Assembly (NCBI GenBank): GCA_021787435.1
Contig: JAJYLY010000005.1
Location: forward strand, 1-64,000
DNA length: 64,000 bases
Source of the DNA: Pseudomonadota bacterium
Lineage (GTDB): Bacteria > Pseudomonadota > Gammaproteobacteria > Burkholderiales > Gallionellaceae
Direction: 5' to 3'
Under the pieces are notes generated by a model. It did no database searches and had not been told where the DNA came from. It saw nothing but the letters and a program-made list of their open reading frames with translations. Below are positions 1 to 64,000 of the stretch, piece by piece. Positions within the stretch are counted from its first letter, which is position 1, and each line of letters opens with the position of its first letter. Both the position numbers and the translations under genes were made by a program.

Positions 1-3
1 TTT

Positions 4-118
4 GTCTGACGACCATAGCGAGCTGGTCCCACTCCTTCCCATCCCGAACAGGACAGTGAAACGGCTCCGCGCCAATGATAGTGTGGATTACCCATGCGAA
101 AGTAGGTCATCGTCAGAC
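4..118 (+). rRNA. rrf: 5S ribosomal RNA
   Basis: This is a complete 5S rRNA of about 115 nt, the last gene of an rRNA operon whose 16S and 23S genes lie before the window. The terminal helix is visible: GTCTGACG at 4-11 pairs with CGTCAGAC at 111-118. The internal stretches around CCATAGCGAG, CCCATCCCGAAC and the GTAGGTCATCG 3' side match proteobacterial 5S rRNA closely. A rho-independent terminator follows 12 nt later. Confidence 0.95.
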
Positions 119-129
119 TCCTTACAAGC

Positions 130-158
130 AAAAAGCCCAACCTAGTGTTGGGCTTTTT
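130..158 (+). terminator. rho-independent terminator of the rRNA operon
   Basis: AAAAGCCCAAC (131-141) pairs with GTTGGGCTTTTT (147-158) around a 5-nt loop, giving a GC-rich stem that runs into a T tract. It sits directly after the 5S gene, as expected for the end of an rrn transcript. Confidence 0.92.
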
Positions 159-170
159 GCTTTTCAAGGC

Positions 171-205
171 GAATGTAAGAATCGGAATGTAAGAATCGGG
201 ATGTC
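171..205 (+). repeat. heptad-periodic repeat (14-nt unit, two copies)
   Basis: GAATGTAAGAATCG is repeated exactly at 171-184 and 185-198 and followed by GGATGTC. The 14-nt unit is two heptamers, the same 7-nt period seen in other tracts of this window (12431, 24486, 34980, 35617). It lies between the rRNA terminator and the next gene and has no evident coding role. Confidence 0.8.
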
Positions 206-268
206 TGTATACTGATAAATATTTATTTTAGCATTTTGTCATCGATAATTACTGTCTGGGACAAATCT

Positions 269-1738
269 ATGGCCATCGAATCCGAACTCAAATTGCGTGT
301 GAAATATGAACAATTTGCAAAGTTAAAGCGGTATTTCAAAAAGCATCAGATCACACAAACCGTGACGCGCCGTTTGCACAATGTTTATTTCGATACGCCT
401 GAGCTTGATCTACATCAGCGCAAAATTGCGTTGAGGCTTCGTCGCGTGGGCGGGAAGTGGTTGCAAACTTTAAAAGATGGTGGTTCTGTCAAGGCAGGTT
501 TACATCAGCGCGATGAATGGGAAGTTCCAGTGCCAACCGCAAAACTCGATTTATCAGGATTGAATGAATTGCTATCGAATGATGCCGTTACGGTTTCGAT
601 GTGTGAAAAATTAAGGCCGCTATTTACTACGGATTTCTATCGAACAAGCCAGTTGATCGACTGGCAGGGTGCGCGCATTGAAGTGTGCATGGATCATGGC
701 GAAATCAGAACGGAGCATAGCTGTGCGTCTTTCAGCGAAGTCGAACTTGAACTTAAGTTAGGCGAAACGCAGCAATTGTACAAACTGGCAGAGGCGATGC
801 TTGTAATCGTGCCATTTGAACTGGAGTCGGTGAGTAAGGCTGAGAAGGGATTTCTTTTATTGGCAAATTATGTTTCTCAGCCGGCAAAAGCCGAGTTACC
901 GAAGCTGGCTAAAACTGATGAAGTGACGGATAGTTTGCAGACATGGATATGGTCTTGTCTGATGCATCTGCAGGATAATTTGCAAGGCGCCATGGCAGGC
1001 GTTGATCCGGAATATCTGCACCAGATCAGGGTCGCCTTGCGCCGTATGCGAATTCTGATGCACATTTGTGGAAAAATTCACACTGATAGAGAATTGAGTT
1101 CGCTTAGCAATGCTCTGGCAATACTTAGCAGAATACTTGGACACATAAGAGAATGGGATGTATTCATCACACAGACTCTGAATTCGATCCCGGAACAATC
1201 CGGAACGAGGGCGATAGCCACATATGCTGCGCGACAGCGCAGCGAGTGTTATGCTGAAATGCCATTTCGTGGGGTGCAGCATTTGCTGTTGCGGTTTGCT
1301 ATATGGATGAGTGGTGAGTATTGGCAACATGCGCAGCAATGCGAACCGCCGATGCTAAAGTTTGCTAACAGATATCTTCATCAACTGCATAAACGTTATG
1401 TGCATGTTCAGGCTCGTGAAAGTGAGGCCAGTCAATTGCACGCCTTGCGCATACAGGCTAAAAAGTTGCGTTACAGCGCAGAGTTCTTTTCCGTATGTTA
1501 TGACGCACACAAAGTGAAGCGCTATCTTGCAGCATTGGGTCGTATTCAGGAGTTGCTGGGCGCGATCCACGACATTTATGTCGCAAAGAGATTGTTCGAT
1601 GAAATTGTTTTGCCAAAGCATGAAAAAGTCATTGCGTCTTTCAAAGTCAGGCTGGATGTCGAGCTGTCAGAGAAGTTGAAAATATTGAACAAACAGCTTG
1701 CTATATTCGAACGGCGACAAGTCTTCTGGAAATTATGA
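269..1738 (+). CDS. CYTH and CHAD domain protein
   Basis: A 489-residue cytoplasmic protein with two domains. The N-terminal CYTH domain (about residues 1-200) opens with the EIELKL-type strand ([10 protein letters not shown]) and has alternating charged residues such as ALRLRR and EVELELKL that line the triphosphate tunnel. The C-terminal CHAD domain (about 215-480) is helical and rich in conserved His/Arg/Lys ([23 protein letters not shown]). CYTH enzymes hydrolyse inorganic triphosphate or related compounds, and CHAD domains bind polyphosphate, so a role in polyphosphate metabolism is likely. I chose ATG 269 over an upstream TTG at 236 because the family motif begins right after it. Its end overlaps the convergent copA end by 6 nt. 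Confidence 0.88.
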
Positions 1739-3895
1739 GCGATGGCTTTTCCAGCGTTTCAGCAGCAGTGCATTGCTCACCACGGAAACCGAGCTCATCG
1801 CCATTGCAGCGCCTGCTATGACTGGGTTTAGCATGCCGAAGGCTGCAAGCGGGATACCCATCACATTGTAACCAAATGCAAAAAATAGGTTCTGGTGGAT
1901 TTTTGCAAGTGTTGCGCGCGACAGTGAAATCGCATCTACTACGCTCATCAAGTCGCTTTGCATCAACGTGATGTCGGCAGCTTCGATTGCGATGTCGCTG
2001 CCGCTCTTCATTGCGAAGCTGACATCCGCGGCGGCCAGCGCAGGAGCATCGTTGATGCCATCGCCCACCATGCCGACCATTTGTTCATTGGCCTTGAAAG
2101 ATTGCACGAGTGCTGCCTTATCCTGCGGCAAGACCTCGGCGCGGAATTCGCTGATGCCCGCCTGTTTTGCGATGGCCTGTGCTGTGGCTTGATTGTCTCC
2201 GCTGATCATTACTACACGTATTTTCATCTCAACCAGTTTTGCAATCGCTTCACGGCTGCTTGAGCGTAACTGATCGGCAACTGCGATATAGCCAAGCAGT
2301 GTGGCGCCACGTGCTATCGCAATCACAGTCTTGCCTTGTTGCTGAAGGTCAGGTTGCGCGTTTATGCTGTAACCCTTTTGCTGGGCAAAGGATGGTGAGC
2401 CCAGCAGGCAGGCTACGCCGTCAACTTCTGCCAGCAGACCCATGCCAGAAAATTCATTGATGTTCACCGCAAGCGCAGGCGAAATTAGCAATTTCGCGGC
2501 GTGGTCTGCCAGTGCACGAGACAACGGATGGGTTGAGCCTTGTGCGAGGCTGGCCGCCGTTTTCAATAATTCCGCATCGCTAATGCCCAGTGCGGGCAAC
2601 AGGTCGGTGACGCTTGGTTTGCCGGTTGTCAGAGTACCTGTCTTGTCAAGAAGCAATACGGTGAGTTTATGCGTGCGTTCTAGCGCCTCTGCATCCTTGA
2701 CCAGAATGCCCGACTGGGCTGCGCGTCCGGTTGCAACGACCAAGGCGGTTGGCGTGGCAAGCCCCAGTGCACAGGGGCAGGAGATGACTAGCACTGCCAC
2801 GGCATTGATGAGTGCTATGCTGAAATTTCCGCTTATCAGCCACCAAGCGGCAAAAGTGACCAACGCGATGCTCACCACTGCAGGCACGAATACTGCAGAG
2901 ATTTTGTCTGCAAGCTTTTGGATGGCGGCTTTTGAACCCTGTGCCTGTTCAACCAGACGGATGATCGCGGCAAGTTGGGTATGAGCACCTACTGCTAGTG
3001 CACGGCATTTGAGCAGACCCTGCCCATTAAACGTGGCGGCATACACTTTGTCGTCAGCCTGTTTGTTTTGTGGCAGGCTCTCTCCTGTCAGCATCGATTC
3101 ATCGACGCTTGATGTTCCATCCATGACCACGCCGTCCACTGGCACGCTTTCTCCAGGCCGTACCCAGAACACATCATCCACGTGCATGTGTTCAATCGCA
3201 ATGTCCTGCATTGCATCGCTGCGCTCGACATGGGCCATTTTGGGTTGCAGATTGACCAGTGCTTCCAGTGCGCTTGAGGTCTTGTTCTTTGCATGTGCTT
3301 CAAGTAATTTTCCAAGCAGCACCAAAGTTATTAGCGTGGCACTTGCTTCAAAATAAAGTGCCTGATTAAGACCAAACAGCATCACCGTACAACTGAAAAA
3401 ATAAGCGGCACTGGTGCCTAGAGCAACCAGTACATCCATGTTTGCAGCCCCCCCGCGCAGACTGCTCCAACTCCCGGAATAAAAGCGCCTCCCTATCCAG
3501 AATTGCACAGGGGTCGCGAGCAGAAACTGCAGCCATGCCGGCAACATGAAATGAATTCCTGCAAACATAAGCAGCATTTGAGCGAGTAACGGGGCTGTGA
3601 GCAATGCCGAGATGACAAAACGTATTTCTTCACCACGCAATGTTTTGGCACGTGCTTGTTTTTCGGCGGCGAAATCGCGCATCAGGTGTGCGTCGTATCC
3701 TGTGTCTTGTATGGTCTTGATCAGATCAGATAGCGATATGCTGTCCGGGTCATACTCAATGTGCGCTTTTTCGGTGGCGATGCTGACTGATGCTTTAACA
3801 TCGGGTAGCTGACATAAGGCCTTTTCAAGGCGAGCAGAGCACGCGGCACAGTGCATGCCTGTGACTTGCAGATCCGTATGCACGAGATTGGTCAT
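1733..3895 (-). CDS. copA: copper-translocating P1B-type ATPase
   Basis: A 720-residue inner-membrane heavy-metal pump that exports Cu(I) from the cytoplasm. One N-terminal HMA domain carries GMHCAAC (about residues 13-19). The membrane CPC metal site is SCPCALG (about 373). The phosphorylated aspartate lies in DKTGTLT (about 416), the actuator loop is TGES, and the hinge motif is GDGINDAP (about 610). The last helices contain the YN and MSS residues typical of the Cu+ subgroup. The start is ATG 3895; an upstream in-frame start would add 14 unrelated residues. A DUF2892 gene lies 72 nt upstream on the same strand. There is no chaperone copZ nearby. Confidence 0.95.
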
Positions 3896-3901
3896 GCGTA
3901 G

Positions 3902-3923
3902 ATTATACGCTTGGACGGACAAG
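3902..3923 (-). promoter_or_regulatory. possible copA promoter with MerR/CueR-like dyad
   Basis: On the minus strand a perfect TATAAT (3907-3902) lies only 6 nt before the copA start codon. It is preceded by the dyad CTTG-N6-CAAG (3910-3923), placed where MerR-family regulators such as CueR bind between -35 and -10. I cannot see a convincing -35 box. If this is the real -10, the transcript would be nearly leaderless. Confidence 0.3.
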
Positions 3924-3967
3924 TCGACGCAGCCCAACTGATAATCAGCCGGGTAATCCGCGTCCGT

Positions 3968-4162
3968 TTATTTGTTTTTAAGCGGGCAGGTATTGATGCC
4001 TAAAATGGCATAGACGGGGCAGATGCCCAATATGCCGGTCAGCAAAGGTATGATGCCTATGTAACCCCACATGCCTATCTTGCCGGTATAGGCCAGCGTA
4101 ATGAGAGCAATGCCTGCGATGATGCGCAGTGCGCGATCCATGCTTCCTTCATTGGCTTTCAT
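3968..4162 (-). CDS. DUF2892 (YgaP-like) membrane protein
   Basis: A 64-residue protein with two hydrophobic segments (about residues 10-25 and 30-50) and the family pattern LRIIAGIALI ... GIIPLLTGILGICPVY. DUF2892 is also the membrane domain fused to rhodanese in YgaP and is common beside metal and sulfur genes. Cysteines occur in GICPVY and NTCPLKNK. AGGAG lies 6 nt before the ATG. Position 72 nt upstream of copA on the same strand suggests co-transcription; its own function is not known. Confidence 0.85.
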   Translation of the reverse strand: MKANEGSMDRALRIIAGIALITLAYTGKIGMWGYIGIIPLLTGILGICPVYAILGINTCPLKNK

Positions 4163-4226
4163 TTTATACTCCTTTAAAAATTATGTGCATCATAGGGCGA
4201 TTTTTGCCTGTTGTCAGTGATAATTT

Positions 4227-5738
4227 TCATTGTCCTGTCGCTTCGGGGCGCATCTGGGGGAAAAGAATCACATCACGTATGCTGGCACTGTCGGTGAGCA
4301 TCATGATCAGGCGGTCGATACCGATTCCTTCGCCCGCAGTGGGTGGCAAACCGTATTCCAGCGCGCGCACATAGTCATTGTCCTTGAACATGGCTTCTTC
4401 ATCGCCCGCTTCCTTTGCCAAAACCTGAGCATCAAAGCGCGCCTCTTGATCCTCTGCGTCGTTCAATTCTGAAAAACCGTTGGCAAGTTCACGTCCCAGT
4501 ACAAACAGTTCAAAGCGCTCGGTAATCGCGGGATTGGCATCGCTGCTGCGCGCAAGCGGCGAGACTTCAACAGGATAGTCGATAATGAAAGTGGGTTCAA
4601 ACAGCAACGCTTCTGAAAGCTCCTCAAACAGTGACAGCTGCAGACCACCTAAACCGTCCTTAGGATTGTATTTGGCTTTCAAATCCTGAAGTTCAGCCAG
4701 CACAAACTCGCGGTCATTGAGTTGTGCGGTTGTAAATTGCGGGTGATATTTCTGGATCGCCTGCACCATGGTCAGTCGGTGGAATGGCAGGCCAAGATCA
4801 AGCTTCTTGCCCTGATAGCTGATGAGTGTGGTGCCCAGCACTTTTTGCGCTACTTCACGCAGCAGCTTTTCGGTAAAGTCCATCAGGTATTTATAATCGC
4901 GATAGGCCTCATAGAATTCCAGCATGGTGAATTCAGGATTGTGGCGAGTGGAAAGTCCTTCGTTGCGGAAATTGCGATTGATCTCAAATACCTTTTCGAA
5001 TCCGCCCACCACCAATCGTTTCAGATACAGCTCAGGCGCGATGCGCAAAAACATCTGCATGTCCAGCGCATTGTGATGCGTCTCGAACGGTTTTGCAGAA
5101 GCGCCGCCCGGGATGGAGTGCATCATCGGCGTCTCGACTTCAAGATAGCCCTGTGAAATGAAGAATTCGCGTATCGCTTGTATGATTTTTGTGCGTGTGA
5201 CGAACACGCGGCGGGCATCTTCGTTGGTGATAAGATCCAGATAGCGCTGGCGGTATTTCTGTTCCTGATCGGACAATCCGTGAAATTTTTCCGGCAGCGG
5301 ACGCAACGATTTGGTGAGAAGACGCACTTCCGTTACGCGCACGGAAAGCTCACCGGTCTTGGTCTTGAACAGTTGGCCTTCAGCGCCCAGTATGTCACCC
5401 AGATCGAAGTGCTTGAAAGCGTTGTGCGCCTCCTCCCCCGTATCGCCATTGCTGATGAAGAGCTGTATGCGGGAGCTCATGTCTTGCAGGGTGGCGAAAC
5501 TGGCCTTGCCCATCACGCGTTTCAACATCATGCGCCCGCCAACCGAAACTTTAACCTGTGCAGTTTCCAGTTCGTCGTGCGAAAGCTCTCCATAGGCTGC
5601 GTGCAGATCACCTGACAGATGAGTGCGGTTAAAGTCATTCGGAAAGGCGATGCCGGATTTGCGGATAGCAGCCAGCTTGTTGCGGCGTTCTGAAATGATC
5701 TGGTTCTCGTCTTGCACAATTGTAGGTTCGGTTGTCAT
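4227..5738 (-). CDS. lysS: lysine--tRNA ligase, class II
   Basis: A 503-residue class IIb aminoacyl-tRNA synthetase that charges tRNA-Lys. The N-terminal OB-fold anticodon-binding domain covers about residues 50-150 ([18 protein letters not shown]). Motif 2 is [18 protein letters not shown] and motif 3 is [15 protein letters not shown] near the C-terminus. ATG 5738 (MTTEP...) was chosen because family members start with a short acidic tail before [15 protein letters not shown] 5753 is an alternative, and neither has a strong ribosome binding site. The open frame extends further upstream, but those residues look unrelated and contain a heptad repeat. Confidence 0.95.
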
Positions 5739-5787
5739 GGCGTTCGGTGGCATTTCGTAAAGGTATGTGATTGTGTCACAAAATGTG

Positions 5788-5801
5788 GGAATCAGGAATC
5801 T
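5788..5801 (+). repeat. degenerate heptamer pair upstream of lysS
   Basis: GGAATCA (5788-5794) is followed directly by GGAATCT (5795-5801). The unit is close to the GGATTCA pair at 5919 and to the ATCCTGA-type units inside mutL (same sequence, other strand). It lies just upstream of the chosen lysS start. Confidence 0.5.
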
Positions 5802-5894
5802 GCAGGCATGCCGGAAGGGCATTGATGAAACAACTAATGATTATTTAAGCGCGATAAAAAATACGGCAATATTTTTTCCCACGAAACAACGAAG

Positions 5895-7223
5895 CTAAAT
5901 CGCCTTTTTATGAGTGAAGGATTCAGGATTCAGAAGGTTGGCGCAGCGCAGGCCGCTCTGCACTGCGCCTTCCAGCGTGGCTGGATAATCTCCATTTGTA
6001 TAATCGCCTGCCAGAAAAAGCCGGGACAGTGGCGTTTTCTGGTTGGGGCGCTGCAGGCTGGGCGTGCAAGAGAAGGTGGCGCGTTTTTCTGCGATCACCC
6101 TGAACCACTGGGGGCGATCTGCAATGGCGAACTCTTCAGTCAGTTCAGCGATCACCTTTTGTGCCAGCTCATTCTGCGATAAATGCTGGTGCATGCCCTC
6201 CGCGCTGATCACACTTGCGATCAGTCCAGACTGGCCGTCGATCTGTCCCTTGTCGAACAGCCATTGACTGTAACGCCTGTAGAGGCCCAGCATCGCGTGA
6301 GGGAGCTTCACGTGCTTTGGATATTGCAGATAAAGCGTATAGATGGGCTGATATTGCAGCGTTTCGATTTGCTGAACGATACAAGATAGTTCGGTGATGG
6401 GTTTAAGTAGTTTTACAGCAGATGCAGGGGAGGCTGCGCAGACGACATGGCTGAAATAAAGGGTGCCGCGTCTGGTGATGATTTCAAACCCGTTTTCAAG
6501 CGGTATCAGGCTTTCCACGCCGCAGGAAGTCAGCACATGACCGCTGTGTTTTTTGACATAGCGTGCGGCACGATTGGGAAACAGAGCAGTAAAATCGATG
6601 CGCGGTAGCAGCATGTCACTGTCACCTCGCGTCTGACTGAGTGCATCTTTCAATACGTTGAGCAGAACCTGTGCCGATGCTATCTGCAACGGTGTATTCA
6701 GCGCCGCGATGCACAGTGGCTCCCAAAGCTTTTGCACCAGTTGAATGCTTTGTCCATGCAGTCTGAGCAGTTCGGTGACCGTCATGTCGCGATCGAGTTT
6801 GAAATTCATTCGACGCAGCCTGAACATGAAGCGGATCGCGCTGATGCGCTCATTCCATGTCAGACCTTTTGTTTTGACTAATGCAACTAAAAGATGCAAT
6901 GGCGCAGGAATACGCGGCGCCTTCAAGCTGAAATGCCCGTGCAAATCCAGTTGAAGAGGAAGGTGCAGAAAGTCCTGCCCGATATTACCGCCGACTTTTT
7001 CGATTAAACCCAACGTTTCCTTGTAGCATCCAAGCAGAATATGCTGACCGTTATCGAGTTGCGTATGCTCATGCAATACGCCGCGCGCGCGTCCGCCCAG
7101 CTGTTTGGCGCTCTCGAACACGGTGACAGGTATGCCTTGTTCGGCAAGTGCTACGGCCGCCGCCATGCCCGCATAGCCGCCGCCGATAACGGCGATGTTC
7201 AGTTCCTGAGCCAAGTCGTCCAT
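5895..7223 (-). CDS. hpnE: hydroxysqualene dehydroxylase (squalene-associated FAD oxidoreductase)
   Basis: A 442-residue flavoprotein of the phytoene desaturase/amine oxidase fold. The N-terminal dinucleotide-binding motif is VIGGGYAGMAAAVAL, and the C-terminal FAD motif is LFLAGDYTNGDYPATLEGAVQSG (quoted in part). HpnE reduces hydroxysqualene to squalene, the last step of the HpnC-HpnD-HpnE route from farnesyl diphosphate. It overlaps the end of hpnD by 25 nt, which implies translational coupling. ATG 7223 was preferred to an in-frame TTG three codons earlier. Its last codons run through a duplicated heptamer (5919-5932), so the C-terminal tail is probably repeat-derived. Confidence 0.93.
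   Translation of the reverse strand: MDDLAQELNIAVIGGGYAGMAAAVALAEQGIPVTVFESAKQLGGRARGVLHEHTQLDNGQHILLGCYKETLGLIEKVGGNIGQDFLHLPLQLDLHGHFSLKAPRIPAPLHLLVALVKTKGLTWNERISAIRFMFRLRRMNFKLDRDMTVTELLRLHGQSIQLVQKLWEPLCIAALNTPLQIASAQVLLNVLKDALSQTRGDSDMLLPRIDFTALFPNRAARYVKKHSGHVLTSCGVESLIPLENGFEIITRRGTLYFSHVVCAASPASAVKLLKPITELSCIVQQIETLQYQPIYTLYLQYPKHVKLPHAMLGLYRRYSQWLFDKGQIDGQSGLIASVISAEGMHQHLSQNELAQKVIAELTEEFAIADRPQWFRVIAEKRATFSCTPSLQRPNQKTPLSRLFLAGDYTNGDYPATLEGAVQSGLRCANLLNPESFTHKKAI
5919..5932 (+). repeat. GGATTCA heptamer duplication at the hpnE 3' end
   Basis: GGATTCA occurs twice in tandem (5919-5925, 5926-5932), flanked by GAGTGAA and GAAGGTT in the same 7-nt register. It is read antisense in the last codons of hpnE. 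The reverse complement TGAATCC recurs in the mutL tract at 35638-35658. Confidence 0.7.
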
Positions 7224-8032
7224 GCAAGCCAAAGCTTGCGCAGCGGGGTGAGTGAGATGCGTTCCGTTAAAACATGGCAGCCGCTAGAGACAATTTCGTC
7301 TAGCGTTGCGCGATAGATGGCTGCCATGATCAATCCGGTGCGCTGGTTTTTTCTGTCGGCCGCCGGCAGGGCTGCAAGCGCCTGCTGGTAGTAGCGTTCT
7401 GAGCGCTCGATCTGGAAAGCCATCAGCTTCTGAAAATTCACGCTTTCCTTCGCATTGAGGATGTCCGCTGCCGTGACGTTATACTGCTGCATCTCGTCCA
7501 TAGGCAGATAGATGCGGTTGCGTCTTGCATCCTCGCCGACATCCCGGATGATGTTGGTAAGCTGAAAAGCAATCCCCAAGTCATGCGCATATTTAAGTGT
7601 CTGGCGATCACTGTAACCGAAGATTTCCACTGACAGCAGGCCCACGACGGACGCGACACGGTAACAGTAAAGCTGCAGCGATTTGAAATCTGGGTAGCGC
7701 GGCTGATCCAGATCCATCTCCATGCCGTCGATGATTTCCAGCAGAAGTTCTTGCGGCAGGTTGAACTGGGCAGTGACGGGCATTAGGGCGATGGCGACCG
7801 GATGCTGCGGTTTGCCGCCGTAGATTTCGGCGACCTGTCCTCTCCACCAGTTGAGCGTGCTGCGCGCGACATTAGAGTCTTTGCATTCATCAACCACATC
7901 GTCCACTTCGCGGCAGAACGCGTAGAGTGCGGTGATCGCGCGGCGCTTGTCGCGCGACAAAAAAAGGAAGCTGTAATAAAAACTGGAGCCGCTGCTAGCC
8001 GCTTTGTCCTGGCAGTATTGGTCTGGTGTCAT
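7199..8032 (-). CDS. hpnD: presqualene diphosphate synthase
   Basis: A 277-residue trans-isoprenyl diphosphate synthase of the squalene/phytoene synthase family. It condenses two farnesyl diphosphates into presqualene diphosphate. The first aspartate-rich motif is CREVDDVVDE (about residues 40-50) and the second is DVGEDARRNRIYLP (about 160-175). The N-terminus SSGSSFYYSFLFL is typical of HpnD. It starts 3 nt after the hpnC stop and overlaps hpnE, so the three genes form one unit for hopanoid precursor synthesis. No squalene-hopene cyclase is present in the window. Confidence 0.94.
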   Translation of the reverse strand: MTPDQYCQDKAASSGSSFYYSFLFLSRDKRRAITALYAFCREVDDVVDECKDSNVARSTLNWWRGQVAEIYGGKPQHPVAIALMPVTAQFNLPQELLLEIIDGMEMDLDQPRYPDFKSLQLYCYRVASVVGLLSVEIFGYSDRQTLKYAHDLGIAFQLTNIIRDVGEDARRNRIYLPMDEMQQYNVTAADILNAKESVNFQKLMAFQIERSERYYQQALAALPAADRKNQRTGLIMAAIYRATLDEIVSSGCHVLTERISLTPLRKLWLAWTTWLRN

Positions 8033-8035
8033 GGT

Positions 8036-8851
8036 TTAATAGTAATAGGGCGCAGATTTGGCAAACATGATAACCCAGTCGAACGTCCCCAACACTGGGC
8101 GGCGCTTGAACATGTCGTAGTCGGCAGCCTTGAGTTTGTCGAGTATGCGCATGCCACCTGCAATGATCATGCGCATTTCAAGTCCGATGCGCCCAGATAG
8201 GATGCTGCCCAGCGGGGATCCTTGCAGCATCAGCTCTCTTGCACGGTCAACCTGAAATTTCATTAATTTTTTAAAATTTCCGTCGCAAATATGCTGTGCG
8301 ATTTTCGTTTCAGTCACGCCAAACTGAAGCATCTCGTCAAGCGGCAGGTAAATGCGCGAAATCGCATAATCCTTTTCTACATCCTGCCAGAAGTTGATGA
8401 GCTGCAGGCTAGTGCAGATCGCATCCGAGCAGGCGATATTGTATGGTGTCGCCTCGCCATAAAGATGTAGCAGTAGGTTGCCTACTGGATTGGCTGAGCG
8501 TCGGCAGTAATCGAGCAGCTCCACGTAAGTTTCATATCGTTTTTTTACAACATCCTGCGAGAAGGCGTCGAGCAGATCGTAAAACGGTTGCAAGGGCAGT
8601 GCATGCTGTTTGATTTCTGAAAACAGATTTTGGAACAGCGGCATCTTAGGTGTTTCATTGTTGGCAATGCGGTCAAGCTCTGCGCGAAACGCATCAAGCT
8701 GATTCAGTCTTTCCTCGTCGGTAAATTTTCCTTCGTCGGCGATGTCGTCCGCAGCTCTTGCAAAATGGTAGATCGCAGCCACGGGTTTTCGCAGTCGCTT
8801 AGGCAGCAGAATGGATGCGACAGGAAAATTCTCATAGTGATTGACCGGCAT
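8036..8851 (-). CDS. hpnC: hydroxysqualene synthase
   Basis: A 271-residue squalene/phytoene synthase family protein that converts presqualene diphosphate to hydroxysqualene. Conserved elements are HYENFPVASILLP at the N-terminus, the first aspartate motif FARAADDIADEG (about 35-45), and the second DVEKDYAISRIYLPLDE (about 160-176). It is a paralogue of the adjacent hpnD. I set the start at ATG 8851 because MPVNHYENFP is the normal HpnC N-terminus; it lies 4 nt after the prmB stop. The longer open frame upstream overlaps prmB and is not family-like. Confidence 0.94.
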   Translation of the reverse strand: MPVNHYENFPVASILLPKRLRKPVAAIYHFARAADDIADEGKFTDEERLNQLDAFRAELDRIANNETPKMPLFQNLFSEIKQHALPLQPFYDLLDAFSQDVVKKRYETYVELLDYCRRSANPVGNLLLHLYGEATPYNIACSDAICTSLQLINFWQDVEKDYAISRIYLPLDEMLQFGVTETKIAQHICDGNFKKLMKFQVDRARELMLQGSPLGSILSGRIGLEMRMIIAGGMRILDKLKAADYDMFKRRPVLGTFDWVIMFAKSAPYYY

Positions 8852-8855
8852 GAGA

Positions 8856-9758
8856 TTACAGTAGATCGTTTTTGTGCAGCATGAAAACGAACTCGTCGCC
8901 TGCTGACACGTCAAGCCATGTAAAAGGCAGCTTGGGGTATGCGGCTTCAAGCGCATCGCGGTTGTGGCCGATCTCGACGATCAGGATGCCGTTGTCGTTC
9001 AGGTGTTCTGCCGCATGCTTTAAAATTTTTCGTGTGGCATCCAGTCCGTCGATGCCGCTGCCCAGAGAAAGCGCTGGCTCGTGCAGATATTCCAGCGGCA
9101 ATGAAGCGACAGATTCCGCATCGACATAAGGAGGGTTGCTGATGATGAGATCGTATTTCCGGTCGGATAATTTATCGAACAGGTCTGATTTTATCAGGCT
9201 CACGCGATCCTGAAGAGCATAATCGTCGACGTTGCGTTTTGCGACTTCAAGGGCGCCTGATGAGATGTCCACTGCATCGACGATTGCATTGGGAAAAGCT
9301 TCTGTGGCCAGAATCGCGAGGCACCCGCTGCCTGTGCACATGTCCAGCACGCTGCCTATGGATTCAGGTTCTTCGATCCAGGGAGACAGATGGCTGCGCA
9401 GTAGTTCGGCGATGAAGGAACGCGGGACGATCACGCGTTCATCGACATAGAAGCGGTATTCTCCAAGCAACGCCTCATGGGTCAGATAGGCGGCGGGGAT
9501 GCGCTTTTCGACACGTTTTTGAATGATGTCCAGCACTTCGCTGCGCTCGGTGGGTGTGAGATGTGCGTCGAGGAAGGGCTCTAGCGTGTCTATCGGTAAG
9601 TGCAGCGTGTGCAGGATTAGGTAAGCCGCCTCGTCATAGGCATCTGAGCTGCCGTGCCCGAAAAACAAATTGGCCTGGTTAAAACGGCTGACTGAAAAGC
9701 GGAGATAGTCGCGCACGGTAGAGAGGCTTTGCGATGCGCCTGAAAAATATTCGTTCAT
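8856..9758 (-). CDS. prmB: ribosomal protein L3 glutamine N5-methyltransferase
   Basis: A 300-residue class I SAM methyltransferase of the HemK/PrmB group. The helical N-terminal domain (1-100) recognises the substrate. Motif I is VLDMCTGSGCLAILA (about 135-150), and the catalytic NPPY sits in LIISNPPYVDAES. The N-terminal region (TVRDYLRFSVSRF, NLFFGHGSSDAYDEA) separates PrmB from the release-factor methylase PrmC. The enzyme modifies a Gln of L3 during 50S assembly. ATG 9758 begins 2 nt after dapE ends. It lies between dapE and the hpn genes in a continuous minus-strand run. Confidence 0.93.
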   Translation of the reverse strand: MNEYFSGASQSLSTVRDYLRFSVSRFNQANLFFGHGSSDAYDEAAYLILHTLHLPIDTLEPFLDAHLTPTERSEVLDIIQKRVEKRIPAAYLTHEALLGEYRFYVDERVIVPRSFIAELLRSHLSPWIEEPESIGSVLDMCTGSGCLAILATEAFPNAIVDAVDISSGALEVAKRNVDDYALQDRVSLIKSDLFDKLSDRKYDLIISNPPYVDAESVASLPLEYLHEPALSLGSGIDGLDATRKILKHAAEHLNDNGILIVEIGHNRDALEAAYPKLPFTWLDVSAGDEFVFMLHKNDLL

Positions 9759-9760
9759 GG

Positions 9761-11246
<1,486 letters not shown>

Positions 11247-11250
<4 letters not shown>

Positions 11251-12419
11251 TCGGATTCATCCATTGCGTTGAGATCGATCTTGATGCCGCTGATGTTGGA
11301 TTTTGGAGGCTTAGCTGCTTCGGGAAGCGGTGTGTAAGCCGGCACGCTCATGGTGTTCGTGCGTTCAGAGAAATCGATCAGCGAAGAAAGGTTGCTTGCC
11401 GAATCGGCACTGCGCATAGCCTCTTCTTTGGTGATCTTCCCTGATTTGAACAACCTGTATAGTGCTTGCTCGAAAGTCTGAGAGCCGGGGGAGACGCTCT
11501 TGTCCATCGCCTCGTGGATCTTTTCGATTTCGTCGTTCTTAATCAGGTCGGCAATCAGTGTGGTGTTGAGCAATACTTCCACGGCAGGTATTTGTTTGCC
11601 CTGAACTGTGCGAACCAGACGCTGCGAAATAACGGCCCTTAAGCTCATGGAAAGGTCGGCTAGAACGCCTTGACGCGAGTCGTAGGGAAAGAAATTGACG
11701 ATGCGGTTTAACGCGTGATAACTGTTGTTGGCATGCAGTGTCGTCAGACACAGATGACCCGTCTGTGCAAAGATCAGCGCGTGTTTCAAGGTGTCTCTGT
11801 CGCGTACTTCTCCAATCATCAGCACATCGGGTGCTTCGCGCATGCCGAAAGACAGCGCATTTTCGTAGTTCAGAGTGTCCGTGCCGAGTTCGCGCTGGTT
11901 AACGATGGACTTTTCGTGCTTGAATATGTATTCGATTGGGTCTTCAACAGTCAGAATGTGTCCGGTCTGCGTGGTATTGCGATGCTGGATCATTGCGGCC
12001 AGCGTGGTGGACTTCCCGGAGCCTGTCGCACCCACCACGAGCACCAGCCCGCGTTTTTCCATGATCAGCGATTTCAGCACAGCGGGAAGATTAAGCTCGC
12101 CAATTTCCCCGATGGCACCCTTGATATAGCGTATGACCATCGCGATGTCGCCGCGCTGACGGAAGATGTTGACGCGGAAACTGCCAAGCTGATCGGCACG
12201 GTAGGAGAAATTGATCTCCATACTGTTCTCGAATTCGAGGATCTGTTTCGAGTTCATCATTTCATAGGCGATGCGCTTGATGACTTCCGGAGTCAGCACC
12301 TGCGTATTGACCGGGCCAGTCACACCGTCTATCTTGATATTGACTGGCGCTCCCACCGAGAAGAAAAGGTCTGAGGCCTGCCTCTCGGCCGCCAGTTTCA
12401 ATAAGGGTGTGACGAGCAT
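11247..12419 (-). CDS. pilU: type IV pilus retraction ATPase PilU
   Basis: A 390-residue hexameric motor ATPase of the PilT/GspE family acting at the cytoplasmic face of the type IV pilus. Walker A is GATGSGKSTT (about 135), the Asp box is TVEDPIEY (about 160), Walker B is MIGEVRDRDT (about 200) and the His box is HLCLTTLHANN. The long variable C-terminal tail and QRELGTDTLNYENAL mark it as PilU more than PilT, and pilT itself is not in the window. GGAG is 6 nt before the ATG. A six-copy heptamer array ends just before that ribosome binding site. Lying between dap genes is unusual. Confidence 0.9.
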
Positions 12420-12430
12420 GATTATCTCCA

Positions 12431-12493
12431 GTTGTCAGTTGTCAGTTGTCAGTTGTCAGTTGTCAGTTGTCAGTAGCTAGTTGTTAGTTGAAG
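12431..12493 (+). repeat. heptanucleotide tandem array (GTTGTCA)n in the pilU-dapD gap
   Basis: Six exact GTTGTCA units cover 12431-12472, followed in register by the variants GTAGCTA, GTTGTTA and GTTGAAG to 12493. On the strand read into pilU the unit is TGACAAC, and the array stops a few bases before the GGAG of pilU. The region at 12520-12547 continues the 7-nt spacing (ACTGGCA, ACTAAAG, TCTAGCG, TCTGGCG). It is a simple tandem repeat, too short and too uniform to be a CRISPR. Confidence 0.93.
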
Positions 12494-12554
12494 TTGTCGC
12501 AGCTTTGGGGCAGATTTTAACTGGCAACTAAAGTCTAGCGTCTGGCGATTGCTT

Positions 12555-13376
12555 TTAAATTCCTCGCAGCAGCTCGTTGATGCCGACTTTTGATAAGGTC
12601 TTGGCGTCGACTTTCTTGACGATGACCGCACAATACAGGCTGTATTTGCCATCAGATGAGGGCAGGCTGCCGCTGACCACAACCGAGCCCGCAGGTACCC
12701 TGCCATAGGTCACGGTCCCTGTTTCGCGATCATAGATTTTTGTGGACTGACCGATGAATACCCCCATGGAAATCACCACATTGTCTTCCAGTATCACGCC
12801 TTCGACAATTTCAGAACGCGCGCCGACGAAACAGTTATCGCCGATGATGGTCGGATTGGCCTGCACCGGTTCCAGCACGCCGCCGATGCCCACACCGCCT
12901 GAGAGGTGCACGTTTTTGCCGATCTGCGCGCAGGAACCGACCGTCGCCCAAGTGTCCACCATGGTGCCTTCATCCACATAGGCGCCGATGTTGACATAGG
13001 AGGGCATCAGCACCACGTTCTTGGCGATGTATGCGCCCTTCCGCGCTGCGGCTGGAGGAACCACGCGAAAGCCGCCTTCGCGAAAATCTCGGCTGTTGTA
13101 ATCGGCGAACTTGGAAGGCACCTTGTCATAGTAATTGGTGAAACCGCCCTTGATGAAGGCGTTGTCTTCAAGACGGAAAGAAAGCAACACTGCCTTTTTG
13201 AGCCATTGATGTGTAACCCAGTCGCCATTGACCTTTTCTGCAACGCGCAGCTTTCCTGTATCCAGTTGAGCGATCACGGCGTTGACCGCTTCCTTCAATT
13301 GTGCATCCGCATTACGCGGCGTTATCTCTGCGCGGCGTTCAAAAGCTGTTTCGATAATTTGCTGTAATTGATCCAT
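12555..13376 (-). CDS. dapD: tetrahydrodipicolinate N-succinyltransferase
   Basis: A 273-residue trimeric enzyme of the left-handed beta-helix acyltransferase family. It adds succinyl from succinyl-CoA to tetrahydrodipicolinate in the DAP/lysine pathway. The middle of the protein (about 100-230) consists of hexapeptide repeats ([41 protein letters not shown]), and the N-terminal helical domain begins [16 protein letters not shown]. Length and end ([15 protein letters not shown]) are normal. It lies downstream of dapC in the same direction, with 76 nt between them. Confidence 0.96.
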
Positions 13377-13404
13377 GATGATTCCCGTTTAAATTAAAAA
13401 TAGC

Positions 13405-13475
13405 TTGTCGCGAGTTATAGTTAGTGGCTTGTAGCAAAAACTTGGCAGCGAGCTACTTGCTATCAGCTACCAGTT
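13405..13475 (+). repeat. degenerate heptad-periodic tract at the dapC 3' end
   Basis: The stretch from CGAGTTATAGTTAGTGGC to TACTTGCTATCAGCTACCAG shows a 7-nt rhythm (for example TACTTGC, TATCAGC, TACCAGT at 13454-13474) and word use like the pilU array (GTTAGT, GTAGC). It covers the dapC-dapD gap and enters the last codons of dapC (QLVADSK). The periodicity is weaker than at 12431. Confidence 0.5.
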
Positions 13476-14655
13476 GATGAGTAAATTCTTTGATTCTTTT
13501 TGCCGCTTCCACGGTTTCTTCTGTGCTGGCGACCAGCGCCATGCGAATAAAATTCTCGCCCGGGTTGACCCCTTGGCTATTTCGCGCAAGAAAGCTGCCG
13601 GGCAATACCGTCACATTATAATCGCGATACAAAGCCTGCGCGTAGGCTGTGTCGGCAATTGGAGTACGCACCCAAAGATAGAATCCGGCATCCGGCTGTG
13701 TTATGGGCAATACATCCTCTAGTACTTCTGTCACCTGCGCAAATTTTTCACAGTACTGGCGTCGATTTTCGGCAACATGGGCTTCGTCATTCCACGCGGC
13801 GATGCTTGCTTCCTGAATGGTCGGATTCATCGCCGAACCGTGATAGGTGCGGTACAGTGCAAATCTTTCGATTGCTTTTGCATCGCCAGCGACAAAACCT
13901 GAGCGCATGCCAGGCACGTTGGAACGCTTGGACAGGCTGGAAAATACTGCAAGATTGCGATAGTCTGCACGGCCAAGCTGATGCGCAGCCTGCATGGCGC
14001 CCATAGGGGGTGCATCCGCATAGATTTCAGAATAGCATTCGTCCGAGGCGACCACGAAACCATGGCGATCGGACATCTCAAACAGAGTCTGCCATTCGGA
14101 CAGCGGCATCACGCGCCCTGTCGGATTAGCCGGGGAGCAGACGTAAACCAATTGCGTGCGTTGCCAGACATCTTCCGGAAGTTGCGAAAAGTCCAGCGCA
14201 AAGTTGTTGTCAGGCAGGGTGTTCAGGAAACGGGGTTCAGCGCCTGCCAAGTAGGCAGCACCCTCATAAATTTGGTAAAAAGGGTTGGGGCAGACGACAA
14301 CAGGGGTCTTCCTCGTGCGGTCGATGACAGTTTGTGCGAAAGCGAACAAGGCTTCGCGGCTGCCGTTCACAGGCAATACCTGGGTCTTGAAGTCTGGAAG
14401 AGGGATATCATAGCGACGTTCAAGCCAGTTGGCGATCGCACTGCGCAGCGCATCTGATCCGGCAGTCGTAGGATAATTCGCAAGTCCGCCCAGATTGGCT
14501 GTCACTGCATCCTTTATGAACTGAGGAGTGGTGTGTTTGGGTTCGCCGATGGACAGGCTGATTGGACGGTAGTTTTTATTTGCAGTGACATCGCGAAACA
14601 GGCTAGCGAGTTTCTGGAATGGATAGGGCTGCAAACGGTTGAGTTCTGGATTCAT
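13453..14655 (-). CDS. dapC: succinyldiaminopimelate transaminase
   Basis: A 400-residue class I/II aminotransferase using pyridoxal phosphate. It converts N-succinyl-2-amino-6-ketopimelate to N-succinyl-LL-DAP. The N-terminus MNPELNRLQPYPFQKL and SIGEPKH are typical of the betaproteobacterial DapC form; the PLP lysine is in FSSLSKRSNVPGMRSGF (about 240), and the substrate Arg is near the C-terminus (FIRMALVAS). ATG 14655 was preferred over an upstream start. It is the first gene of a minus-strand run with dapD, pilU, yffB-like and dapE. Its last residues overlap a degenerate repeat. Confidence 0.93.
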   Translation of the reverse strand: MNPELNRLQPYPFQKLASLFRDVTANKNYRPISLSIGEPKHTTPQFIKDAVTANLGGLANYPTTAGSDALRSAIANWLERRYDIPLPDFKTQVLPVNGSREALFAFAQTVIDRTRKTPVVVCPNPFYQIYEGAAYLAGAEPRFLNTLPDNNFALDFSQLPEDVWQRTQLVYVCSPANPTGRVMPLSEWQTLFEMSDRHGFVVASDECYSEIYADAPPMGAMQAAHQLGRADYRNLAVFSSLSKRSNVPGMRSGFVAGDAKAIERFALYRTYHGSAMNPTIQEASIAAWNDEAHVAENRRQYCEKFAQVTEVLEDVLPITQPDAGFYLWVRTPIADTAYAQALYRDYNVTVLPGSFLARNSQGVNPGENFIRMALVASTEETVEAAKRIKEFTHQLVADSK

Positions 14656-14701
14656 TGCATTACAGTATCTTAAAGTGGTGTGCATTATAAAGGGCTAAAC
14701 G

Positions 14702-15571
14702 GTGTCATCAACACAAAATGTCATGCCAATTGCAGGAATCTTGAGTGGTGCGCTCGTATGGGGGCTGATCTGGTATCCTTTTCGCATGTTGCAAGCAGGC
14801 GGTGTTTCGGGCCCTCAGTCTACATTCATCAGCTATCTGCTTGCGATGTTGTTTGGCGTATTCATGCTGCCACGTGTGTGTCGGGAACTCCCCAGGGCTG
14901 GCTGGTGGGCAGTGCTGCTGGTGTTTTCTGCGGGCTGGGCAAATTTTGGTTACGTGCTGGCGATGCTGCATGGCGAAGTGATGCGCGTGTTGCTGCTGTT
15001 TTACCTGGCACCGGTCTGGACCATCCTGTTTTCTTACTGGCTGCTCAATGAACGCCTGAATCGCTATGGCTATTCCGTCATAGCGTTATCGCTTATGGGC
15101 GCATTCATCATGCTGTGGGAGCCAAAACTTGGTATGCCATTTCCGCAAAACTTCTCGGAATGGACAGGCTTGTCGGCAGGCATGGGTTTTGCGCTGTCCA
15201 ATGTGGTTTCGCGCCGGGCAATGCACCTCAGCGTTGAGGCAAAATCGGTGAGTATCTGGTTCGGTACGGTGGTGCTTACCGCACCGCTGTTATGGTGGCA
15301 GGGCGGACTGAATTTATCAGGTATAAACGCAGAGTCATGGGAGCTGCTGTTCCTGCTGGGCATCGCGTTGTGCGCCTGCAGTTTTGCCGTGCAATACGGC
15401 GTGACCCATATGCCGGCCAATCGCGCAACGCTCTTGTTTCTGTCCGAACTGGTCGTTGCAGCTATTGCATCCTATTTCTTGGCTGGTGAAGCGATGGGGT
15501 TGCGCGAGTGGGCAGGTGCAGTGCTGATCGTTTCGGCAAGCCTTTTGTCGGGAAAGCTGTATGCGAAATAA
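14702..15571 (+). CDS. EamA/DMT-superfamily transporter
   Basis: A 289-residue inner-membrane protein with about ten predicted hydrophobic segments and two EamA repeats (about 10-140 and 155-285), ending GEAMGLREWAGAVLIVSASLLSG, the typical end of the second repeat. DMT exporters pump amino acids or other metabolites out of the cell; the substrate cannot be read from the sequence. The start is GTG 14702 with AAAGGG 7 nt upstream. It is divergent from dapC (46 nt between starts), so a metabolite-export link to the DAP branch is possible but only inferred. It is followed by a decayed gene on the other strand. Confidence 0.85.
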   Translation: MSSTQNVMPIAGILSGALVWGLIWYPFRMLQAGGVSGPQSTFISYLLAMLFGVFMLPRVCRELPRAGWWAVLLVFSAGWANFGYVLAMLHGEVMRVLLLFYLAPVWTILFSYWLLNERLNRYGYSVIALSLMGAFIMLWEPKLGMPFPQNFSEWTGLSAGMGFALSNVVSRRAMHLSVEAKSVSIWFGTVVLTAPLLWWQGGLNLSGINAESWELLFLLGIALCACSFAVQYGVTHMPANRATLLFLSELVVAAIASYFLAGEAMGLREWAGAVLIVSASLLSGKLYAK

Positions 15572-15608
15572 CTGGGAAATTCAAGCCCGATTCCTCTTTC
15601 TTGCGGTT

Positions 15609-16238
15609 TTTTATTGATTCGGAAAAGTATCTGTAGCCGTTTCGTCCGGCCGTTTTGGCCTGAGACTTGGCATGGTCCGCACAGTTGATCAAAACGCTTA
15701 TCTCTTTGGTATCAACAGGATAAATGGCGATCACGATGCTGGCAGCACCGTTCACCGAGCCTGATTTGACATGGTGACAGGAAAGGCAGTTGGTGCCGCA
15801 AAATTGGTGTTTGCAATCAAGGGAATAACGGTGCACAGTGATGACTTGCTGCTTTTCAGCTTGATGCAGATGTTATGAGCTGATCGCAAGACTGTCCAGA
15901 TCGTCCGTGGCCTACTCTTCTGGCAGTTCTTTGCCGAACTGATCCTGCTTTGCAGATATGATGCGAACTTCCCTCATGCATTCCAACTCGCTCATCTTTT
16001 TGATGAGCAGGCGGCGGTTATCGCTGTTCGAAATCTTACCGGTCACCACCAGCATGTTCATGCTGTTGATGATGCCGGCGGCGAAAAAGACGGCACGCCT
16101 ATGGGTGCCGTTCAGCACTTCCTCCTTGAATTTTTACATGACCTACAGATGAGCTAATGATAGGTTGGCCGTCAACATCAATTGAATCGGAATGTTCAGC
16201 TTTGTTGCCACGCTTAATGAGCGCCACCAGTATTTCAT
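15609..16238 (-). pseudogene. remnant of a membrane haem-sensor / GGDEF signalling protein
   Basis: One minus-strand frame from ATG 16238 still reads as a sensor protein: WWRSLSVATKLNIPIQL and a hydrophobic stretch at the N-terminus, then INSMNMLVVTGKISNS, VRIISAKQDQFGKELPEE, a c-type haem-like GTNCLSCHHVKSGSVNGAA, and finally ISVLINCADHAKSQA and TAGRNGYRYF, which match the last third of a GGDEF domain. Four in-frame stops break it: TAG 16143-16145 (where Trp is expected), TAA 16134-16136, TAG 15912-15914 (where Gln is expected after LPEE) and TAA 15873-15875. No frameshift is needed. The second half of the sensor and most of the GGDEF, including the signature motif, are deleted. It fills the 740-nt gap between the DMT gene and fbaB. 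Confidence 0.8.
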
Positions 16239-16314
16239 TGTATAGACTCTACCAGAGTGACATAGAACAATATTTTAGTAGTCTGCAAACACTGGAAATA
16301 CTCATGAAGTGGAT

Positions 16315-17364
16315 TCACGCTACAGTCACGACCGGGTCGCTGTACACATCCTGAATGGCATTGAGCAGCGCGATGCCTTCCTGCATCGGTTTCTGGAAAG
16401 CTTTTCTGCCAGAGATCAGCCCCATGCCGCCTGCGCGCTTATTGATCACTGCAGTGCGCACCGCCTGATGCAGGTCGTCGTGGCCTGATGCGCCACCGGA
16501 ATTGATCATGCCTACGCGTCCCATGTAGCAGTTGGCAACCTGATAGCGCACAAGGTCGACGGGGTGGTCGGAAGTCAACGTATTGTAAACCTTGTCGCTG
16601 GTCTTTCCGAACTTGATGGCTTTGTAGCCACCGTTGTTTTCACTCATTTTCTGCTTAATGATGTCAGCATTTATGGTGGCTGCAAGATGGTTGGCCTGTC
16701 CTGTCAAATCCGCTGATACATGGTAATCGATGCCATCCTGCTTGAAGGCCGGATTGCGCAAATAGGCCCATAGTACGGTTGCCATGCCGAGGTTGTGCGC
16801 ATGTTCGAAGGCCGCCGAAACCTCGCTGATTTGGCGGCGCGACTGTTCCGACCCATAGAACACCGTCGCACCGACTGCGACGGCGCCCATGTCGAATGCC
16901 TGATCGACGCTTGCAAACAGCGTCTGGTCAAATTTGTTGGGATAGGTGAGCAGTTCATTGTGATTGATTTTGACTATGAATGGGATTTTGTGCGCATAGC
17001 GACGCGAAATCGAACTCAATACGCCCAGCGTGGACGCAACACCGTTGCAGCCACCCTCGATGGCAAGCCTTATGATATTCTCGGGGTCGAAATACATCGG
17101 GTTGGGCGCGAATGATGCACCACCTGAATGTTCCACGCCCTGATCCACTGGCAGCAGCGAGAGATAACCGGTGTTTGTCAGCCTGCCATGCCCATACAAG
17201 CTTTGCAGACTGCGGAGCACGGCGGGTTTTCTGTCCTTCATCGCCACTACCCTGTCGATGTAATCCGCGCCTGGCAGGTGTAGCGACTCTTTAGGTATGC
17301 CGGCACAACGGTGGCTCAAGAGGTATTCTGCCTCGTCAGCCAGTAATTGAACGATGTCGGTCAT
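16315..17364 (-). CDS. fbaB: class I fructose-bisphosphate aldolase (FbaB/DhnA type)
   Basis: A 349-residue TIM-barrel aldolase using a Schiff-base lysine, of the archaeal/bacterial FbaB family. It splits or forms fructose 1,6-bisphosphate in glycolysis and gluconeogenesis. Recognisable parts are [27 protein letters not shown], the lysine-bearing strand [10 protein letters not shown] (about 245) and the phosphate-binding end [15 protein letters not shown]. Length is normal for the family. It stands alone on the minus strand, divergent from purT with 169 nt between the starts. Confidence 0.93.
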
Positions 17365-17454
17365 GTTGACGCTCCATAATCATCAAGACACTTAGATGTT
17401 ACTCTGATTCAAACGATATAACGAAGTATAAAACATTAGGGATGCGCTGATTTT

Positions 17455-17474
17455 TCATCGGATAATGCCGATGA
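17455..17474. promoter_or_regulatory. inverted repeat in the fbaB-purT intergenic region
   Basis: TCATCGG (17455-17461) and CCGATGA (17468-17474) form a perfect 7-bp dyad around a 6-nt spacer. It lies between two divergent genes, 24 nt before a TATAAT (17498-17503) that could be the purT -10 box. It could be an operator or a small hairpin; no T tract follows, so it is not an obvious terminator. Confidence 0.4.
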
Positions 17475-17533
17475 TATGAACGCACAGGCAGGCTGTGTAT
17501 AATTTCACCCAATTTAATACGAGGCCCTGAAAA

Positions 17534-18733
17534 ATGTCTGTCATCGGTACCCCCTTGAGTGCATCTGCCACCCGCGTCATGCTGCTGGGTGCGGGCGAAC
17601 TGGGCAAAGAAGTCATCATTGCGATGCAACGTTTGGGCATTGAAACCATCGCGGTCGATCGTTATGCGGATGCACCGGGACATCAGGTTGCACACCGATC
17701 TCATGTGATCAACATGGCCGATGGAGATGCGTTGCGCGCCTTGATTGAGCAAGAAAAGCCGGATTTGATCGTGCCGGAAATCGAGGCGATCGCAACCGCC
17801 ATGCTGGCAAAGATCGAGAGCGAGGGGATGGCGCGGGTTATCCCTACCGCCCGTGCCACGATGTTGACGATGAACCGCGAAGGTATACGCCGCCTGGCCG
17901 CAGAAACCCTTGGGCTGCCAACCTCGCCTTATCGTTTCGCCGACACCTTGGATGAAATGCGCGCCGCGATTGAGAATATCGGTTATCCATGCATCATCAA
18001 GCCGGTGATGTCCTCTTCCGGCAAGGGGCAATCAAAAATTGAAGCGCCTTCAGAAATTGAACCCGCGTGGAACTATGCCGCGAGCGGCAGCCGTGTGAAT
18101 CAGGGGCGCGTGATCATCGAGGGCGTGATCGCATTCGAGTATGAAATCACGCTGCTCACCGTGCGCGCGATGGGAGCGGATGGCAACACGCAAACACATT
18201 TTTGCGATCCCATCGGCCATATTCAGGTGCATGGCGACTATGTGGAAAGCTGGCAGCCGCAGCGTATGCCGACACTTGCCTTGCAGCGTGCGAAAGAGAT
18301 TGCGGCAAAAGTGACGGAAAATCTCGGGGGCTTAGGCTTGTTTGGTGTGGAACTGTTCGTCAAGGGCGACGACGTGTGGTTCTCCGAAGTTAGTCCGCGC
18401 CCGCATGATACGGGCATGGTCACGATGTGCTCGCAGGTACAGAACGAATTCGAGCTGCATGCGAGAGCGATACTGGGCCTGCCGGTGAATACCCGGCTCC
18501 GCAGCCCGGGTGCTTCCGCCGTAATCTACGGCCAGCTGGAAGGTAAAGGCATCGCCTTTGAAGGCGTAGCCGATGCCTTGCGCGTTCCAGACACCGATAT
18601 ACGCCTGTTCGGCAAGCCGGAATCCTTTTTGCGCAGGCGCATGGGGGTTGCCTTGGCAAACGGCGTTGACACAGATGAAGCGAGGTCGCGCGCCAAGCTT
18701 GCCGCAAGCCTGGTCAAACCCGTCAAACCATGA
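17534..18733 (+). CDS. purT: formate-dependent phosphoribosylglycinamide formyltransferase
   Basis: A 399-residue ATP-grasp enzyme that makes formyl-GAR from GAR, formate and ATP in purine synthesis, bypassing folate-dependent PurN. Family features are [12 protein letters not shown] at the N-terminus, the ATP-grasp lid region [12 protein letters not shown] (about 157-168), and the metal-binding end [23 protein letters not shown] (quoted in part, about 276-298). The start at ATG 17534 fits the family, and a TATAAT lies 30 nt upstream. The next gene overlaps by 4 nt (ATGA). Confidence 0.96.
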
Positions 18734-19098
18734 TCAAAGGCATCCACCATGTGAGCTTTCTGACGGATGATCTGGCTAGGGCGTGCGCTTTTTACGAAGG
18801 CGTGCTAGGTCTGCAATTAAACACGGGTCGTCCAACCATGAGTTTTGACGGCGTTTGGTATGACGCGGGGCAAAGTCAACAGATACATCTGATGGTATTG
18901 CCTGACGTGGAGAAGGGCTTGCTGCGCCCGGATCATGGCGGCCGCGACCGCCATGTGGCGTTCAAGGTTGAAAACATGGCTCAACTGGCTGCTAGACTCG
19001 ATCAGGCGGGGATAGCCTATACGTTGAGTCAGTCCGGACGCGGTGCGCTGTTTTGCCGCGACCCTGATCAGAATGCGTTGGAATTCACCGCGGACTAA
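18730..19098 (+). CDS. VOC-family (glyoxalase/bleomycin-resistance fold) protein
   Basis: A 122-residue single-domain protein with two beta-alpha-beta-beta-beta units. It begins [14 protein letters not shown] with the metal-ligand His and ends [16 protein letters not shown] with the conserved Glu; [10 protein letters not shown] is typical of the fold. Members include glyoxalase I, dioxygenases and resistance proteins, so the reaction is not defined. It is too short for an extradiol dioxygenase. Coupling to purT by overlap suggests co-transcription but not a shared pathway. Confidence 0.85.
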
Positions 19099-19100
19099 GC

Positions 19101-20174
19101 GTGCCGGATATCTCACCCAGAGCCTGGTATCAGGCAACATGCGACAAAGCAGGCTTCATCTGTGATGACGCCCAATCCATAGCAGTCGAAGAACTGGAAT
19201 CGCTCTGGCAGCAACTCGTCGAATTCAAGCATAAACGCGACAGCTTTTTAGGCCGCAGTCTCTTAAGTCCGAGAGTCCCTCAGGGGCTTTATATCTGGGG
19301 CGGAGTAGGTCGCGGCAAGACATTCCTGATGGACGGCTTTTATCACTGTCTGTCGTATCGGCGCAAACGTCGTATACACTTTCATCAATTCATGGTCGAG
19401 GTGCATGCCGAGATGAAGCGGCTGTCAAGCATGCCTGATCCGTTGATGGCACTGGCAGACAATATCGCCGACGCTGTGCGGCTGCTTTGCCTCGACGAAT
19501 TTCATGTGGACGACATTGCGGATGCGATGATACTGGGGCGTCTTTTGGCCGCCTTATTCAAGCGCGGAGTGGTGCTGCTCATCACCTCCAATTATCCGCC
19601 GGATGAGCTTTATCCAAACGGTCTGCAAAGGCAGAATTTTCTGCCCGCTATCGAACTGTTGAAGCATGAATTGAAAATATTACATTTCGACGGGAACAAA
19701 GATTACCGTCTGTTGCATGTGATACGCGATCCTGTGTTCATGAATGAACCGGATGCATTGATGCGTATGGAGGCGATGTTTAAGCGCCTAGCGAAGGGAA
19801 ACGAATCGGCTGTTGCAGGAAATATTCCTGCGCTGCGATCGGCGCGCGAAATCGTCTGGTACGATTTCAACGTGCTGTGCAAAGGCAACCACGATCAATC
19901 CGATTATCTCGTGATAGCGGCGTTTTATTCCACGGTATTTCTGTCAGGCGTGCCGCGCATGACGCCTGACAATGCGGATGAAGCCCGCCGTTTCGCCTGG
20001 CTGATCGACGTACTCTATGATAATTGCGTGAAGCTTGTGGCAAGTTTTGAAGTATTGCCGGAAAACCTGTACGAGATGCAGGACAGCGAGTCAGAACGTA
20101 TCGTCTCGCGCCTGATGGAGATGCAGACGCAGCGCTATCTTGAGCTTCCTCATCGTGGCCGCCGCGCAGTGTGA
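19101..20174 (+). CDS. zapE: cell division ATPase ZapE (AFG1-like)
   Basis: A 357-residue P-loop ATPase of the AFG1/ZapE family that acts at the Z ring late in division. Walker A is GGVGRGKTFLMD (about 67-78), Walker B with its acidic pair is LLCLDEFHVDDIADA (about 130), sensor 1 is LLITSNYPPDELYPNG, and IHFHQFMVEVH is family-typical. The start is GTG 19101, 2 nt after the VOC gene stop, with no nearer ATG that keeps the N-terminus. It is the last gene of the purT-VOC-zapE run and converges on cysC with only 1 nt between the stops. Confidence 0.93.
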   Translation: MPDISPRAWYQATCDKAGFICDDAQSIAVEELESLWQQLVEFKHKRDSFLGRSLLSPRVPQGLYIWGGVGRGKTFLMDGFYHCLSYRRKRRIHFHQFMVEVHAEMKRLSSMPDPLMALADNIADAVRLLCLDEFHVDDIADAMILGRLLAALFKRGVVLLITSNYPPDELYPNGLQRQNFLPAIELLKHELKILHFDGNKDYRLLHVIRDPVFMNEPDALMRMEAMFKRLAKGNESAVAGNIPALRSAREIVWYDFNVLCKGNHDQSDYLVIAAFYSTVFLSGVPRMTPDNADEARRFAWLIDVLYDNCVKLVASFEVLPENLYEMQDSESERIVSRLMEMQTQRYLELPHRGRRAV

Positions 20175-20175
20175 T

Positions 20176-20775
20176 TCAGTTGCTCAAATGCAGTGTTGAG
20201 ATTTGCGCGATCGCCAATCTTGCCGTCTCCTCTATACTCTGGCCGCAGCCGTTGACGAGCACATCGGGAGACAGCGGGGCCTCATAAGCGCTGTCTATCC
20301 CCGTCATGTTGGGCAATTGACCGGCCCTGGCCTTTTTGTATAATCCTTTCACATCGCGCTCCTCACATACTTCCAGAGGCGTGCTTACATATACTTCGAC
20401 AAAGTGTTCCCTGCCGACAAGATTGCGGGCCATCTCGCGCTCGTGCCGGAATGGCGATATAAAGGCGGTCATCACAATCAGGCCTGCATCCATCATCAGC
20501 CTGGAAACCTCGGTGATGCGGCGAATATTTTCAACCCGGTCTGCATCCGAGAACCCCAGGTCGCGGCTCAAGCCGCCGCGCACATTGTCGCCATCAAGTA
20601 TATAAGTACGATATCCGTTTGCATGCAATGCAACCTCCATTGCATTGGCGATACTGGATTTTCCAGATCCGGAAAGGCCTGTGAGCCAGATCACCTGTCC
20701 CTTGTGTCCGTTCAGTTTTTCGCGCTCTTTGCGACTGATGTTGAGTGCCTGTTGAAAAATATTCTGTCCGTTCAT
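20176..20775 (-). CDS. cysC: adenylylsulfate kinase
   Basis: A 199-residue APS kinase that makes PAPS from APS and ATP. It shows Walker [10 protein letters not shown] (about 33-41), the APS-contact stretch [21 protein letters not shown], and the lid region [14 protein letters not shown] 20775 (MNGQN) has GGAG 5 nt upstream and is favoured over three upstream in-frame ATGs. No cysD or cysN is nearby; instead it ends an operon for nucleotide sugars, so PAPS may be used for sulfated surface glycans, though plain sulfate assimilation cannot be excluded. Confidence 0.92.
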
Positions 20776-20825
20776 TATTTCTCCATGGTTTTTTGTAGCC
20801 ATCAGGATATCGGCCGATGTAACCA

Positions 20826-21926
20826 TCAACCGCGCGCATCCCCCCAGTGCAGAGTGAAGTTTTCTTCGCCCAGATAGTGAACATCACCGTTACGTTTGAC
20901 GCAATACTGATTGGAGATGATCATCTCGCTAAGCGTTTGTCCTGCACTGATGCGCACATATTCAGACAGGATGCAGCGTTCAAGCCGGGTTCCAGAGCGT
21001 ATGTGGCTGCCGTGGCCAATCCATGAGGGACCTATGATACTCGCACCCGGTTCTATCTTCACGTTGGAACCGATATAGACTGGACCTCTGATTTTGACGC
21101 TCTCATCGATGGATGTGTTGAGGCCTGCCCATACACCAGGCTGGATTTCCTTGCCAGGCATACCCATCAATGCAACCTCACCGCGCAGCACGCGCTGTGA
21201 CACCTCCCAGTAATCGGTCAATCGACCGATGTCTATCCAGTTGAAATGGCGGTTTTGCGCAAAGAAGGGATGCTTCTCTTTTACGAGCAGCGGGAAAAGA
21301 TCGTTGCCTATGTCAAAGACCTGACCCGATGGTACGAGTTCGAGCACTTCGGGTTCGAAGATGTAAATGCCCGTGCTGGCCAGCGTGGATCTGGCTTCTT
21401 CGGGTGCCGGTTTTTCCTGGAAAGATTCGACCTGTCCATCTTTATTGGTCACGACCACACCGTAGTTTTTGGTCTGTTCGCGAGGCACATCCAGCGTGAC
21501 CACGCTGGCCAGCGCACCTTTGTTTTTATGTTCATGTAGGGCCGAGCCGATGTCGAGATCGATGATGGCATCTCCGCATACCACCAGTGTGGTTTCATCG
21601 AAGAAACCGCCAAAATCCTGTATCTTCTTCATCCCGCCAGCCGAGCCCAAAGGTTTTGGGACGATTTCACCGTGCTCGCGCGATCCTTCGAACGAATAGC
21701 CGATGTTCACCCCCCAGCTGCGTCCGTCACCGAAATAGCTTTCGATCTGCCAGTGGTTGAAAGCCACGTTGATCATGATATCCACGATGCCATATCTGGC
21801 CATGTGTTCTATCAGGTATTCCATGACGGGCTTGCCCAGAATGGGGATCATGGGCTTGGGCAGATTTTTTGTGAGCGGCCTGATCCGCGTGCCTTGGCCT
21901 GCTGCCAGTATCATCCCTTTTGCCAT
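20826..21926 (-). CDS. sugar-phosphate nucleotidyltransferase with C-terminal beta-helix
   Basis: A 366-residue NDP-sugar pyrophosphorylase. The N-terminal Rossmann-like domain (1-235) carries [20 protein letters not shown], the nucleotide and Mg site, and [10 protein letters not shown]. The C-terminal part (about 260-340) shows hexapeptide repeats ([19 protein letters not shown]) of a left-handed beta-helix. This layout fits mannose-1-phosphate guanylyltransferase or a glucose-1-phosphate uridylyl/thymidylyl enzyme; the exact nucleotide cannot be fixed here. ATG 21926 has AAGGAAA upstream. It follows rfbC and precedes cysC in the same operon. Confidence 0.88.
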
Positions 21927-21948
21927 AGTTTTCCTTTCAAATCCTGCA

Positions 21949-22494
21949 TCACGCAAAACACTCCGCTGCATCAAGGTGCTTGCCTTGAAGATCCTTGGCT
22001 GACAGTGCAGGGGCGACCTCTAAGCGCCAGTCTATCGCGAGCGTTGGATCGTCCCAGCGTATGCAGCGTTCATATTCCGGCATCCAGTAGTCGGTTGTCT
22101 TATAGAGAAACTCGGCCGAGTCGGACAATACGACAAAGCCGTGTGCAAATCCTTCCGGTATCCAGAACATGCGTTTGTTCTCGGCAGAGAGCTCGACTGC
22201 GACATGTTTGCCAAAAGTGGGTGAGCTTTTGCGTATGTCCACTGCGACATCTAGCACCGCACCTTGCACCACGCGCACCATTTTTCCCTGCGGACGCTGT
22301 ATCTGGTAGTGCATGCCGCGCAACACATTTTTCGCGGAACGAGAATGATTGTCTTGTACGAAATCCGCATCCCGGCCTGTCAGTTCGATAAACTTTGTGC
22401 GGTTGAAGCTTTCATAAAAAAATCCGCGCTCATCACCAAACACCTTGGGTTCGATAATCACGAGGTCTGGAATTTCGGTCGCTATCGCTTTCAT
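21949..22494 (-). CDS. rfbC: dTDP-4-dehydrorhamnose 3,5-epimerase
   Basis: A 181-residue cupin-fold epimerase, the third step of dTDP-L-rhamnose synthesis. Characteristic stretches are [38 protein letters not shown] (with the catalytic His) and [19 protein letters not shown]. It overlaps the end of rfbA by 4 nt and is followed after 22 nt by the second nucleotidyltransferase. Length is normal. Confidence 0.96.
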
Positions 22495-23372
22495 GTATTT
22501 TCCCTCAGCACCTGCATCATATATGCGCCGTAGCCGCTCTTGATCAGCGGCTGAGCCAGTTTCTCAAGCTGCTGTGCATCGATAAATTTGTTTTTAAAAG
22601 CGATTTCTTCCGGGCAGGCGATTTTCAGTCCTTGGCGCTGTTCGATGATCTGAATGAACTGGCTGGCTTCCAGCAGCGATTCATGCGTGCCGGTATCGAG
22701 CCAAGCAAAGCCGCGTCCCATGGTCTCAACAGACAAGCGGCCCTGATCGAGATAATGCCGGTTGACGTCGGTGATTTCCAGCTCGCCGCGCTTTGATGGC
22801 TTCAAGTTGGTTGCGATATCCAGCACGTCGTTGTCGTAAAAATAAAGCCCTGTGACCGCAAAGTTCGATTTGGGATTGAGCGGCTTCTCCTCCAGAGAAA
22901 CAGCACGGCCTGCCTTGTCGAATTCCACCACGCCGTAGCGCTCGGGATCATGCACATGGTAGGCGAATACCGATGCGCCGTCGGTGCGCTTTGCGGCATT
23001 CAGCAATTGATGCTGGAAGTCGTGACCGTAAAAGATGTTGTCGCCCAGCACCAGTGCCGAAGGGTGCTGACCTACGAAATTTCGCCCGATGATGAAGGCC
23101 TGCGCCAGGCCATCGGGGGAGGGTTGAACGGCATATTGTAGATTCAGCCCCCAACTGCTGCCGTCGCCCAAAAGCTGCTCGAAGCGCGGCGTGTCCTGGG
23201 GGGTTGAGATAATCAATATATCCCGTATTCCTGCCAGCATCAGCGTTGACAGAGGATAGTAGATCATCGGCTTGTCGTATACCGGCAACAGCTGCTTGGA
23301 TACCGCCAGCGTGACAGGATGCAGCCTCGTGCCCGATCCGCCTGCCAAAATGATGCCTTTGCGTTTAGTCAT
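22491..23372 (-). CDS. rfbA: glucose-1-phosphate thymidylyltransferase
   Basis: A 293-residue enzyme making dTDP-glucose from glucose 1-phosphate and dTTP, the first step to dTDP-rhamnose. It contains [17 protein letters not shown] at the nucleotide site (about 4-20), the metal-site [10 protein letters not shown] (about 110), [20 protein letters not shown], and a C-terminal [17 protein letters not shown] 23372 is preceded by GGAGAAC, an AGGAG-type site, and begins inside the last codons of rfbD (8-nt overlap). Confidence 0.96.
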
Positions 23373-24264
23373 GTTCTCCTTCCAGTATTTCATCGAGCAT
23401 TCTTTCCACACCGGCCTGCCAATGAGGCAAATGCAAGTCGAAAGCAGCTTGCAGTTTTTCAGTGTTCAGGCGTGAATTGTGCGGGCGCATGGCTGGCGTC
23501 GGAAATTCGCTGGTGGGCACGGGCTCTATCGCGGATACCTTGAGCGCAATGCCTTTCCGCCTTGCATAAGCAAGCACAAAGCTGGCATAGCCATGCCACG
23601 AGACCTCGCCGCCAGCTACCAGATGATACAGCCCGGATATGTCAGCATTATGTCGAGCTACGCGTATCGCATGTGCCGTCACATCGGCCAAAAGATCCGC
23701 GCCTGTCGGCGACCCCACCTGATCGGCTATGACTTTCAAGCTTTCCCGCTCGCGGGCTAGGCGCAGCATGGTTTTGGCGAAATTCCCTCCGCGTGCGCCA
23801 TAAACCCAGCTGGTGCGGAAGATGAAGTGGCGGCATGCCGACTGGGCGATCAGCTGCTCGCCTTCCAGTTTGGTCGCGCCATAGACATTCAAGGGGCCGG
23901 TTGGATCGGATTCAGTCCAGGGCTGGTCGCCACTGCCGTCAAATACATAGTCGGTCGAATAATGCACAAGCCAAGCATTTTGCCTTTTTGCTTCCTCCGC
24001 CAATATGCCGGGCGCCTTTGCATTGATGGTGCGCGCAAGTTCGGCTTCGCTCTCGGCACGGTCCACTGCGGTATGGGCTGCTGCATTGACAATGATGTCG
24101 GGTGCGACTTTGCGAACTGTTTCGACTAGGCCATCCAGATTGGTGAAATCGCCGCACAGGGTTTCAGAGTTCGCATCCAGCGCGATCAGTTCGCCCAAAG
24201 GCGATAGGCTGCGCTGCAGCTCCCATCCTACTTGGCCGCTTTTACCGAACAGTAGGATTTTCAT
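23365..24264 (-). CDS. rfbD: dTDP-4-dehydrorhamnose reductase
   Basis: A 299-residue extended short-chain dehydrogenase that reduces the 4-keto sugar to dTDP-L-rhamnose with NAD(P)H. It begins [16 protein letters not shown] (glycine-rich cofactor loop) and has the catalytic YGATKLEGE (Tyr and Lys, about 130), with [12 protein letters not shown] and STDYVFDG before it. ATG 24264 shares one base with the rfbB stop (TGATG-type junction), which signals tight coupling in the rfb operon. Confidence 0.96.
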
Positions 24265-25340
24265 CAGGTGCGCTCCGTGTAATTTTTTTCGACCCATTGC
24301 CGATAGCTGCCGGAAAGCACGTTGTTCACCCAGGCCTGATTGTCCAGATACCATTGAGCGGTTTTGCGTATGCCGGTCTCGAACGTTTCCGCAGGTTTCC
24401 AGCCCAGTTCGCGTTCTATTTTTCGCGCATCGATCGCATAGCGCCTGTCGTGACCAGGACGGTCCGTGACAAAAGTAATCAAGGAGCGGTAAGTAGAAAA
24501 TGGCAAGTGATGAGTGGCAGGAGGACTCAGCTCATCAAGAATATCGCAAACAATATGCACGATATCCAAATTGGCTTTTTCATTCCAGCCGCCGATGTTG
24601 TACACCTCACCGGGCTTGCCATTTTGTAGCACGCAGCGTATTGCGCTGCAATGATCCTTCACATACAGCCAGTCCCTGATCTGCTGTCCGTCACCATACA
24701 CGGGCAGGTTTTTTCCGGCGAGTGCATTGACGATCATCAGCGGGATCAGTTTTTCGGGGAAGTGATAAGGGCCGTAATTGTTTGAACAGTTGGTGGTCAA
24801 AACCGGCAGTCCATAAGTGTGATGATAGGCGCGCACCAGATGGTCGCTTGCCGCCTTGCTGGCCGAGTATGGGCTGTTCGGTTCATAACGGCGGGTTTCA
24901 GTAAAGGCGGGTTCATCCCTGTCAAGCGATCCATACACTTCATCGGTCGAGACATGTAGAAAACGGAAGGCCGCCTTTTCAGTGTTCGTTAAACCTGACC
25001 AGTAGGCGCGCACGGCTTCAAGAAGATGAAATGTGCCGACGATATTGGTCTGTATGAAGTCTTCGGGCCCGTGTATGGAGCGATCGACGTGCGATTCCGC
25101 CGCAAAATTCACCACCGCGCGCGGGCGATATTGCGTCAGCAGCTTTGCTGTAAGGGCTGCATCGCCGATATCGCCATGCACGAAGATATGGTTGGGATTG
25201 CTTTTTAATGTCGCAAGATTGTCCAGATTGCCAGCGTAAGTCAGCTTGTCGAGATTGATCACAGCCTCATCGCTTTGTGTCAACCAGTCGAGAACGAAAT
25301 TTGAGCCGATGAAACCTGCACTACCAGTCGTTAAGATCAT
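24264..25340 (-). CDS. rfbB: dTDP-glucose 4,6-dehydratase, with repeat-derived insertion
   Basis: A 358-residue extended SDR enzyme forming dTDP-4-keto-6-deoxyglucose. Cofactor loop [14 protein letters not shown] is at the N-terminus; the catalytic Thr-Asp-Glu is [11 protein letters not shown] (about 133), and Tyr-Lys is [10 protein letters not shown] (about 165). Before the conserved [17 protein letters not shown] the protein has [16 protein letters not shown], where relatives have a short turn; this matches a 35-nt heptad repeat at 24486-24520. The reading frame is kept, so the enzyme is probably still active. Confidence 0.94.
24486..24520 (+). repeat. heptad repeat inserted in the rfbB coding frame
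   Basis: Five consecutive heptamers read GCGGTAA, GTAGAAA, ATGGCAA, GTGATGA, GTGGCAG. On the coding strand this becomes CTGCCAC, TCATCAC, TTGCCAT, TTTCTAC, TTACCGC, almost the same words as TTGCCAC-TCTCTAC in the mutL tract at 35018. It encodes the extra loop [11 protein letters not shown]. Confidence 0.75.
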
Positions 25341-25371
25341 AAGGTTTGCCTAAAAATTTTTCGAATGCGTT

Positions 25372-26538
25372 TCAGTCCTTGCCGAACAAATCTCGGCTGT
25401 AAATCTTGTCTGCGACATCATCGAGGTCTTCGGTGATACGATTGGTGACGATGACATCGGCCTCCTTTTTGAATTGTACAAGATCGTTCACCACTCTGGA
25501 ACGATAAAACTCCGGCTCCTTTAGCGCGGGCTCATACACGATGACCTCGATACCCTTGGCCTTGATGCGCTTCATGATGCCCTGGATGCTGCTTGATCGG
25601 AAATTGTCCGAACCGCTTTTCATGACCAGACGGTGGATGCCGACAATCTTAGGATTTCGTTTCAAGATGTCGAAGGCGATGAAATCCTTGCGCGTCGTGT
25701 TCGATTCGACGATCGCATGAACAAGGTTCTGCGGAACATCCTGATAATTGGCAAGCAGCTGTTTGGTATCCTTGGGCAGGCAGTAGCCGCCGTAGCCGAA
25801 CGAGGGGTTGTTGTAATGGTCTCCTATGCGCGGATCAAGGCACACACCCTGTATGATCTGCCGGGTATCCAGACCATGCGTGGCGGCATAGGTATCCAGC
25901 TCGTTGAAATAGGCCACGCGCATCGCAAGATAGGTATTGGCAAAGAGCTTGATCGCCTCGGCCTCGGTTGAGTCTGTATACAGGACGGCGATATCCTGCT
26001 TGATCGCCCCCTGCTTTAGCAGGCCGGCGAAGATTTCGGCGCGCGCTGACTGTTCGCCGACGACGATGCGGGACGGATAAAGATTGTCGTGCAAGGCGCG
26101 ACCTTCGCGCAGAAACTCGGGCGAGAAAATGAGATTGTCGCAGTTGAACTGCCTTCTGGCCTTGACCGTATATCCCACAGGCACAGTGGACTTGATTATC
26201 ATCACGGCCTTGGGATTGATGCTCGTCACATCGCGAATCACGGATTCAATCGAACGGGTATTGAAGTAATTGGTCTCGGGGTCGTAATCGGTAGGCGTTG
26301 CGATGATCACATAATCTGCCCCGGTATAAGCTTCGCGCTTGTCAAGGGTAGCTCGGAAATTGAGTGCTTTGTGTTTCAGATAGTCTTCAATCTCGGCATC
26401 TTCGATGGGGGAGTGCTTGCGGTTTAACATCTCGACCTTTTCGGGAACGATGTCGACCGCAACGACTTCGTTGTGCTGCGAGAGCAGGACTGCATTAGAG
26501 AGGCCGACATAGCCGGTTCCGGCGATTGCGATTTTCAT
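25372..26538 (-). CDS. ugd: UDP-glucose 6-dehydrogenase
   Basis: A 388-residue NAD-dependent enzyme that oxidises UDP-glucose to UDP-glucuronate. It has the N-terminal Rossmann motif [16 protein letters not shown], the substrate loop [21 protein letters not shown], and the catalytic Cys in [18 protein letters not shown] (about 253). This is the shorter Gram-negative form. It is the first gene of the minus-strand nucleotide-sugar operon, 31 nt before rfbB; GGAAG lies before the ATG. Its product feeds capsule, exopolysaccharide or lipid A modification. Confidence 0.95.
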
Positions 26539-26602
26539 TTTTTGCTTCCAGTGTTTTATGGATGGTCAAGCCTTGCAAGTCTAGCGAGACTCACAGGTAC
26601 CG

Positions 26603-27370
26603 TCAAAATTTGTCGCGCCAATCACGCAAAGCAGCAAAAGCGGCAGCCTCGCTGTCGACTTGGTATCCCTTCTGCTTCAGGCTGTGAAGAATCGCCGGCG
26701 CGGCGCAACGCAAAAAAGGATTGGTGGCCAATTCTTCAGTAATGGTGAAGGGAACGGTGGACAGGTTAGCAGCGCGCAGCCCTGCTGTCGTCTCGATGCG
26801 CTTAGCCACCTCAGGATTGTCAGGGTCGCAGACTTTGGCAAAGCGCAGATTGGATGTGGTGTATTCGTGGGCGCAGTAGACAAGCGTTGTACCTGGAAGG
26901 GTTGCAAAACGCTGCAACGAGTGATGCAGTTGAGTGACCGTCCCCTCAAAATTTCTGCCGCATCCTGCGCCAAACAGCACATCGCCGCAGAACAGAATAC
27001 CCGGCTCTGGAGCATAAAACGCGATGTGGTCGTCAAGGTGCCCCGGCACTTCCATGATGTCAAATGTTAATTCAAATTCAGTCAGTCTGAGTTTTTCACC
27101 TTCCTTGAGGTCGTGGTTGATGTAGGGATTCTTTTCATGCTGACGCCCATACACCGGCACGTTGTATACTGCACGCAGTTTTTCGATGCCGCCGACATGA
27201 TCATGGTGACGATGTGTGCAAAGTATGCCTGACAGCGAGATGTCCTGGCGGGCAAGCCATACAAGCACAGGGGCGGCATCTCCGGGGTCCACAACGACTG
27301 CATGCCTGTCGTTGTGTATGGCCCAGATGTAATTGTCTTCGAAGGCTGAAATGGCGGTGATGTCGTACAT
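26603..27370 (-). CDS. gloB: hydroxyacylglutathione hydrolase (glyoxalase II)
   Basis: A 255-residue metallo-beta-lactamase-fold enzyme that hydrolyses S-lactoylglutathione in methylglyoxal detoxification. The dinuclear metal site THRHHDHVGG is at about 53-62, further ligands occur in VPGHLDDHIAFY and LFCGDVLFGAGCGR, and the C-terminal substrate-binding part has YCAHEYTTSNLRFA. ATG 27370 (MYDITAISAFEDNYIW) is the family start. It is divergent from the yafS-like gene with only 8 nt between start codons, so both promoters must lie in coding sequence or overlap. Confidence 0.96.
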   Translation of the reverse strand: MYDITAISAFEDNYIWAIHNDRHAVVVDPGDAAPVLVWLARQDISLSGILCTHRHHDHVGGIEKLRAVYNVPVYGRQHEKNPYINHDLKEGEKLRLTEFELTFDIMEVPGHLDDHIAFYAPEPGILFCGDVLFGAGCGRNFEGTVTQLHHSLQRFATLPGTTLVYCAHEYTTSNLRFAKVCDPDNPEVAKRIETTAGLRAANLSTVPFTITEELATNPFLRCAAPAILHSLKQKGYQVDSEAAAFAALRDWRDKF

Positions 27371-27378
27371 GTTTTTTA

Positions 27379-28179
27379 ATGAACGGAAGTTATGTGAGCC
27401 CCGATTGTAAATCAACAGCAGAAAGTTTGAGCGAGTGGTTTTCTTCCGATCAGGGCTGCTATGTCCTTGAGCGTGAACTGATCTGGTTTGACAAAACGGT
27501 GAATGATATTTTCGGCTATAACGCGCTGCAGTTGGGTCTGCCTGAACATGATTTTTTGCGCAACAGCCGGATTCCATTGCGTTTCACCGGCGCGGATCAG
27601 GCTTGTGCCGCGGTTCGCCTTTGCGGCGATGAGCTGCCGATTGCGAGTGCTAGCCTGGATTTGCTATTGCTACCGCATGTGCTTGAGTTCGGCCAACACC
27701 CTCATGCCATATTGCGTGAAGCGGAACGTGTGCTGATGCCTGAAGGCAGCCTGTTGATCAGTGGCTTCAACCCGCACAGCCTATGGGGGCTGCATCGCGC
27801 GCTGGGCAGAAGAAACGGTTATCCTTGGTGCGGCCATTTCATCGGGTTGTCGCGCATCAAGGACTGGCTTGCCCTTCTGGGTTTCGAAATGGCGGGAGGG
27901 CGCTTTGCCGCTTATGCGCCGCCCTTCCACCAGAAAAAATGGCTGGAACGCAGCGATTTCATGGAGGCGGCAGGTGATCGCTGGTGGGCAGTGAGCGGCG
28001 GAGTGTATTTTGTTCATGCGATCAAACGTGTGCCGGGTATGCGGCTGATCAAGCCAAGATGGAACAAGAATCTGGTGAGGAAACTGTTGCCGGTTGCGCC
28101 CAAACTGAATAATACGCAGCCTCATTCAGGTTGCCAGAACATTGAGTTTTTCGATGATGTGAACGTGCGAGCGAAATGA
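27379..28179 (+). CDS. SAM-dependent methyltransferase (YafS-like)
   Basis: A 266-residue class I methyltransferase-like protein. Motifs seen are [16 protein letters not shown] near the N-terminus, the acidic [19 protein letters not shown] (post-I/motif II region), and [21 protein letters not shown] (typical methyltransferase 11 pattern, quoted in part). The glycine-rich motif I is weak. Position between gloB and rnhA-dnaQ matches yafS of E. coli, whose substrate is unknown. ATG 27379 has no ribosome site; GTG 27394, preceded by GGAAG, may be the true start. It overlaps rnhA by 4 nt. Confidence 0.82.
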
Positions 28180-28646
28180 AAGAAGAAATTGTAGAGATAT
28201 ATACCGACGGCGCTTGCAAGGGAAATCCCGGGGTGGGCGGCTGGGGAGCCTTGCTACGAACCCGGGGTCGAGAGCGAGAGCTGTTTGGCGGAGAGTCGCA
28301 TACCACCAACAACAGAATGGAGTTGATGGGCGCGATTGCGGCGCTTGAAGCGTTGACCCGGCATTGTCATGTCAGGCTGCACACGGATTCCAAATATGTG
28401 CATCAGGGCATTACGACCTGGCTGCCTGGTTGGAAGAAGGCCGGCTGGAAAACGGCTAGCAAGAAGCCAGTCAAAAACGAGGACTTGTGGCGCAGACTTG
28501 ATGCCCTGACTTTAAAGCATCAAATCGAGTGGATATGGGTCAAGGGTCATTCCGGACATGCCGGAAATGAGCAGGCTGATGTGCTGGCCAATAAAGGTGT
28601 TTCCTTGATGTCCGAACAGTCAGTCCAGGAGCAGCGCAATGCGTAA
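28176..28646 (+). CDS. rnhA: ribonuclease HI
   Basis: A 156-residue enzyme cutting RNA in RNA-DNA hybrids. The four acidic catalytic residues are in [12 protein letters not shown] (Asp 10), [10 protein letters not shown] (Glu, about 48), LHTDSKYV (Asp, about 70) and [10 protein letters not shown] (Asp, about 134); the basic handle [16 protein letters not shown] is present. It overlaps its neighbours on both sides (4 nt with the yafS-like gene, 8 nt with dnaQ), the conserved rnhA-dnaQ arrangement. Confidence 0.97.
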
Positions 28647-29337
28647 GATCGTGCTGGATACCGAAACGACAGGACTCGACCCTAAAAAGGGCCACCGTGT
28701 CATCGAAATTGCTGCAATCGAGCTGGAAGGCCGAAAAGTGTCCAAAAAGCACTTCCATCATTATCTGGACCCTGAACGCGAAGTGGATGACGAAGCCGCG
28801 CGCGTGCATGGCTTTACTTGGGACATGCTGCGTGGCAATGCCAAGTTTGCTGACATTGCGGCAGGTTTTTTAGAATTTGTCGATGGGGCAGAACTCCTGG
28901 CGCACAATGCGCCGTTTGATATCAGCTTCATCAACAATGAACTGCAGCTCATGGGATTGCCTCCGCTGCAGAATCCGGTGGTGGATACGCTAAAATTAGC
29001 GCGGGAAATGCACCCGGGAAAAAAGAACGGGCTGGATGCGCTATGCAGCCGTTATGAAATAGACAATACTCACCGCACGTTGCACGGCGCCTTGCTGGAT
29101 ACCGAGCTTCTGGCCGAGGTGTATTTTGCGATGACGCGCGGTCAGGAGAGCCTCCTGGACGAAGAGTTGCCGGCGGTTCGTCAGTCGGCAGCCTTGAGCA
29201 TGGATGCTACTCGCCCCAAGCTTCGCGTGTTGCTGCCGGATGCGGATGAACTGGCAGCACATGCAAGGCAAATTGCTGATATCGACAAGGCCAGCCGAGG
29301 CGACTGTTTATGGAAACAACTGGAGAGCGCTGGATGA
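28639..29337 (+). CDS. dnaQ: DNA polymerase III epsilon subunit (proofreading exonuclease)
   Basis: A 232-residue 3'-5' exonuclease of the DEDDh group, the editing subunit of the replicative polymerase. Exo I is [11 protein letters not shown] (about 4-14), Exo II is [12 protein letters not shown] (about 98), and Exo III is [16 protein letters not shown] (about 155). The C-terminal tail would bind the alpha subunit. It overlaps the hydrolase gene by 4 nt. Confidence 0.96.
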
Positions 29338-30185
29338 ACAAAGTCTTGATGCGCAAATTGAGGCTGGTTTTCGGGGTGGCATTGCTGCTGTATGTGGGCG
29401 AATGTACTTACATGTGGGCAACACAGAAATCCCATATATTCGAGCCCACCCGTGTCATGCAGACTACGCCGGATCGTTTGGGCGTGAAATACGATGAGGT
29501 GACTATACCAGTAGGGCAGGGAGAAAACAGAGGGGAGCTGGATGCCTGGTGGATACCCGCTGACGCAGACGCACCCACTTTATTGTATCTGCACGGCAAT
29601 GACAGGAATATCAGCGACAACCTGGAACATGTGATGCGCCTGCATAGCCTGGGCTATAACGTACTGTTGCCTGATTACCGGGGTTATGGCAAGAGCAGCG
29701 GCGGAAAACCCAGCGAAAAAAAGGTGTATGAAGACGCGGAGGCTGCCTGGCAGTATCTGATCAAATGGCGGGGTATGGTGCCTGGAAAAGTCTTCATCTA
29801 CGGGCACTCTCTGGGTGGGGCGATTGCGATCGACCTTGCTGTTCACCATCCCGAGGCGGCAGGTTTGATTACCGAAAGCACATTTACCTCGATGAAAGCG
29901 GTGGGTGATCTTAATTACGGTTACCTACCGGTAGGCTTGCTGCTCAACCAGCGCTTTGAGTCGCTGAAGAAAATCCCTGCGCTGAAGATACCGTTGCTCA
30001 TCATTCATGGCACTTGGGATAAACGGGTGCCTGTTGCAATGGGAAAGCAGCTTTATGCCGCAGCACCTGAACCCAAAAAACTGCTGCTGATCGAGGGCGG
30101 TGAACACAGCAACAGCAGTGCCGTTGGCTGGATTGAATATCGCGATGCGCTGACAGCCTTTATTAGAAAAAACACAAAGCTATAA
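29334..30185 (+). CDS. alpha/beta hydrolase, membrane-anchored
   Basis: A 283-residue alpha/beta hydrolase with an N-terminal hydrophobic anchor (LRLVFGVALLLYVGECTYMW). The oxyanion stretch is LLYLHGNDRNISDN; the nucleophile elbow is GHSLGG (about 165), the acid is in IHGTWDKRVP and the His in EGGEHSNS. It resembles the YfhR/ABHD13-type family with unknown esterase substrates, facing the periplasm if the N-terminal segment is an anchor. ATG 29334 (GGAG upstream) lies in the dnaQ stop, so the two are coupled. Confidence 0.85.
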   Translation: MNKVLMRKLRLVFGVALLLYVGECTYMWATQKSHIFEPTRVMQTTPDRLGVKYDEVTIPVGQGENRGELDAWWIPADADAPTLLYLHGNDRNISDNLEHVMRLHSLGYNVLLPDYRGYGKSSGGKPSEKKVYEDAEAAWQYLIKWRGMVPGKVFIYGHSLGGAIAIDLAVHHPEAAGLITESTFTSMKAVGDLNYGYLPVGLLLNQRFESLKKIPALKIPLLIIHGTWDKRVPVAMGKQLYAAAPEPKKLLLIEGGEHSNSSAVGWIEYRDALTAFIRKNTKL

Positions 30186-30287
30186 AATTATATTATAATT
30201 AAGATGATGTAGAATATTTTTAACGTTAGTTATAGATATGATCTACCCTTATTATTCTTTGCTGCTCGGCGCATACTTGGTATAAAC

Positions 30288-31469
30288 ATGAAATTAGATG
30301 TTGTCATCATCGGCTCAGGTGCTGCAGGCCTGATGTGCGCGTTGCAGGCAGGTACTCGCGGGCGCTCGGTGGCATTGCTCGATCACGCCAAGAAACTAGC
30401 GGAAAAAATTCGCATTTCGGGTGGCGGCTACTGCAACTTCACCAACATCAACACTAGACCTGAAAACTTCATCTCTGAAAATCCGCATTTCTGCCGTTCG
30501 GCGCTGGCGCGTTATACGCCTAACGATTTTATTGCGCTCTTGAATAAGCACAATATTAGCTTCCATGAAAAGACGCTGGGGCAATTGTTCTGCGATGAGG
30601 GATCCGATGCAATCATCTCGATGCTCCGCCACGAATGCGATGCGGCCGGTGTGCAGCGTTTCATGAACTGCGAAGTGGAAGAAATCGCAGATATTGGCAA
30701 AAAATCCAGATTTCTTTTAACCACCTCGCGCGGTGAGTTCGAGGCGACATCACTTGTCATTGCCACAGGCGGTCTGTCCATCCCCAGAACTGGCGCGACG
30801 CCTTACGGTTATCACGTTGCAGAGCAATTCGGCATCCCGATCACCAAGCTCAAACCGGGTCTTGTACCATTGACTTTCCCGCCAGATGACTGGAAACCCT
30901 ATGCGGATCTGACCGGAATATCCTTTCCCGCGATTGTTACAGCAGGCAAACAATCGTTCCGTGAAAACCTACTGGTCACGCATCGTGGATTGAGCGGCCC
31001 AGCTATTTTACAGGCTTCGTCCTATTGGCAGCCTGGCAGCTTTCTGCACATCAACCTGTTGCCCGATTGCGATATTCTGGCGTTGCTTGATGAACACAAA
31101 ACCAGCAAGAAGTTGCTCTCCAATTATTTGACGCAATGGTTTCCAAAGAGCTTTTCAGAGGTGTGGTGCATGCAGAACAAGCACTTTGAAAACAAGCCGT
31201 TGAATCAATATAATGACAAACAACGCAAAGCAATCGCCATGGAGTTGCACGACTGGCAGGTAGTACCTTCCGGCACCATGGGTTATGCGAAAGCCGAGGT
31301 GACCTGTGGAGGCATAGACACGCACGCGCTGTCCTCCAAGACCATGGAATGCAAGGATGTGCCTGGGCTTTATTTCATCGGTGAAGTGGTGGATGTCACA
31401 GGCCAGCTTGGTGGCTACAATTTCCAGTGGGCCTGGGCATCTGGCTTTGCGGCGGGCCAGTCGGTATAG
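30288..31469 (+). CDS. HI0933/YhiN-family flavoprotein
   Basis: A 393-residue FAD-binding protein of the HI0933 family. The N-terminal dinucleotide motif is VVIIGSGAAGLMCALQAG; the family hallmark KIRISGGGYCNFTNIN follows (about 40-55), and the C-terminal FAD motif is YFIGEVVDVTGQLGGYNFQWA (quoted in part). YhiN relatives are related to tRNA/flavin oxidoreductases, but the reaction is unknown. A 102-nt AT-rich gap upstream probably holds its promoter. It ends exactly where miaA ends on the other strand, with no terminator between. Confidence 0.88.
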   Translation: MKLDVVIIGSGAAGLMCALQAGTRGRSVALLDHAKKLAEKIRISGGGYCNFTNINTRPENFISENPHFCRSALARYTPNDFIALLNKHNISFHEKTLGQLFCDEGSDAIISMLRHECDAAGVQRFMNCEVEEIADIGKKSRFLLTTSRGEFEATSLVIATGGLSIPRTGATPYGYHVAEQFGIPITKLKPGLVPLTFPPDDWKPYADLTGISFPAIVTAGKQSFRENLLVTHRGLSGPAILQASSYWQPGSFLHINLLPDCDILALLDEHKTSKKLLSNYLTQWFPKSFSEVWCMQNKHFENKPLNQYNDKQRKAIAMELHDWQVVPSGTMGYAKAEVTCGGIDTHALSSKTMECKDVPGLYFIGEVVDVTGQLGGYNFQWAWASGFAAGQSV

Positions 31470-32396
31470 TTACAATTTTAAGGCAAGCCGAACGCGTTGG
31501 GCAAGCTGATCTGCTAGGCAATCTATTTCCACGTTTTTCGGCATCGAGCGCAGCCATGTCAGTTGACGTTTGGCAAGCTGACGGGTGGCAGCGATGCCTT
31601 GATCGATAAGTTGCGTCTGACTGATTTTGCCTTCCATATATTGCCAGGCTTGTCGGTATCCGACGCAGCGCATCGAGGGCATGTCAGGATGCAAAATGTA
31701 TTTTTCTCGCAACTTGTGCAATTCATCGACCAACCCCTGTTCCAACATCTGTTTAAAGCGCGTGGCGATGCGCTGATGCAATGTGCTGCGATCGGATGGG
31801 ATGAGCGCGATAGACTGTATGCAGTAAGGTAAATCCCGTTTATTTTCACGTTTTAACAGCGCTGACATGGGTTTCCCCGTGATGCGATAAATTTCCATCG
31901 CACGTCCTATGCGCTGGGTATCATTGGGTGAGAGGCGTAATGCAGTTTCTTCATCGATTTTCTTAAGCAGGGTATGCAAATAAGGGGCGCCATGATGTTC
32001 GATCAGCGCATCGAGTTCGGCGCGTATTGTTGGATCCGCGACAGGCAGATCGTTGAGCCCCTCTTTTAATGCCTTGAAATACAGCATCGTGCCGCCCACA
32101 AGCAAGGGTATCTTGCCGCGCGCGGTGATGTCTGCCATCCAATGCAGTGCGTCTTTCCGAAACGCGGCGGCAGAATAGGCCTCTGTCGGGCTGATGATGT
32201 CGACCAGATGGTGCGGCGCTTTTGCCAGTGTCACAGCATCCGGCTTGGCAGTGCCTATGTTCATGTCACGATAAACCAGTGCGGAATCCACGCTGATGAT
32301 TTCTACCGGCAGGCTTTGCACCAGATCCACTGCCACGCCAGTCTTACCGCTTGCTGTCGGACCCATCAGGAAAATTGCGTTTGGCAAATTGCTCAT
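31470..32396 (-). CDS. miaA: tRNA dimethylallyltransferase
   Basis: A 308-residue P-loop enzyme adding dimethylallyl to A37 of tRNAs that read UNN codons. Walker A is GPTASGKTGVA (about 12-22); IISVDSALVYRDMNIGTAKP holds the catalytic Asp and substrate contacts, followed by GGTMLYFKALKEGLNDLP. ATG 32396 overlaps the end of the upstream MFS gene by 4 nt. In many proteobacteria miaA follows mutL directly; here two genes separate them. Confidence 0.96.
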   Translation of the reverse strand: MSNLPNAIFLMGPTASGKTGVAVDLVQSLPVEIISVDSALVYRDMNIGTAKPDAVTLAKAPHHLVDIISPTEAYSAAAFRKDALHWMADITARGKIPLLVGGTMLYFKALKEGLNDLPVADPTIRAELDALIEHHGAPYLHTLLKKIDEETALRLSPNDTQRIGRAMEIYRITGKPMSALLKRENKRDLPYCIQSIALIPSDRSTLHQRIATRFKQMLEQGLVDELHKLREKYILHPDMPSMRCVGYRQAWQYMEGKISQTQLIDQGIAATRQLAKRQLTWLRSMPKNVEIDCLADQLAQRVRLALKL

Positions 32397-33661
32397 GTTA
32401 AATCCTTGTCGCAGGTTTCGCGCAATAGCACTGCAGCGGTTACGCTGATTGCGGCAGCAACGGAAATATAGCCCCCCACCCATGCAAGGCCACCATAATG
32501 TACCAGCTGCTGTGCGAGATAAGGTGCCAGCGAAGCGCCCAGGATCCCTCCAAGATTATAGGCGGAACCGGCTCCGGTATAGCGTACCGCAGTGGGGAAG
32601 AGTTCTGGCAGCAGCGCGCCCATCGGCGCGAAGGTCGCTCCCATCAGAAACAGTTCGAGTGACAGGAACAGCGTGATCAGAGCCGGAGAGCCGCTACCCA
32701 GCAACGGTTCCATCAGAAAGCCGGAAAGCAGCGCGGCGATGCCCGCGGCCAGCAGCACCGGACGGCGCCCGAAACGATCGCCCGCCCAAGCCGCCAAGGG
32801 AGTCGCTGCCGCCATGAACAGCACGGCTATGCACAGCATGCCTAGGAATTGCGGGCGCGGAATATGCAACATGGCCACGCCGTAGCTCAATGAGAACACC
32901 GTTGCGATATAGAACAACGCATAACACACCACCATGGTCAATGCCCCGAGGATCAGTGGTTTAGCGTGATGGGCGAACAATTCGGATAACGGCAGCCTGA
33001 CCTGTTGGTGAGACTGCAATGCTTTTGCGAACACCGGCGTCTCTTTAAGACTTAGCCGCACGTAAAGGCCGATGACGACCAGCACCGCGCTTGCCAGGAA
33101 GGGAATACGCCAACCCCAGACGCGAAACTCTGCATCGCTGAGCAAGTTGGAAAGCAGTAGGAAGCTGCCTACCGCGAACAAGAAACCGACCGGAGGGCCC
33201 AGTTGCGGGAACATGCCGAACCAGCCGCGCTTGCCAGCAGGAGCATATTCCGTAGCCAGCAACGCAGCGCCGCCCCATTCGCCACCGAGGCCGACGCCCT
33301 GTGCGAAGCGCAACAGACAGAGCAGAGCAGGTGCTGTCCAGCCGATGAGGCTGTAACCCGGCAGCACGCCGATCAGCGTGGTGGAGCTGCCCATCACTAG
33401 CAGGGAAATCGCAAGGGTGGTTTTTCTGCCGACCTTGTCGCCGAAATGGCCGAATAGCAAGGCACCGATCGGGCGTGCAATAAAGGCGATACCGAAAGTG
33501 AGGAACGAATTCAATGACTGTGCTGCCGGATTGCTTTCAGGGAAAAATACCGGGCCGATCACCATCGCCACCGCGAGGCCGTAGATGTAGAAATCGTAGA
33601 ACTCGATGGCAGTGCCGATCAAGCTGGCGAACGCGATGCGGGTGGTGGAGGTCGAACTCAT
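32393..33661 (-). CDS. MFS transporter, metabolite:H+ symporter (MHS) family
   Basis: A 422-residue inner-membrane carrier with twelve hydrophobic segments. The N-terminus ASLIGTAIEFYDFYIYG is the MHS signature, and the loop 2-3 motif is GHFGDKVGRKTTL (about 70-82). A repeat of this motif, WAGDRFGRRPVLL, lies in the second half. Relatives include ProP, KgtP and ShiA, taking up osmolytes, dicarboxylates or shikimate; the substrate is not deducible. Its start codon overlaps the stop of the unknown gene upstream (TAATG), and its end overlaps miaA. Confidence 0.92.
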   Translation of the reverse strand: MSSTSTTRIAFASLIGTAIEFYDFYIYGLAVAMVIGPVFFPESNPAAQSLNSFLTFGIAFIARPIGALLFGHFGDKVGRKTTLAISLLVMGSSTTLIGVLPGYSLIGWTAPALLCLLRFAQGVGLGGEWGGAALLATEYAPAGKRGWFGMFPQLGPPVGFLFAVGSFLLLSNLLSDAEFRVWGWRIPFLASAVLVVIGLYVRLSLKETPVFAKALQSHQQVRLPLSELFAHHAKPLILGALTMVVCYALFYIATVFSLSYGVAMLHIPRPQFLGMLCIAVLFMAAATPLAAWAGDRFGRRPVLLAAGIAALLSGFLMEPLLGSGSPALITLFLSLELFLMGATFAPMGALLPELFPTAVRYTGAGSAYNLGGILGASLAPYLAQQLVHYGGLAWVGGYISVAAAISVTAAVLLRETCDKDLT

Positions 33662-34371
33662 TAGATGATTTTCTTTGCGCGAACATCACGGTGGTCGTTG
33701 GCGTAGGCGTTTATTGCTTTACAGATAAGATCACCAATCTTCTTGTTATTGGCAATCGCAACAAAAGCAATGTCTCTTTCATATGCTGCGACCGCAATGT
33801 GCGCATAGTGTTTCAGATCCGTATTTAGGTCTGCGAATAGGTCTTCCCATGTCCTTCGCGGTCTATGCTTGTAAACCACATTCGCAGAATTCTCGGGCAA
33901 TTTGGATAAGCGCAATCTCAATTCTTCATGACGTATCCACTTTGTGCCGCTCTGTGTTGTTGTTTCAAAACCATTGTCAGGGTCGAAAAACACTATTGAA
34001 TTTTCATATTTTTCAGGATTGAAGTCATGCCAATAATTTTGACGGTTATTTCCACTTTTAATGAGCCTCTTACATGCGAATATTGTTGTCTGAAATTGCA
34101 GAAAATGCAGTGGGTCTTCGGCAGCGCCCAGTTTACAGATACGATCTAGTGACCGAGGTTTTTCTCTTAATGATTCAGGGAAAGGACGAAAAAATTTTTT
34201 ACACCTAAATCTTGAGTGATGGATATTGCCTTCGTTTGGACTTTCTCCATCAGGTGTCAACATGGGAATGTAAACCAAATGGGAGAATGGTGAAGTGGAT
34301 TTTGTACGTATCCAATGAAACAGATCCCATTTAAAGGCATCACGGGCATCACCCAGATATTGGAGTTTCAT
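33661..34371 (-). CDS. unknown protein with a DPDNG motif
   Basis: A 236-residue soluble protein I cannot name. It begins MKLQYLGDARDAFKWDLFHW and has a central hydrophobic strand with an acidic end, IVFFDPDNGFE (about 130), followed by EELRLRL and VVYKHRPRR. Layout (an early GD...KWDLLHW segment and a FFDPDNG strand) recalls a widespread family of hypothetical proteins often found in accessory DNA; the DPDNG strand could be a methyltransferase- or nuclease-like acidic site, but that is a guess. Base composition is visibly more AT-rich than its neighbours. It sits between mutL and the MFS gene, coupled to the latter. Confidence 0.75.
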   Translation of the reverse strand: MKLQYLGDARDAFKWDLFHWIRTKSTSPFSHLVYIPMLTPDGESPNEGNIHHSRFRCKKFFRPFPESLREKPRSLDRICKLGAAEDPLHFLQFQTTIFACKRLIKSGNNRQNYWHDFNPEKYENSIVFFDPDNGFETTTQSGTKWIRHEELRLRLSKLPENSANVVYKHRPRRTWEDLFADLNTDLKHYAHIAVAAYERDIAFVAIANNKKIGDLICKAINAYANDHRDVRAKKII

Positions 34372-34398
34372 AGCAAACTGGCTGTAGATATTGTAGAA

Positions 34399-36261
34399 TT
34401 ATTTTCCGCGCATGAACATCGCGTCCAGTTCCTTGATCGATAGCTGGAACCAAGTCGGCCTTCCGTGGTTACATTGACCCGAGCGGGAGGTGCTTTCCAT
34501 CTCGCGCAGCAGTGAATTCATTTCCGGTACGCTTAAAATCCTGTTGGCGCGCACCGCGCCATGGCAGGCCAGCGTTGCCAGCAGTTCGTCGCGGCGTTCG
34601 GTGAGCACGCGGCTTGCGCCAAATTCACGCAATTCATGCAACACCTCGCGCGCAGCAACTTCGGCATCTGCCTGTTTAAGCAGCACCGGCATCGCGCGTA
34701 TCGCTAGCATGGTCGGTGACAGAGGAGCGATGTCGAATCCCAGTCTTTGCAGTGTTTCCTGTTCAGCTTCTACGGTGGCGATGTCCAGCGCTTCAGCAGC
34801 AAAGGTAACTGGGATCAGCAGAGGCTGAGTGGCGATGCGCTCAGCATCCAGTGATACCTTGAGTTTCTCGTAGACGATGCGCTCGTGGGCGGCGTGCATG
34901 TCCACGATGACCAGACCCTGCGCATTTTGCGCCAGAATATAAACGCCAGAAAGCTGGGCCAGAGCATAACCCAGAGGATGGTCAGTGGTGAGTGGTGAGT
35001 CATAAGCAGGAACAGTTTTGCCACTCTCTACTTGCCACTCGCAATTTGCTGTATTTTTATTCACTACGCCCGACTCAGTATTCTCTGATTGTGTTTTTGC
35101 ATCCTCAATCCTCAATCCTGATCCCTCTGTCTGCATTTCCCATACCCGATAGGATGCATTCAACTGCGATGCACCAAGCGGTAATTGAGTCGGTCTGATG
35201 TATGGGGCCTCAAGTTCAGTCGGCTGAGTAGTCCGGTCTGGCGCTGCCAGCACTTCCTGCAACGCATGGAAGATGAACTGATGTACGGCTTGGCTTTCAC
35301 GAAAGCGCACCTCACTCTTCGCTGGATGCACGTTCACATCCACCTGTTCTTGGGGAAGTTCTAAAAACAGCACGAAGGCGGGGTGACGCTGGTGGTGCAG
35401 TATGTCCTGATAGGCCTGGCGCAACGCATGGCTTGCCACCTTGTCGCGCACGAAGCGACCGTTGACGAAAAAATATTGCGCATCACGATTGCTGCGCGAA
35501 TAGGCGGGGAGGGCGGCTATGCCATGTAGTCTGAGATTGGCAGCGTTGCGGGAAACACTCACCGCAGCTTTGCAGAACTCATCGCCCAGCAGGGCCGCAA
35601 CGCGTTTTAACGTAGCATCCTGAGTCCAGGATGCTGAGTTCTGAATCCTGAATCCTGTAGCGAGTTGCCAGACGATGCGGCCGTTGTGCTGCAGCGAAAA
35701 AGAAACATCGGGTCGCGAGAGCGCTATGCGCTTGAATATTTCTTCGCAATGGGCGAATTCGGTGGATTCGGATTTCAGAAATTTTCGTCTTGCCGGCGTA
35801 TTGAAATAAAGCTCCCTGATTTTGACGCTGGTGCCGGGCGGGTGGCTGCAGGGTGCTGGATCGCTGATGAAGCCATCCTGTACGTCGACCTGCCAGCCAT
35901 GTGCATCTGCGCTCGGGCGGCTGGAAAGCGTAAGCTGCGCCACCGCCGCCATGCTGGCCAGTGCTTCGCCGCGAAACCCCATGCTGGACACACTCTGCAA
36001 ATCATCGAGCGTTGCGATTTTGCTGGTAGCATGGCGCATCAGTGCCAGCGGAAGCTCGTCCTTTGCGATGCCGCGCCCGTTGTCCCGCACATGCAGCAGC
36101 TTGATGCCGCCATTCTCCAATTGGACCTCGATGTCGCTAGCACCTGCATCAAGGCTGTTTTCAAGCAGTTCCTTCAGCGCGGCGGCTGGACGGTCAATCA
36201 CTTCGCCTGCGGCAATTTGGTTGATTAGAAGTTCGGATAATAGCCGGATAGATGAAGGCAT
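34399..36261 (-). CDS. mutL: DNA mismatch repair protein MutL, endonuclease type, with repeat insertions
   Basis: A 620-residue GHKL ATPase that links mismatch recognition to strand incision. N-terminal motifs: INQIAAGEVIDRP, ELLENSLDAGA (Asn/Asp), VRDNGRGI, MGFRGEALASM. The C-terminal domain keeps MHAAHERIVYE, ACHGAVRANR and CNHGRPTW, the zinc-endonuclease motifs absent from E. coli MutL, so methyl-independent repair is likely. Two places carry heptad repeats in frame: GFRIQNSASWTQDA in the ATPase/transducer half (35617-35658) and most of the linker (34980-35121). ATG 36261 (MPSSIRLL) is the family start. AT-rich accessory gene follows downstream. Confidence 0.95.
   Translation of the reverse strand: MPSSIRLLSELLINQIAAGEVIDRPAAALKELLENSLDAGASDIEVQLENGGIKLLHVRDNGRGIAKDELPLALMRHATSKIATLDDLQSVSSMGFRGEALASMAAVAQLTLSSRPSADAHGWQVDVQDGFISDPAPCSHPPGTSVKIRELYFNTPARRKFLKSESTEFAHCEEIFKRIALSRPDVSFSLQHNGRIVWQLATGFRIQNSASWTQDATLKRVAALLGDEFCKAAVSVSRNAANLRLHGIAALPAYSRSNRDAQYFFVNGRFVRDKVASHALRQAYQDILHHQRHPAFVLFLELPQEQVDVNVHPAKSEVRFRESQAVHQFIFHALQEVLAAPDRTTQPTELEAPYIRPTQLPLGASQLNASYRVWEMQTEGSGLRIEDAKTQSENTESGVVNKNTANCEWQVESGKTVPAYDSPLTTDHPLGYALAQLSGVYILAQNAQGLVIVDMHAAHERIVYEKLKVSLDAERIATQPLLIPVTFAAEALDIATVEAEQETLQRLGFDIAPLSPTMLAIRAMPVLLKQADAEVAAREVLHELREFGASRVLTERRDELLATLACHGAVRANRILSVPEMNSLLREMESTSRSGQCNHGRPTWFQLSIKELDAMFMRGK
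34980..35121 (+). repeat. cluster of heptad repeats in the mutL linker
   Basis: Three tracts with a 7-nt period lie in the linker-coding part of mutL: GGTCAGT-GGTGAGT-GGTGAGT (34980-35000), TTGCCAC-TCTCTAC-TTGCCAC-TCGCAAT (35018-35045) and ATCCTCA-ATCCTCA-ATCCTGA (35101-35121). They encode low-information linker residues such as CEWQVESGK and keep the frame. Confidence 0.85.
35617..35658 (+). repeat. heptad repeat in the N-terminal half of mutL
   Basis: Six units in register: ATCCTGA, GTCCAGG, ATGCTGA, GTTCTGA, ATCCTGA, ATCCTGT. Length 42 nt is divisible by both 7 and 3, which preserves the frame; it encodes FRIQNSASWTQDA between WQLATG and LKRVAALLGDEF, where other MutL proteins have only a few variable residues. 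Confidence 0.85.
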
Positions 36262-36417
36262 ATAAGAAAAATGGACGGTGTATGTGCGATTATAACGGAG
36301 CGAGCGCTTTTTCATGCATATTCGGCTTGACTTGTTAGCCTGTTAAGCGTCAGACTGGGCGTGTAGTTGAGTATATTGATAGTGTATATCCTAAAACTTT
36401 GTTCAGGGAGAAATGCC

Positions 36418-36771
36418 ATGAAACTGCTCGCTCGTTTTCAATTCTTTATCGCTGCTCTGACTGTGCTTGCAAGTTCTGCTTACGCAGCCAATGGCGCCAT
36501 CACCATCACCTCACCCGCAAACGGTGCGATTTTGCAAAGTAATGCACTGAACAAGCTGGACTTCAATGTCCAATTGAGCCCGACAGGCAATCATCTGCAT
36601 ATTTACATCGACGACCAGAACCCCATTATCGATCGAGACATAGGTCACTGCCCGTGCAGCATAGATTTGCCGAAACTGGCTCCCGGAAAACATGTCATTG
36701 CAGTCAAGGAGGCAACCGCCAGTCATGCGCTGACGGGGGTTGAAGGAACGGTCACGGTAGTCAGTCAGTAA
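36418..36771 (+). CDS. exported small protein of unknown function
   Basis: A 117-residue protein with a clear Sec signal peptide (KLLARFQFFIAALTVLASSAYA, cleavage after AYA, quoted in part). The mature part has a beta-rich, immunoglobulin-like look (ITITSPANGAIL, HLHIYIDDQNPI, LAPGKHVIAVKEAT, GVEGTVTVV) with His residues and a CPC pair (GHCPCSID) that could bind a metal in the periplasm. CAGGGAGAA lies upstream of ATG 36418. It is 2 nt from the next gene, a small membrane protein, so the pair probably works together. Confidence 0.8.
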   Translation: MKLLARFQFFIAALTVLASSAYAANGAITITSPANGAILQSNALNKLDFNVQLSPTGNHLHIYIDDQNPIIDRDIGHCPCSIDLPKLAPGKHVIAVKEATASHALTGVEGTVTVVSQ

Positions 36772-36773
36772 AC

Positions 36774-37151
36774 GTGATGCAGAACCTGACTTATGCGCTG
36801 ATTCAAATCATCCATAATTTGGGCGCTGCCACGATCGTTGGTCTTTCCGCCACAGCTCTATGGCAACCGCAGCGCCGGTTGGCCGGCTGGGTGGCGGCAA
36901 TCTGGGCGCTGCAAGGGGTGAGCGGGTTGATGTTCGGTATCACCACGTTTTTCTATGAAGGGCATCTGCCCGACATCCACGGCATTGCAGTGGATGCTTT
37001 GATAATTAAAATCACCTGCGTCATTTTGGGTTTTGTCCTGTCGCTCCTGCTTTATGCAAAGAAGAGATGGGACGCGCAGCTCTGGCGCATTCTGTTCGCG
37101 CTGGGCGTTGTCGCGCTGGCCGCTGCCGCCTTTTTGCGCTGGTTTTCCTAG
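36774..37151 (+). CDS. small four-helix membrane protein of unknown function
   Basis: A 125-residue protein with four hydrophobic segments (about 8-28, 38-56, 70-92, 102-120) and His residues near segment edges (IIHNLGAAT, LPDIHGIA). It recalls the small CopD-like or cytochrome-like integral proteins but lacks a defining motif. The start is GTG 36774 or ATG 36777, directly after the exported protein. The next gene, pntAA, has its own promoter-like sequence, so the pair is probably a separate unit. Confidence 0.75.
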   Translation: MMQNLTYALIQIIHNLGAATIVGLSATALWQPQRRLAGWVAAIWALQGVSGLMFGITTFFYEGHLPDIHGIAVDALIIKITCVILGFVLSLLLYAKKRWDAQLWRILFALGVVALAAAAFLRWFS

Positions 37152-37189
37152 TATTTTTGCTCACTTTGCCATGTGTCATAGCGTGGTTA

Positions 37190-37220
37190 TTGTCCGGCAG
37201 GCATCGAGTGAGGTTATAAT
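37190..37220 (+). promoter_or_regulatory. candidate promoter of the pnt operon
   Basis: TTGTCC (37190-37195) and a perfect TATAAT (37215-37220) are separated by 19 nt, and about 58 nt lie between the -10 box and the pntAA ATG. A good AGGAGA ribosome site precedes that ATG. Confidence 0.5.
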
Positions 37221-37278
37221 CGCCGCCGCAAAAATTATCTAACAGACGAATAAAAATTCCACACATTAGGAGAGATTC

Positions 37279-38406
37279 ATGCGGATAGGCATTCCTGCAG
37301 AAACGCGAGCAGGCGAGACCCGTGTTGCGGCGACACCGGAAACGGTCAAGAAGATGATCGCCACAGGTCACGAAGTGCTGGTGCAAACCGGTGCAGGCGC
37401 GCCTGCGCATTATCTGGATGCAGAATTTGAATCGACGGGCGCGAGGCTTGCCGATGCGGCAACAATCTACAAGGATGCGCAAATCCTACTCAAGGTGAAA
37501 GCGCCTACCCCGGATGAAATTGGGCAAATGAGAGCAGGCACTGTGCTGATCGGCCTGCTTAATCCTTATCAGGCAGAACAGGTGGCTACATATGTAAAGC
37601 AGGGTATCACTGCGTTTGCAATGGAGAAGCTGCCGCGCACGTCGCGCGCGCAAGCGATGGACGTACTGTCCTCCCAGGCAAACATCGCAGGCTACAAGGC
37701 AGTGATTCTGGGCGCGAATCTTTACCAGCGATTCATGCCGATGCTGATGACCGCAGCCGGCACCGTAAAGGCTGCGCGCGTACTGATACTGGGCGTGGGT
37801 GTTGCCGGGCTGCAGGCAATCGCTACCGCGAAGCGTCTTGGGGCTGTGGTGGAGGCCTCTGATGTGCGTCCTGCCGCAAAAGAGCAGGTCGAATCGCTGG
37901 GTGCAAAATTCATCGATGTTCCTTTCGAGACGGATGAAGAGCGCGAGATTGCAAAGGGCGTCGGCGGATATGCAAGGCCCATGCCTGCTTCATGGATGCA
38001 GCGTCAGGCGGCATTGGTTGCAGAGCGCGCCAAGCTGGCCGACATCGTCATCACGACTGCCCTGATACCGGGTCGCGCGGCACCCGTGCTGCTGCATGAA
38101 GACACCGTCAAATCGATGAAACCGGGCTCTGTCGTCGTCGATATGGCCGTCGAGGCGGGTGGCAACTGCCCATTGTCGGAGGCAGGCAAAACGGTGGTCA
38201 AGCATGGCGTGACCATCGTGGGCGAGACCAATCTTCCGGCCATGGTGGCAACCGATGCCAGCGCGCTATATGCGCGCAACCTGCTCAACTTTATCAACCT
38301 GTTGTGCGACAAGACAGGTGCCATGAATATCAACATGGAAGACGACATCATCGCTGCAACCTTGCTTTGCCGGGACGGAATGCCCACAGCAAGTCCAAAC
38401 AAATAG
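37279..38406 (+). CDS. pntAA: proton-translocating NAD(P)+ transhydrogenase alpha subunit, part 1 (dI)
   Basis: A 375-residue NAD(H)-binding subunit. It begins MRIGIPAETRAGETRVAATP, carries the Rossmann loop LILGVGVAGLQAIATAKRLGA (quoted in part, about 168) and the substrate loop SSQANIAGYKAV. The mobile loop RPMPASWMQRQ and end typical of dI are present. Here the alpha subunit is split into soluble and membrane genes, as in Rhodospirillum, unlike the fused E. coli PntA. It is the first of three genes (AA-AB-B) that exchange hydride between NADH and NADP+ driven by the proton gradient. Confidence 0.95.
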   Translation: MRIGIPAETRAGETRVAATPETVKKMIATGHEVLVQTGAGAPAHYLDAEFESTGARLADAATIYKDAQILLKVKAPTPDEIGQMRAGTVLIGLLNPYQAEQVATYVKQGITAFAMEKLPRTSRAQAMDVLSSQANIAGYKAVILGANLYQRFMPMLMTAAGTVKAARVLILGVGVAGLQAIATAKRLGAVVEASDVRPAAKEQVESLGAKFIDVPFETDEEREIAKGVGGYARPMPASWMQRQAALVAERAKLADIVITTALIPGRAAPVLLHEDTVKSMKPGSVVVDMAVEAGGNCPLSEAGKTVVKHGVTIVGETNLPAMVATDASALYARNLLNFINLLCDKTGAMNINMEDDIIAATLLCRDGMPTASPNK

Positions 38407-38417
38407 GAGCAAAAATC

Positions 38418-38714
38418 ATGACTGGTGCAGTAGATCCCTTTGTAATGAACCTGACCGTATTCGTACTGGCGATATTCATAGGCTATCACGTGGTTTGGAA
38501 TGTCACACCCGCGCTGCACACCCCGTTGATGGCAGTGACCAACGCGGTGTCCGGCATCATCATCGTAGGCGCGATGCTGGCGGCGAAACCCCAGGAGATG
38601 GATGTCGGCACGATACTGGGCCTGATCGCCGTAACACTGGCTGCAATCAACGTGTTTGGCGGTTTCCTGGTAACCCAGCGCATGCTGGCGATGTTCAAGA
38701 AGAAGGGTAAGTAA
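38418..38714 (+). CDS. pntAB: NAD(P)+ transhydrogenase alpha subunit, part 2 (membrane)
   Basis: A 98-residue membrane subunit with three hydrophobic segments and the conserved GYHVVWNVTPALHTPLMAVTNA stretch (quoted in part) followed by SGIIIVGAML. Together with PntB it forms the proton channel. AGGAGC lies before ATG 38418, 11 nt after pntAA ends; the stop touches the pntB start. A longer upstream open frame is an artefact. Confidence 0.95.
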   Translation: MTGAVDPFVMNLTVFVLAIFIGYHVVWNVTPALHTPLMAVTNAVSGIIIVGAMLAAKPQEMDVGTILGLIAVTLAAINVFGGFLVTQRMLAMFKKKGK

Positions 38715-40103
38715 ATGTCAGCCAATTCTGTTTATCTGGCCTATCTGGTCGCTGCTGTGCTGTTCATCCTGACGCTCAAGGGTTTGAGCTCTCCGGTTTC
38801 TTCGCGGCGCGGCAACATGTTCGGCATGATAGGCATGGCGATTGCCGTGCTGACCACCTTGAGCCTGACGCATAATGTAGGCCTGATATTGCTTGCCATC
38901 GCTGTGGGCGGGGCGATAGGCGCGATAGTCGCGCGCCGCATAGAGATGACCGCGATGCCTGAACTGGTCGCGGCGATGCACTCCCTGGTCGGATTGGCTG
39001 CCGTACTGGTCGCGATGGCCGCATTTAACAATCCCGTCGCTTATGGCATTGCGCTGGCGGGAGAGAGCTTGCACAGCAGCAACCGCATCGAACTCTTTAT
39101 CGGCACTTTCGTGGGCGCGATCACTTTTACCGGCTCCATCATCGCTTTTGGCAAACTGTCCGGAAAACTGTCCGGAAAACCGCTGCGCTTTGCTGGCCAG
39201 CACTGGCTGAATCTGCTCTTGGGCATTGCGATGCTGGGATTCGGCATCGCTTTCTTCCTGAGCCCCTCGTGGACGCCATTTCTGATCATGACCGCGATTG
39301 CGCTGGCGCTTGGCGTATTGCTGATCATGCCGATAGGGGGGGCTGACATGCCGGTGGTGGTCTCCATGCTGAACTCCTATTCCGGCTGGGCTGCAGCAGG
39401 CATCGGTTTCACGCTGAACAACAACATGCTGATTATCGCGGGATCTCTGGTGGGCAGTTCGGGTGCGATCCTTTCCTACATCATGTGCAAAGCGATGAAC
39501 CGGGCATTTTTCAACGTGATTCTGGGAGGCTTTGGCGGCGAGGCTTCGGCTGAAGCAGCAGGTGACGGCGTGCAGAAGACATTTCGCAGCGGCAGCGCGG
39601 ACGATGCAGCCTTCCTGATGGGTAATGCCGATTCGGTGATCATCGTGCCGGGCTATGGGCTTGCGGTGGCCCGTGCTCAGCATGCGATCAACGAGATGTC
39701 CAAAGTGCTCACCGAGAAAGGTGTGAAAGTGCGCTATGCGATCCATCCCGTGGCCGGGCGCATGCCGGGGCACATGAACGTGCTGCTTGCCGAGGCCGAA
39801 GTTCCCTATGAGCAGGTCGTGGAAATGGATGAGATCAACAACGAGTTTGCCGATACCGATGTGGTGCTGGTGATAGGCGCTAACGACGTGGTCAACCCCG
39901 CTGCCAAGAACGACAAGTCAAGCCCGATCTACGGCATGCCGATACTCGACGTATACAAGGCGCGCACCGTGCTGGTGGTCAAGCGTTCAATGGCGACAGG
40001 TTATGCCGGACTGGATAATGACCTCTTCTACATGGACAAGACCATGATGGTATTTGGCGATGCGAAGAAAGTGGTCGAGGATATCATCAAGGCGATCGCC
40101 TGA
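38715..40103 (+). CDS. pntB: NAD(P)+ transhydrogenase beta subunit
   Basis: A 462-residue subunit with a membrane half (about 1-260, eight to nine helices) and a C-terminal NADP(H)-binding domain dIII with VIIVPGYGLAVARAQHA and YAIHPVAGRMPGHMNVLLAEA (quoted in part), then NDVVNPAA. It includes GKLSGKLSGKP, produced by an exact 12-nt tandem duplication at 39154-39178. Length is normal. It completes the transhydrogenase that supplies NADPH. Confidence 0.96.
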   Translation: MSANSVYLAYLVAAVLFILTLKGLSSPVSSRRGNMFGMIGMAIAVLTTLSLTHNVGLILLAIAVGGAIGAIVARRIEMTAMPELVAAMHSLVGLAAVLVAMAAFNNPVAYGIALAGESLHSSNRIELFIGTFVGAITFTGSIIAFGKLSGKLSGKPLRFAGQHWLNLLLGIAMLGFGIAFFLSPSWTPFLIMTAIALALGVLLIMPIGGADMPVVVSMLNSYSGWAAAGIGFTLNNNMLIIAGSLVGSSGAILSYIMCKAMNRAFFNVILGGFGGEASAEAAGDGVQKTFRSGSADDAAFLMGNADSVIIVPGYGLAVARAQHAINEMSKVLTEKGVKVRYAIHPVAGRMPGHMNVLLAEAEVPYEQVVEMDEINNEFADTDVVLVIGANDVVNPAAKNDKSSPIYGMPILDVYKARTVLVVKRSMATGYAGLDNDLFYMDKTMMVFGDAKKVVEDIIKAIA

Positions 40104-40160
40104 GGTGACCGGCTGGATGAATTTGGCGGTAACCATTTTTAAGTGTTTCTTAGATTTAGC

Positions 40161-40670
40161 TTATGCGGGGCCGAAATTCATGCCGATTGACAAACGTCTT
40201 GCATTGCTCAAGTTAATGCTGACCGAATGCTGGACAGAAGGTGAAAAAAACACATACATGCCTGATTCAGGCATGACTTCCGTTTGGATGGGTGGGTCAT
40301 GAATGATGAGATTGCCCGAATTTTCCGGCACATGCACGTAATAGACGGCTGATAATAGCTCATCGAATTCGTCATGGTCGTGCCTGCTCGTCGCATCTCC
40401 AGGCCCCATGTCGTTGAACCAGAATCCCATCTTAAGCTTGGACAATTTTAGCAGGGCAGCGGCAAATGCGCGCGCCTGGTCAAGAACGGTTTCAAGCTGT
40501 GGAATATGCGCAGGGTCGAGATACAGGTTCTCGTAGCGTCCGCCAAAGGAATGGCTGCGCCGCTTAAAATCTTTTTCATCAAGTAGGAGGTAGCTTTTCA
40601 GGATGGCTTCGTTGATTCTGCCTGCATTTGCAAGGTAGCCAATGTGTATGAGTGAATTTTGCAACAGCAT
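40161..40670 (-). CDS. putative 2-oxoglutarate/Fe(II)-dependent oxygenase-like protein
   Basis: A 169-residue double-stranded beta-helix protein. The Fe-ligand pattern is seen as SRHDHDEFDELLSAVYYVHV (about 95, His-x-Asp) and the distal His in FFSPSVQHSVSIN followed by RRLSIGMNFG, where the Arg would bind 2-oxoglutarate. This matches the small putative 2OG oxygenase family also found in phages and marine bacteria. The ATG abuts the stop of the upstream phosphohexomutase with no gap. The substrate is unknown. Confidence 0.72.
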   Translation of the reverse strand: MLLQNSLIHIGYLANAGRINEAILKSYLLLDEKDFKRRSHSFGGRYENLYLDPAHIPQLETVLDQARAFAAALLKLSKLKMGFWFNDMGPGDATSRHDHDEFDELLSAVYYVHVPENSGNLIIHDPPIQTEVMPESGMYVFFSPSVQHSVSINLSNARRLSIGMNFGPA

Positions 40671-42095
40671 CTAGGCTTGTTGAATCTTTGCAAGCACGTT
40701 TCTGACCAGCTGTATTGCGCGCTCATTGCTTGATGCCTCGCAATAACAGCGCAACTCTGGCGCGTTACCGGATGGCCTCAAATGCACGATTTCACCGTTG
40801 TCAAATCTGATGCGTAAACCGTCAATGGTATCCATGCCAACCGGCTTTGCGCTATCCGGCGCTAGGTATTGTGCCTGCCTGTCGTTTGTCAATCTTGAAA
40901 TCAGTTCGCGGCTGGTTTCAAGAGGGAAGTCCTGCAACCTGTCGCTTGCGGTATAACGCGCTGGCAGATCTTTCATCAAGTCTGACACCTTTCCGTTCAT
41001 CGCTTTGGCGGCTGCAAGAACTGCTAAGGCAGGCAGGATCGCATCACGAGTGGGCAGGGGAGCTAGTCTTTTTCCGTCATGCGTAAAATTGGCGCCTACT
41101 AGAAATCCACCGTTGGCTTCGAAGCCAACCACCTTATCATTACTGACTTTCTGCATGCCTGCGATCACGTAAGGTGAGCCGATTCTGGTGCGAACCACCG
41201 TTTCAAAAGCGCCGCAAAGCTCGATCGCCGTGTTGCAGCTGACTGGAACTACCACCTTTTTTGCACCCAGATAGCGCGCGCAAATCAGGCCAACGATATC
41301 GCCGCGCAGCCAGTTGCCATTTTCATCGGAAATCAGCGGACGGTCACCATCTCCATCGGTCGAGATGATGGCATCGAAATGGTAAGCTTGCGCCCATGCG
41401 CGTGCCCTTTGAATATCCACTTCTGCAACGGCTTCGGTATCGATGGGCACGAATTCTTCAGTGCGTCCAAGCGAGATGACTTTAGCGCCCAAGCCTTCCA
41501 GAATACTTCTCAATACATCGCGCGCCACGCTGGAATGTTCATACACGCCAAGATGTAAGCCATTGAAATCCGAAAAGAAGTCGAGATAACGCTGCATATA
41601 CTGTTTAACCGCTGCCGAATTGAATTCCGGCAGTTCACTTTCATTCTCATGAAATTCCACAACTGCTTCTGCAATGGCCTGCTCATCTGCTTTGGTGATT
41701 TCACCGTCCGGACGGTAAAACTTGATGCCGTTGCGGTCGAACGGGATGTGGCTGCCGGTTACCATGATCGCCGGGATGCTTTGATTTTGAGCGTACAGCG
41801 CAAGTGCTGGAGTCGGCAGCGCGCCGCAATATTCGACGATGATGCCTGCATGGTGCAGCGCTGATGCGCAGGCTCTTGCGATACGAGGACTGCTGGGCCG
41901 CAGGTCTATCCCAAGCGCAACGCGGTTAATCACAAAAGACCGGCTGATGACCGACAAAAAAGCCAGCGCATAGGCGGAGCAAACCTCGTCCGTCATGGCG
42001 TTTGCCAGGCCGCGCGCACCGCTGGTTCCGAATGCCACACCGCTGTTTTGCATTACATCGCTAATTCTGATGGTTTTCAATGCTGGGTCTTTCAT
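40671..42095 (-). CDS. phosphohexomutase (phosphomannomutase/phosphoglucomutase family)
   Basis: A 474-residue alpha-D-phosphohexomutase with four domains. The N-terminus has VAFGTSGARGLA; the phosphoserine loop reads MVTGSHIPFDRNGIKFY (about 100) with Gly where most members have TASHNP. The Mg loop is STDGDGDRPLI (about 240), the sugar loop is FEANGGFLVG, and the phosphate site is RPSGNAPELRCY. It interconverts hexose 1- and 6-phosphates; which sugar is not certain, but it can feed the GDP-mannose or dTDP-sugar genes elsewhere in the window. ATG 42095 was chosen over a TTG three codons upstream. Confidence 0.88.
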   Translation of the reverse strand: MKDPALKTIRISDVMQNSGVAFGTSGARGLANAMTDEVCSAYALAFLSVISRSFVINRVALGIDLRPSSPRIARACASALHHAGIIVEYCGALPTPALALYAQNQSIPAIMVTGSHIPFDRNGIKFYRPDGEITKADEQAIAEAVVEFHENESELPEFNSAAVKQYMQRYLDFFSDFNGLHLGVYEHSSVARDVLRSILEGLGAKVISLGRTEEFVPIDTEAVAEVDIQRARAWAQAYHFDAIISTDGDGDRPLISDENGNWLRGDIVGLICARYLGAKKVVVPVSCNTAIELCGAFETVVRTRIGSPYVIAGMQKVSNDKVVGFEANGGFLVGANFTHDGKRLAPLPTRDAILPALAVLAAAKAMNGKVSDLMKDLPARYTASDRLQDFPLETSRELISRLTNDRQAQYLAPDSAKPVGMDTIDGLRIRFDNGEIVHLRPSGNAPELRCYCEASSNERAIQLVRNVLAKIQQA

Positions 42096-42165
42096 TCTGC
42101 ACAATAAATGGAATTTTACCTCATCTATTAGAATACTCGATGATTTCGGTGAACCTCATTTCAGG

Positions 42166-42181
42166 ATAGGATTATTCCTAT
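42166..42181. promoter_or_regulatory. palindrome upstream of the PAS histidine kinase
   Basis: ATAGGATTATTCCTAT is a perfect inverted repeat (ATAGGA-TTAT-TCCTAT), 147 nt before the kinase start. A similar 16-mer, ATAGGGAATTCCTTAT, occurs at 44595 just after the response regulator. A weaker dyad AAGGTGAT...ATATCCTT follows at 42217-42236. Together they are candidate binding sites of the LuxR-type regulator. Confidence 0.45.
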
Positions 42182-42328
42182 ATTAAGTTAAGGCGAATAA
42201 TGCAACCATGTTCGGTAAGGTGATGCTCATATCCTTGAGGTGTGACAGGCAGAGGCTATCAGTTGAGAAACATGCATTTTCATGAACCGGAAAAACCAAG
42301 AAACATGAATAGATGATTAGGGGAAAGT

Positions 42329-43933
42329 GTGAGCAATTATCTAGAACATCTGCGTGCCAAGACAGAGATGCAAGATGAAAATAATGAATCTGAATCCCTC
42401 TCTGTTGGAGTGTTACTGCACAAACTTCAGGCTTACCAGACAGAACTTGAAATGCAGAATGAAAACCTGCGTCGGACCCAGGTGGCGCTGGAGGAGTCAC
42501 GCGACCGCTACTTGGACCTTTATGATTTTTCACCCATCTCTCTTTTCACGCTCAATCCTGATGGCCTGATCTATGAAATGAACTATACCGCCGCTGAGCT
42601 GTTTAGCACGGAACGGAAAGGTCTGCTTAACCTGCCATTTTCAAGATATGTTGACCCTTTGGATGTAGAACGCTGGGAAAAGCTGTTCACGGAAATGTTG
42701 AATAGCGATCAAAAACAAAGCTGCCATCTGAGTATCCGCCGCATCGACGGCAGTGTCTTCCCGGCGTACATGGATTGCATACGCATAGAAAACGGTCATG
42801 GTGATATATCGCTTCGCGTCGTGCTGTTTGACATTACCAAGCGTGAAAAGGCAGAGAAGCAGTTACTCGAGTCTGAAGAAAAATATCGCGCCATATTCGA
42901 TGGCACACTAGATGGCATCATGCTCGCCGATGAAGAAGGTATGATCGTCGAATACAACCCTGAAATCTTGCTGTTAAGCGGCATGACGGATGAACAGATA
43001 AAGAAAATGCATATCTGGGAATTTCGCCCTGCCGACAAGGCAGCACTGGCCAAAGAAATTTTTCTGCAAACCATTAGAATGGGACAGGCGGCCACGTCCG
43101 AATTCAAGTATAAAAAACCGGATGGTCAGGTAATCCGTATTGAAGCAAGGGGAGTTAAGCTCATCATCGGCGATAAATGCTACTTGAAATGCGTTGTGCG
43201 CGACATCACCGAGCGGAAGAATACCGAATCCGAACTCAAGGAATATCAGCGTTTGTTGCGACAATTGTCCACTCAGAGCACCGCCGCCCGCGAGGCGGAA
43301 ATGAAACGCATTGCTCGCGAGGTGCACGATGAACTAGGACAAACTCTGACGGCTTTGCGCATGGATATCTCCCTGCTACGCATCCAGTTCGCCGAGCATG
43401 AGCCCGCCATGATGGGCATGGTCAAGGATATGCTGATGCTGGTGGATAAGGCGATCAGTGGCGTTCGTAACGTGGCCACAAACTTGCGTCCACCCATATT
43501 GGATATGGGGGTCATGGCCGCGATCGGATGGCTGGGAAGTGATTTTTCCGAGCGGACAGGCATCAACTGCCGTGTTAATGTCCTACATGGGATGGACATA
43601 CTTTACCTGCTCGATGATATTCACACGCTGACCTTGTTCCGCATTGTGCAGGAGTCTTTGACGAATATCGCAAGGCATGCACAAGCCACCGAAGTTGAGA
43701 TTGCGCTCAAGCTATGCGGTGAGTGCGTGTGCGTTTCAATACGCGACAACGGCGTGGGATTTGATCTTTCCACGTTGCCGGCAAAAAAATCATTCGGCCT
43801 GATGGGGATGCGTGAACGCGCGCTCGCCATGCAAGGCAAGGTTGAATTGACCAGCGTAAAAGGCCAAGGCACGACCGTGACGGTTTACATGACTCCGAAT
43901 CAGACTAATCCAGGGAGAAGAATCGATGATTAA
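42329..43933 (+). CDS. soluble PAS-PAS histidine kinase (HisKA_3, NarX/DegS type)
   Basis: A 534-residue cytoplasmic sensor kinase with no membrane segment. A short coiled coil (about 25-60) precedes PAS 1 (YLDLYDFSPISLFTLNPDG, about 60-165) and PAS 2 (YRAIFDGTLDGIMLADEEG, about 185-305). The phosphoacceptor His lies in REVHDELGQTLTALRMDI (about 330), the N box is VQESLTNIARHAQA, and the G1 box is DNGVGFDL. The start is GTG 42329 with GGGGAAA upstream. It overlaps the regulator gene by 8 nt, so they are a two-component pair. The signal is unknown; PAS 1 has no obvious haem or flavin residue. Confidence 0.9.
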   Translation: MSNYLEHLRAKTEMQDENNESESLSVGVLLHKLQAYQTELEMQNENLRRTQVALEESRDRYLDLYDFSPISLFTLNPDGLIYEMNYTAAELFSTERKGLLNLPFSRYVDPLDVERWEKLFTEMLNSDQKQSCHLSIRRIDGSVFPAYMDCIRIENGHGDISLRVVLFDITKREKAEKQLLESEEKYRAIFDGTLDGIMLADEEGMIVEYNPEILLLSGMTDEQIKKMHIWEFRPADKAALAKEIFLQTIRMGQAATSEFKYKKPDGQVIRIEARGVKLIIGDKCYLKCVVRDITERKNTESELKEYQRLLRQLSTQSTAAREAEMKRIAREVHDELGQTLTALRMDISLLRIQFAEHEPAMMGMVKDMLMLVDKAISGVRNVATNLRPPILDMGVMAAIGWLGSDFSERTGINCRVNVLHGMDILYLLDDIHTLTLFRIVQESLTNIARHAQATEVEIALKLCGECVCVSIRDNGVGFDLSTLPAKKSFGLMGMRERALAMQGKVELTSVKGQGTTVTVYMTPNQTNPGRRIDD

Positions 43934-44564
43934 AATTTTGATTGCTGACGACCATGCCATCGTTCGCGAAGGCATTAATAAAATCCTGGCATTGACCCTG
44001 GACATCAGGGTAATTGCAGAAGCCGTCACTGGCCCTGATGTACTGGCAAAATTAAAAGAACATGAGGATGTGGATTTGTTGTTGCTTGATCTCACCATGC
44101 CGGGCGTGACCGGCATGGATCTGATCAGCCAGATCAAATGCGATTATCCACAGCTGCAGATACTTGTTTTCAGCATGCACAACGAGACGCAGGTTGCCTC
44201 GCGCGCGATCAAAGCGGGTGCGTCAGGATTTGTTTCCAAGGATAGCGATCCTGAAGTATTGCAGGATGCGATACGAAGGGTTGCCGGAGGTGGAAAATAT
44301 ATCAACCCGGCGCTTGCAGAACAGTTGGCATTTGATGCTTTGCTGCCCGAGCAGAGGGCGCCTCACTGCCTATTGTCTGAGCGCGAATTTGAAATATTCG
44401 GGCATCTGGTGAAGGGCAAAAGAGTCAATGAAATTGCCGATCAGCTATGCATCAGCAACAAGACTGTGAGTACACACAAGCTCAATCTGATGGTGAAGAT
44501 GAACCTCAATAGCACGGCGGATCTGGTCCATTATGCGGTTGCCCACAATCTGTTTTCCCATTGA
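43926..44564 (+). CDS. LuxR/NarL-family response regulator
   Basis: A 212-residue regulator. The receiver domain (1-120) has the acidic pocket IADDHAIVREG, phospho-Asp in LLLLDLTMPGVTG (about 56) and the Lys in GASGFVSKDSDPE. The C-terminal LuxR-type helix-turn-helix (about 145-205) has LSEREFEIFGHLVKGKRVNEIA and ISNKTVSTHKLNLMVKMNL (quoted in part). Phosphorylated by the coupled kinase, it would bind DNA as a dimer; the related palindromes at 42166 and 44595 flank this gene pair. Confidence 0.93.
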   Translation: MIKILIADDHAIVREGINKILALTLDIRVIAEAVTGPDVLAKLKEHEDVDLLLLDLTMPGVTGMDLISQIKCDYPQLQILVFSMHNETQVASRAIKAGASGFVSKDSDPEVLQDAIRRVAGGGKYINPALAEQLAFDALLPEQRAPHCLLSEREFEIFGHLVKGKRVNEIADQLCISNKTVSTHKLNLMVKMNLNSTADLVHYAVAHNLFSH

Positions 44565-44594
44565 GCTGATCGTCCTCATGAACCTGTCTGGTTG

Positions 44595-44610
44595 ATAGGG
44601 AATTCCTTAT
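44595..44610. promoter_or_regulatory. palindrome downstream of the response regulator, upstream of the coiled-coil gene
   Basis: ATAGGGAATTCCTTAT has half sites ATAGG/CTTAT around GAATTC and shares the ATAGG...TAT frame with the perfect palindrome at 42166. It lies 133 nt before the coiled-coil gene, in a 178-nt gap that otherwise holds no gene I can support. Confidence 0.4.
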
Positions 44611-44742
44611 TCATATCTTCTTGTTTCCCATGTAAAAATCAGCATCACCCGATAGTGCTTGAAATCAGGTTTGCGCATAATAATTTCATGTATCGGCGCT
44701 ACACCGGTGGAGTGCATAGATACATTAGATTGGGGAAATGAC

Positions 44743-45048
44743 ATGGTGAACAGATATAGAAAGTCCAGCACGAAATTGTTTATGTTCAGGCTCATGCAGC
44801 AGCTAAACAAGATGAGATCTGAACTGCATGAGCATCGCTATTACCTTGAGCAGAATGTTGATCAGAGAACTGAACATCTGACAAGACGCATCGAAGTGCT
44901 GGAAGCCTGTAACGCAGCTTTGTGCAGCAAGCTGGTCTCAACTCAGAAGTCGCTGGAGAATCGGACTTCAAGATATGCGGACTCTACTGACAATGCATCG
45001 AAGATACGACTTGTGAATGCACGGGCAGGTTCAACCCTGCAAAGCTGA
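44743..45048 (+). CDS. small coiled-coil protein of unknown function
   Basis: A 101-residue, charged protein whose middle (about 15-75) is a predicted coiled coil: MQQLNKMRSELHEHRYYLEQ, then NVDQRTEHLTRRIEVLEACN. The phrase YLEQNVDQRTEHL resembles the signalling helix that follows PAS domains in sensor kinases, but here it stands alone, with no enzyme domain. ATG 44743 follows TTGGGGAAATGAC, like the site before the next gene; this decided the start over an upstream ATG at 44659. It may be an adaptor for the adjacent kinases. Confidence 0.65.
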   Translation: MVNRYRKSSTKLFMFRLMQQLNKMRSELHEHRYYLEQNVDQRTEHLTRRIEVLEACNAALCSKLVSTQKSLENRTSRYADSTDNASKIRLVNARAGSTLQS

Positions 45049-45069
45049 TCATCGATTGGGGAATGCATC

Positions 45070-45270
45070 ATGAAACTTGAAGTGATACGAGACATGGCCA
45101 AATTGCATGGCCTGCAAACCAGCAAGCGCTCAAAATCGGATCTGATCAAATCCATACAGATGGAGGAGGGAAATTTCGATTGTTATGCAACCGCCTATGC
45201 AGGCGTGTGCGACCAGAGAAATTGTCTTTGGCGAGAAGACTGTTTTGCTGCCGCCAAGCCCGGTGGATAG
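45070..45270 (+). CDS. small SAP-like/four-cysteine protein
   Basis: A 66-residue protein. Residues 1-30 (LEVIRDMAKLHGLQTSKRSK, then SDLIKSIQ) form a SAP/Rho-N-like helix-extended loop-helix used for nucleic acid binding. Residues 33-60 hold a Cys pattern C-X8-C-X4-C-X5-C in GNFDCYATAYAGVCDQRNC and LWREDCF, suggesting a bound metal or redox role. I recall similar small proteins in betaproteobacteria, but no experimental function. Ribosome site TTGGGGAA precedes ATG 45070. It lies between the coiled-coil gene and csp. Confidence 0.8.
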   Translation: MKLEVIRDMAKLHGLQTSKRSKSDLIKSIQMEEGNFDCYATAYAGVCDQRNCLWREDCFAAAKPGG

Positions 45271-45301
45271 TTCTGATTTTTTTATGAAATCGCGTAGCGA
45301 T

Positions 45302-45355
45302 ACCTTGTCCCTCTTCCCAACCGGGGGGTATGACGGAAGAGGGAGCCAACAAGGT
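45302..45355 (+). promoter_or_regulatory. strong stem-loop in the csp leader
   Basis: TCCCTCTTCC (45308-45317) pairs perfectly with GGAAGAGGGA (45335-45344) around a 17-nt loop rich in G (CCGGGGGGTATGAC). An outer helix ACCTTG (45302-45307) with CAAGGT (45350-45355) extends it across a 5-nt bulge. No T tract follows, so it is not a standard terminator. It ends 46 nt before the csp start and fits a cis-acting RNA element of the kind known in cold-shock mRNA leaders. Confidence 0.6.
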
Positions 45356-45401
45356 TGTAGGGGAAGTAAATCATTAATCTTTAAACGCTAAGGAGTGCAT
45401 C

Positions 45402-45608
45402 ATGGCAACAGGTAAAGTCAAATGGTTCAACGATGAAAAGGGTTTCGGATTCATTACGCCAGATGAGGGGGGTGATGACCTGTTCGCGCACTTTTCGGCA
45501 ATCAATGCCAGTGGTTTTAAATCCTTGAAGGAAGGCCAGAAGATCAGCTTTGAAGTCGCACAAGGCCCCAAGGGGAAACAGGCTTCCAATATCCAGGTTG
45601 TTCATTGA
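45402..45608 (+). CDS. cold-shock protein (CspA family)
   Basis: A 68-residue OB-fold single-strand nucleic acid-binding protein. RNP1 is KGFGFITPD (about 14-22) and RNP2 is DLFAHFSAI (about 27-35), with [12 protein letters not shown] at the N-terminus. It acts as an RNA chaperone. AGGAG lies 8 nt before ATG 45402. The 131-nt leader after the preceding gene carries a strong hairpin (45302-45355), which may control expression by temperature or antitermination. Confidence 0.96.
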
Positions 45609-45626
45609 TTTTATCTGGTGTTCGGC

Positions 45627-45650
45627 CCGGCACTTTATCCAAGGTGCCGG
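45627..45650 (+). terminator. possible stem-loop after csp
   Basis: CCGGCAC (45627-45633) pairs with GTGCCGG (45644-45650) around a 10-nt loop. There is no T tract, so termination is uncertain; it may instead protect the csp mRNA 3' end or form part of the next gene's leader. Confidence 0.35.
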
Positions 45651-45675
45651 ACTAGCCTGATGCGGGAGAGCAGCT

Positions 45676-46824
45676 ATGATCGAACAGCGCAGCCTTGAAC
45701 GCAATTTTATCCCTCAGCATGTGGCTGGGGCGATTCATTTGTTGCGCGAAAAAAAAGAGCAGGCAGAACGCGCGCATCGCGACAATAACCGTTTTCTTGC
45801 AGTAGCAAGTCATGATTTGCGTCAACCGATACATGCGCTTGGACTATATGTGGCGGAATTGCGCCGCAAGATTTCCGGTGAAGAAGAGCAGCAGCTGGTG
45901 GGGCAAGTGGAGCGATCGGTGGATGCCATCGCCCAACTGATCAATTCCTTGCTTGACATAGCAAAGCTGGATGCGGGTGCGGTTAAGCCAAACAAGCAAT
46001 CCTGCGACATTTCAGGCATTCTGGACAGAATCCATGCAAACTTTCAGGTGCTGGCTGAAACCAGACACATACGTCTGGTGATGCATCCGTTGCGTGGGTC
46101 AGTCGTCAGCGATCCATTGATGCTGGAAAGAATACTGATGAATCTTGTCAGCAATGCCCTGAAATACACACCGCCTAACGGCACAGTGTTGGTAGCGTGC
46201 AGACGTCGCGGCGCTGACATGGCAATCGAGGTGCGAGACAACGGCATAGGCATAGATCAGGAAAGCCAATCCGGCATCTTCTGCGAATATGTCCAGTTGA
46301 ATGCGCCAGAAATTGATGCACAGAAAGGTCTGGGGTTGGGCTTATCCATCGTTGATCGCCTGGCAAAATTGCTGGGCCATAAAATTACGCTGCGTTCAGC
46401 CCTCGGCATGGGTTCGACCTTTGCGCTGCGAGTCAGCATGGCAAGAACGAACAGGCAATCCATGCAAAAGGATACGCTGGCCGGGAAAAAACTGCTGGTC
46501 GTGGACAATGATAAGCAGGCGAGGGAAGGCATGGCGATGCTGCTAGCCTCGTGGGGTTGCGAGGTGTCGGTTGCACGTTCGTCCACCTCCGTGCGTGCCC
46601 TGTTGAAAAACGGGGCATACTGGGATTTGCTTCTTTGCAATTCCGGGCTGTATGGAACTGTGAGCCAACTCGCGCGTCAGCCATGCATCCTGATCGGAAG
46701 CGATGCGAACTCAGGCAGCTTTGCCGATATGACCGGGCATCATTTTCTAAACAGGCCCATCAAACCTGCCAAGTTAAGGTGTTTGGTGCAGTTCCTGCTG
46801 GAAAATCAGCCAACAGGCATGTGA
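45676..46824 (+). CDS. histidine kinase with degenerate receiver domain
   Basis: A 382-residue soluble protein. HisKA has the acceptor His in SHDLRQPIHALGLYV (about 50), the HATPase_c domain (about 150-265) has LVSNALKYTPPNG, VRDNGIGIDQ and GLGLGLSIVDRLAKL. A receiver-like domain (about 275-382) starts KLLVVDNDKQAREG, but the expected phospho-Asp position reads LLLCNSGLYG (Asn/Ser) while the late Lys-Pro (NRPIKPAKLR) remains. The receiver is therefore probably not phosphorylated and may bind a partner. No sensory domain is present, only a short N-terminal helix. It starts 67 nt after csp. Confidence 0.85.
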   Translation: MIEQRSLERNFIPQHVAGAIHLLREKKEQAERAHRDNNRFLAVASHDLRQPIHALGLYVAELRRKISGEEEQQLVGQVERSVDAIAQLINSLLDIAKLDAGAVKPNKQSCDISGILDRIHANFQVLAETRHIRLVMHPLRGSVVSDPLMLERILMNLVSNALKYTPPNGTVLVACRRRGADMAIEVRDNGIGIDQESQSGIFCEYVQLNAPEIDAQKGLGLGLSIVDRLAKLLGHKITLRSALGMGSTFALRVSMARTNRQSMQKDTLAGKKLLVVDNDKQAREGMAMLLASWGCEVSVARSSTSVRALLKNGAYWDLLLCNSGLYGTVSQLARQPCILIGSDANSGSFADMTGHHFLNRPIKPAKLRCLVQFLLENQPTGM

Positions 46825-46893
46825 AATCGATAGTTACACCGGCTGTTCTTGACGTTACAATGCAGGCTGATTTAGACCAGTCTCAGCATTCAG

Positions 46894-47520
46894 ATGCAAA
46901 TCGATCCGTCCCTTCATTCAGTTGCAGACAATTATAAGCTGTTGACCAATCTTGTGGTGCCGCGCCCAATCGCATGGGTGAGCACCCTGAGTCCAAGCGG
47001 CGTGGTCAATCTTGCGCCATTCAGTTTTTTTAATGCAGTTGGCGCCAATCCGCTCTATCTCATCATTAGCATCGGTCTTAATGACGCTGGTGGAATAAAA
47101 GACACTGCAAAGAACATTTTGGCCAATGGAGAATTTGTCGTCAATATGGTGACGGAAGAGCTGTTCGATGCGATGAATATTTCGGCAGCGGATTTTCCCC
47201 CCGATCTGAGTGAACTCACTGTAGCGGGTTTGCACACGGCACCCTCGGCTCATATCAATGCCCCTAGGGTGAATGAGGCAAAGGTCAGTCTCGAGTGCAA
47301 GCTGCACAGCTCACAACCGCTAGGTTCTAACACGCTGTTTATCGGTGAAGTGGTGATGTTTCATGTGGCGGATCATCTGATGGGGCCGCGTCTGCACATC
47401 AACAACTTTGCCCCGATCGGCCGACTGGGCTCACCATCTGTTTATTGCCGCACTGCAGACAGGTTTGATGTGGCGCGTATTTCTTATGCACAATGGCAGA
47501 AAGATCAGAAAGATCATTAA
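46894..47520 (+). CDS. flavin reductase-like (FMN-binding split barrel) protein
   Basis: A 208-residue protein of the DIM6/NTAB flavin-reductase group. Typical stretches are VVPRPIAWVSTLSPSGVVNL, APFSFFNAVGANPLYLI, KDTAKNILANGEFVVNMV and LECKLHSSQPLGSNTLFIGEV (quoted in part). It likely binds FMN as a dimer; the electron partner or substrate is unknown. Its end RFDVARISYAQW is normal for the family. It follows the degenerate-receiver kinase by 69 nt. Confidence 0.88.
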   Translation: MQIDPSLHSVADNYKLLTNLVVPRPIAWVSTLSPSGVVNLAPFSFFNAVGANPLYLIISIGLNDAGGIKDTAKNILANGEFVVNMVTEELFDAMNISAADFPPDLSELTVAGLHTAPSAHINAPRVNEAKVSLECKLHSSQPLGSNTLFIGEVVMFHVADHLMGPRLHINNFAPIGRLGSPSVYCRTADRFDVARISYAQWQKDQKDH

Positions 47521-47562
47521 ACCATGCCGCCAACCGCTCCCAGCCGACCCACCTCAAATACG

Positions 47563-47578
47563 CATAATGTATATTATG
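47563..47578. promoter_or_regulatory. palindrome in the flavin reductase-DUF3820 gap
   Basis: CATAAT-GTAT-ATTATG is a perfect 6-bp inverted repeat between two convergent genes. It could be a weak operator or chance in an AT-rich spot; it is not followed by a T tract. Confidence 0.25.
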
Positions 47579-47618
47579 TAAAATAACAATCCGAGCATGA
47601 AGCCTGGCAAATGGCGCA

Positions 47619-47831
47619 CTACCGCTCACGCAATGGATCAAGCAAGGATTTCAAACCGTTATGGTCAAGCTCCTGCATCAGCGCCAGCAACTGGCCAAGC
47701 TCGCCCTTGGGAAATCCTACCTTTGCATACCAGTTGAGATAATGCCCTGGCAGATCGGCGATCACGCATCCCTTATACTTGCCATAAGGCATCTTGCGAA
47801 CCAGCAGTAATTCCAGATGATTTTGATTCAT
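47619..47831 (-). CDS. DUF3820 family protein
   Basis: A 70-residue protein with the DUF3820 pattern MPYGKYKGCVIADLPGHYLNWY (quoted in part) and GELGQLLALMQELDHNGLKSL. Related sequences occur as stand-alone proteins and next to exonuclease domains; a nucleic-acid link is suspected but unproven. It is preceded by a strongly AT-rich stretch (47832-47905) that probably includes its promoter. Confidence 0.85.
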   Translation of the reverse strand: MNQNHLELLLVRKMPYGKYKGCVIADLPGHYLNWYAKVGFPKGELGQLLALMQELDHNGLKSLLDPLRER

Positions 47832-47909
47832 TAATAAATTAATATTATTTTAATAAACAGAATACTGCAATTAACTTTGAATGTTATTTAATATGTATAA
47901 ACTGTGAAT

Positions 47910-48833
47910 TTACAGCCCGCTCAGCGCTTTGATATGTGCGGCGGCGCAGCGACCCAATGCGCTCAGTGCATAACCGCCTTCCAAAACTGAAACGATGCAT
48001 TTATTAGCGTATTGATTTGCAATTTCTTTGATTCGGTCGGTCACCCATATGTAATCCGCCTCGCGCAAGGCAAGTCCGCCCATATCATCTTCACGATGCG
48101 CATCAAAGCCTGCCGAAATAAGCAGCAACTGCGGCTGAAAGCGCACCAATGCCGGCAGCCAGTGTTCAATGACTTTTGCGCGAAACTCCTCGCCATTAGC
48201 ACCCGCTGCCAGCGGCACGTTTATCATGTGATCGTTACCGCTGGCGGCACCCTTGTAAGGATAATAGGGATGGCGAAAGGTAGAGCACAGCATCACGCGG
48301 CCATCGTCGTGAAAAATATCCTCCGTGCCGTTGCCGTGATGCACATCGAAATCGGCAATCGCCACTCGCTGCAAACCATGGGTTGCCAGCGCATGCATTG
48401 CTGCCAGCGCCACATTGTTGAACAGGCAAAATCCCGCAGCCGCAGCTTTTCCGGCATGGTGCCCGGGTGGGCGGATATTGCAAAAGGCGTTCTCCACCCT
48501 GCCCTGCATCACAAGATCAACCGCATACACCGCAGCGCCTGCCGCATGCAGCGCAGCCTTCAATGTGTACGGGTTCATTGCCGTATCGCCATCAAGATAT
48601 ACCAGGCCCGATTTTGGCGAAATGGCATATACGGATTCGATATAGGCTTCGTCGTGCACCCGAAGCAACTGCTCGCGTGTGATTTCAGGCGCATCAAAAC
48701 GGGCAAGATAGGGCATCAAGCCTGAAGCGATGAGCTGATCCTCTATCGCCTGGATACGAAAAGGGGATTCAGGATGATCTGCGCCCATCTCGTGTTTGAG
48801 GCAGGCAGGATGTGTCAGATAGGCAGTTTGCAT
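47910..48833 (-). CDS. histone deacetylase-family (acetoin utilisation/acetylpolyamine hydrolase-like) protein
   Basis: A 307-residue zinc deacetylase. Active-site elements are IRPPGHHAGKAAAAGF (the two His, about 135-150), DFDVHHGNGTEDIF (Asp and His zinc ligands, about 175), SAGFDAHREDDMGGLAL (second Asp, about 255) and LEGGYALSALG. Bacterial members remove acetyl groups from lysines of proteins such as acetyl-CoA synthetase, or from polyamines. ATG 48833 follows GGAGGGG. It lies 28 nt downstream of an acetyltransferase fusion gene on the same strand, so writer and eraser appear to be co-expressed. Confidence 0.92.
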   Translation of the reverse strand: MQTAYLTHPACLKHEMGADHPESPFRIQAIEDQLIASGLMPYLARFDAPEITREQLLRVHDEAYIESVYAISPKSGLVYLDGDTAMNPYTLKAALHAAGAAVYAVDLVMQGRVENAFCNIRPPGHHAGKAAAAGFCLFNNVALAAMHALATHGLQRVAIADFDVHHGNGTEDIFHDDGRVMLCSTFRHPYYPYKGAASGNDHMINVPLAAGANGEEFRAKVIEHWLPALVRFQPQLLLISAGFDAHREDDMGGLALREADYIWVTDRIKEIANQYANKCIVSVLEGGYALSALGRCAAAHIKALSGL

Positions 48834-48861
48834 TTTTGCCCCTCCGCGTGAAAAATATCGT

Positions 48862-51540
48862 TTAAAGTAGTTTGCGAACCGACTTGATGCTGATGTCGTC
48901 GGTGTTGACAGAGACTTCAAATCCCAGCCTGTCCATCATATGCAGCATGTCGGTGTTGTCCGCAAGCACTCCGCCTTGCATTGTTTTCAACCCTTTGGAC
49001 CTGGCCGCGTCCAACAGGCTCGTCATAAGGCGTTGCCCGAGCCCCTTGCCATGCATGGCATCGGCGATGACCAACGCAAATTCGCAGCTTTCGCCATCCG
49101 GATTGATCGCAAATCGCGCAACGCCCAGCTCCAACTCCTTGTCTTGCACGTCGGTCACCGCAATCAGCGCCATCTCGCGGCTGTAGTCGATCTGCGTGAA
49201 GAGTACCAGTTGTTGCTGGCTCAATTCCTGAACACTGTTCATGAAACGGAAGAAACGCGACTGTTCTGACAGACCGCGAACGAAGGTTTGCTCAAGCTCG
49301 GCGTCCTCTGGTCTGATCGGTCGTATCGTGATTTCCGTTCCGTCGGGCAGCTGCCAGTGGCTGACCAGGTGCGCAGGATAAGGATAAATCGCCATGTGCG
49401 CGTATCTGTCAACGCTCGGCTGCATGAATTCCACCACCACGCGTGCATCAGCGGCCAGCAGTCCATGCTCATCCACGATCAGCGGGTTGATGTCCATCTC
49501 CATCAGCATAGGCAATTCGCACACCATTTCCGAGACTCGCAGCAACACGCTCTCCAGTGCATTGATGTCTGCTGGCGGCATGTGACGGAATGCACCCAGC
49601 AACTTTGATACGCGGGTTCTGCTGATCAGATCGCGGGCCAGATATGCGTTCAAGGGCGGCAAGCTAATCTGCGCATCCCCCATCACTTCCACCGTCGTCC
49701 CTCCTGCGCCAAAAGTGATGACGGGACCAAATACAGGATCGTGACTCACACCCACCATCAACTCGCGCCCGTTGGGTTTGACGATCATCGGCTGTATGGA
49801 AACGCCGTCAATGCAAGACCCGGGTCGATTGCGCCTGACACTCTCGATGATCTCGTGGTACGCCGCGCGCACCGCCTGCGCATTGCCAAGATTGAGCAAC
49901 ACGCCGCCCGCATCGCTCTTGTGGCTGATGTCGCGTGAATTGACCTTCATAGCCACCGGAAAGCCAAGTTGTTGCGCGATCAGCAGCGCTTCATTCGGCG
50001 ATCTGGCCACCATAGTCTGGGCTACCGGAATATGGAAGGCCGACAGCAGTGCCTTGGATTCCATTTCGCTCAACACTTTTCGTTTATCCTGCAGCGCGCC
50101 TTCGATTACCATGCGCGCGCCTTCAACATCAGGTGGCAGTTGATGCGACAGCGGCTCCGGCATCTGCATCAGTAACTTCTGGTTCTGATAATAATCCGAA
50201 AGATAGGAAAACACTTCAACTGCGGGTTCAGGCGTACGAAAATTCGGTTTTTTGGCATGTGCAAACAGTTTACGCGATTCGGCCACTTGCGCTTCGCCCA
50301 TCCAGCAGGTCAAAAGCGGTTTACTGTATTGATTGGCTAACTCGATCACGGCCTGGGCAGCCTCCAGGGGTTTCGTCATTGCCTGCGGCGTCAGTATCGT
50401 CAGCACGCCATCCACGTTGGGATCTTCCAGGCAGGCGGCCACAGCATGCCGGTAGCGATCGGCCTGGGCGTCACCTATGATGTCTACCGGGTTACCGTGA
50501 GACCAGTTGGACGGCAGTGCCTGATTTAACCGTTCCATCGTCACATCCGACAGGCTTGCCATCACAAGCCCCAGATCGGAGGCGCGATCTGTTGCCATCA
50601 CCCCGGGTCCGCCGCCGTTGGTCACAATCGCCAGTCGGTTGCCTGAAGGATGAAAACCGCAAGACAACGCCTTCGCGGCCGAGAATAATTGAGTGACCGT
50701 TTGCACACGCACTACCCCTGCGCGGCGCACGGCGGCATCGAAGGCATTGTCAGAACCTACCAGGGATGCGGTATGCGACATGGCCGCTTTCGATCCCGCT
50801 TCATGGCGACCGACCTTGATCAGGATCACCGGTTTGACACGCGCGGCCGCGCGCAACGAACTCATGAAACGGCGCGACTCGCGTATCCCCTCGATATAAA
50901 GCAGGATGTTCTGCGTCTCATTGTCTGAAACCAGATAATCGAGGATCTCACCGAAATCAACATCGGCGGATGAACCCATCGACACCACGCTGGAAAAACC
51001 GACATCATTCATTTGTGCCCAGTCCAGAATCGCGGTGCACAACGCGCCTGATTGGGAGACGAGCGCCAACTTTCCCGCATTGGCCCCGCCTTTATTGAAG
51101 GTGGCATTAAGCCCTATCACAGGGCGCATCACGCCCAAGCAATTGGGTCCGACCAGGCGTATGCGGTAATGTTTCGCATTGTCCAGCAGACGCCGTTCAA
51201 GTTCCTGGCCTTCAGCGCCTGCTTCAGCAAAACCTGCGGTGATTATTACCGCCGCCTTGACTCCGTGTTTCCCGCATTCTTCGATGATATCTGGAACGGT
51301 CTGTGGCGGCGTGGCAATCACCACCAGTTCAATTTCATCCTCAATTTCAGCAATCGATGCGTAGGCAGGATGCCCTTGCACTTCAGATACTCTGGAGTTA
51401 ACTGGATAGAGTGCGCCCTTGAATTTGCTCTCCAGCATGTTGTGAAAAACGATCTGCCCAACGGAATCGATGCGATCGCTCGCGCCAAAAACAGCTATGG
51501 ATCTGGGTGAAAACAGCGGCGTAAGATAATGTTCTGACAT
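48862..51540 (-). CDS. acyl-CoA synthetase (NDP-forming)-like protein fused to GNAT acetyltransferase (Pat type)
   Basis: An 892-residue fusion. Residues 1-460 carry the CoA-binding fold (IAVFGASDRIDSVG, NCLGVMRPVIGLNATF) and a ligase domain with the His loop AAMSHTASLVGSDNAF. Residues 480-700 are an ATP-grasp domain (VAMKVNSRDISHKSDAGGV). Residues 720-890 are a GNAT domain with the acetyl-CoA loop GKGLGQRLMTSLLDAA. This layout is that of Pat/YfiQ protein lysine acetyltransferases, whose ligase half is usually inactive and senses acetyl-CoA. It is followed by an HDAC-family gene. Confidence 0.92.
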   Translation of the reverse strand: MSEHYLTPLFSPRSIAVFGASDRIDSVGQIVFHNMLESKFKGALYPVNSRVSEVQGHPAYASIAEIEDEIELVVIATPPQTVPDIIEECGKHGVKAAVIITAGFAEAGAEGQELERRLLDNAKHYRIRLVGPNCLGVMRPVIGLNATFNKGGANAGKLALVSQSGALCTAILDWAQMNDVGFSSVVSMGSSADVDFGEILDYLVSDNETQNILLYIEGIRESRRFMSSLRAAARVKPVILIKVGRHEAGSKAAMSHTASLVGSDNAFDAAVRRAGVVRVQTVTQLFSAAKALSCGFHPSGNRLAIVTNGGGPGVMATDRASDLGLVMASLSDVTMERLNQALPSNWSHGNPVDIIGDAQADRYRHAVAACLEDPNVDGVLTILTPQAMTKPLEAAQAVIELANQYSKPLLTCWMGEAQVAESRKLFAHAKKPNFRTPEPAVEVFSYLSDYYQNQKLLMQMPEPLSHQLPPDVEGARMVIEGALQDKRKVLSEMESKALLSAFHIPVAQTMVARSPNEALLIAQQLGFPVAMKVNSRDISHKSDAGGVLLNLGNAQAVRAAYHEIIESVRRNRPGSCIDGVSIQPMIVKPNGRELMVGVSHDPVFGPVITFGAGGTTVEVMGDAQISLPPLNAYLARDLISRTRVSKLLGAFRHMPPADINALESVLLRVSEMVCELPMLMEMDINPLIVDEHGLLAADARVVVEFMQPSVDRYAHMAIYPYPAHLVSHWQLPDGTEITIRPIRPEDAELEQTFVRGLSEQSRFFRFMNSVQELSQQQLVLFTQIDYSREMALIAVTDVQDKELELGVARFAINPDGESCEFALVIADAMHGKGLGQRLMTSLLDAARSKGLKTMQGGVLADNTDMLHMMDRLGFEVSVNTDDISIKSVRKLL

Positions 51541-51631
51541 GGTATTGTTTCCATTATTCTGAATGGAGTTTGGTTGTCTGACTTACAACAAGTATATAGC
51601 AGCTTGCGAAGATATATCCGTCGAGGCGCGT

Positions 51632-52531
51632 TCAGCCCTTCTCCATGAAACGCTCGAGATGCGTCAAAAGGGTGCGCGTCTTCACGGGCAGGTAGCGGCG
51701 CATCGGCATCACCGCCCAGGCCGGAACTACAGGCAAAGACCATTCCGGCAGCACGCGCATGAGCCGGCCCAGCTTGATATCCTCAATTGCAAATCTGCAT
51801 GGCAGCGCCCCGATGCCTGCGCCATCGAGCAACAGCTGCCTTATCATGTCGGGAGAATTCAGCGTAAGCCTGCCGGGCGGCACAGCCTCCCATTCTGTTT
51901 TTCCGTCCATCAGTTTCCATGGGAATGCGCTTCCCTGGTCCGAGAGCAGGCGCACCGACTGATGTTGCGCAAGGTCATCGGGATGGTGAGGTGCGGGATG
52001 CAGCGCAAGATAGATGGGGCTTGCATATAGCGCGAAATGCTGCTCGTCTATTTTTTTTGCGATCAGTGTGTTGTCGTCAGACAGCTCACCCATGCGTATG
52101 GCCAGATCGTATCGTTCAACGATCAGGTCGACGCGGCGGGATGACAGGTCAATATCGAGCTGAATTTCAGGATAGGTGGCGATAAAAGTGGCAATCGCCC
52201 GCGAAAAATGCTGCTTGGCATAATCACCCGGCATCGATACGCGCAAGCGGCCTCGCGGCCTGGACTCCTGGCTCAGCACAAAGTCCTGTGCGGATGCCAC
52301 CTCTTCGGAAATCCGGCGGCAATGATCGAGAAACTCCAGCCCGAAATCGGTCAGCGTTAAACGTCTGGTGGTTCGTGTCAGTAGTTTCTGGCCTAGCCCT
52401 GCCTCCAGGTTGGTCAGGCGTCGGGAAACGGTGGCCTTGGGGATGGACAAATGCTCGGCCGCACGCACCATGCTCTGAAATTCTGCAATGGCGGCAAACA
52501 GGATGTAATCGTCGGCGGATATTTGTTCCAT
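51632..52531 (-). CDS. LysR-family transcriptional regulator
   Basis: A 299-residue regulator. The N-terminal winged helix (EFQSMVRAAEHLSIPKATVS, about 18-38) is followed by the substrate-binding fold (SRPRGRLRVSMPGDYAKQ onwards). The pattern SRRLTNLEAGLGQKLLTRTTR is of the CrgA/AaeR-like group that often controls detoxification or aromatic stress genes. ATG 52531 was preferred to a GTG three codons upstream. It is divergent from the pirin operon with a LysR box (52552-52574) in the gap, so it probably controls that operon and itself. Confidence 0.92.
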   Translation of the reverse strand: MEQISADDYILFAAIAEFQSMVRAAEHLSIPKATVSRRLTNLEAGLGQKLLTRTTRRLTLTDFGLEFLDHCRRISEEVASAQDFVLSQESRPRGRLRVSMPGDYAKQHFSRAIATFIATYPEIQLDIDLSSRRVDLIVERYDLAIRMGELSDDNTLIAKKIDEQHFALYASPIYLALHPAPHHPDDLAQHQSVRLLSDQGSAFPWKLMDGKTEWEAVPPGRLTLNSPDMIRQLLLDGAGIGALPCRFAIEDIKLGRLMRVLPEWSLPVVPAWAVMPMRRYLPVKTRTLLTHLERFMEKG

Positions 52532-52551
52532 ATATGGCACAGTCTATCCCG

Positions 52552-52574
52552 AATGATCGGCTTTATCTATCATT
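52552..52574. promoter_or_regulatory. LysR-type operator (T-N11-A box) between lysR and pirin genes
   Basis: AATGAT (52552-52557) and ATCATT (52569-52574) form a perfect 6-bp dyad separated by exactly 11 nt, the classic LysR recognition geometry. It lies in the 93-nt divergent gap, 21 nt from the regulator start and 50 nt from the pirin start. Confidence 0.75.
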
Positions 52575-52624
52575 TTGCTTGCGCTACGATGCTTCCACTT
52601 CAACTTGCATTGAAAAAAACCATC

Positions 52625-53488
52625 ATGAACACGCAGAAATTCCGCCACATCGAAAAGCTGGTCGAGGGCGCCCAGACATCCGATGGCGCAGGTGTCAAGC
52701 TTACCCGCGTGCTGACCGGGAAGCTGCAGCGCCGTCTTGATCCGTTTCTGATGCTGGATGCATTCGGCAGCGATGTGCCAGACGATTACATCGCCGGTTT
52801 TCCAGATCATCCGCATCGCGGATTTGAGACGGTGACTTATATGCTATCCGGACGCATGCGCCACAAGGACAGCGCAGGCAACGAAGGTTTTCTTGAAAAC
52901 GGCGGTGTGCAGTGGATGACTGCCGGGCGCGGCGTGATTCATTCCGAGATGCCCGAGCAGATCGAGGGTGTGATGGAGGGCTTCCAGCTCTGGGTGAATC
53001 TGCCTGAAAAGCACAAGATGGATGAACCATGGTACCGCGATTTTGCAAGCGATGAGATACCTGAATATGTCACGGCTGATGGCGTCAGGGTGCGGGTCAT
53101 CGCAGGCGAGAGTCACGGCATTACAGGGGCTGTCACCCGCAAAGACACCGAGCCCTTATACCTGGATGTGCATCTGCCGGCAGGTGCCGCCTTTCAAACC
53201 CCGGTGCCGCTCACGCACAATGCGTTCATCTATGTTTACCGTGGTGAAGTGACGGTTGATGGAGCTAAGGCAGGAAAGCTGCGCATGGGAATATTGAGCA
53301 ACGATGCCGAAGACGTGATGCTGAATGCGACAACGGACGCACGCCTGATACTGATCGCCGGCCGTCCATTGAATGAACCCATCGTGCAATACGGGCCATT
53401 CGTGATGAACACGCAGGATGAAATTCATCAGGCGCTGGATGACTACAGAAACGGGCGCTTTGTTGGCGGCGCACAGGTGAAAAAATGA
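52625..53488 (+). CDS. pirin family protein
   Basis: A 287-residue bicupin. The N-terminal cupin holds the metal-binding HPHRGFETVTYMLSGRMRH and GRGVIHSEMPE (His ligands and Glu), preceded by DPFLMLDAFG. The C-terminal cupin (about 170-280) is less conserved. Bacterial pirins such as YhhW have quercetinase activity or act as redox-linked regulators; the role here is not known. ATG 52625 fits the family. It is divergent from a LysR regulator and overlaps the cytochrome gene by 4 nt, forming a pirin-b561-YceI-YceI operon. Confidence 0.93.
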   Translation: MNTQKFRHIEKLVEGAQTSDGAGVKLTRVLTGKLQRRLDPFLMLDAFGSDVPDDYIAGFPDHPHRGFETVTYMLSGRMRHKDSAGNEGFLENGGVQWMTAGRGVIHSEMPEQIEGVMEGFQLWVNLPEKHKMDEPWYRDFASDEIPEYVTADGVRVRVIAGESHGITGAVTRKDTEPLYLDVHLPAGAAFQTPVPLTHNAFIYVYRGEVTVDGAKAGKLRMGILSNDAEDVMLNATTDARLILIAGRPLNEPIVQYGPFVMNTQDEIHQALDDYRNGRFVGGAQVKK

Positions 53489-54012
53489 CGACAAAACGAT
53501 ACAGTAAAATCTCAATCGGACTGCACTGGGTAATCGCGTTGCTGATTTTTTCAGCTTTTCCCATAGGCCTTTACATGCACGATTTGAAACTGTCGCCCAC
53601 CAAACTGCATCTTTACAGCTATCACAAATGGATAGGCATTACCGTGCTGATGCTGGCTGTACTGCGCGTGTTGTGGCGTGCGACTCACAAACCGCCCGCA
53701 TTGCACCTCGCGCGCTGGCAGGAAGTCGCAAGCGGCATCGTGCATGGCTTTTTGTATTTGCTGATCCTTGCCGTGCCGATGACAGGCTGGCTGATGAGTT
53801 CCGCCAAGGGTGTTAAGACTGTGTGGCTGGGGATTTTTCCGCTGCCTGATCTGGTTGCAAAGGACAAAGCGCTGGGTCACATATTAAGCAACGTGCATAC
53901 AGCATTGAATTACACCTTGCTTGTGCTGGTTGTGCTGCATATTGCGGCTGCACTCAAGCATCATTTCGTCGACCGGGACGACGTGCTCTTGCGCATGCTG
54001 CCAGGCAAATAA
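53485..54012 (+). CDS. cytochrome b561-type membrane protein
   Basis: A 175-residue four-helix di-haem b protein. Candidate haem His ligands are in ISIGLHWVIALLIFSAF, YHKWIGITVLMLAVL, GIVHGFLYLLILAVP and LVVLHIAAALKHHF. YceJ-like proteins transfer electrons from or to the quinone pool in the inner membrane and in E. coli lie beside yceI, as here. The upstream pirin gene overlaps by 4 nt and the first YceI gene begins 14 nt later. Confidence 0.93.
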   Translation: MTTKRYSKISIGLHWVIALLIFSAFPIGLYMHDLKLSPTKLHLYSYHKWIGITVLMLAVLRVLWRATHKPPALHLARWQEVASGIVHGFLYLLILAVPMTGWLMSSAKGVKTVWLGIFPLPDLVAKDKALGHILSNVHTALNYTLLVLVVLHIAAALKHHFVDRDDVLLRMLPGK

Positions 54013-54026
54013 CCGAAAGAACTGAC

Positions 54027-54626
54027 ATGAAAACTTTTAATGAAATTATTATTCTTTTTGCCTTGCTGCTGATGGCTTGCGATGCATCAGCCGTGGAATA
54101 CAATCAGGTGCAGTCGAACCAGAGCACCGTGAGTTTCGGCTACAGGCAGATGGGCGTGCCAATGGAAGGGAAATTCGGCAAATTTGCAGCCCAGGTTGCG
54201 TTTGACCCGGACAAACTTGCCAACGCCCAGGCCAGGATCGATGTGACGCTTTCCAGCGTGGATTCAGGTTCTTCGGATGCCGATGAGTCGGTGCAGGGAA
54301 AACTCTGGTTCGATACCAGAAACTATCCGCTTGCCAGCTTTGTTGCAACAGGCGTAAAGCCGCTTGGCGGAAATCGCTATCAGGCAACTGGCAAGCTGAC
54401 CATCAAGGGTAAGACGCTTGATGTTTCAGCGCCCGTTACGCTGGCGGTCATCGGCAATCGCGCAGAGTTTAATGGCAGTTTCAATATCAAGCGTTTATCC
54501 TATGGCGTCGGGATAGGCGAATGGACTGATCTCGACACCGTCGCCGATGATATACAGATCAGGTTTCACCTCGTTGTTCTTGCATCACCCGCATCACCTT
54601 TATCCAACCCACCGAAAAGGAAATAA
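54027..54626 (+). CDS. YceI family periplasmic protein (first copy)
   Basis: A 199-residue exported protein with signal peptide (EIIILFALLLMACDASA; the LLMAC could also be a lipobox). The mature lipocalin-like barrel has VSFGYRQMGVPMEGKFGKF, AQARIDVTLSSVDSG, GKLWFDTRNYPLASF and YQATGKLTIKGKTLDV. YceI proteins bind polyisoprenoid lipids. It differs from the second copy by having FDTRNYP where that has FNTEKYP. It lies between the b561 gene and copy two with 2 nt spacing, so both are co-translated. Confidence 0.9.
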   Translation: MKTFNEIIILFALLLMACDASAVEYNQVQSNQSTVSFGYRQMGVPMEGKFGKFAAQVAFDPDKLANAQARIDVTLSSVDSGSSDADESVQGKLWFDTRNYPLASFVATGVKPLGGNRYQATGKLTIKGKTLDVSAPVTLAVIGNRAEFNGSFNIKRLSYGVGIGEWTDLDTVADDIQIRFHLVVLASPASPLSNPPKRK

Positions 54627-54628
54627 CC

Positions 54629-55195
54629 ATGAAAAAACTCATTGCATTGTGCATCGCCGCTTCACTTTCTTCCATCGCTTATGCCGAACCGGAAACCTAT
54701 GTTATAGACACCAACCATACCAAGCCGCGTTTCGAATATAACCATCTGGGATTCTCCAACCAGGAGAGCCGTTTTGATACGGTTTCAGGCAGCATCACGA
54801 TCGATCGGGTAGCCAGGACGGGTTCAGTCGATCTCACCATCGATGCCAATTCGGTTGACAGCGGCTACCCGGTATTCAACGGGCACCTCAAGGGCGAGGA
54901 TTTTTTCAATACGGAAAAATATCCAACCATCACCTACAAATCCGACAAATTCAAGTTTGACGGCGACAAACTCGTCAGCGTGGACGGCGATCTGACCATC
55001 AAGGGCATCACGAAACCCGTGACGTTGACAGTCACTTCATTCCTGTGCAAACCGCACCCCATGGTCAAGAAGGAAGCCTGCGGCGCGAATGCAGTCGCCC
55101 ACATCAAACGCTCCGACTTCAACATGGCCAAATATGTGCCTGCCGTGAGCGACGAAGTGACCCTGTCGATTCCTGTCGAAGCCATCAAGCAATAA
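54629..55195 (+). CDS. YceI family periplasmic protein (second copy)
   Basis: A 188-residue exported protein. The signal peptide ends SLSSIAYA. The mature barrel has TYVIDTNHTKPRFEYNHLGF, DLTIDANSVDSG, FFNTEKYPTITYKS and LTIKGITKPVTLTV, with two Cys (LCKPHPMVKKEACG) that may form a disulfide. This is closer to E. coli YceI than the first copy. Isoprenoid quinone binding and partnership with cytochrome b561 are inferred from family and neighbours. A strong terminator follows. Confidence 0.94.
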   Translation: MKKLIALCIAASLSSIAYAEPETYVIDTNHTKPRFEYNHLGFSNQESRFDTVSGSITIDRVARTGSVDLTIDANSVDSGYPVFNGHLKGEDFFNTEKYPTITYKSDKFKFDGDKLVSVDGDLTIKGITKPVTLTVTSFLCKPHPMVKKEACGANAVAHIKRSDFNMAKYVPAVSDEVTLSIPVEAIKQ

Positions 55196-55212
55196 GCTAC
55201 TTTCCGGAACCT

Positions 55213-55248
55213 GCAAAAGATGTTGCCTTGCATGGCAACATCTTTTGC
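55213..55248 (+). terminator. terminator of the pirin-b561-YceI operon
   Basis: GCAAAAGATGTTGCC (55213-55227) pairs over 15 bp with GGCAACATCTTTTGC (55234-55248) around a 6-nt loop. The T-rich 3' arm makes it a bidirectional-looking terminator between this operon and the next gene. Confidence 0.88.
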
Positions 55249-55315
55249 CATCGTTGATTAATGACAAGCATCGCAATCGATGTATTTTGCGGAAAAATAT
55301 ATTTTGGAGCATCAG

Positions 55316-56383
55316 ATGACTACGACACTATTCTCACCTATTACATTAGGGAAGCTGCAACTGAAAAACCGCGTCGTGATGGCGCCGCTGACGCGCTGCC
55401 GTGCGACAGGCAATGTGCCAAATACGCTTATGAAAGAATATTATAGTTTGCGCGCAGGTGCCGGCCTGATCATCGCGGAAGGCACCTCCCCCTCCCCGAA
55501 TGGTCTGGGCTATGCGCGTCAGCCCGGCCTGTTCAGCAAGGAGCAGGTATCCGGTTGGCTTGACGTGACAAACGGTGTGCATCAGGCAGGCGGCAAGATG
55601 TTCGTGCAGCTGATGCATACGGGCAGAGTCAGTCATCCTGCCAACATGCAGCCTGGCACTAGGATACTCGCCCCTTCCGCACTTGCAGCACCCGGCGAGA
55701 TGTGGACCGACAGCAACGGCATGCAGCCCTATCCAGTGCCTGACGAAATGTCTGAGTCCGACATCGAGGAGGCGATTGCGGAATATGCGTCAGGCGCAAA
55801 GCACGCGATCGAGGCCGGGTTTGACGGCATCGAGCTGCACGGTGCGAACGGTTACCTGATAGACCAGTTTCTCAATACGGCCACAAACAAGCGCACCGAC
55901 CGATGGGGCGGCAGCATTGAAAACCGTATCCGTTTTGCCGTGGAAGTGGCAAAGGCGTCAGCATCCGCCATCGGCGCCGAGCACATCGGCATGCGCATCT
56001 CGCCTTACGGCGTGTTCAACGGCACGGCAGCAGATGCCGACATGGATGCGATGTATGAACTTTTGATGAACAGGCTAAACGATGTCGGTCTTGTATATAT
56101 CCATGTTGTGGATCACAGTGCCATGGGCGCGCCTGAAGTCAGCCCCGCATTGAAGGCAAAGATGCGCGCAACGTTCAAAGGCCGCTACATTCTATCTGGC
56201 GGCTATGACCTGGCACGCGCAAATATCGACCTTGACGCGTCACGCGGCGATCTGGTTGCCTTCGGCCGCCCTTTCATCTCGAACCCTGATCTCGTTGAAA
56301 AGTTGAAGCAAGGAACTTCCTTGAAAGAACCTGACTTCAACACCTTCTATACACCGGGTGAAAAAGGCTATACGGATTATTGA
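55316..56383 (+). CDS. nemA: Old Yellow Enzyme family alkene reductase (NemA-like)
   Basis: A 355-residue FMN TIM-barrel. It begins LFSPITLGKLQLKNRVVMAPLTRCRA; substrate His-x-x-Asn is in GIELHGANGYLIDQFLN (about 175-190) and FMN contacts occur in YILSGGYD and LVAFGRPFISNPDLV. It reduces activated alkenes, maleimides or nitro compounds with NADPH. ATG 55316 has GGAGC upstream. It follows the pirin operon terminator and so has its own promoter; it could belong to the same stress response. Confidence 0.92.
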   Translation: MTTTLFSPITLGKLQLKNRVVMAPLTRCRATGNVPNTLMKEYYSLRAGAGLIIAEGTSPSPNGLGYARQPGLFSKEQVSGWLDVTNGVHQAGGKMFVQLMHTGRVSHPANMQPGTRILAPSALAAPGEMWTDSNGMQPYPVPDEMSESDIEEAIAEYASGAKHAIEAGFDGIELHGANGYLIDQFLNTATNKRTDRWGGSIENRIRFAVEVAKASASAIGAEHIGMRISPYGVFNGTAADADMDAMYELLMNRLNDVGLVYIHVVDHSAMGAPEVSPALKAKMRATFKGRYILSGGYDLARANIDLDASRGDLVAFGRPFISNPDLVEKLKQGTSLKEPDFNTFYTPGEKGYTDY

Positions 56384-56391
56384 AACAGCAA

Positions 56392-56411
56392 GTAGTTGGT
56401 AGCGATCGATC
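56392..56411 (+). repeat. short heptad-like tract after nemA
   Basis: GCAAGTA, GTTGGTA and GCGATCG follow each other in 7-nt register just after the nemA stop codon. The words resemble the degenerate units near dapC and pilU. Evidence is weak because the tract is short. Confidence 0.3.
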
Positions 56412-56432
56412 CCCGGCATGCCGGGGATTTTT
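56409..56432. terminator. bidirectional terminator between nemA and the patatin gene
   Basis: ATCCCCGGCATGCCGGGGAT is a perfect 20-nt palindrome followed by a T tract (56429-56432). It lies between two convergent genes and can serve both strands. Confidence 0.85.
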
Positions 56433-57358
56433 CATCGCTCACGTCTCAGCTTTGCCAGTTTTTCTTTCAATTCAGGCAGTATCGCGGCGACGGCTTTCTC
56501 GCCTTCCAGTATCGCCAGATTCCTGTCATCCAAACTGTCCTGTGAAATGCCCCGGGTGACCGGGCTGATAACTACATCGGCTTTGGGCAATTCACAACGG
56601 TTGATCGTCTGGCTCATGATGTCGAAGCTTTGCATCAACACATCCAGTGTGCTGTCCGTCCTGTTGTTCTGAGGCGAATTGGAGATGTTCACGGCAATCA
56701 CGAAATCGGCCCCAAGCGCACGCGCTTCCATTACTGGCACGGGGCTGACCAGCCCGCCGTCTACGTAGCTGCGGCCGTTGATGACCACGGGCTGAAACAC
56801 GCCGGGCACCGCGCAGGAAGCGCTGACAGCAAGCCCAGTGTTTCCAGTGCGGAAAATGACTTCCTCTCCGCTGGCAAGATCTGTCGCAACAGCTGCAAAG
56901 GTGCGGTTGAGCTTCTCCAGCGGCCTTTGTTTGACGGCGCTGTTGATGAAATTTACCAGAGGCGTTCCGGTGAACAAGCCGCGATTCGGCCAAGTCCAGT
57001 CAACCACCTTGTCTTCCTTCATCGGGATGGACATTTTCTGCAGCTGAAAGCCCGTATAGCCTGCCGCATACAATGCGCCTATCGCAGAACCCGCGCTGGT
57101 GCCAACGATGATGTCGGGCGTGATGCCCTGCGCCTCCAGCGCCTTGATCACGCCGATATGCGCAAAGCCGCGCGCACCGCCGCCGCCCAGCGCCAGCGCA
57201 ATCTTGGGCGGAGGTCTTGCAATGGGAGGTGCTGCAGGAATCGCAACAGGCGCGACAACAGGGGCAACGGGCGCTGTCGTACAGGCCATCAGAAGCAGCG
57301 GAAACATACACCATGCGCGCCCAAGAAAAAGACGCGCAGCGGTTTTAATTCTCAGCAT
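56432..57358 (-). CDS. patatin-like phospholipase, probable lipoprotein (RssA-like)
   Basis: A 308-residue serine lipase. The oxyanion loop is ALGGGGARGFAHIG (about 55-68), the nucleophile Ser is in GTSAGSAIGA (about 88), and the catalytic Asp is in YVDGGLVSPVP (about 205). The N-terminus has a hydrophobic stretch and lipobox (FPLLLMAC), then a Pro/Ala/Val-rich linker (PVAPVVAPVAIPAAPP), so it is probably lipid-anchored to the envelope. RssA-family members hydrolyse phospholipids; the partner is unknown. Its start overlaps the end of the rhlE gene by 14 nt. Confidence 0.9.
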   Translation of the reverse strand: MLRIKTAARLFLGRAWCMFPLLLMACTTAPVAPVVAPVAIPAAPPIARPPPKIALALGGGGARGFAHIGVIKALEAQGITPDIIVGTSAGSAIGALYAAGYTGFQLQKMSIPMKEDKVVDWTWPNRGLFTGTPLVNFINSAVKQRPLEKLNRTFAAVATDLASGEEVIFRTGNTGLAVSASCAVPGVFQPVVINGRSYVDGGLVSPVPVMEARALGADFVIAVNISNSPQNNRTDSTLDVLMQSFDIMSQTINRCELPKADVVISPVTRGISQDSLDDRNLAILEGEKAVAAILPELKEKLAKLRRER

Positions 57359-58700
57359 CTGACTTGGTCACCTTGCGACGCATGAACAGCGCCGGAATCT
57401 TGCTTGCCGGCTTGCCATTCTCTGCATGTTGTGGTTTTGGCTCTGCTGCCTTGCCGCTGACAGAAGGTTCATAAGGCTTGTTGAACCATGCATCGTGAAC
57501 GGGTCTTGCCACGGAATGACCGCGCGGCGTGCGCATGTGATGTTCCGCGCGAGGAGTCTGCTTGGTCGCAGGAGCCTCGATACGCTGCAACTGGGTCTTG
57601 ATCAGCTTCTCGATTTCAAGCAGATATTTCTCCTCCTCGGGTGCTACCAGCGAAATGGCGATGCCCGAAGCCCCCGCTCTGCCAGTCCTGCCTATGCGGT
57701 GCACGTAATCCTCGGGGGCGCTGGGGATTTCGTAATTGATCACAAGAGGAAGCTGCTCTATGTCCAGACCGCGTGCTGCCACGTCCGTTGCAATCAGCAC
57801 GGTTATTTTGCCACTTTTGAAAGCTTCCAGCGCCTGAATGCGCTCGAGCTGGCTCTTGTCACCATGTATAGCATCGGCCGCGAATCCTTCGCGCTGCAGC
57901 TGGTGCGCGATGCGGCTTGCAGTCAGCTTTGTTTTGGTAAACACCAGCGCCTGTCTGGTATCGCTGTCTCGCAGCAGGCTTGCCAGCAGCGCATGTTTTT
58001 CACCCGAGCCCACCAGATACACTTTTTGCGTGACATTCTCGGAAGTCGCATTGCTGCGCGCCACTTCTATCAGTTTTGGATTTACCAGAAATTCAGCCGA
58101 CAATTTTTTGATTTCATTTGAAAAAGTCGCCGAGAACATCAGATTCTGGCGCTGTTTTGGCAAAAGCGCGAGGATGCGTTTCAAGTCCGGCATGAAACCC
58201 ATGTCCAGCATGCGGTCCGCTTCATCGAGCACCAGCATCTGCACCTGGTTAAGCTGCACGGTTTTCTGTTCGATGTGATCGAGCAGCCTTCCTGGTGTCG
58301 CCACCAGTATTTCCACCCCGTTTCTTAAAGAGGGGATCTGCGTCTTGATGTCCACACCGCCAAACACCACGAGCGAGCGCAAATGGCTGTGCTTTGCATA
58401 GGCTTTGACGCTGGCCTCGACCTGGATCGCAAGTTCCCGGGTTGGAACCAGGATCAGCGCGCGCACCACATGACGCGCAGGAGAAGGACTGGAACTGGCG
58501 AAAGGCAGCAGTTTTTGCAGCAGCGGTAAGGAAAAGGCGGCTGTCTTGCCTGTCCCTGTCTGCGCGCCCGCCATCAGGTCATGGCCTTCAAGAACCAAAG
58601 GGATGGCCTGCAACTGTATCGGGGTAGGAGTGGTATAACCGGATTCGGTGAGCGCCTTCAGGATTTCAGGCGCCAGTTTCAAATCTGCAAAATTATTCAT
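57345..58700 (-). CDS. rhlE: DEAD-box RNA helicase (RhlE group), copy 1
   Basis: A 451-residue ATP-dependent RNA helicase. Q motif PTPIQLQAIP, motif I AQTGTGKTAA (about 45), Ia PTRELA, motif II DEADRMLDMG, motif III SAT, and motif VI HRIGRTGRAG are all present. The tail (about 375-451) is basic and Pro/Lys-rich, ending RRKVTKSDAEN. RhlE proteins act in ribosome maturation and RNA turnover, often in the cold. ATG 58700 (MNNFADLKLAPEIL) is the usual start. A second RhlE-type gene lies beyond the arsenic operon at 61045. Confidence 0.94.
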   Translation of the reverse strand: MNNFADLKLAPEILKALTESGYTTPTPIQLQAIPLVLEGHDLMAGAQTGTGKTAAFSLPLLQKLLPFASSSPSPARHVVRALILVPTRELAIQVEASVKAYAKHSHLRSLVVFGGVDIKTQIPSLRNGVEILVATPGRLLDHIEQKTVQLNQVQMLVLDEADRMLDMGFMPDLKRILALLPKQRQNLMFSATFSNEIKKLSAEFLVNPKLIEVARSNATSENVTQKVYLVGSGEKHALLASLLRDSDTRQALVFTKTKLTASRIAHQLQREGFAADAIHGDKSQLERIQALEAFKSGKITVLIATDVAARGLDIEQLPLVINYEIPSAPEDYVHRIGRTGRAGASGIAISLVAPEEEKYLLEIEKLIKTQLQRIEAPATKQTPRAEHHMRTPRGHSVARPVHDAWFNKPYEPSVSGKAAEPKPQHAENGKPASKIPALFMRRKVTKSDAEN

Positions 58701-58776
58701 TGTCTCTTTACGGTGATCAGTGTCATTTCCTTGAGCATTATAGCTTAATGAATGGATCACCATACATCTCAGGGCG

Positions 58777-59802
58777 CTATTCTGCGCCCGCCAGATACCA
58801 GCCCTGAGTGCGCTTGACGATATACACAACGCTTAGCATCACCGGCACCTCGATCAGTACGCCCACCACGGTGGCTAGCGCTGCACCCGATTCGAAGCCA
58901 AAAAGGCTGATTGCCGCAGCGACTGCCAGTTCGAAAAAGTTCGATGCGCCTATCAATGCCGAAGGACCTGCCACGCAATGCGCCTCGCCAAATCGCCTGT
59001 TCAGCCAATACGCCAGTGAGGATGTGAAATACACCTGAATGGTGATGGGTACCGCGAGCATCAGGATGATGAGCGGCTGTTTGACGATTGCATTGCCCTG
59101 AAAGGAAAAAAGCAGCACCAGCGTCAAAAGCAGCGCCGAGATGGAAACAGGTCCCAGGGCTGCAAGCGTGCGCTGTAAGGCTACATCGCCGCGCGTCAAA
59201 AGCAGTCTGCGCCACACTTGCGAAAACAGCACAGGCAGCACGATATAGAAGACCACCGATACCAGCAGCGTATCCCACGGAACGATGATGGACGACATGC
59301 CGAGCAATAATGCAACCAGCGGCGCGAAGGCGAACACCATGATGGCATCGTTCAATGCAACCTGACTCAGGGTGAACATCGGTTCACCATTCACCAGACG
59401 GCTCCAGACGAACACCATCGCGGTGCAGGGAGCGGCCGCAAGCAGCACAAGTCCGGCAATGTAACTGTCTATCTCTGCAGCGGGCAAATAACGAAGAAAT
59501 ACATGCCGGATGAAAAACCAGCCCAGGAACGCCATCGAAAACGGCTTGACCGCCCAGTTGATGAACAGGGTCACACCGATGCCGCGCCAGTGTTTGCTCA
59601 CCTCGTGCAGCGCGCCAAAATCGATGCGCAGCAACATCGGGATGATCATTACCCAGATCAAAAGACCTACCGGCAGATTGACTTTTGCGATTTCCAGCCC
59701 GCCCAGCCAGTGGAATGGCGCGGGCGCAATCTTTCCCAGCACCACACCGGCAACGATGCACAGGAAAACCCACAGGGTCAGATATCGCTCGAAAATACTC
59801 AT
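58777..59802 (-). CDS. acr3: arsenite efflux transporter, ACR3 family
   Basis: A 341-residue inner-membrane carrier with ten predicted helices, of the Acr3/bile-acid symporter superfamily. The conserved Cys-containing helix is LLAAAPCTAMVFVWS (about 125-139) and the second signature is AGPSALIGASNFFELAVA. It exports As(III) (and possibly antimonite) using the proton gradient. It follows arsC by 4 nt and arsR is upstream, so the order is arsR-arsC-acr3. Confidence 0.95.
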   Translation of the reverse strand: MSIFERYLTLWVFLCIVAGVVLGKIAPAPFHWLGGLEIAKVNLPVGLLIWVMIIPMLLRIDFGALHEVSKHWRGIGVTLFINWAVKPFSMAFLGWFFIRHVFLRYLPAAEIDSYIAGLVLLAAAPCTAMVFVWSRLVNGEPMFTLSQVALNDAIMVFAFAPLVALLLGMSSIIVPWDTLLVSVVFYIVLPVLFSQVWRRLLLTRGDVALQRTLAALGPVSISALLLTLVLLFSFQGNAIVKQPLIILMLAVPITIQVYFTSSLAYWLNRRFGEAHCVAGPSALIGASNFFELAVAAAISLFGFESGAALATVVGVLIEVPVMLSVVYIVKRTQGWYLAGAE

Positions 59803-59806
59803 GCTT

Positions 59807-60304
59807 TCAATCCTCTATGCGCCCGATTTCGGAAAGCTTGTCGCGCAGCACGAGCCTGTCCAGCTTTTCGATAGGCAGGCTCAGAAACAGATGGATGCGC
59901 CGTGCTAGTTGCTCCCCGGCTTTCTTGAATGCAGCCCGCCTTGCCTCTTCACCCTCGACATGCGCAGGATCCGGGATGCCCCAGTGCGCCGTTGCCGGCT
60001 TGCCCAGCCAAAGCGGGCAGGTTTCTCCGGCTGCGTTGTCGCACACGGTGAAGATGAAATCGAATTCCGGCGCACCGGGCACAGCGAACTCATCCCAGCT
60101 CTTGCTGTAAAGCCCTTCTGTTCTATATCCATTTTTATGCAGCCATTCAAGCGCGCCGGGATTCACCTTGCCTGCAGGCTTGCTGCCAGCACTGCAGGCA
60201 TGGAACCTGCCTTTCCCCAAACTGTTGAACAGCACCTCGCCCAGTATGCTTCGCGCGGAATTGCCGGTGCACAGCACCAGCACGTTGTATTGTCTTTCAC
60301 TCAT
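59807..60304 (-). CDS. arsC: arsenate reductase, thioredoxin-coupled (low-mass phosphatase fold)
   Basis: A 165-residue enzyme reducing arsenate to arsenite. The phosphatase loop VLCTGNSARS (Cys-X5-Arg, about 11-18) and the second Cys pair VCDNAAGETC (about 90-99) are the three redox cysteines of the ArsC LMW-PTP class. The Asp of the DP loop is in WGIPDPAHVEG. Product arsenite is then exported by the adjacent Acr3. It starts 10 nt after arsR. Confidence 0.95.
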   Translation of the reverse strand: MSERQYNVLVLCTGNSARSILGEVLFNSLGKGRFHACSAGSKPAGKVNPGALEWLHKNGYRTEGLYSKSWDEFAVPGAPEFDFIFTVCDNAAGETCPLWLGKPATAHWGIPDPAHVEGEEARRAAFKKAGEQLARRIHLFLSLPIEKLDRLVLRDKLSEIGRIED

Positions 60305-60314
60305 TATGAATTCC

Positions 60315-60638
60315 TTAAATCAAGTCACCAGGCGTCCTGCACGCCTCTATATTGCCGCCACAACAATTTTCTGTCAGATAACCCAGCATGCCGTTCATCA
60401 CCGCAAAATTTGCTGAATAGAAGATGAACCTGCCTTCCTGCCGGCTTGCTATCAGTTCGGCATGGCTCAATGTCCTGAAATGGAAGGACAGGGTCGCGGG
60501 TGCGGCAGAGAGCCTTTCCGCAATCTGCCCTGCCGACATCCCCGCCTGCCCTGCTTCAACCAGCAGCCGGTAAATCGCAAGCCTGGTGGGCTGTGCCAAT
60601 GCAGCCAGCGCCTTGACTGCCTGTTCGGAATTCATCAT
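60315..60638 (-). CDS. arsR: ArsR/SmtB-family repressor
   Basis: A 107-residue winged-helix repressor: ALAQPTRLAIYRLLVEAG at the N-terminus, the recognition helix region SAAPATLSFHFRTLSHAEL (about 43-61), and beta-wing SRQEGRFIFYSAN. The inducer-binding Cys are not in the classic ELCVCD position of helix 3; instead ENCCGGN at the C-terminus may bind arsenite, as in some ArsR types. ATG 60638 (or 60635) fits the family. A dyad at 60654-60668 lies just upstream, a likely operator. Confidence 0.92.
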   Translation of the reverse strand: MMNSEQAVKALAALAQPTRLAIYRLLVEAGQAGMSAGQIAERLSAAPATLSFHFRTLSHAELIASRQEGRFIFYSANFAVMNGMLGYLTENCCGGNIEACRTPGDLI

Positions 60639-60653
60639 CTGTCTATTTAATAA

Positions 60654-60668
60654 TTGTTGAAATAACAA
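60654..60668. promoter_or_regulatory. candidate ArsR operator
   Basis: TTGTT-N5-AACAA in an AT-rich stretch starts 16 nt upstream of the arsR start codon. Position and AT-rich dyad symmetry fit autoregulation by ArsR. Confidence 0.5.
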
Positions 60669-60750
60669 AACGATTAGAACAGAAAAATCCCCGCTGTTCA
60701 AGTCTGCGAGTTGCGGGCGAAAATAAACTGGCGCAAATCTTTTTAATCCG

Positions 60751-61044
60751 TATAATGCGCTTCGTTGCCGCAGACCTTGCGGCATGAGTTCATCGTTTCC
60801 GACCTATCTCTCGTGCACTTACGCACCTGTCTAAAAAATTCTATGTGATCCGAATTGGGTCACTCAGGGTTTTCCGGTTAGCAACGATGTTTTTTGCGCC
60901 GGTTGATCCTCTGTCCGTACAACGGTCAGCTGCCTGCGTTTACTTTGGGAAGATTGTTTCTTCATTCCGGACTTGCGAACGGTCGCCTATGACCGCGCAT
61001 GCCTTTATGGAGGATCGACTCTCTTTGATTTAAAGGAAGCAACA
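60751..61044 (+). promoter_or_regulatory. promoter and long structured leader of the second rhlE
   Basis: The 406-nt arsR-rhlE gap has no convincing gene. A perfect TATAAT (60751-60756) with a weak -35 would start a leader of about 280 nt. The leader can form several hairpins: TGCCGC/GCGGCA (60766-60784), GTGATCC/GGGTCAC (60844-60862) and CGGTC/GACCG within a GCG/CGC clamp (60975-60998). AAAGGAAG lies before the rhlE ATG. Long structured leaders are typical for cold-regulated helicase mRNAs. Confidence 0.5.
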
Positions 61045-62559
61045 ATGTCATTTGCAACACTGAATTTGAACCCATCCATCCTGAAAGCCATTGCCGATAC
61101 AGGCTACACGGAACCCACGCCTATCCAGTCACAGGCCATACCCGAAATCATCGACGGGCACGATCTGATGGCCTCCGCGCAAACCGGAAGCGGCAAGACC
61201 GCCGCCTTCATCCTTCCTGCACTAAATCGCCTGGCCACGCCCTCAGCGATGCCAGGCAAAGGCCCGCGCGTGCTCGTGCTGACACCGACACGCGAACTTG
61301 CCCAGCAGGTCTGCGATGCGGCAACGAAATACGGCAAGAACATGCGCTTCAAGATCATCAGCATACTGGGTGGCATGCCCTACCCGGTACAGAACCGTTT
61401 GCTGTCCAGCCACGTCGATATTCTGGTAGCAACACCCGGCCGTCTGATCGATCATCTGGAGCGCGGCCGCATCGACTTCTCCCGTCTTGAAATGCTGATT
61501 CTGGATGAAGCGGATCGCATGCTGGACATGGGTTTCGTGGACGATGTCGAACGCATCGCCGCCGCCACACCCAACACGCGCCAGACGCTGCTGTTCTCGG
61601 CAACGCTTGAAGGCGTGGTCGGCAATCTGGCTTCACGTCTTTTGAAGACACCGAAACGCATCAACGTCTCAGCTGCAAAAGACAAGCACGAAAATATCGA
61701 ACAGCGCATGATGTTCGCCGATGACGTAGCGCACAAGAACAAGATGCTGAGCCACCTTCTGACCGACACCGAAGTCAACCAGGCGCTGGTGTTTACCGCC
61801 ACCAAGCGCGATGCGGACGGCCTGGCCGATCAGCTCTCGGCGCAAGGCCATTCTGTTGCCGCCTTGCACGGCGACATGAGCCAGCGCGAGCGCAACCGCA
61901 CGCTGCTCAACATGCGCAACGGCAACGTGCGCATATTGGTTGCAACCGATGTGGCGGCGCGCGGACTGGACGTTCGAGGCATCTCGCACGTGATCAATTT
62001 CGATCTGCCCAAGTTCGCTGAAGACTACGTGCACCGCATCGGCCGCACCGGACGCGGCGGATCAAGCGGCATCGCCATCTCGTTCGCGTCCAACCGCGAC
62101 GCACAATTATTGAAGCGCATAGAGCGATACATAGAGCAAAGCATCAAGATGCACACCATAGAGGGACTTGAACCCAAGTACAAACTGCGCACAGGTCCTT
62201 CATCGGATCGTCCGCGCAGCGGCGCACCTCGCGGCGGATACGCCGGCAACCGCGGACCTTCAACGGGCTCGGGACAGGCTTACGGGAAGCGCCAGGACAA
62301 CTTTGGCAATCGCAGTTCTTCGACAGGCCCAGGACAGGCTCGCGGTGCAGGCTACACGGATAGCCGTCCTGCCCGCAGCGAAGGTTTCGGTGGCCAGGCG
62401 CGCACCGGATTTGCCGGTCAGCCACCGCGCGATCGCAGTTTCGGCTCGCGCAACGGCAACACAGCAGCACCACGCGGCGATCGCCAGGGTTTCGGCGCGC
62501 CGCGCAGCGAACGCACAGACCGCGGAAATTTCAACGGCAACCGCGGAAACAAGGCATAA
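61045..62559 (+). CDS. rhlE: DEAD-box RNA helicase (RhlE group), copy 2, with repeat-bearing tail
   Basis: A 504-residue RNA helicase. Motifs: Q motif PTPIQSQAIP, I AQTGSGKTAA, Ia PTRELA, II DEADRMLDMGF, III SAT, V VATDVAARGLDV, VI HRIGRTGRGG. The tail after about residue 375 is Arg/Gly-rich (GGYAGNRG, GDRQGFG) and unfolded, suited to RNA binding. It contains two copies of a 23-nt sequence that encode STGSGQA and STGPGQA, which break the RGG pattern. ATG 61045 follows AAAGGAAG. The leader is long and structured. Confidence 0.94.
   Translation: MSFATLNLNPSILKAIADTGYTEPTPIQSQAIPEIIDGHDLMASAQTGSGKTAAFILPALNRLATPSAMPGKGPRVLVLTPTRELAQQVCDAATKYGKNMRFKIISILGGMPYPVQNRLLSSHVDILVATPGRLIDHLERGRIDFSRLEMLILDEADRMLDMGFVDDVERIAAATPNTRQTLLFSATLEGVVGNLASRLLKTPKRINVSAAKDKHENIEQRMMFADDVAHKNKMLSHLLTDTEVNQALVFTATKRDADGLADQLSAQGHSVAALHGDMSQRERNRTLLNMRNGNVRILVATDVAARGLDVRGISHVINFDLPKFAEDYVHRIGRTGRGGSSGIAISFASNRDAQLLKRIERYIEQSIKMHTIEGLEPKYKLRTGPSSDRPRSGAPRGGYAGNRGPSTGSGQAYGKRQDNFGNRSSSTGPGQARGAGYTDSRPARSEGFGGQARTGFAGQPPRDRSFGSRNGNTAAPRGDRQGFGAPRSERTDRGNFNGNRGNKA
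62258..62340 (+). repeat. two 23-nt repeat copies in the rhlE tail
   Basis: Copies at 62258-62280 and 62318-62340 start CTTC(A/G)AC and end GGGACAGGCT or AGGACAGGCT; they agree at 19 of 23 positions and are spaced exactly 60 nt apart. They encode the peptides STGSGQA and STGPGQA in the same frame. Sequences of this type (TTCGACAGGCTCAGGACAGG) recur as dispersed repeats in many environmental bacterial genomes. Confidence 0.7.
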
Positions 62560-62577
62560 CAGTAACTGTTCCGCAAT

Positions 62578-62606
62578 AAAAAAGCACGCTAAGGCGTGCT
62601 TTTTTA
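62578..62606. terminator. bidirectional terminator between rhlE and rep
   Basis: AAAAAAGCACGC and GCGTGCTTTTTT form a long stem around a short TAAG loop, with A tract on one side and T tract on the other, so it can end both convergent transcripts. Confidence 0.9.
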
Positions 62607-62622
62607 TTCCCGCATCCTAACG

Positions 62623-64000
62623 CTAGGGTTTGGCCAGCATGGCTTTGAGCTTGGCCAGTTTGTTCATGCCTTCATCCTTGCTCACTACAGCCTCTGCATG
62701 AACACCGGCATGGACCAATTCGCTTTGCGGCATTTCTTCAAGGAACCGGCTGGGCTCGCATAGCACCCAGTCACGGCCTTTGCGGCGGCGTTTGCAATAA
62801 CTGATCTGCAGGCTGCGTTCTGCCCGGGTAATGCCGACATACATGAGCCTGCGCTCTTCCTCTATGCCTTTTTCATCGCTGTCGCGAAACGGCAGGATAT
62901 CTTCTTCAGCACCTACGATGAACACATGGGGAAACTCGAGCCCCTTGGCCGCATGCAGCGTGGACAAGGATACTGCATCTGGAACCTCGTCTCGCCCGTC
63001 TAACATGTTGATCAGCGCGATGGTCTGCACCATCTCAAGCAGCGATTTTCCGTCGGCTTCGGCTTTGCGTTTCAGCCAGCCCGTGAAGTCGTCCACGTTT
63101 TTCCATTTGACTTCCGCCTGCCTTGCCTCGAATGAGTCGTAAAGCCAGGCTTCATAGTTGATGGCGCGCAGCAATTCGTCCAGAAGCTCACCACATGGCT
63201 CCTTGTCGGCACGCGCTTCGAGCCGACTGATGAAACGGCAAAACACCATCAGATCCTCATGCAGCCTAGGCGGCAACAACTCATTCATCTCGGCCTCGAA
63301 AGCCGCCTCGAACAGGCTGATGTGGCGGGAACCTGCGAAGCTGCCCAGCTTTTCGAGTGTGGTATTGCCGATGCCGCGCTTGGGCGTGGTGATTGCGCGT
63401 ATGAAGGCCGGATCATCGTCGGGGTTTGCGATGAGCCGCAAATAGGCGGTGATGTCCTTGATCTCGGATTTATCGAAAAATGATGTGCCTCCGCTTACCG
63501 TATAAGGCACGCGCTGGGCTCTCAACTGTTCCTCGAATGCGCGCGACAGATAATTGCTGCGATAAAGGATGGCGTAATCCGAAAAACGAGTTTGATGCTC
63601 AAGCTTGTGCGTGACGAGCTTCATCACCACACTCTCCGCCTCATGTTCATCGTCACGCGCCGCATAAATCCTGATCGCATCTCCGATGCCATGGTCGCTC
63701 CACAGCTTCTTCTCGAACACCTTGGTATTGTGATTGATGAGCTGATTGGCCACTTTCAGGATGCGCTGCGAGGAACGGTAATTCTGTTCCAGTTTGATCA
63801 CCCGCAGCTGGCTGTAGTCATTTCTGAGATTGTGCAGATTCGCGATGCTCGCCCCGCGCCATGCATAGATGGCTTGGTCATCGTCGCCCACCGCAGTGAA
63901 TGCGGCGCGCGTTCCTGCCAGGAGCCGGGTCAACTGATACTGGCAATCGTTGGTATCCTGATATTCGTCTATCAGCAAATAGCGCAGCCGCTGCTGCCAG
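62623..64000 (-). CDS. rep: ATP-dependent DNA helicase Rep (C-terminal part; continues past the window)
   Basis: The last 459 codons of a superfamily 1 3'-5' helicase; the N-terminal part, with Walker A, is beyond the window edge. Visible are motif II LLIDEYQDTN, motif III VGDDDQAIYAWRGA, motif IV LEQNYRSS, motif V STLHAAKGLEFPHVF and motif VI EERRLMYVGITRAE. The stretch TTPKRGIGNTTLEKLG is more like Rep than UvrD. It unwinds DNA ahead of replication forks blocked by proteins. It ends 64 nt after the convergent rhlE. Confidence 0.92.
   Translation of the reverse strand, partial: WQQRLRYLLIDEYQDTNDCQYQLTRLLAGTRAAFTAVGDDDQAIYAWRGASIANLHNLRNDYSQLRVIKLEQNYRSSQRILKVANQLINHNTKVFEKKLWSDHGIGDAIRIYAARDDEHEAESVVMKLVTHKLEHQTRFSDYAILYRSNYLSRAFEEQLRAQRVPYTVSGGTSFFDKSEIKDITAYLRLIANPDDDPAFIRAITTPKRGIGNTTLEKLGSFAGSRHISLFEAAFEAEMNELLPPRLHEDLMVFCRFISRLEARADKEPCGELLDELLRAINYEAWLYDSFEARQAEVKWKNVDDFTGWLKRKAEADGKSLLEMVQTIALINMLDGRDEVPDAVSLSTLHAAKGLEFPHVFIVGAEEDILPFRDSDEKGIEEERRLMYVGITRAERSLQISYCKRRRKGRDWVLCEPSRFLEEMPQSELVHAGVHAEAVVSKDEGMNKLAKLKAMLAKP

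Follow-up and report, generated by a model that had tools for sequence, protein, structure and literature searches.

A tandem array of heptamers stands directly upstream of the ribosome binding site of pilU in a member of the Gallionellaceae, and it raises the question of whether it is a switch for pilus movement or a repeat of another origin. We analysed it in a window of 64,000 nucleotides (the whole stretch of DNA under study, contig JAJYLY010000005.1 of assembly GCA_021787435.1) and in related genomes. We found that slippage in one member of a dispersed repeat family explains the array better than a switch built for pilus movement.

The heptamer array and the dapD–pilU spacer

The gene pilU (11247–12419, minus strand) is an open reading frame for a pilus ATPase of the PilT/PilU family (390 aa; TIGR01420, with a PilU as the best PDB match), and dapD, identified by its reading frame and domain match as the gene for tetrahydrodipicolinate N-succinyltransferase (12555–13376), lies upstream on the same strand. 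Direct reading of the window gives six exact GTTGTCA heptamers at positions 12431–12472, which are TGACAAC on the pilU sense strand, and then degenerate units that keep the phase (12473–12493, by direct reading and element alignment) and extend the array to about 12498. Read 5' to 3' on the pilU sense strand, the order is (TGACAAC)6, T, GGAG, six bases, ATG. The initial annotation was right about these units and their place directly upstream of the ribosome binding site, but the gap to the Shine–Dalgarno sequence GGAG (12426–12429, CTCC on the plus strand), which it gave as about 3 nt, measures 1 nt.

Tandem Repeats Finder (TRF) calls a repeat of period 7 with 10.1 copies at 12429–12498, and the exact lag-7 run at the array comprises 39 matches (12429–12474), against 14 for the longest run at lags 5–9 in 50 order-3 Markov windows. 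For the 14-mer, 5 matches were found, with 0.39 expected. In the genome itself (G000; 2.73 Mb in 34 contigs) and 75 more from the genus, the pilU array is the only place with at least three consecutive exact units. Judging by protein similarity, pilU is one among several such ATPases in its genome, since there are four matches to the PilU protein there and more distant PilT/PilU relatives form a tandem pair elsewhere in many genomes of the genus.

We then compared the spacers of those Gallionellaceae PilU relatives with a recognisable dapD end (n = 74). In 12 of them the two genes are 16–31 nt apart; dapD and pilU would thus be arranged as in an operon, and the array most likely lies within an intercistronic leader. 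By repeat class, 17 spacers were assigned to type A (described below), 17 to type B (AGGATTG units), 7 to type C, and 5 to type D, with 12 short spacers and 16 others, the B, C, and D assignments being made by loose patterns. Type-C palindromes, GTAGGGGC...GCCCCTAC, resemble classical GTAG-tagged REPs (spacers L064, L065, L067, L076, L087, L096, and L122), and repeats of several classes share the dapD–pilU spacer as a hot spot.

With the window left out, identity at lag 7 in the spacers of 62 relatives was 0.389, whereas shuffled spacers gave 0.249 (z = 26); further peaks stood at lag 14 (z = 18) and lag 21 (z = 10), and no other lag had a comparable one. Since the 62 sequences are mutually related, the z values make independent events look more numerous than they are. 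Because lags of 7, 14, and 21 are raised without the window, the heptamer period is a family-wide property of the dapD–pilU spacer, of which the array is the extreme.

A heptamer-phased palindrome in the spacer

The array forms the pilU-side arm of a palindrome in the dapD–pilU spacer, an element that the initial annotation had not seen. This element, which we call type A, was located by profile and covariance model at 12456–12551 (minus strand), its pilU-side arm running on into the array. The alignment places the dapD-side arm, CAATCGCCAGACGCTAGACTTTAGTTGCCAGTT, at 12519–12551 and the centre, AAAATCTGCCCCAAAGCTGCGACAACTTC, at 12490–12518, where it is matched to the family core GTTAAAAC..CCGCGNAGCGGACAAC..CAACTAAC. 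Members of the family run from (AGTCGTT)n through GTTAAAAC, a small hairpin (CCGC..GCGG), and ACAAC to (AACGACT)n.

Our alignment (A1) holds 25 type-A copies over about 98 positions, and both arms consist of degenerate heptamers in which AG on the left and CT on the right recur every 7 nt, invariant or nearly so. This phase is strict. A leave-one-out nhmmer profile, built solely from the copies of 22 relatives, matched the window at 12548–12457 on the minus strand with E = 8e-14, against a best E of 0.54 for the reversed window, and the covariance model (R1) matched the window element with E = 3.8e-10. Above the gathering score, Rfam finds the 5S rRNA alone in the window and gives no match for the element. 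A 14-base repeat, present in two and a half copies, follows shortly after the 5S rRNA gene (171–204).

Over the aligned copies, the median fold z against shuffles is −4.6. Arm-to-arm covariation in type A is not clearly above that of shuffled controls, leaving conserved pairing unsupported, and the pairing of the arms may merely follow from two facing heptamer runs.

Probable growth of the array from one arm

In the pilU-side arm, the array unit, CTGACAA, keeps the phase of the family unit, CTAACGA. A second overgrown arm is found in the same genome at hom: seven exact AACGACT units, on the same arm, end just before the hom ATG in a copy located between an aminotransferase gene and the homoserine dehydrogenase gene (L135:1501–1597; G000 C4:221220–221316), with the same layout as at pilU. 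In the two nearest relatives, with PilU identity of 95–96%, one TGACAAC unit stands at the same place before pilU, in the context ACTGACAACTGGAG (identical in L049, one change in L050).

On this evidence, the array is probably an overgrown arm of a REP-like heptamer-phased palindrome in the dapD–pilU spacer. Slipped-strand copying within this repetitive arm, on the side of pilU, is the most likely way in which its last heptamer (CTGACAA) came to be multiplied. The element would be transcribed as a dapD–pilU intercistronic hairpin, and the array would form a weakly structured stretch ahead of the Shine–Dalgarno sequence with little or no regulatory effect.

We infer slippage here from sequence comparison, as the simplest account of the arm's growth. 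The initial annotation had treated the array as of a kind that changes in copy number by slippage, and growth by slippage fits well: the phase of the unit, the single unit in relatives, and the seven-unit arm at hom speak for it, but indels of 7 nt are not clearly enriched. Gaps between related spacers numbered 225 for 6 nt, 205 for 7 nt, and 133 for 8 nt, in alignments that are poor. The history is also not a simple change from one unit to six, because the dapD–pilU spacer of the two nearest relatives carries a different palindrome.

Distribution of type A in the genome and the family

Covariance model R1 finds ten type-A places in the genome itself, of which 3 are seeds and 7 are not. Type-A copies occur in 25 of 40 genomes of the family (own genome counted), as against only 4 of 77 from the order's other families. 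Across Gallionellaceae genomes the element is dispersed and usually stands no more than a few nucleotides from where an ORF ends. In the genome itself all ten copies are placed between ORFs, at about 10 nt or less from the end of one by crude ORF calls, and the neighbouring genes are mostly housekeeping genes (hom, tuf, the IMPDH gene, gcvT, fabH/fabD, cheZ, and a gene with an AIRS domain).

Type-B places (AGGATTG/CAATCCT units) number about 46 in the same genome (E up to 0.05, three being seeds), so that type B is about four times commoner there than type A.

The genome has four matches to Y1_Tnp (RAYT-type), of which two are near full length (C23:154259 and C34:34819) and two are fragments. 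No type-A copy lies within roughly 1.5 kb on either side of these transposase matches, and a RAYT may serve type A in trans.

Alternative explanations

The position of the copies at ORF ends suggests another role, in which the array is incidental and the element chiefly ends or protects dapD transcripts, serving as a 3' hairpin like an intrinsic terminator or a REP. Type-A elements fold as hairpins and several copies close with a T run (L140, L141, and L144), but the window copy has no T run and no terminator-like site was found there. It also folds weakly on the sense strand (z = −2.1, and −0.15 with flanks), and termination would silence pilU unless pilU has its own promoter. We therefore regard this explanation as unlikely.

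Still less probable is the proposal that units gained or lost in the leader alter pilU expression and hence twitching, as do the 7-bp repeats of Haemophilus hmw1A/hmw2A (PMC2424069). The pure 42-bp tract adjoining the Shine–Dalgarno sequence and the single unit in related species favour it, and the hmw promoter repeats offer a precedent as a heptamer tandem upstream of a gene with a surface function. These, however, comprise 9–28 units inside a promoter, with a measured effect on mRNA, whereas the 6 units at pilU lie between the palindrome and the Shine–Dalgarno sequence, with no promoter identified.

A scan of the window found no promoter-like or terminator-like site using the array and one minus-strand promoter-like match, which overlaps the pilU ATG. 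The array was also rejected as a promoter (CTGACA as −35, GATAAT as −10), because the spacing would be 13 or 20 and the transcript start would fall after the ATG. The operon-like adjacency of dapD and pilU also speaks against such a switch.

The initial annotation had suggested phase-variable twitching through a change in leader length. The number of units leaves both the reading frame and the distance from the Shine–Dalgarno sequence to the ATG unchanged, and from 4 to 12 units the predicted unpaired fraction of the Shine–Dalgarno sequence is 0.24–0.46 in a short context and 0.26–0.32 in a long one; predicted accessibility hardly changes once there are more than 4 units. Together with the occurrence of type-A elements beside housekeeping genes, these results count against the suggestion, although a modest effect of the array on translation is possible. 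Our literature search found no heptanucleotide tandem repeats tied to type IV pili and phase variation.

Heptamer repeats of a similar style lie in frame within the mutL reading frame (34399–36315, minus strand), at 34979–35049, 35101–35119, and 35617–35657. They fall at two sites where the MutL proteins of relatives have in-frame insertions that differ in length and sequence. One heptamer gained or lost would shift the frame of mutL, which makes this gene, rather than pilU, the more natural place to expect effects of slippage.

As improbable as the pilU switch is the idea of a regulator-binding array, with heptamers recognised by ribosomal protein S1 or by an RNA-binding protein, which MacGregor proposed for the direct TAACTGA repeats in Beggiatoaceae (MacGregor 2015, PMC4679880): the array unit, read as CAACTGA, is one base from TAACTGA, arrays of 2–6 TAACTGA heptamers likewise end just before start codons, and the array at hom does so too, but a regulon needs many arrays and this genome has a single one of the CAACTGA unit, the hom array has a different unit, and pilU has a normal Shine–Dalgarno sequence, unlike most Beggiatoaceae cases.

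Relation to known repeats and implications

The lengthened arm of a dispersed palindrome remains our preferred reading of the array, and we compared the palindrome with known repeat systems. REPs, with their GTAG and CGTC superfamilies (Di Nocera 2013, PMC3733652), are like type A in being short dispersed palindromes between genes, several per genome, with relatives in frame inside genes, and type A is itself dispersed and mostly intergenic. REPs are 20–40 bp long, whereas type A is about 90–100 bp long with heptamer-periodic arms. Type A is not classed as a REP because the GTAG and CGTC end tags are absent: the A1 consensus starts with TnAGnnG, and GACG/CGTC occurs inside the arms without forming a fixed end.

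The heptamer repeats found between genes in Xanthomonas and Nostoc, of the GGGAATC type (Rehm 2015, PMC4692102), are also heterogeneous arrays, some of them inverted repeats, with a variable number of units, and the heterogeneous intergenic units found here share their 7-nt period. They differ in having another unit, which forms G-quadruplexes, whereas type A has two facing degenerate arms round a conserved core. The Beggiatoaceae genome has 169 sets of one unit (PMC4679880), whereas here there is one array, itself the arm of a palindrome. The nearest known kinds are thus REPs, the Xanthomonas/Nostoc heptamer repeats, and the Beggiatoaceae TAACTGA repeats, and type A behaves like a dispersed intergenic palindrome, of which it is a new variant.

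A search of the literature found no report that links Gallionella to tandem and palindromic repeats. What was an isolated candidate for phase variation becomes a member of a dispersed family for which that search gave no description in these iron-oxidising bacteria. The pilU case shows a tandem array arising from the arm of a palindrome beside a start codon, and arrays of such origin next to start codons can mislead screens for phase variation.

A broader idea, which we offer tentatively and consider rather doubtful, is that types A, B, and D form a superfamily of intergenic palindromes in the Gallionellaceae under one rule, with AG and CT every 7 nt in opposite arms and the other bases of the heptamer free. 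Such elements would be replaced repeatedly at the same spacers, as in dapD–pilU, with arms growing beside start codons as evolvable leaders. If this is true, the AG/CT rule would suggest that some unknown activity copies or binds in steps of 7 nt.
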